Assembly: GCA_027011725.1 (NCBI GenBank)
Contig: JALUZQ010000056.1
Coordinates: forward strand, 1-11,929
From: Sulfurimonas sp.
GTDB lineage: Bacteria; Campylobacterota; Campylobacteria; Campylobacterales; Sulfurimonadaceae
Direction: 5' to 3'
DNA length: 11,929 bases
Below, one piece after another: positions 1 to 11,929 of the stretch. The position numbers and the translations under genes were made by a program. The notes under the pieces were generated by a model. That model was given only the letters and a program-made list of their open reading frames with translations. It had not been told where the DNA came from and did no database searches. Each line of letters begins with the position of its first letter. Within the stretch, counting starts at the first letter, position 1.

Positions 1-531
1 AGAAGCCGCTATAAGCTTTGCAGTTTTATTTGTATGGAGGATTTTAATATCTTCAATCTGTAAGGGCTTATTTTCAAAGTAACAGTCTATCGCCTGCCCG
101 AGAACCATGCCGTTAAGCCCGCCATTTGTTGCCAGCTCTCTTATGAGTTTTACTCGTATCTCATCCGAAAATGGAGCATTTGCAAGGACTTCAAAAGAGT
201 AGGTATTGAGTGCGTCGCCAACCAAAATAGCTGTCACTTCATCAAAAACAACATGCAGCGTAGGATTTCCACGGCGAAGCGGAGAGTCATCCATCGCAGG
301 CAGATCATCGTGAATGAGTGAGTAAGTATGCAGAAGCTCTATTGCATAAGCTGCATAACGAGCCGAATCAAGCATCAAAGGGTTGTAAGCTTTTACTACA
401 CCGAGTAAAAGAGCCGGACGGAAACGCTTGCCCCCGGCTTTGAGCATATTGTGCAGTGCATCCTCATAATGAGGGTGAATACTGCTTGATGTAGGTAAGT
501 TCTCTAGTAAAAATTGCTCGAAGTTTTGCAT
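1..531 (-). CDS. ispA: Farnesyl diphosphate synthase (polyprenyl synthetase), N-terminal part; runs off left edge
   Basis: Short-chain trans-prenyltransferase condensing isopentenyl diphosphate with allylic diphosphates to make geranyl and farnesyl diphosphate, the cytoplasmic precursors of undecaprenyl lipid and quinone tails. The frame is open from an ATG at 531 to the window edge (177 codons), roughly the first 60% of a family member of about 280-300 residues. Visible family marks are the isopentenyl-diphosphate-binding GGKRFRP at residues 33-39 and the first aspartate-rich motif DDLPAMDD at 75-82 (DDxxxxD, Mg-diphosphate binding), followed by RRG at 86-88. The second aspartate-rich motif lies outside the window. 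It sits 19 bases after the PDZ-protein gene and is the last visible gene of that minus-strand operon. No strong ribosome binding site precedes it, so it may depend on translation of the gene before it. The call is firm; the exact chain length made cannot be read from this part. Confidence 0.93.
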   Translation of the reverse strand, partial: MQNFEQFLLENLPTSSSIHPHYEDALHNMLKAGGKRFRPALLLGVVKAYNPLMLDSARYAAYAIELLHTYSLIHDDLPAMDDSPLRRGNPTLHVVFDEVTAILVGDALNTYSFEVLANAPFSDEIRVKLIRELATNGGLNGMVLGQAIDCYFENKPLQIEDIKILHTNKTAKLIAAS

Positions 532-550
532 ATGAAATTTTAGTCTTTTT

Positions 551-1534
551 CTACTTAATATTTACAAAAAATTCGAAGTTATTTCGCTCTAAACGCAGCG
601 AAGAGTAATCTTTATACTTTTCAAGATACAGACGCAGTTCTTCTTGGTTATTTACTGCGACTGCGTTTAGAGCTTGGAGTCTGTCTCCTACTTTTATGCC
701 ATACGAAGCAAACTCTTTGCCGAGCCTAACAATACGCAGATTTTCATCAAAATAGAGCCCTTTTCTCTCTAAAAAAGTATCACTCAAATAGCCGCCGCCA
801 TATCGTTTGTCTGTCATTACTTTAAAGTGCATAGTTTTCGCACCTCGTTTTATTTTCACTGTATGGTATGAACCCAGAGGAGCAAAAAGTATCTGCTGCA
901 TAAGTTCTGCTGCGTTTAGCACTTTTTTTCCATCATAAGTGAGAATGCAGTCTGCTTTTTGAAAAGGATTGTTCTTCATAAAAGGATCACTTGCACTTAC
1001 AAATACAGAGCCATTTTTATCTTCTTTGAGTCGTATACCGATATCTCCATAAATGACTTCTTTCGAATTGAGAAAATGTTTCAAGTAAGCTTTTTCAATG
1101 ATCCCATTAGGGGTTGTTATGCCCTCAAGTGCGCAGCAACTATTTAAAATCAGTGCACTACCTGAGAGTGATTTGCTATATTTTCCAAAACTATTCAGCC
1201 CTATTTCTCTTTGAAGTATTCTTCCTGCTTTTGCCTCTTTTGCATTGACTATGGCAGTTCGAAGTTGGAGTTTCTCATCAAAATGAAAAGGGTATGCAAA
1301 CTCTGTCGTGTCTTGTACCAGATACAAAGAGAGGAATGGGTCATATTTAAGTACTGCTGCGTTTGGAATCTGTTTCGTATAGACAATACGCTGATGATTT
1401 TTCACAACAACAGCAGGAGTGTTTTTATAAATTGATTGGGAGTCTTTTATTTTATTGATACAAGGAGTAAAAGTACCGTCACAGGCATAAAGTGAGAGTA
1501 AAAAGAGTTGTGCGAGGACAAATAGGCGTAACAC
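551..1534 (-). CDS. Exported protein with two PDZ-like domains
   Basis: A 327-residue protein with an N-terminal signal sequence (basic Arg3, hydrophobic 4-17), so it acts in the periplasm or at a membrane. LYAC at 15-18 is an acceptable lipobox, but a normal cleavage after Ala17 is equally possible. Residues about 163-240 and 258-327 each look like a PDZ domain, including KVLNAAELMQQI in the first and QALNAVAVNNQEEL in the second, the usual position of the substrate-groove helix. Five cysteines are present: C18, C25, the adjacent pair C133-C134, and C196. I see no protease catalytic triad. The start is a GTG directly abutting the ybaB TAG stop, so the two genes are translationally coupled. 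A PDZ protein sits between ybaB and ispA in Campylobacter jejuni as I recall. Its substrate or partner is unknown. Confidence 0.85.
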   Translation of the reverse strand: MLRLFVLAQLFLLSLYACDGTFTPCINKIKDSQSIYKNTPAVVVKNHQRIVYTKQIPNAAVLKYDPFLSLYLVQDTTEFAYPFHFDEKLQLRTAIVNAKEAKAGRILQREIGLNSFGKYSKSLSGSALILNSCCALEGITTPNGIIEKAYLKHFLNSKEVIYGDIGIRLKEDKNGSVFVSASDPFMKNNPFQKADCILTYDGKKVLNAAELMQQILFAPLGSYHTVKIKRGAKTMHFKVMTDKRYGGGYLSDTFLERKGLYFDENLRIVRLGKEFASYGIKVGDRLQALNAVAVNNQEELRLYLEKYKDYSSLRLERNNFEFFVNIK

Positions 1535-1855
1535 CTACTTGTTTCCACCAAATGGATTCATGCCGCCTAAGCCGCCAAGCATGCCCATTGCACTATTTTG
1601 TTGGTTTTGTTGTACCATTTTATTTGCATCGTTCATTGCACCGATGAGCAGAATTTGCAGGGAGTCTTTATCGGAGAGGAGTTCATCATCAATGCTCAGA
1701 TCAATCACTTCACCCTTTCCATTTACGGTAAGTTCCACCATTCCTCCACCGCTTTTGACGCTGAATGTTTTAGACTCAAGTTCCTCTTGAAGTTTTGCAG
1801 CATTCTCCTGCATTCCTTCAAGCATCTTTCCCATATCGCCTAAATTTCCAAACAT
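1535..1855 (-). CDS. YbaB/EbfC family nucleoid-associated DNA-binding protein
   Basis: A small (106 residues) cytoplasmic homodimeric protein of the YbaB/EbfC family, which binds DNA and coats the nucleoid in the members studied. The family signature is clear: an N-terminal amphipathic helix rich in Met, Gln and Glu (about residues 5-28), the central sheet with GGGMVELTVNGKGEV, then LLSDKDSLQILLIGAMNDANKM. The tail is rich in Gly, Met, Asn and Gln (MGMLGGLGGMNPFGG) and probably disordered. ATG at 1855 is preceded by AAGGA at 1863-1867. It follows panD by 13 bases and abuts the PDZ gene with no gap. In many bacteria ybaB sits beside recR and dnaX; here it is linked to panD, a pairing I also recall from Helicobacter pylori. 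Confidence 0.93.
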   Translation of the reverse strand: MFGNLGDMGKMLEGMQENAAKLQEELESKTFSVKSGGGMVELTVNGKGEVIDLSIDDELLSDKDSLQILLIGAMNDANKMVQQNQQNSAMGMLGGLGGMNPFGGNK

Positions 1856-1868
1856 TACAAAATCCTTA

Positions 1869-2234
1869 TTAAATCTCGTCGTGGATTGCGTCTATATTGT
1901 TATCATCGTTTAAAAGAACGACTTTTGGCTTATACGTCTCTAAATCTTTTTCATCATATGTAGCGTATGCAACGATGATAATTTTGTCACCTTTATGCAC
2001 TTTACGCGCTGCAGCACCATTTAAACAGATGTCACGTTTACCGCGCTCACCTAAAATGATATATGTAGAAAAACGCTCGCCATTGTTGATATTTAAGATC
2101 TCTACCTTTTGTCCAACTCTCATCTTCGAAGCCTCTAAAAGCTCCTCATCTATTGTAATAGAACCAACATAGTTTAGGTTGGCATCTGTTACAGTAGCAC
2201 GATGGATCTTGCTGTACAACATCTCAATAGTCAT
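1869..2234 (-). CDS. panD: Aspartate 1-decarboxylase (pyruvoyl-dependent)
   Basis: Converts L-aspartate to beta-alanine, the amine half of pantothenate and so of coenzyme A. The 121-residue product is close to the usual 115-130. The self-processing site is exact: Gly24-Ser25 in YVGSITID, where cleavage leaves a new N-terminal pyruvoyl group on the alpha chain. The catalytic lysine is in SKIHR (Lys9), and the conserved NGAAAR, a loop of the active site, lies near residues 72-77. Residue numbering up to Gly24-Ser25 matches the Escherichia coli enzyme, supporting the ATG at 2234 over the internal Met5. It begins 3 bases after the ferredoxin-like gene stops, with only a weak ribosome binding site, so coupling is likely. 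No panB or panC is visible in the window. Confidence 0.96.
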
Positions 2235-2237
2235 TGA

Positions 2238-2612
2238 TTATCTACCCATCTGCTTTTTCATATCTGCCGGTGAGATAGGTGCATCCCACATCTCTTCATC
2301 GATCACATACTCTTCAACAACGTTCCCGCCGATGATATGCTCAGCAACGATTTTGTCGATTTTCTCTTTTGTAAGACCTGCATACATAGTATGACCAGGC
2401 TCTACAAGCATAACTGGACCAGATGAACAACGGTTCATACATGAAGTACGGATAGGCTGTACTGTTCCCATTACACCCTCTTGCATCAATTTTTGTGCAA
2501 GATATTGAAATAGATCCTGTGTTTGTGGAGTTACACAAGATGGTTTTGGCATACCTGGAGGAGCTGACTGCTCACATTTAAATATATAAAATGCCGGTTG
2601 AGGGATTCCCAT
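2238..2612 (-). CDS. Thioredoxin-like [2Fe-2S] ferredoxin family protein
   Basis: A 124-residue cytoplasmic protein of the thioredoxin-fold [2Fe-2S] ferredoxin group, related to the NuoE/HoxE-type cluster domain. The four cluster cysteines are visible: C13 and C26 (C-x12-C), then C58 and C62 (SCMNRCSSGP, C-x3-C). That spacing fits the family. The segment after the cluster (MLVEPGHTMYAGLT) is also typical. A role in electron transfer is inferred from the fold; the redox partner is not identifiable. ATG at 2612 is preceded by AAGGA at 2621-2625, seven bases upstream, and by a TATAAT box at 2638-2643, so this is the first gene of the operon leading to panD, ybaB, the PDZ protein and ispA. Why a ferredoxin should lead this operon is not clear from sequence. 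Confidence 0.88.
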   Translation of the reverse strand: MGIPQPAFYIFKCEQSAPPGMPKPSCVTPQTQDLFQYLAQKLMQEGVMGTVQPIRTSCMNRCSSGPVMLVEPGHTMYAGLTKEKIDKIVAEHIIGGNVVEEYVIDEEMWDAPISPADMKKQMGR

Positions 2613-2637
2613 AAACTAGTCCTTAATTTTTTGCGCA

Positions 2638-2643
2638 ATTATA
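2638..2643 (-). promoter_or_regulatory. -10 box of the ferredoxin-panD-ybaB-PDZ-ispA operon
   Basis: A perfect TATAAT reads on the minus strand within GGTATAATTGCGC, 25 bases before the ferredoxin ATG. No convincing -35 box is found 17 bases upstream, which is usual for vegetative promoters in Campylobacterota. Transcription would start near 2631-2633. Confidence 0.7.
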
Positions 2644-2674
2644 CCGAAATTCTACATAAATTATATAACACTCA

Positions 2675-2704
2675 CAGATAAGTTTATATTTTTAAGCTTA
2701 TCTG
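2675..2704. promoter_or_regulatory. 8-bp inverted repeat between divergent promoters (candidate operator)
   Basis: CAGATAAG (2675-2682) and CTTATCTG (2697-2704) are perfect inverted repeats with a 14-base A/T-rich spacer. The right arm lies 13-20 bases upstream of the TATAAT of the outer-membrane protein gene, covering its -35 region. The left arm is about 32 bases from the -10 box of the opposite operon. The position suits a regulator of one or both promoters. It could instead form an RNA hairpin in some read-through transcript. No regulator is identified. Confidence 0.45.
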
Positions 2705-2716
2705 CAACTTTTTCGA

Positions 2717-2722
2717 TATAAT
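2717..2722 (+). promoter_or_regulatory. -10 box of the outer-membrane protein gene
   Basis: A perfect TATAAT in CGATATAATTTTGAG on the plus strand. The predicted start of transcription (about 2729-2731) leaves a leader of about 20 bases before the TTG start at 2750, just enough for the AAAAAGG ribosome binding site at 2737-2743. Confidence 0.65.
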
Positions 2723-2742
2723 TTTGAGAAATGAACAAAAAG

Positions 2743-2751
2743 GTTTTTTTT
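2743..2751 (+). repeat. Eight-T homopolymer run at the start codon of the outer-membrane gene
   Basis: A run of eight T (2744-2751) lies between the AAAAAGG ribosome binding site and the TTG start, and supplies the first two bases of that start codon. An ATG at 2731 lies upstream in another frame and as written ends after 24 codons. Loss of a single T would join it to the gene, giving MNKKVFLKKFILLL as the beginning of the signal peptide. Confidence 0.6.
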
Positions 2752-3313
2752 GAAAAAATTCATACTCTTATTACTACTCATCAGCTCTTGCACACTCTTT
2801 GCTAAAACAGATGTTTATGTAGGTTTTGGTCTTTCTCGTGTGAAAGAGACGCTTGATCCTTATCTCTCTTATATACCTGAGCAAAAAAGTGTTGACAACT
2901 CTGAGCTTGCAATGAAAATAGGCTATGGGAAAAGAGATTCTTATGCGGTAGAACTCTCACTTAACTATCTTCAGAACCATTCAAAGGTGTATGCTGATGG
3001 AGATGCCCAAAAATTAGGATTTAATGTCTCTTTACTCAAAGCATATGATTTTGACATTTATGTAAACCCCTATCTCAAAGCAGGTTTTGGCGCAGGAATG
3101 TTCAAGTCAGATGTCGATGCAGTAAATCAATCACTTACATATGGAAATTTTCATCTTGGGGGAGGAATCTTCATACCACTCTCATCTCAGATGGATGTAG
3201 AACTTGCCTATGAGTATAGATTCATCTCATATGAGAAAATAGATTTAGAAGATTCATCAAATCCAAAATCGCATATCAATGCACTCTATGCAGGATTTAA
3301 TATTCGCTTCTAA
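2750..3313 (+). CDS. Small outer-membrane beta-barrel protein, TTG start
   Basis: A 187-residue protein with a Sec signal peptide (MKKFILLLLLISSCTLFA, likely cut after Ala18 before KTD) and a mature part of about 169 residues made of alternating polar and hydrophobic strands. It ends in GFNIRF, the terminal aromatic residue recognised by the barrel-assembly machinery. Length and Gly-rich strands (AGFGAG, LGGGIF) suit an eight-stranded OmpA/OmpW-like barrel; the exact family is not recognised. ISSC at 11-14 could act as a lipobox, but I favour ordinary cleavage. The start is TTG, preceded by AAAAAGG six bases upstream; no ATG is in frame nearby. It is the only plus-strand gene among minus-strand neighbours, with its own promoter, and its TAA overlaps the murE TAG on the opposite strand. 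Function unknown. Confidence 0.82.
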   Translation: MKKFILLLLLISSCTLFAKTDVYVGFGLSRVKETLDPYLSYIPEQKSVDNSELAMKIGYGKRDSYAVELSLNYLQNHSKVYADGDAQKLGFNVSLLKAYDFDIYVNPYLKAGFGAGMFKSDVDAVNQSLTYGNFHLGGGIFIPLSSQMDVELAYEYRFISYEKIDLEDSSNPKSHINALYAGFNIRF

Positions 3314-4602
3314 AGATTTAAAAGTTCTCTAACCACTTCTCTATCATCAAAAGGGAACTTTTTATCATAAATGATCTGATAATTTTCATCCCCTTTTCCT
3401 AAAATGACAACGACTTCTTCACCTTCTTGTGCATCAAGTGCCAACTCTATCGCTTTTTTTCTATTAAGCTCTACTGTTACATTAGTTGGGTCTTGAATAC
3501 CTGCAAGAATCTCCTCGGCAATAACATCAGGGTCTTCACTTCTTGGATTATCACTTGTAATAAAAACTTTTTTTGCAAGACTCGCAGCGACTCTGCCCAT
3601 AATAGGACGTTTGCTTCTGTCTCTGTCACCACCTGCACCAAAGACAACTATGAGTTCTTTCTCTTTAAGCGCATTTAAGACCTGCTGCATTCCATCAGGT
3701 GTATGAGCAAAATCGACAATAACATTTGGAGCAGCACACACCTGCTCCATTCTTCCACTCACTCCGGCAAAATTATCTACCACATCAGCTATCTCTTCTA
3801 AAGAGTTCTCTGTTATGAGATGTGTAGCAGCAATGGCTGCCATAAGGTTGTAAAGGTTGAAGAATCCATGTAAAGAGGCTGTAAAAGGGACAATCTCTTG
3901 AAAATGTTGGATAATTCCACTCGAGCCATCATTCAGTGAATAAGCCATCAATCTATAGGTAGATGGATTTTCTATACTGTATGTATATGCATTTTTAAAG
4001 TTAAACGCAGCCTTGGGTTCATCTTTATTGATGAGCTTTTTACTCTCATCTTGAAAAAAACTGTTTTTTACTTTGATGTACTCTTCGATTGTTTTATGAT
4101 AATCAAGATGGTCTTGTGTGATATTTGTCAATACTTTGAGCGCAAAGTTCAAGCCTTCAATGCGTCTCTGTTCTATTGCATGTGAGCTTACTTCCATAAT
4201 GAAATACTCACACCCTGCCTGAACTGCTTGATAGATATGTCTGTAGGTATTGAGCACTGATGGAGTCGTGAGTGTTTTTCCCTCACACACTTCATCATTC
4301 ATAAAGAGTCCGCGAGTACCCTGCATTGCCACTTTGTAGCCAAGGTCGAGTAAAAAAGAGTAGATAGCACTTGCTGTTGTCGTTTTGCCATTTGTTCCGG
4401 TGATACCGACAATTTTAATCTTATCTACACCAAAAAGATGTGCTATATCTTCTATATTTATAATGGAGTGCGCACCATTTTCTTTTGCATTTTCAAGGTA
4501 TTTTCTATTTTGATGCGTGAGGACAAACGCAGTATCGCCATTACACTCTTGGGAATTCTCAGTTACATATCTGTAGGGCTGATCAGGCAGCTCAATTTTC
4601 AA
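3310..4602 (-). CDS. murE: UDP-N-acetylmuramoyl-L-alanyl-D-glutamate--2,6-diaminopimelate ligase
   Basis: ATP-dependent cytoplasmic ligase adding meso-diaminopimelate to UDP-MurNAc-L-Ala-D-Glu in peptidoglycan synthesis. Motifs (430-residue numbering): P-loop GITGTNGKTTT at 66-76, NITQDHLDYH in the central domain followed by the VKNSF lysine that is carbamylated in the family, GAGGDRDRSKRP, then DNPR at 351-354, the motif marking diaminopimelate rather than lysine specificity, and GKGDE near 402. It is shorter than the usual 480-500 because the N-terminal uridine-binding domain is reduced, as in other Campylobacterota. A GTG at 4611 would add three residues, but it lies inside a near-perfect ribosome binding site, AAGGTGG at 4608-4614, which sits five bases before the TTG at 4602. 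I therefore take TTG as the start. It overlaps the TPR gene by 11 bases. Confidence 0.95.
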   Translation of the reverse strand: MKIELPDQPYRYVTENSQECNGDTAFVLTHQNRKYLENAKENGAHSIINIEDIAHLFGVDKIKIVGITGTNGKTTTASAIYSFLLDLGYKVAMQGTRGLFMNDEVCEGKTLTTPSVLNTYRHIYQAVQAGCEYFIMEVSSHAIEQRRIEGLNFALKVLTNITQDHLDYHKTIEEYIKVKNSFFQDESKKLINKDEPKAAFNFKNAYTYSIENPSTYRLMAYSLNDGSSGIIQHFQEIVPFTASLHGFFNLYNLMAAIAATHLITENSLEEIADVVDNFAGVSGRMEQVCAAPNVIVDFAHTPDGMQQVLNALKEKELIVVFGAGGDRDRSKRPIMGRVAASLAKKVFITSDNPRSEDPDVIAEEILAGIQDPTNVTVELNRKKAIELALDAQEGEEVVVILGKGDENYQIIYDKKFPFDDREVVRELLNL

Positions 4603-5185
4603 TATTTCCACCTTTTATCAATTTTTTCAAGAGTTTACGCAGTGCTTTTTCTGTTGGATAGACACTCAAAGCATTTTCAAGATAACTCAAAGCCATTTCG
4701 GAAAAACCATGTGCTATCAATTTTTCTAAAAAATCAATAAAGTCTTCTTTTTTTGTAATAATGACACGGGTAGAGAACATAATATTTTCAAAAACTTCTT
4801 TAAAATCGCCACCATCATCAATGAGTTTCTTAAAGTCACTATAGAGTATGCCATCTTCATACTCTAGGCGTTCTCGCAACGGTTCAGCAAATACCTCGCT
4901 TAATTTCTCTAAAGAGCCATCCATACTCTCTAAAATTTCGCCCATTATAATGTCTGCTTGTTCTTTATCTTCCTCTTTGAGTACCTCATAGTAATCAAAA
5001 AGAGCTTCTGCTCCATCTTCACCACTGAGTGCCATCTCTGAGAGAATAACACCATTAAAAGCCTCTTTAGAGTTCGGGTAATTTTGCAAAACTTCTGCAA
5101 ATTTTTCCAAAGCACTTTTATATTCGGCTTTTGAAAAACTCTCTTTTGCTTGTGTCAATATTTTATATTTACTTATTCTGCTCAT
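4592..5185 (-). CDS. Tetratricopeptide-repeat protein of unknown function
   Basis: A 197-residue, soluble, strongly acidic, all-helical protein with no signal peptide. Residues about 12-46 (AKESFSKAEYKSALEKFAEV then NYPNSKEAF) form a good TPR hairpin, and a second half-motif appears near 160-185 (EMALSYLENALSVYPTEKAL). The middle is rich in Glu and Asp with no recognised motif. TPR proteins usually serve as protein-binding scaffolds; the partner is unknown. The gene lies between the nifU-like gene (6-base gap) and murE (11-base overlap), a position I recall as conserved in Campylobacter jejuni, which hints at a shared function or at least co-expression with MurE. ATG at 5185 has AAGAGA upstream. 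Confidence 0.8.
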   Translation of the reverse strand: MSRISKYKILTQAKESFSKAEYKSALEKFAEVLQNYPNSKEAFNGVILSEMALSGEDGAEALFDYYEVLKEEDKEQADIIMGEILESMDGSLEKLSEVFAEPLRERLEYEDGILYSDFKKLIDDGGDFKEVFENIMFSTRVIITKKEDFIDFLEKLIAHGFSEMALSYLENALSVYPTEKALRKLLKKLIKGGNIEN

Positions 5186-5191
5186 ATTCTC

Positions 5192-5467
5192 TTATAGATT
5201 ATCTATATCATTTTCCATACCAATAGGTACGTTTACAACATTAATTTCTGGATGGATATCCATACGCAGTTGTCTTTCAACACCATACTTCAATGTCGTT
5301 CCACTACTTGCACACCCAATGCAAGCACCTTTTAGTTGTACATATACACTGCCATTTTTTACAGTTATAAAACTAATATCCCCACCATCAAGTGCCAGTG
5401 ATGGTCTTACTTTTTCAATAACTGCCTTTACCGGCTCTAATAACTCTTCATCTGTAAATGGTAACAT
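5192..5467 (-). CDS. NifU-like Fe-S scaffold domain protein
   Basis: A free-standing NifU C-terminal domain (Nfu type) of 91 residues, expected to bind a labile Fe-S cluster between subunits through the CxxC pair C49/C52 in GACIGCASS and deliver it to apoproteins. The conserved helix RPSLALDGGDI is at about 21-31 and VYVQLKGAC precedes the cysteines. The frame extends upstream to a GTG at 5485, but ATG at 5467 has AAAAGGA five bases before it, an ideal site, so the shorter form is preferred. It is the first gene of the unit nifU-like / TPR / murE. The 73-base gap before it carries no visible hairpin, so some read-through from the aldo/keto reductase gene is possible. The scaffold role is inferred from the family. 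Confidence 0.92.
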   Translation of the reverse strand: MLPFTDEELLEPVKAVIEKVRPSLALDGGDISFITVKNGSVYVQLKGACIGCASSGTTLKYGVERQLRMDIHPEINVVNVPIGMENDIDNL

Positions 5468-5558
5468 TACTATCCTTTTCTTCACACTTGTACATATACT
5501 TTTCTATATACATAAAATATGACAAAATCGCTTAACAACTCATAAAATATATATTTAC

Positions 5559-6779
5559 TTATCTTTTTAAAGTCAGGATCTCTTGCACATAGCTTGGTTT
5601 ACGCATTCCGACGATAATATAATCTATCTCATCTTGAGAGAGTAAAAACTCCAAAGCACACTCTTGAATCTTTTTATCGCACCCTTTGAGGAGATCTTTA
5701 AGCTCTGTTCTTAAACGCAGTGAACACTCATAGGCAACTATTTGTCTGTACTCATTTAAAAAGAGCTCTATTAAACGCAGTAAATCATCAAGTACGCTCT
5801 TATCTATTTTTTCCAGCGCTTTACGAATGTGCGGCATGATTTGAGTAGCCAAAAATGTATCATACTCACCTATCCAACCAAACTTATGCTTATTCATATC
5901 CATCTGCTCTATCAAATTGTAAAGTGGGCGGAGTTGATCATTATCACTTATTTCTAAGAGTTCATTGAGATAATATTCATAATCTCTAGGCCTCTCATAC
6001 TCAGCAAGACGAAACATAAGACCATTCATTTGGGCATTAAGCGGTCTGTTTGAAAGTACTCTCAGTCCATTTTTTTTCGCCCATTTCGCACACTTTAAAC
6101 CTTCACGCTCCAGCATGTTAATAGGGAGTTCTATTGTTGAAAAACTATGTTTACTTACTCCCAGAGAATCTGCAGCTTTTTGAGCCAAAGTCAGGAGATC
6201 TTCATAGGGTAAAAATTCAGGTTCATTACTCTTTTTTGCAAAGCTGTTTGAGCTGATACCATAAGAAGATATTCTTCCATTTTGTACTTCCTCTTCAAGT
6301 CCTACAAATGCCTCATAAAGACGTTCATACATTGTATCAAGCATTGCATCTCTAGGCATCTCTTTGTCAATGGCATCATAAAGAAAATACTCAGGATTAT
6401 GAATCAGGTAACAATCTATTTTTGTCTGGTTCATTCGTTGCAGAGACAAACTCAACTGCTCATGCAAAAACTCTTTTGCAATGGAGTGATAGCAACTCTC
6501 ACTAAACTCTACAACCTCATAATCAGCAGGATTTTCTTTAAACGCAGCAAGATTTGAGCCCTGAATATAGCCATATTTACTTACTATTTTTACTTTTGAG
6601 CGTATTTCATCTTCTACTCTGTCGAGCACATAGCCAATAGCCCGTTCTGCACCTCCATCGGTGTAGTTCGTTGAAGTATCTATTAAATCAATGCCACCCT
6701 CTATTGCCTCTTTTAATGCTTCAATGTGCAGCGGGTTTTGATCTGTCACTCTATATGTTCCAAATGCGAAAGTACTCAT
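5559..6779 (-). CDS. Aldo/keto reductase family protein with an enlarged C-terminal half
   Basis: An NAD(P)H-dependent oxidoreductase of the aldo/keto reductase (TIM-barrel) family, cytoplasmic, substrate unknown. The full catalytic tetrad is present: Asp34, Tyr39 (DTSTNY), Lys68 (SKYGY) and His127 (LIHNP). Barrel motifs follow in order: YGISSN at 173-178, SNRPL at 243-247, and the cofactor-phosphate segment IIVGMRKPSYVQE near the end. It is 406 residues, against about 270-340 in the family; the excess lies between SNRPL and ALEFLLSQ (residue 375), a helical, acidic segment of about 125 residues. ATG at 6779 is preceded by AGGA seven bases upstream and by a TATAAC box at 6815-6820. It stands alone between the alpha operon terminator and the nifU-like gene. 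All key residues are intact, so it is probably active. Confidence 0.88.
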   Translation of the reverse strand: MSTFAFGTYRVTDQNPLHIEALKEAIEGGIDLIDTSTNYTDGGAERAIGYVLDRVEDEIRSKVKIVSKYGYIQGSNLAAFKENPADYEVVEFSESCYHSIAKEFLHEQLSLSLQRMNQTKIDCYLIHNPEYFLYDAIDKEMPRDAMLDTMYERLYEAFVGLEEEVQNGRISSYGISSNSFAKKSNEPEFLPYEDLLTLAQKAADSLGVSKHSFSTIELPINMLEREGLKCAKWAKKNGLRVLSNRPLNAQMNGLMFRLAEYERPRDYEYYLNELLEISDNDQLRPLYNLIEQMDMNKHKFGWIGEYDTFLATQIMPHIRKALEKIDKSVLDDLLRLIELFLNEYRQIVAYECSLRLRTELKDLLKGCDKKIQECALEFLLSQDEIDYIIVGMRKPSYVQEILTLKR

Positions 6780-6814
6780 TATCTTATCCTGAAAAGTATT
6801 TTAGAATTGGGAAT

Positions 6815-6839
6815 GTTATAGTAAATTTCTAAAAATTTA
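6815..6839 (-). promoter_or_regulatory. -10 box and adjacent AT-rich inverted repeat before the aldo/keto reductase gene
   Basis: TATAAC reads on the minus strand at 6815-6820, 36 bases before the ATG. Directly upstream, TAAATTT (6822-6828) and AAATTTA (6833-6839) form a perfect 7-bp inverted repeat with a 4-base spacer. It may be an operator or simply part of the A/T-rich upstream promoter region. Confidence 0.4.
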
Positions 6840-6857
6840 GCTTGAAGTGTATGAAGA

Positions 6858-6874
6858 TTGCAGACAAGCTGCAA
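6858..6874 (-). repeat. Second small hairpin behind the alpha operon terminator
   Basis: TTGCAG (6858-6863) and CTGCAA (6869-6874) are inverted repeats with a 5-base loop, overlapping the foot of the neighbouring 11-bp stem by two bases. The two hairpins cannot both be fully formed at once. It may back up termination or trim the RNA end. Confidence 0.35.
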
Positions 6875-6898
6875 AGTTGACAGAAAACTGTCAACTTT
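6873..6898 (-). terminator. Hairpin ending the rpmJ-rplQ operon, possibly bidirectional
   Basis: A perfect 11-bp stem (6873-6883 with 6888-6898, core GTTGACAG/CTGTCAAC) with a 4-base loop lies 12 bases after the rplQ stop. In the rplQ direction the T run is short (TTT, part of the stem); in the plus direction five T follow. No plus-strand gene precedes it, so it serves the ribosomal operon and shields it from antisense transcription. Confidence 0.75.
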
Positions 6899-6910
6899 TT
6901 AGTTACTGAA

Positions 6911-7261
6911 TTATACTAATTCAATAAACGCCATTGGTGTAGCATCACCACGACGAGTACGAGTTCTAGTAATTCTAGTATATCCACCAGCACGATCAAC
7001 GTACTTAGGAGCGATCTCATTTACTAGAGTTTTTGTTGCTTCTTTGTTTTGAAGCGCAGCGAATACTGCTCTGTGTGCATTTGAGTCATTTTTACCAGCA
7101 GTAGTAATCAGTTTCTCAACATAAGAACGAAGTTCTTTTGCTTTAACAGCAGTAGTTTCAATTTTACCATGTTCAATTAACGAAATGCTAAGGTTCGCCA
7201 AAAGTGCCTTACGGTGAGCACTTGTACGACCTAGTTTACGATATCCATGACGATGTCTCAT
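6911..7261 (-). CDS. rplQ: 50S ribosomal protein L17
   Basis: Large-subunit protein L17, 116 residues, the usual bacterial core length. It starts with the invariant [24 protein letters not shown] and ends with the conserved GGYTRI and [15 protein letters not shown]17 contacts 23S rRNA near the peptide exit side. It is the last gene of the alpha operon, 23 bases after rpoA, with AGAGGAA as ribosome binding site, and is followed by the terminator hairpin at 6873-6898. Confidence 0.98.
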
Positions 7262-7284
7262 ATCTATTCCTCTTTATTATGCCG

Positions 7285-8277
7285 TTATGCGGCTTCAATT
7301 TTCTTTTTTAATGCAGTTACTACGTCGTCAGCCAAATCAGCACCAACTTCGAAACCGAACTCTTGTACTTTCTCTACGATCTCATCGTAAGATTTTTTTC
7401 CAAGATTTTTTACATTTTTCAGATCATTTGTACTCATAAGTACAATTTCACCTATTAATTTAATATTTGAGCGATCAAGACAGTTAAAACTACGCGCACT
7501 TAATCCTAAACTATCTATATTCGTAGTTAGTTTTTTCAAATCTGGTGACTCTTCAACTCTCTCTATTGTAGCAGGAGCTTTAATATTAATCTCTGAATTA
7601 AATACTGCAAGTTGTGCATACATTACTTCAAGTGAATTTCTAAACGCATCTACCGGAGAGATTTGTCCATCAGTTTTGATGTTCATTACAACTCTTTCAA
7701 AGTTAGGGTTGTCTTCGACCAAAACATTCTCAATTTTGTATGTTGCACTTCTTACAGGAGTGAAATAAGCATCAAGAGCGATATAATCATCATCAACTTC
7801 TTCCATAGTATCTTCACTTGCTACATATCCAATACCTTTGGCTATTTTCACACTGAAGTTCAATGTAGAGTCTTCATTGAGTGTTGCAAGTGGAGCTTCT
7901 GGAGTCATGACTTCTACATCATCATTACTTAGGTCGCTTCCTTTAATAGTACATGGACCTGCAAAGCTATAGTTTATTTCAGTCTCACTAACATCACCGT
8001 TTAATTTAAAACGGATCTCTTTAAGATTTAAAATAAAATCAGAGATATCTTCAAGCATACCACGAACAGAGTCGAATTCATGCTTAGCACCCTCGATTTT
8101 GATAGCTATTGGTGCATAACCAACAGAGCTGCTTAATAGAAAACGGCGAAGAGGATGAGCTAAAGAGATAGCGTACCCGCTTTCAAACGGATATGCCATA
8201 ATATTAGCTTCATTCTCACTAATTTGTTCTACCTCGAACTCTTGTGGAGCAAGTGGAGTAGTTTTAATTTTTTTCAT
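7285..8277 (-). CDS. rpoA: DNA-directed RNA polymerase subunit alpha
   Basis: Alpha subunit of RNA polymerase, 330 residues. The N-terminal domain (about 1-235), which dimerises and seats beta and beta', shows the conserved [17 protein letters not shown] segment and later [13 protein letters not shown]. The C-terminal domain (about 248-315) contacts upstream promoter DNA and regulators; residues matching E. coli R265, N268, C269, G296, K298 and S299 are all present as R262, N265, C266, G293, K295 and S296, an exact offset of three. UP-element binding should therefore be intact. It lies in the normal place between rpsD (26-base gap) and rplQ, so polymerase level is tied to ribosomal protein expression. 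The linker and tail (GADLADD...KKKIEAA) are more variable. Confidence 0.98.
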
Positions 8278-8303
8278 ATCTTTTACGCCTTTTATATTAA
8301 TTA

Positions 8304-8930
8304 TTATTTCGAGTAAAGTTCAACGATTAAACGTTCTTCAACTGGAATAACAACTTCATCACGCTCAGGTAAACGAGTAAATATACCGAATACTTTTTCA
8401 GCATCAATGTCAACCCATGGAGCAAGACCAGTTTGGTTTGTAAGTTCAATAGCGCGTACAATTTGTGCATTTGCTTTACTTGCTTCTTTTACTTCAATTT
8501 TTTGACCAACTTTTACACGGTAAGAAGGAATATCTAATTTCTTCCCGTCTACTAAGATGTGACCATGTGTTACAAGTTGACGTGCAAATCTACGAGTAGA
8601 TGCAAATCCCATTCTGTAAACAACATTGTCTAATCTTTGTTCGATCAAAGTAATAAGGTTTGTACCTGTATTTCCTTCACGACGTTTTGCTTCAACGAAA
8701 AGAGCGTGGAATTGCTTTTCAGAAATACCATACATGAATTTCGCTTTTTGTTTCTCATTGAGTTGTAAACCATACTCAGAAACTTTTTTACGACGTTGAC
8801 CGTGTTGTCCCGGACCATATGGACGTTTCTCTAAAGCAGACTTCCCTGCTAGACGACGCTCACCTTTTAAGTTAAGGCTTACTCCAAATCTTCTTTCGAT
8901 TTTTTCTACTGGACCTCTATATCTTGCCAT
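8304..8930 (-). CDS. rpsD: 30S ribosomal protein S4
   Basis: Primary 16S rRNA-binding protein that starts assembly of the 5' domain of the small subunit; 208 residues, normal length. It opens with [16 protein letters not shown] and carries the [11 protein letters not shown] segment and, from about residue 98, the S4 RNA-binding domain ([19 protein letters not shown], [15 protein letters not shown]). There is no cysteine at all, so it is the zinc-free form. In E. coli S4 is the translational repressor of the alpha operon; this makes it the first candidate to act on the structured leader of rpmJ at 9843-9966. ATG at 8930 follows rpsK by 11 bases with GGAG upstream. Confidence 0.98.
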
Positions 8931-8941
8931 CAGTAATCTCC

Positions 8942-9334
8942 TTAAACTCTACGGCGCTTAGGTGCGCGACAACCGTTGTGTGGTAATGGTGTAACATCTT
9001 TCATGAATGTAACACGGATTCCTTCAATAGCACCAACAGATTTAACTGCAGTCTCACGTCCTGAACCTGGACCTTGAACTTTAATACCAAGTTCTTTAAT
9101 GCCATGTACTTGTGCTTTTGCTACTGCATCTTCTACAGCTGCTTGAGCAGCAAATGGAGTAGATTTTTTAGAACCTTTAAATCCTAAAGAACCAGCAGAA
9201 CTCCAAGCAATCATGTTACCCATTTCGTCTGTGATAGTTACAAGTGTATTGTTAAAAGATGCAGCAATGTGGATAATACCACGTGATACATTTTTCTTTA
9301 TTACTTTTTTTCTAACAGCTTTTCTTTTTGCCAT
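8942..9334 (-). CDS. rpsK: 30S ribosomal protein S11
   Basis: Small-subunit platform protein S11, 130 residues. The basic N-terminus ([19 protein letters not shown]) is followed by the conserved [31 protein letters not shown] and the C-terminal [13 protein letters not shown]. It binds the 16S rRNA central domain near the mRNA exit with S7 and S18. It follows rpsM by 10 bases with AAGGAATT as ribosome binding site, in the standard alpha operon order. Confidence 0.98.
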
Positions 9335-9344
9335 CTATAATTCC

Positions 9345-9707
9345 TTACGCTGCGCCGACAGTTTTACGTTTACCCTTACGAGTACGCGCATTTGTCTTAG
9401 TTTTTTGACCACGACATGGAAGACCACGACGGTGACGAAGACCACGATATGAACCAAGATCCATAAGTGCTTTAATGTCCATAGCTACTTTTTTACGTAA
9501 ATCACCCTCAACCATATGGTTTTCACGGATTTCAGCAGTAATTGCAGCTACATCAGCTTCATTGAGTTCATAAACTCTTTTGTTATAATCAATACCTGTA
9601 GCGTCTAATATTTGACGCGCAGTATGAAGACCAATTCCATAGATATATGTTAGACCATATTCTATACGTTTTTTCTTAGGTAAATCTACACCAGAAATAC
9701 GAGCCAT
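9345..9707 (-). CDS. rpsM: 30S ribosomal protein S13
   Basis: Small-subunit head protein S13, 120 residues, which contacts the P-site tRNA through its basic tail and forms bridges to L5. Conserved [14 protein letters not shown] at the start, [10 protein letters not shown], then [27 protein letters not shown] near the end, all present. ATG at 9707 lies two bases after the rpmJ stop; its ribosome binding site AAGGA (9713-9717) is inside the last codons of rpmJ, so the two are translationally coupled. Confidence 0.98.
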
Positions 9708-9709
9708 GG

Positions 9710-9823
9710 TTATCCTTGTCTCTGTTTATGTTTAGGGTTCTTGCAGATTACTCTTACAATACCTCTTCTTTTGATAACTTTACAGTCATCACACATCTTC
9801 TTTACTGAAGCACGTACTTTCAT
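9710..9823 (-). CDS. rpmJ: 50S ribosomal protein L36 (zinc-binding form)
   Basis: The smallest ribosomal protein, 37 residues, easily missed because of its size. The reading begins [19 protein letters not shown] and has the zinc knuckle C11-x2-C14-x12-C27-x4-H32 complete, so it is the zinc-containing version. ATG at 9823 has the strong site AGGAGA at 9830-9835, six bases upstream. It is the first gene of the operon: upstream is a roughly 140-base leader and a TATAAT box, then divergent nrdD. There is no infA, map or secY before it, so the alpha operon is separated from the spc operon here, as I recall for Campylobacter jejuni. Confidence 0.97.
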
Positions 9824-9842
9824 TGAAAGTCTCCTGTGGGAA

Positions 9843-9966
9843 CATCTTTACTGCCTCTAGGCAAGCACATAGTACTTGTTGTAACTTCGCTTGCCAATAC
9901 TTTTATCTGTGTAGATATTACATAGATAGAAATACTCTTTGCTTTGTTAAAACAGTAAAGTGGATG
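9843..9966 (-). ncRNA. Structured 5' leader of the rpmJ-rpsM-rpsK-rpsD-rpoA-rplQ operon (candidate autoregulatory RNA)
   Basis: The transcript between the TATAAT box and the rpmJ ribosome binding site can fold into a closed junction. A terminal helix pairs CUUUACUG (9960-9953) with CAGUAAAG (9853-9846), eight pairs, with CAU/AUG able to extend it across a small bulge. Inside are a hairpin at 9904-9928 (nine pairs, one A-C mismatch, 5-base loop) and one at 9860-9895 (GGCAAGC with GCUUGCC, 22-base loop). The right arm of the last can instead pair with GGCAG at 9852-9856 to form a tight UAGA-loop hairpin, which would break both it and the terminal helix. The 3' side of the helix ends about ten bases before the ribosome binding site. 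Feedback control by S4 is inferred from the E. coli alpha operon; the fold itself differs and I do not recognise it. Confidence 0.5.
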
Positions 9967-9969
9967 GGA

Positions 9970-9975
9970 ATTATA
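9970..9975 (-). promoter_or_regulatory. -10 box of the alpha ribosomal operon
   Basis: A perfect TATAAT on the minus strand (in GAGTATAATTCCC), with an A/T-rich region upstream and no clear -35 box. The transcript would begin near 9961-9965, so the terminal helix of the leader starts almost at the RNA 5' end. Confidence 0.75.
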
Positions 9976-10021
9976 CTCAAATTAATGTAAAACTTTTATT
10001 AAGCTTATATCTTCTTTTGAA

Positions 10022-10066
10022 AAATGACACAAAAATGACACAAATTCTTATAAGTGCTTAACACTT
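10022..10066 (+). promoter_or_regulatory. Tandem 11-base repeats and a palindrome upstream of nrdD (candidate operator)
   Basis: AAATGACACAA occurs twice in tandem, at 10022-10032 and 10033-10043, with a period of 11 bases, about one helical turn. It is followed by the palindrome AAGTG-N5-CACTT at 10052-10066, just upstream of the TATAAA box. The layout suggests binding of one or two regulators controlling nrdD, perhaps in response to oxygen or nucleotide supply. It does not match the NrdR box or the FNR site as I know them. Confidence 0.45.
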
Positions 10067-10071
10067 TTTGC

Positions 10072-10077
10072 TATAAA
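10072..10077 (+). promoter_or_regulatory. -10 box of nrdD
   Basis: TATAAA in GCTATAAACTACC, 27 bases before the nrdD ATG. Transcription would begin near 10083-10085, leaving about 20 bases of leader including the GAGGAG ribosome binding site at 10093-10098. Confidence 0.55.
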
Positions 10078-10104
10078 CTACCCAAATCACTTGAGGAGTA
10101 GTTC

Positions 10105-11929
10105 ATGGTTGAGTACATTTTAAAACGTGATGGAACATATAAACAATTTCACTCATATAAGATTGAAGATGCCATTCAAAAAGCATTTGTGAGCGAAAAT
10201 GTTGTTTATGATGAAGCTATATATATCAATGTTTTAGAAAAGCTCGAGCATAAACGTGCTGTTGCCGTAGAAGATGTACAAGACCTCATCGAATATGAAC
10301 TCTATAAAGGCAGACACTTTGATGTCATGCGCTCTTTTATGCTCTATCGACACATGCATAAGATGCAAAGAGAGAATCTGCTCGATGAGGACACAACCTA
10401 CATCAACTCTACGCAAACCATTGAGGAGTATATAAATGGAAGTGATTGGAGAATCAAAGCAAACTCAAACACGGGCTACTCCAATGCAGGCTTGGTCAAC
10501 AATACTGCGGGAAAAGTGATCGCAAATTATTGGCTGGACAAGATCTACTCAAAAGAAGAGGGGTATGCGCATAGAAATGGGGACTATCACATACATGATC
10601 TCGACTGCTTGAGTGGTTATTGTGCCGGCTGGAGTCTACGGGTTCTTTTAGATGAAGGCTTTAACGGAGTAAGAGGAAGAGTGGAGAGCTCTGCGCCCAA
10701 ACATTTTAGAGAAGCTCTTGGGCAGATGGCAAATTTCTTAGGAATTTTACAAAGCGAATGGGCGGGAGCACAGGCTTTTTCCTCTTTTGACACCTATTTG
10801 GCACCTTATCTATTTAAAGACCAACTCAATTATAAGGAGGTAAAGAAAAGCATTCGTAGTTTCATATATAACCTTAACGTTCCTGCACGATGGGGACAAT
10901 CACCTTTTACAAACATCACTATAGATTGGAGCGTTCCTGAAGATCTGAAGGATCAGATTCCAACAAGTAAGCAAAGACATCTCTTTGAAGACATTTTTGA
11001 TGCCAATCTAAGATTCAAAGCACAAGAGAGAGGGGTATCTTCTCTCACCGATATGACATACAAACATTTTCAACAAGAGATGAATATGATAAATAGAGCT
11101 TACTATGAGGTTATGACGGAGGGGGACAAAACTGGACAACCCTTCACATTTCCTATACCTACCGTCAATATCACTGAAGATTTTGACTGGTACGGCGAAA
11201 ATACAGACCTGCTGTTTGAAAATACGGCAAAAATTGGCTCCTCCTACTTTCAAAATTTCATAGGGAGCCAATATAAACGCGATGAGAACGGTAACTTAAT
11301 AGAGAACGAAGAAGCATACAAACCCGGACATGTAAGAAGTATGTGCTGCAGACTACAGCTTGATTTAAGAGAACTTCTTAAACGAGGCGGTGGCCTGTTT
11401 GGCAGTGCAGAGATGACGGGAAGCATAGGCGTTGTGACCATCAATATGGCGCGGCTTGGCTTTTTACACAAAGGCGACAAAGAAGGACTCCTTGCAAAAC
11501 TCGACACTTTGATGGAACATGCGAAATCTACACTTGAGAAGAAACGGGTGTTTATACAAGAGATGTATGACAGAGGGCTTTTCCCCTACACCAAAAGGTA
11601 TCTTCCGGGATTTCACAACCACTTCTCCACCATCGGGGTAAACGGTATCAATGAGATGATCTTAAACTTTAGCGACAAAAACGAAGATATCACCAGTGAA
11701 AAAGGGATGGAGCTCGCCGTAGAGGTACTTAATCATATGCGAGAGAGAATGATAGCCTTTCAAGAGGAGACCGGTAATCTCTACAATCTCGAAGCAACCC
11801 CGGCAGAAGGAACAACCTACAGATTTGCCAAAGAGGATAAAAAACGCTTTGGTGAGAAGATCATCCAAGCGGGTGCGGGAGAGAACATCTACTACACCAA
11901 CTCTTCTCAGATTCCGGTTGATTATACAG
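10105..11929 (+). CDS. nrdD: Anaerobic (class III) ribonucleoside-triphosphate reductase, N-terminal 608 residues; runs off right edge
   Basis: Glycyl-radical enzyme reducing ribonucleoside triphosphates to deoxy forms without oxygen. The frame is open from ATG 10105 (GAGGAG six bases before it) to the window edge. Residues 1 to about 95 are an ATP-cone (opening YILKRDGTYKQF, then AVEDVQDLIE), the allosteric activity switch. The catalytic barrel follows: HIHDLD, DCLSGYCAGW with C168 and C173, NLNVPARWG and FPIPTVNIT. Then comes SMCCRLQLD with paired C414/C415, and GSIGVVTINMARLG, LPGFHNHFSTIGVNG and AEGTTYRFA. C173 probably corresponds to the thiyl-radical cysteine region. The glycine-radical loop at the C-terminus is outside the window, as is any nrdG activase gene. 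The paired cysteines suggest the thioredoxin-type rather than formate-using subtype, but this is an inference from memory. Confidence 0.95.
   Translation, partial: MVEYILKRDGTYKQFHSYKIEDAIQKAFVSENVVYDEAIYINVLEKLEHKRAVAVEDVQDLIEYELYKGRHFDVMRSFMLYRHMHKMQRENLLDEDTTYINSTQTIEEYINGSDWRIKANSNTGYSNAGLVNNTAGKVIANYWLDKIYSKEEGYAHRNGDYHIHDLDCLSGYCAGWSLRVLLDEGFNGVRGRVESSAPKHFREALGQMANFLGILQSEWAGAQAFSSFDTYLAPYLFKDQLNYKEVKKSIRSFIYNLNVPARWGQSPFTNITIDWSVPEDLKDQIPTSKQRHLFEDIFDANLRFKAQERGVSSLTDMTYKHFQQEMNMINRAYYEVMTEGDKTGQPFTFPIPTVNITEDFDWYGENTDLLFENTAKIGSSYFQNFIGSQYKRDENGNLIENEEAYKPGHVRSMCCRLQLDLRELLKRGGGLFGSAEMTGSIGVVTINMARLGFLHKGDKEGLLAKLDTLMEHAKSTLEKKRVFIQEMYDRGLFPYTKRYLPGFHNHFSTIGVNGINEMILNFSDKNEDITSEKGMELAVEVLNHMRERMIAFQEETGNLYNLEATPAEGTTYRFAKEDKKRFGEKIIQAGAGENIYYTNSSQIPVDYT

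Follow-up and report, generated by a model that had tools for sequence, protein, structure and literature searches.

A conserved folded RNA leader stands in front of rpmJ, the first gene of the alpha ribosomal operon, in Sulfurimonas and in many other Campylobacterota. This class of leader is genuine and conserved, and the searches made turned up no description of it. It probably represents a ribosomal-protein leader class without a match in Rfam 15, in which one of the operon products, S4 being the likeliest, would bind the mRNA and repress its translation. An autogenous function as such appears very likely, and S4 as its ligand, proposed by analogy with other groups, is held with modest confidence. 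Comparisons of sequences yield the fold, the pseudoknot, its position, the promoter spacing and the operon association; the binding of a protein, its identity as S4, the repression and the mode of repression are what we infer.

Leader fold and operon context

The window analysed here is a stretch of 11,929 nucleotides from a Sulfurimonas sp. contig (JALUZQ010000056.1); the rpsM of a named Sulfurimonas MAG shares 95% identity with that of the window, in keeping with this genus. On its minus strand the gene order is rpmJ-rpsM-rpsK-rpsD-rpoA-rplQ, with a leader of about 140 nt in front; the identities of rpsK, rpoA and rplQ are those that we assume from sequence resemblance. The leader, situated between a TATAAT box and rpmJ, folds into a closed three-way junction of the helices P1, P2 and P3, with the following features.

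9970..9975, minus strand: TATAAT, −10 box of the leader promoter; predicted transcription start at about 9961-9964, just ahead of P1
9949..9960, minus strand: 5′ strand of P1, the closing helix, CUUUACUGUUUU
9937..9948, minus strand: linker J1/2, with AAAG at its end in the window (GAAG in other families)
9896..9936, minus strand: hairpin P2, AGUAUUU...AAGUAUU, from folding and covariation
9860..9895, minus strand: hairpin P3, GGCAAGC...GCUUGCC, directly abutting P2; GG/CC base invariant
9846..9857, minus strand: 3′ strand of P1, GAGGCAGUAAAG, ending 22 nt before the rpmJ start codon
9831..9835, minus strand: Shine-Dalgarno sequence AGGAG of rpmJ, read from the sequence
9710..9823, minus strand: rpmJ (bL36), first gene of the operon, start codon 9823-9821
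9345..9707, minus strand: rpsM (uS13)
8942..9334, minus strand: rpsK (uS11), named by sequence resemblance
8304..8930, minus strand: rpsD (uS4), gene of the likeliest predicted ligand, with a full-length match in 29/29 genomes searched
7285..8277, minus strand: rpoA, named by sequence resemblance
6911..7261, minus strand: rplQ (bL17), named by sequence resemblance

Folding of positions 9843-9966 (minus strand) gave a minimum free energy of −35.8 kcal/mol against −20.7 (sd 2.9) for shuffled sequences, corresponding to a z of −5.19 with none of 200 shuffles as good. With the flanks up to the start codon, ribosome-binding site included, z was −3.59 (2/200 shuffles as good), and a 185-nt fold reaching into rpmJ gave z −2.82 (2/200 shuffles), its minimum-energy structure retaining P1 as described. 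The original prediction had seen a TATAAT box, a perfect 8-base complementarity of the leader ends and two enclosed hairpins. The box lies at 9975-9970 (minus strand), and the complementarity is present in the sequence as claimed (CUUUACUG, 9960-9953, with CAGUAAAG, 9853-9846). Both hairpins were also found, P3 at 9860-9895 as proposed and P2 longer than proposed, extending over 9936-9896 and not 9904-9928 alone.

A TANNAT box was located 9 nt before P1 in 42 of the 43 genus leaders and 8 nt before it in the remaining one, against a shuffled expectation of 9.85/43, and in other families such a box occurred within the 50 nt examined in 95/100 leaders (shuffled expectation 41). Given the conserved spacing of the −10 box to P1, transcription should begin at the foot of P1, and the box 9 nt before P1 argues against a start downstream of 9950, as far as starts can be predicted from sequence. 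The leader promoter was not listed by a sigma-70 scan requiring also a −35 hexamer. No terminator-like site was found in 9600-10150, so that control is likelier to be exerted at translation.

Beyond the leader, a divergent gene on the plus strand (10104-11929), which looks to us like an anaerobic ribonucleotide reductase NrdD, begins about 130 bases past the −10 box. Lysine codons 8 and 9 of rpmJ (codons 6-9 occupy 9797-9808, minus strand) are mostly AAG in the compared sequences, and AAG is the rarer lysine codon in the six operon genes of the window (15 AAG vs 73 AAA).

Occurrence across the Campylobacterota

The gene rpsM was searched for in 99 genomes, including that of the window, and found in 87, many of which share an upstream architecture made of a −10 box, P1, the GAAG linker, P2 abutting P3, the return strand of P1 and a Shine-Dalgarno sequence. 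Nineteen of 25 hand-anchored leaders, all from families other than that of the window, formed the covariance model R1 and likewise alignment A2, and 19 leaders of the genus Sulfurimonas without long inserts formed model R2 and alignment A3.

Under stricter filters than those applied to single loci, R1 matched 190/397 Campylobacterota genomes at E 0.01 or better, belonging to 29/68 genera; 11 of these 190 genomes were the sources of R1 training leaders, and every matching genome held one site save one with two. An rpmJ motif was present at 89 of the 90 loci that were fetched from the 190 matches. R2 matched 105/120 genomes of the genus Sulfurimonas, and among the 60 genomes common to the rpsM and R2 searches, rpsM was found in 50 and the leader in all 50. 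These figures bear out the expectation of a conserved, structured alpha-operon leader before rpmJ in Campylobacterota. The second leader match in one genome (G485) sits at a contig end, and a tandem leader in another (G004) has N between its copies and was taken for an assembly artefact.

Within the genus, R1 gave a different picture. No Sulfurimonas genus genome among those listed was matched at E 0.01, 20 of the 207 non-matching genomes being listed, and the leader of the window was matched weakly (E 0.037). When applied to the 49 genus loci, R1 matched 11, the window included, at E 0.0014 to 0.52 and always on the leader, and the other 38 gave none; the link between the genus and the other families that can be drawn from sequence through R1 alone is weak. 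The genus set (L001-L049, L001 being the window) contained 47 loci with an rpmJ match, L029 and L038 being without one by the first motif. Four loci (L005, L028, L035 and L041) failed the P1 pattern, which left 43 genus leaders, and the end of P1 was obtained for 41.

A model match was obtained in 17 of the 23 sampled families, as labelled in the sample, one large family among them presumably being the Campylobacteraceae. In six families (f5, f12, f13, f19, f21 and f22) the sole match was a training leader found by eye, and families f2, f8, f14, f15, f17 and f23 gave no model match despite the presence of rpsM. Among 18 named Campylobacterota loci, nine were matched by R1 at E < 1e-5 (two Sulfurovum, four "Campylobacteraceae bacterium" and three "Campylobacterales bacterium" MAGs) and two Sulfurimonas records were matched by R2. 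Two Helicobacter records, two Helicobacteraceae MAGs and Thiovulum had no R1 or R2 match, though a long P1 together with P2 and P3 could be recognized by eye in Thiovulum, and two further records had little or nothing upstream of rpsM. Since 6/23 families and the two Helicobacter records were without a leader match, the control would be dispensable or replaced there. None of 19 named out-group rpsM loci matched R1 or R2 at E 1, and the leader, as far as tested, appears to occur in Campylobacterota only.

Covariation of the helices

Compensatory change had been proposed as the check on the three helices, and it is strong in P2 and P3. In A2, from which the structure itself had been read, 94.8% of cells pair and 17/22 pairs change on both sides, with a covariation score of 0.564 against 0.215 for shuffled columns (reached by 0/500 shuffles) and at most 0.157 for slid versions of the structure. 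Alignment A5, consisting of 100 leader loci with near-duplicates excluded, leans towards the R1 structure because its leaders were aligned to R1; there 94.9% of cells pair, 20/22 pairs of P2 and P3 are two-sided, and the score was 0.575 against 0.173 (0/500 shuffles; slid at most 0.132). Alignment A6, which comprises 74 of these 100 leaders selected by length only and was aligned with MAFFT and so not fitted to the model, still gave 0.350 for the whole structure against 0.139 (0/500 shuffles). The shuffles preserve the make-up of columns and not descent, so the count of paired cells overstates the number of independent events. In the genus alignment 93.5% of cells pair, 5/31 pairs are two-sided and the score was 0.136 against 0.109 (0/500 shuffles), a small signal because the sequence is too conserved there.

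Compensatory change is thus established for P2 and P3, and P1 has to be divided. In the genus alignment 96.9% of P1 cells are paired, with GC/AU/GU exchange at pair 5-127; in the other families of A6, 74% are paired and the score was reached by 88/500 shuffles, in part because the joint of P1 varies in length. An energy test in other families showed a modest preference of P1 strands for their own partners (−9.25 vs −8.51 swapped, sd 0.20; 0/60). Since P2 and P3 carry compensatory changes and the leader is conserved, neither an absence of covariation nor poor conservation among relatives, the outcomes that the original prediction regarded as fatal, was what we found.

Some unpaired and junction positions are conserved as well. 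The GG/CC base of P3 is present in 100/100 rows of A5, and GAAG occupies the J1/2 site in 94/100 leaders of other families. A nearly invariant UC (often UCA) occurs on the 3′ side of the P3 loop in the leaders of other families (A2, A6) and is absent from the Sulfurimonas genus alignment; it could possibly be a tertiary or protein contact.

Pseudoknot, closing helix and spacer

Outside Sulfurimonas, the loop of P2 (for the most part NCACU or NCACC) forms a pseudoknot with a complementary strand that immediately precedes the Shine-Dalgarno sequence. Its pairings include CCACU/AGUGG, GCACU/AGUGC, GCACC/GGUGC, UCACU/AGUGA, CCGCU/AGCGG and ACACC/GGUGU and vary even within one family (CCACU, UCACU and CCGCU in f11). 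On A6, 92.8% of the pseudoknot cells are paired, with a score of 0.259 against 0.091 (0/500 shuffles; slid at most 0.075) and with CG, GC, UA, AU and GU all seen at the first pair. The pairing of a loop with its own spacer also beats swapped combinations (−10.6 vs −8.2, sd 0.23; 0/60). The start codon was located in 98/100 leaders of A5, and in 73 of these 98 the 3′ strand of the best-scoring pseudoknot stops 20-24 nt short of it, whereas in 18 of the other 25 the strand is > 30 nt away; the automatic choice takes the best-scoring helix, which in one leader (L072) differs from the CCACU/AGUGG visible by eye. Families f9, f13 and f16 had no convincing pseudoknot among the leaders examined.

In the genus Sulfurimonas the corresponding signal is weak and not comparable to that of the other families (−5.75 own vs −5.25 swapped, 7/200 swaps as good, 37/43 leaders parsed). 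There, in 30/41 leaders, 21-23 nt separate the end of the longer P1 from the start codon; the distance is 24 or 26 nt in two of the remaining leaders and 91-147 nt in nine that carry inserted sequence. Judging from these positions, the two closing devices would be set at one working distance. Whether this reflects a phylum-wide S4-type leader with its own fold, in which the clamp was swapped (a pseudoknot, or an extended P1 in Sulfurimonas and, by eye, Thiovulum) and the junction core and the protein were kept, is in our judgement evenly balanced.

The spacer between the leader and the start codon seems to tolerate insertions, since spacers > 100 nt, often repeat-like, occur in other families too (L058, L088, L106, L199, L202, L247 and L252). 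Many genus leaders contain a dispersed element whose length is very roughly 60-100 nt (by eye, CUCACC..GGUG.AGCUUUAGUGACUGA..GUGAGA); it sits ahead of rpmJ, either within the loop of P3 or in the stretch from P1 to the Shine-Dalgarno sequence (for example L006, L015, L018, L019, L030-L032, L035-L037, L039-L041, L045 and L049). An exact 15-mer of its core was found in 9/41 genus genomes, also outside the operon, and a search of Rfam at E 0.5 gave no match in 13 leader loci, several of them with the dispersed insert.

Alternative pairings and rRNA mimicry

The leader had further been described as possibly switching, through an alternative hairpin that uses 9852-9856. This hairpin (GCC-UAGA-GGC) does exist in the window, but the switching part of the proposal is left unconfirmed because the hairpin is not conserved, being present in 4/41 genus leaders, the window's own among the four. 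The 5′ strand of P1 has a second possible partner within rpmJ, CAGUAAAG in codons 6-8, which is preferred by the minimum-energy fold of one stretch into rpmJ. A switch through these codons was rejected: the exact TCAGTAAAG is present in 23/43 genus genes, the 185-nt minimum-energy fold keeps P1, and AAG at these lysines is common also where a family has a different P1. A hairpin at the start codon (ACUUUC/GAAAGU) paired no better in the genus with its own strands than with swapped ones (289/300 swaps as good), and in other families own pairs were somewhat better than swapped (7/300).

Concerning mimicry of rRNA, R1 found no consistent site in 16S (9 loci) or 23S rRNA (5 loci), and the several occurrences of GAAG in 16S rRNA are as expected of a 4-base motif in 1.5 kb. 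The search of Rfam that had been recommended for the leader gave no credible match in the window or in the 13 leader loci; in the window, six matches were obtained up to E 5, all under the family cut-offs.

Proposed mechanism and its alternatives

Given the features above, it is reasonable to suggest that the transcript would start almost at P1 and fold into a three-way junction, in which P1 leads into the GAAG-type linker, P2 is stacked on P3, and a short joint returns to P1. The junction core formed by GAAG and the GG/CC base of P3 could then be bound by one of the operon products, by precedent most likely S4. The bound protein would lock the closing element, which is the pseudoknot of P2 loop and spacer in most leader-bearing families and the extended P1 in Sulfurimonas. 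Once locked, the fold would reach to within 20-24 nt of the start codon, at the expected edge of the 30S footprint, and thereby block or trap the ribosome. As a result, translation of rpmJ would be lowered, and that of the rest of the operon would be lowered by coupling. Because the pseudoknot lies upstream of the ribosome site, steric blocking is as likely as entrapment.

As a predicted ligand, S4 is not distinguished by the data from S13, S11, L36 or L17. It is favoured on two grounds. Other groups have known or predicted S4 leaders, and in 29/29 genomes rpsD closely follows rpsM or the leader: it was found near and downstream of rpsM in 20 and downstream of the leader match in the remaining nine, 4/29 genomes being from families without a leader match. 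The same autogenous leader could be read by another operon product, which we regard as unlikely; the genes of S13, S11, L36 and L17 all lie behind the leader, with rpmJ the first. In the part of the literature on such leaders that was covered, the ligand is often not the product of the first gene and prediction is less confident for multi-gene operons, but the alpha-operon or rpsD leaders given there have S4 as their confirmed or likely ligand (PMC7247131). For L36 in particular, one genus genome (G024, locus L029) keeps the leader though the rpmJ that follows lacks its 5′ half, which either reflects a loss of L36, speaking weakly against this ligand, or is perhaps an assembly error.

Two readings dispense with feedback by an operon product. 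The RNA might be a constitutive structure, serving as a ribosome standby site, a target of S1 or a stabiliser of the 5′ end; P1 starts almost at the predicted 5′ end and could stabilise the RNA, and pseudoknots can be high-affinity targets of S1 according to the portion of PMC10931766 consulted. The nearly invariant unpaired GAAG (94/100) and the tightly limited distances from the start codon suggest specific recognition instead, and the leader is nearly always single-copy per genome and stands before this one operon where examined, so that we consider a structure without feedback rather improbable. Less probable still is a riboswitch, or a leader read by another factor such as IF-1 or a metabolite. 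A compact junction with a pseudoknot beside the ribosome site would fit riboswitches too, and an infA motif (the IF-1 gene) lies upstream in several other families, none being found upstream in the Sulfurimonas genus loci. This reading is opposed by the occurrence of the leader before one ribosomal-protein operon, by the lack of a terminator-like site in 9600-10150 and by the lack of a credible Rfam match.

Comparison with known leaders

The S4 operator of the E. coli alpha operon corresponds to the Rfam family Alpha_RBS (RF00140). RF00140 gave no match in the window up to E 5, nor in the 13 leader loci at E 0.5. The leader adds to the unrelated RNA folds that precede the alpha operon in different groups. 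The exchange of a pseudoknot for a terminal helix at similar distance could serve as a natural experiment on how a leader controls the ribosome.

In the literature searched, no alpha-operon leader of Campylobacterota was found (the covered parts of PMC7247131, PMC11109978, PMC2864571, PMC3847290, PMC10931766 and PMC3087516), and the main text of PMC7247131 contains no word starting with "Campylobacter" or "Epsilon". According to the portion of PMC3087516 covered, an S4 class without a zinc site, marked by EXXE...RXXXXS, occurs only in Epsilonproteobacteria, where a second, zinc-type group is also mentioned. The S4 of the window carries EKIE...RLAGKS. A leader of their own matching the zinc-site-less S4 class would therefore offer a testable case of co-evolution.

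The covered part of PMC7247131 describes S4 leaders, some known and some predicted, on alpha-operon or rpsD mRNAs of Gammaproteobacteria, Firmicutes, Clostridia, Bacteroidia, Flavobacteria and Fusobacteriales. In E. coli, the S4 pseudoknot comprises the ribosome site of rpsM and acts by entrapment, in the account given by part of PMC10931766. The leader described here is like that operator in the kind of operon and, outside Sulfurimonas, in a pseudoknot near the first ribosome site, and unlike it in being a three-way junction before rpmJ, with a pseudoknot whose end mostly lies 20-24 nt ahead of the start codon. A pseudoknot enclosing the first ribosome site, the trait of Alpha_RBS, was not observed, as it ends upstream in 73/98 leaders and the genus signal is weak. 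The original prediction of a fold unrelated to that of E. coli agrees with the lack of an Rfam match and with the position before rpmJ, but it went too far in one respect, in which the two leaders resemble each other because a pseudoknot is used outside the genus.

A shared GUAA motif, believed to mimic rRNA, marks the S4 leaders in Firmicutes and Fusobacteriales (PMC7247131, covered part); they are alike in lying on an mRNA that encodes S4, and unlike in this motif, since GUAA is absent from the A6 consensus. The S4 leaders of Clostridia, Bacteroidia and Flavobacteria (Eckert and Weinberg 2020) were likewise predicted by comparison before alpha-operon genes and show no clear rRNA mimicry. The motifs of Bacteroidia and Flavobacteria, compared through the description in the covered text of PMC7247131, are hairpins, unlike the three-way junction found here. 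Finally, the mycobacterial rpsO pseudoknot bound by S15, as described in the covered part of PMC10931766, differs in protein and gene and is alike in the placement of its pseudoknot upstream of the ribosome site.
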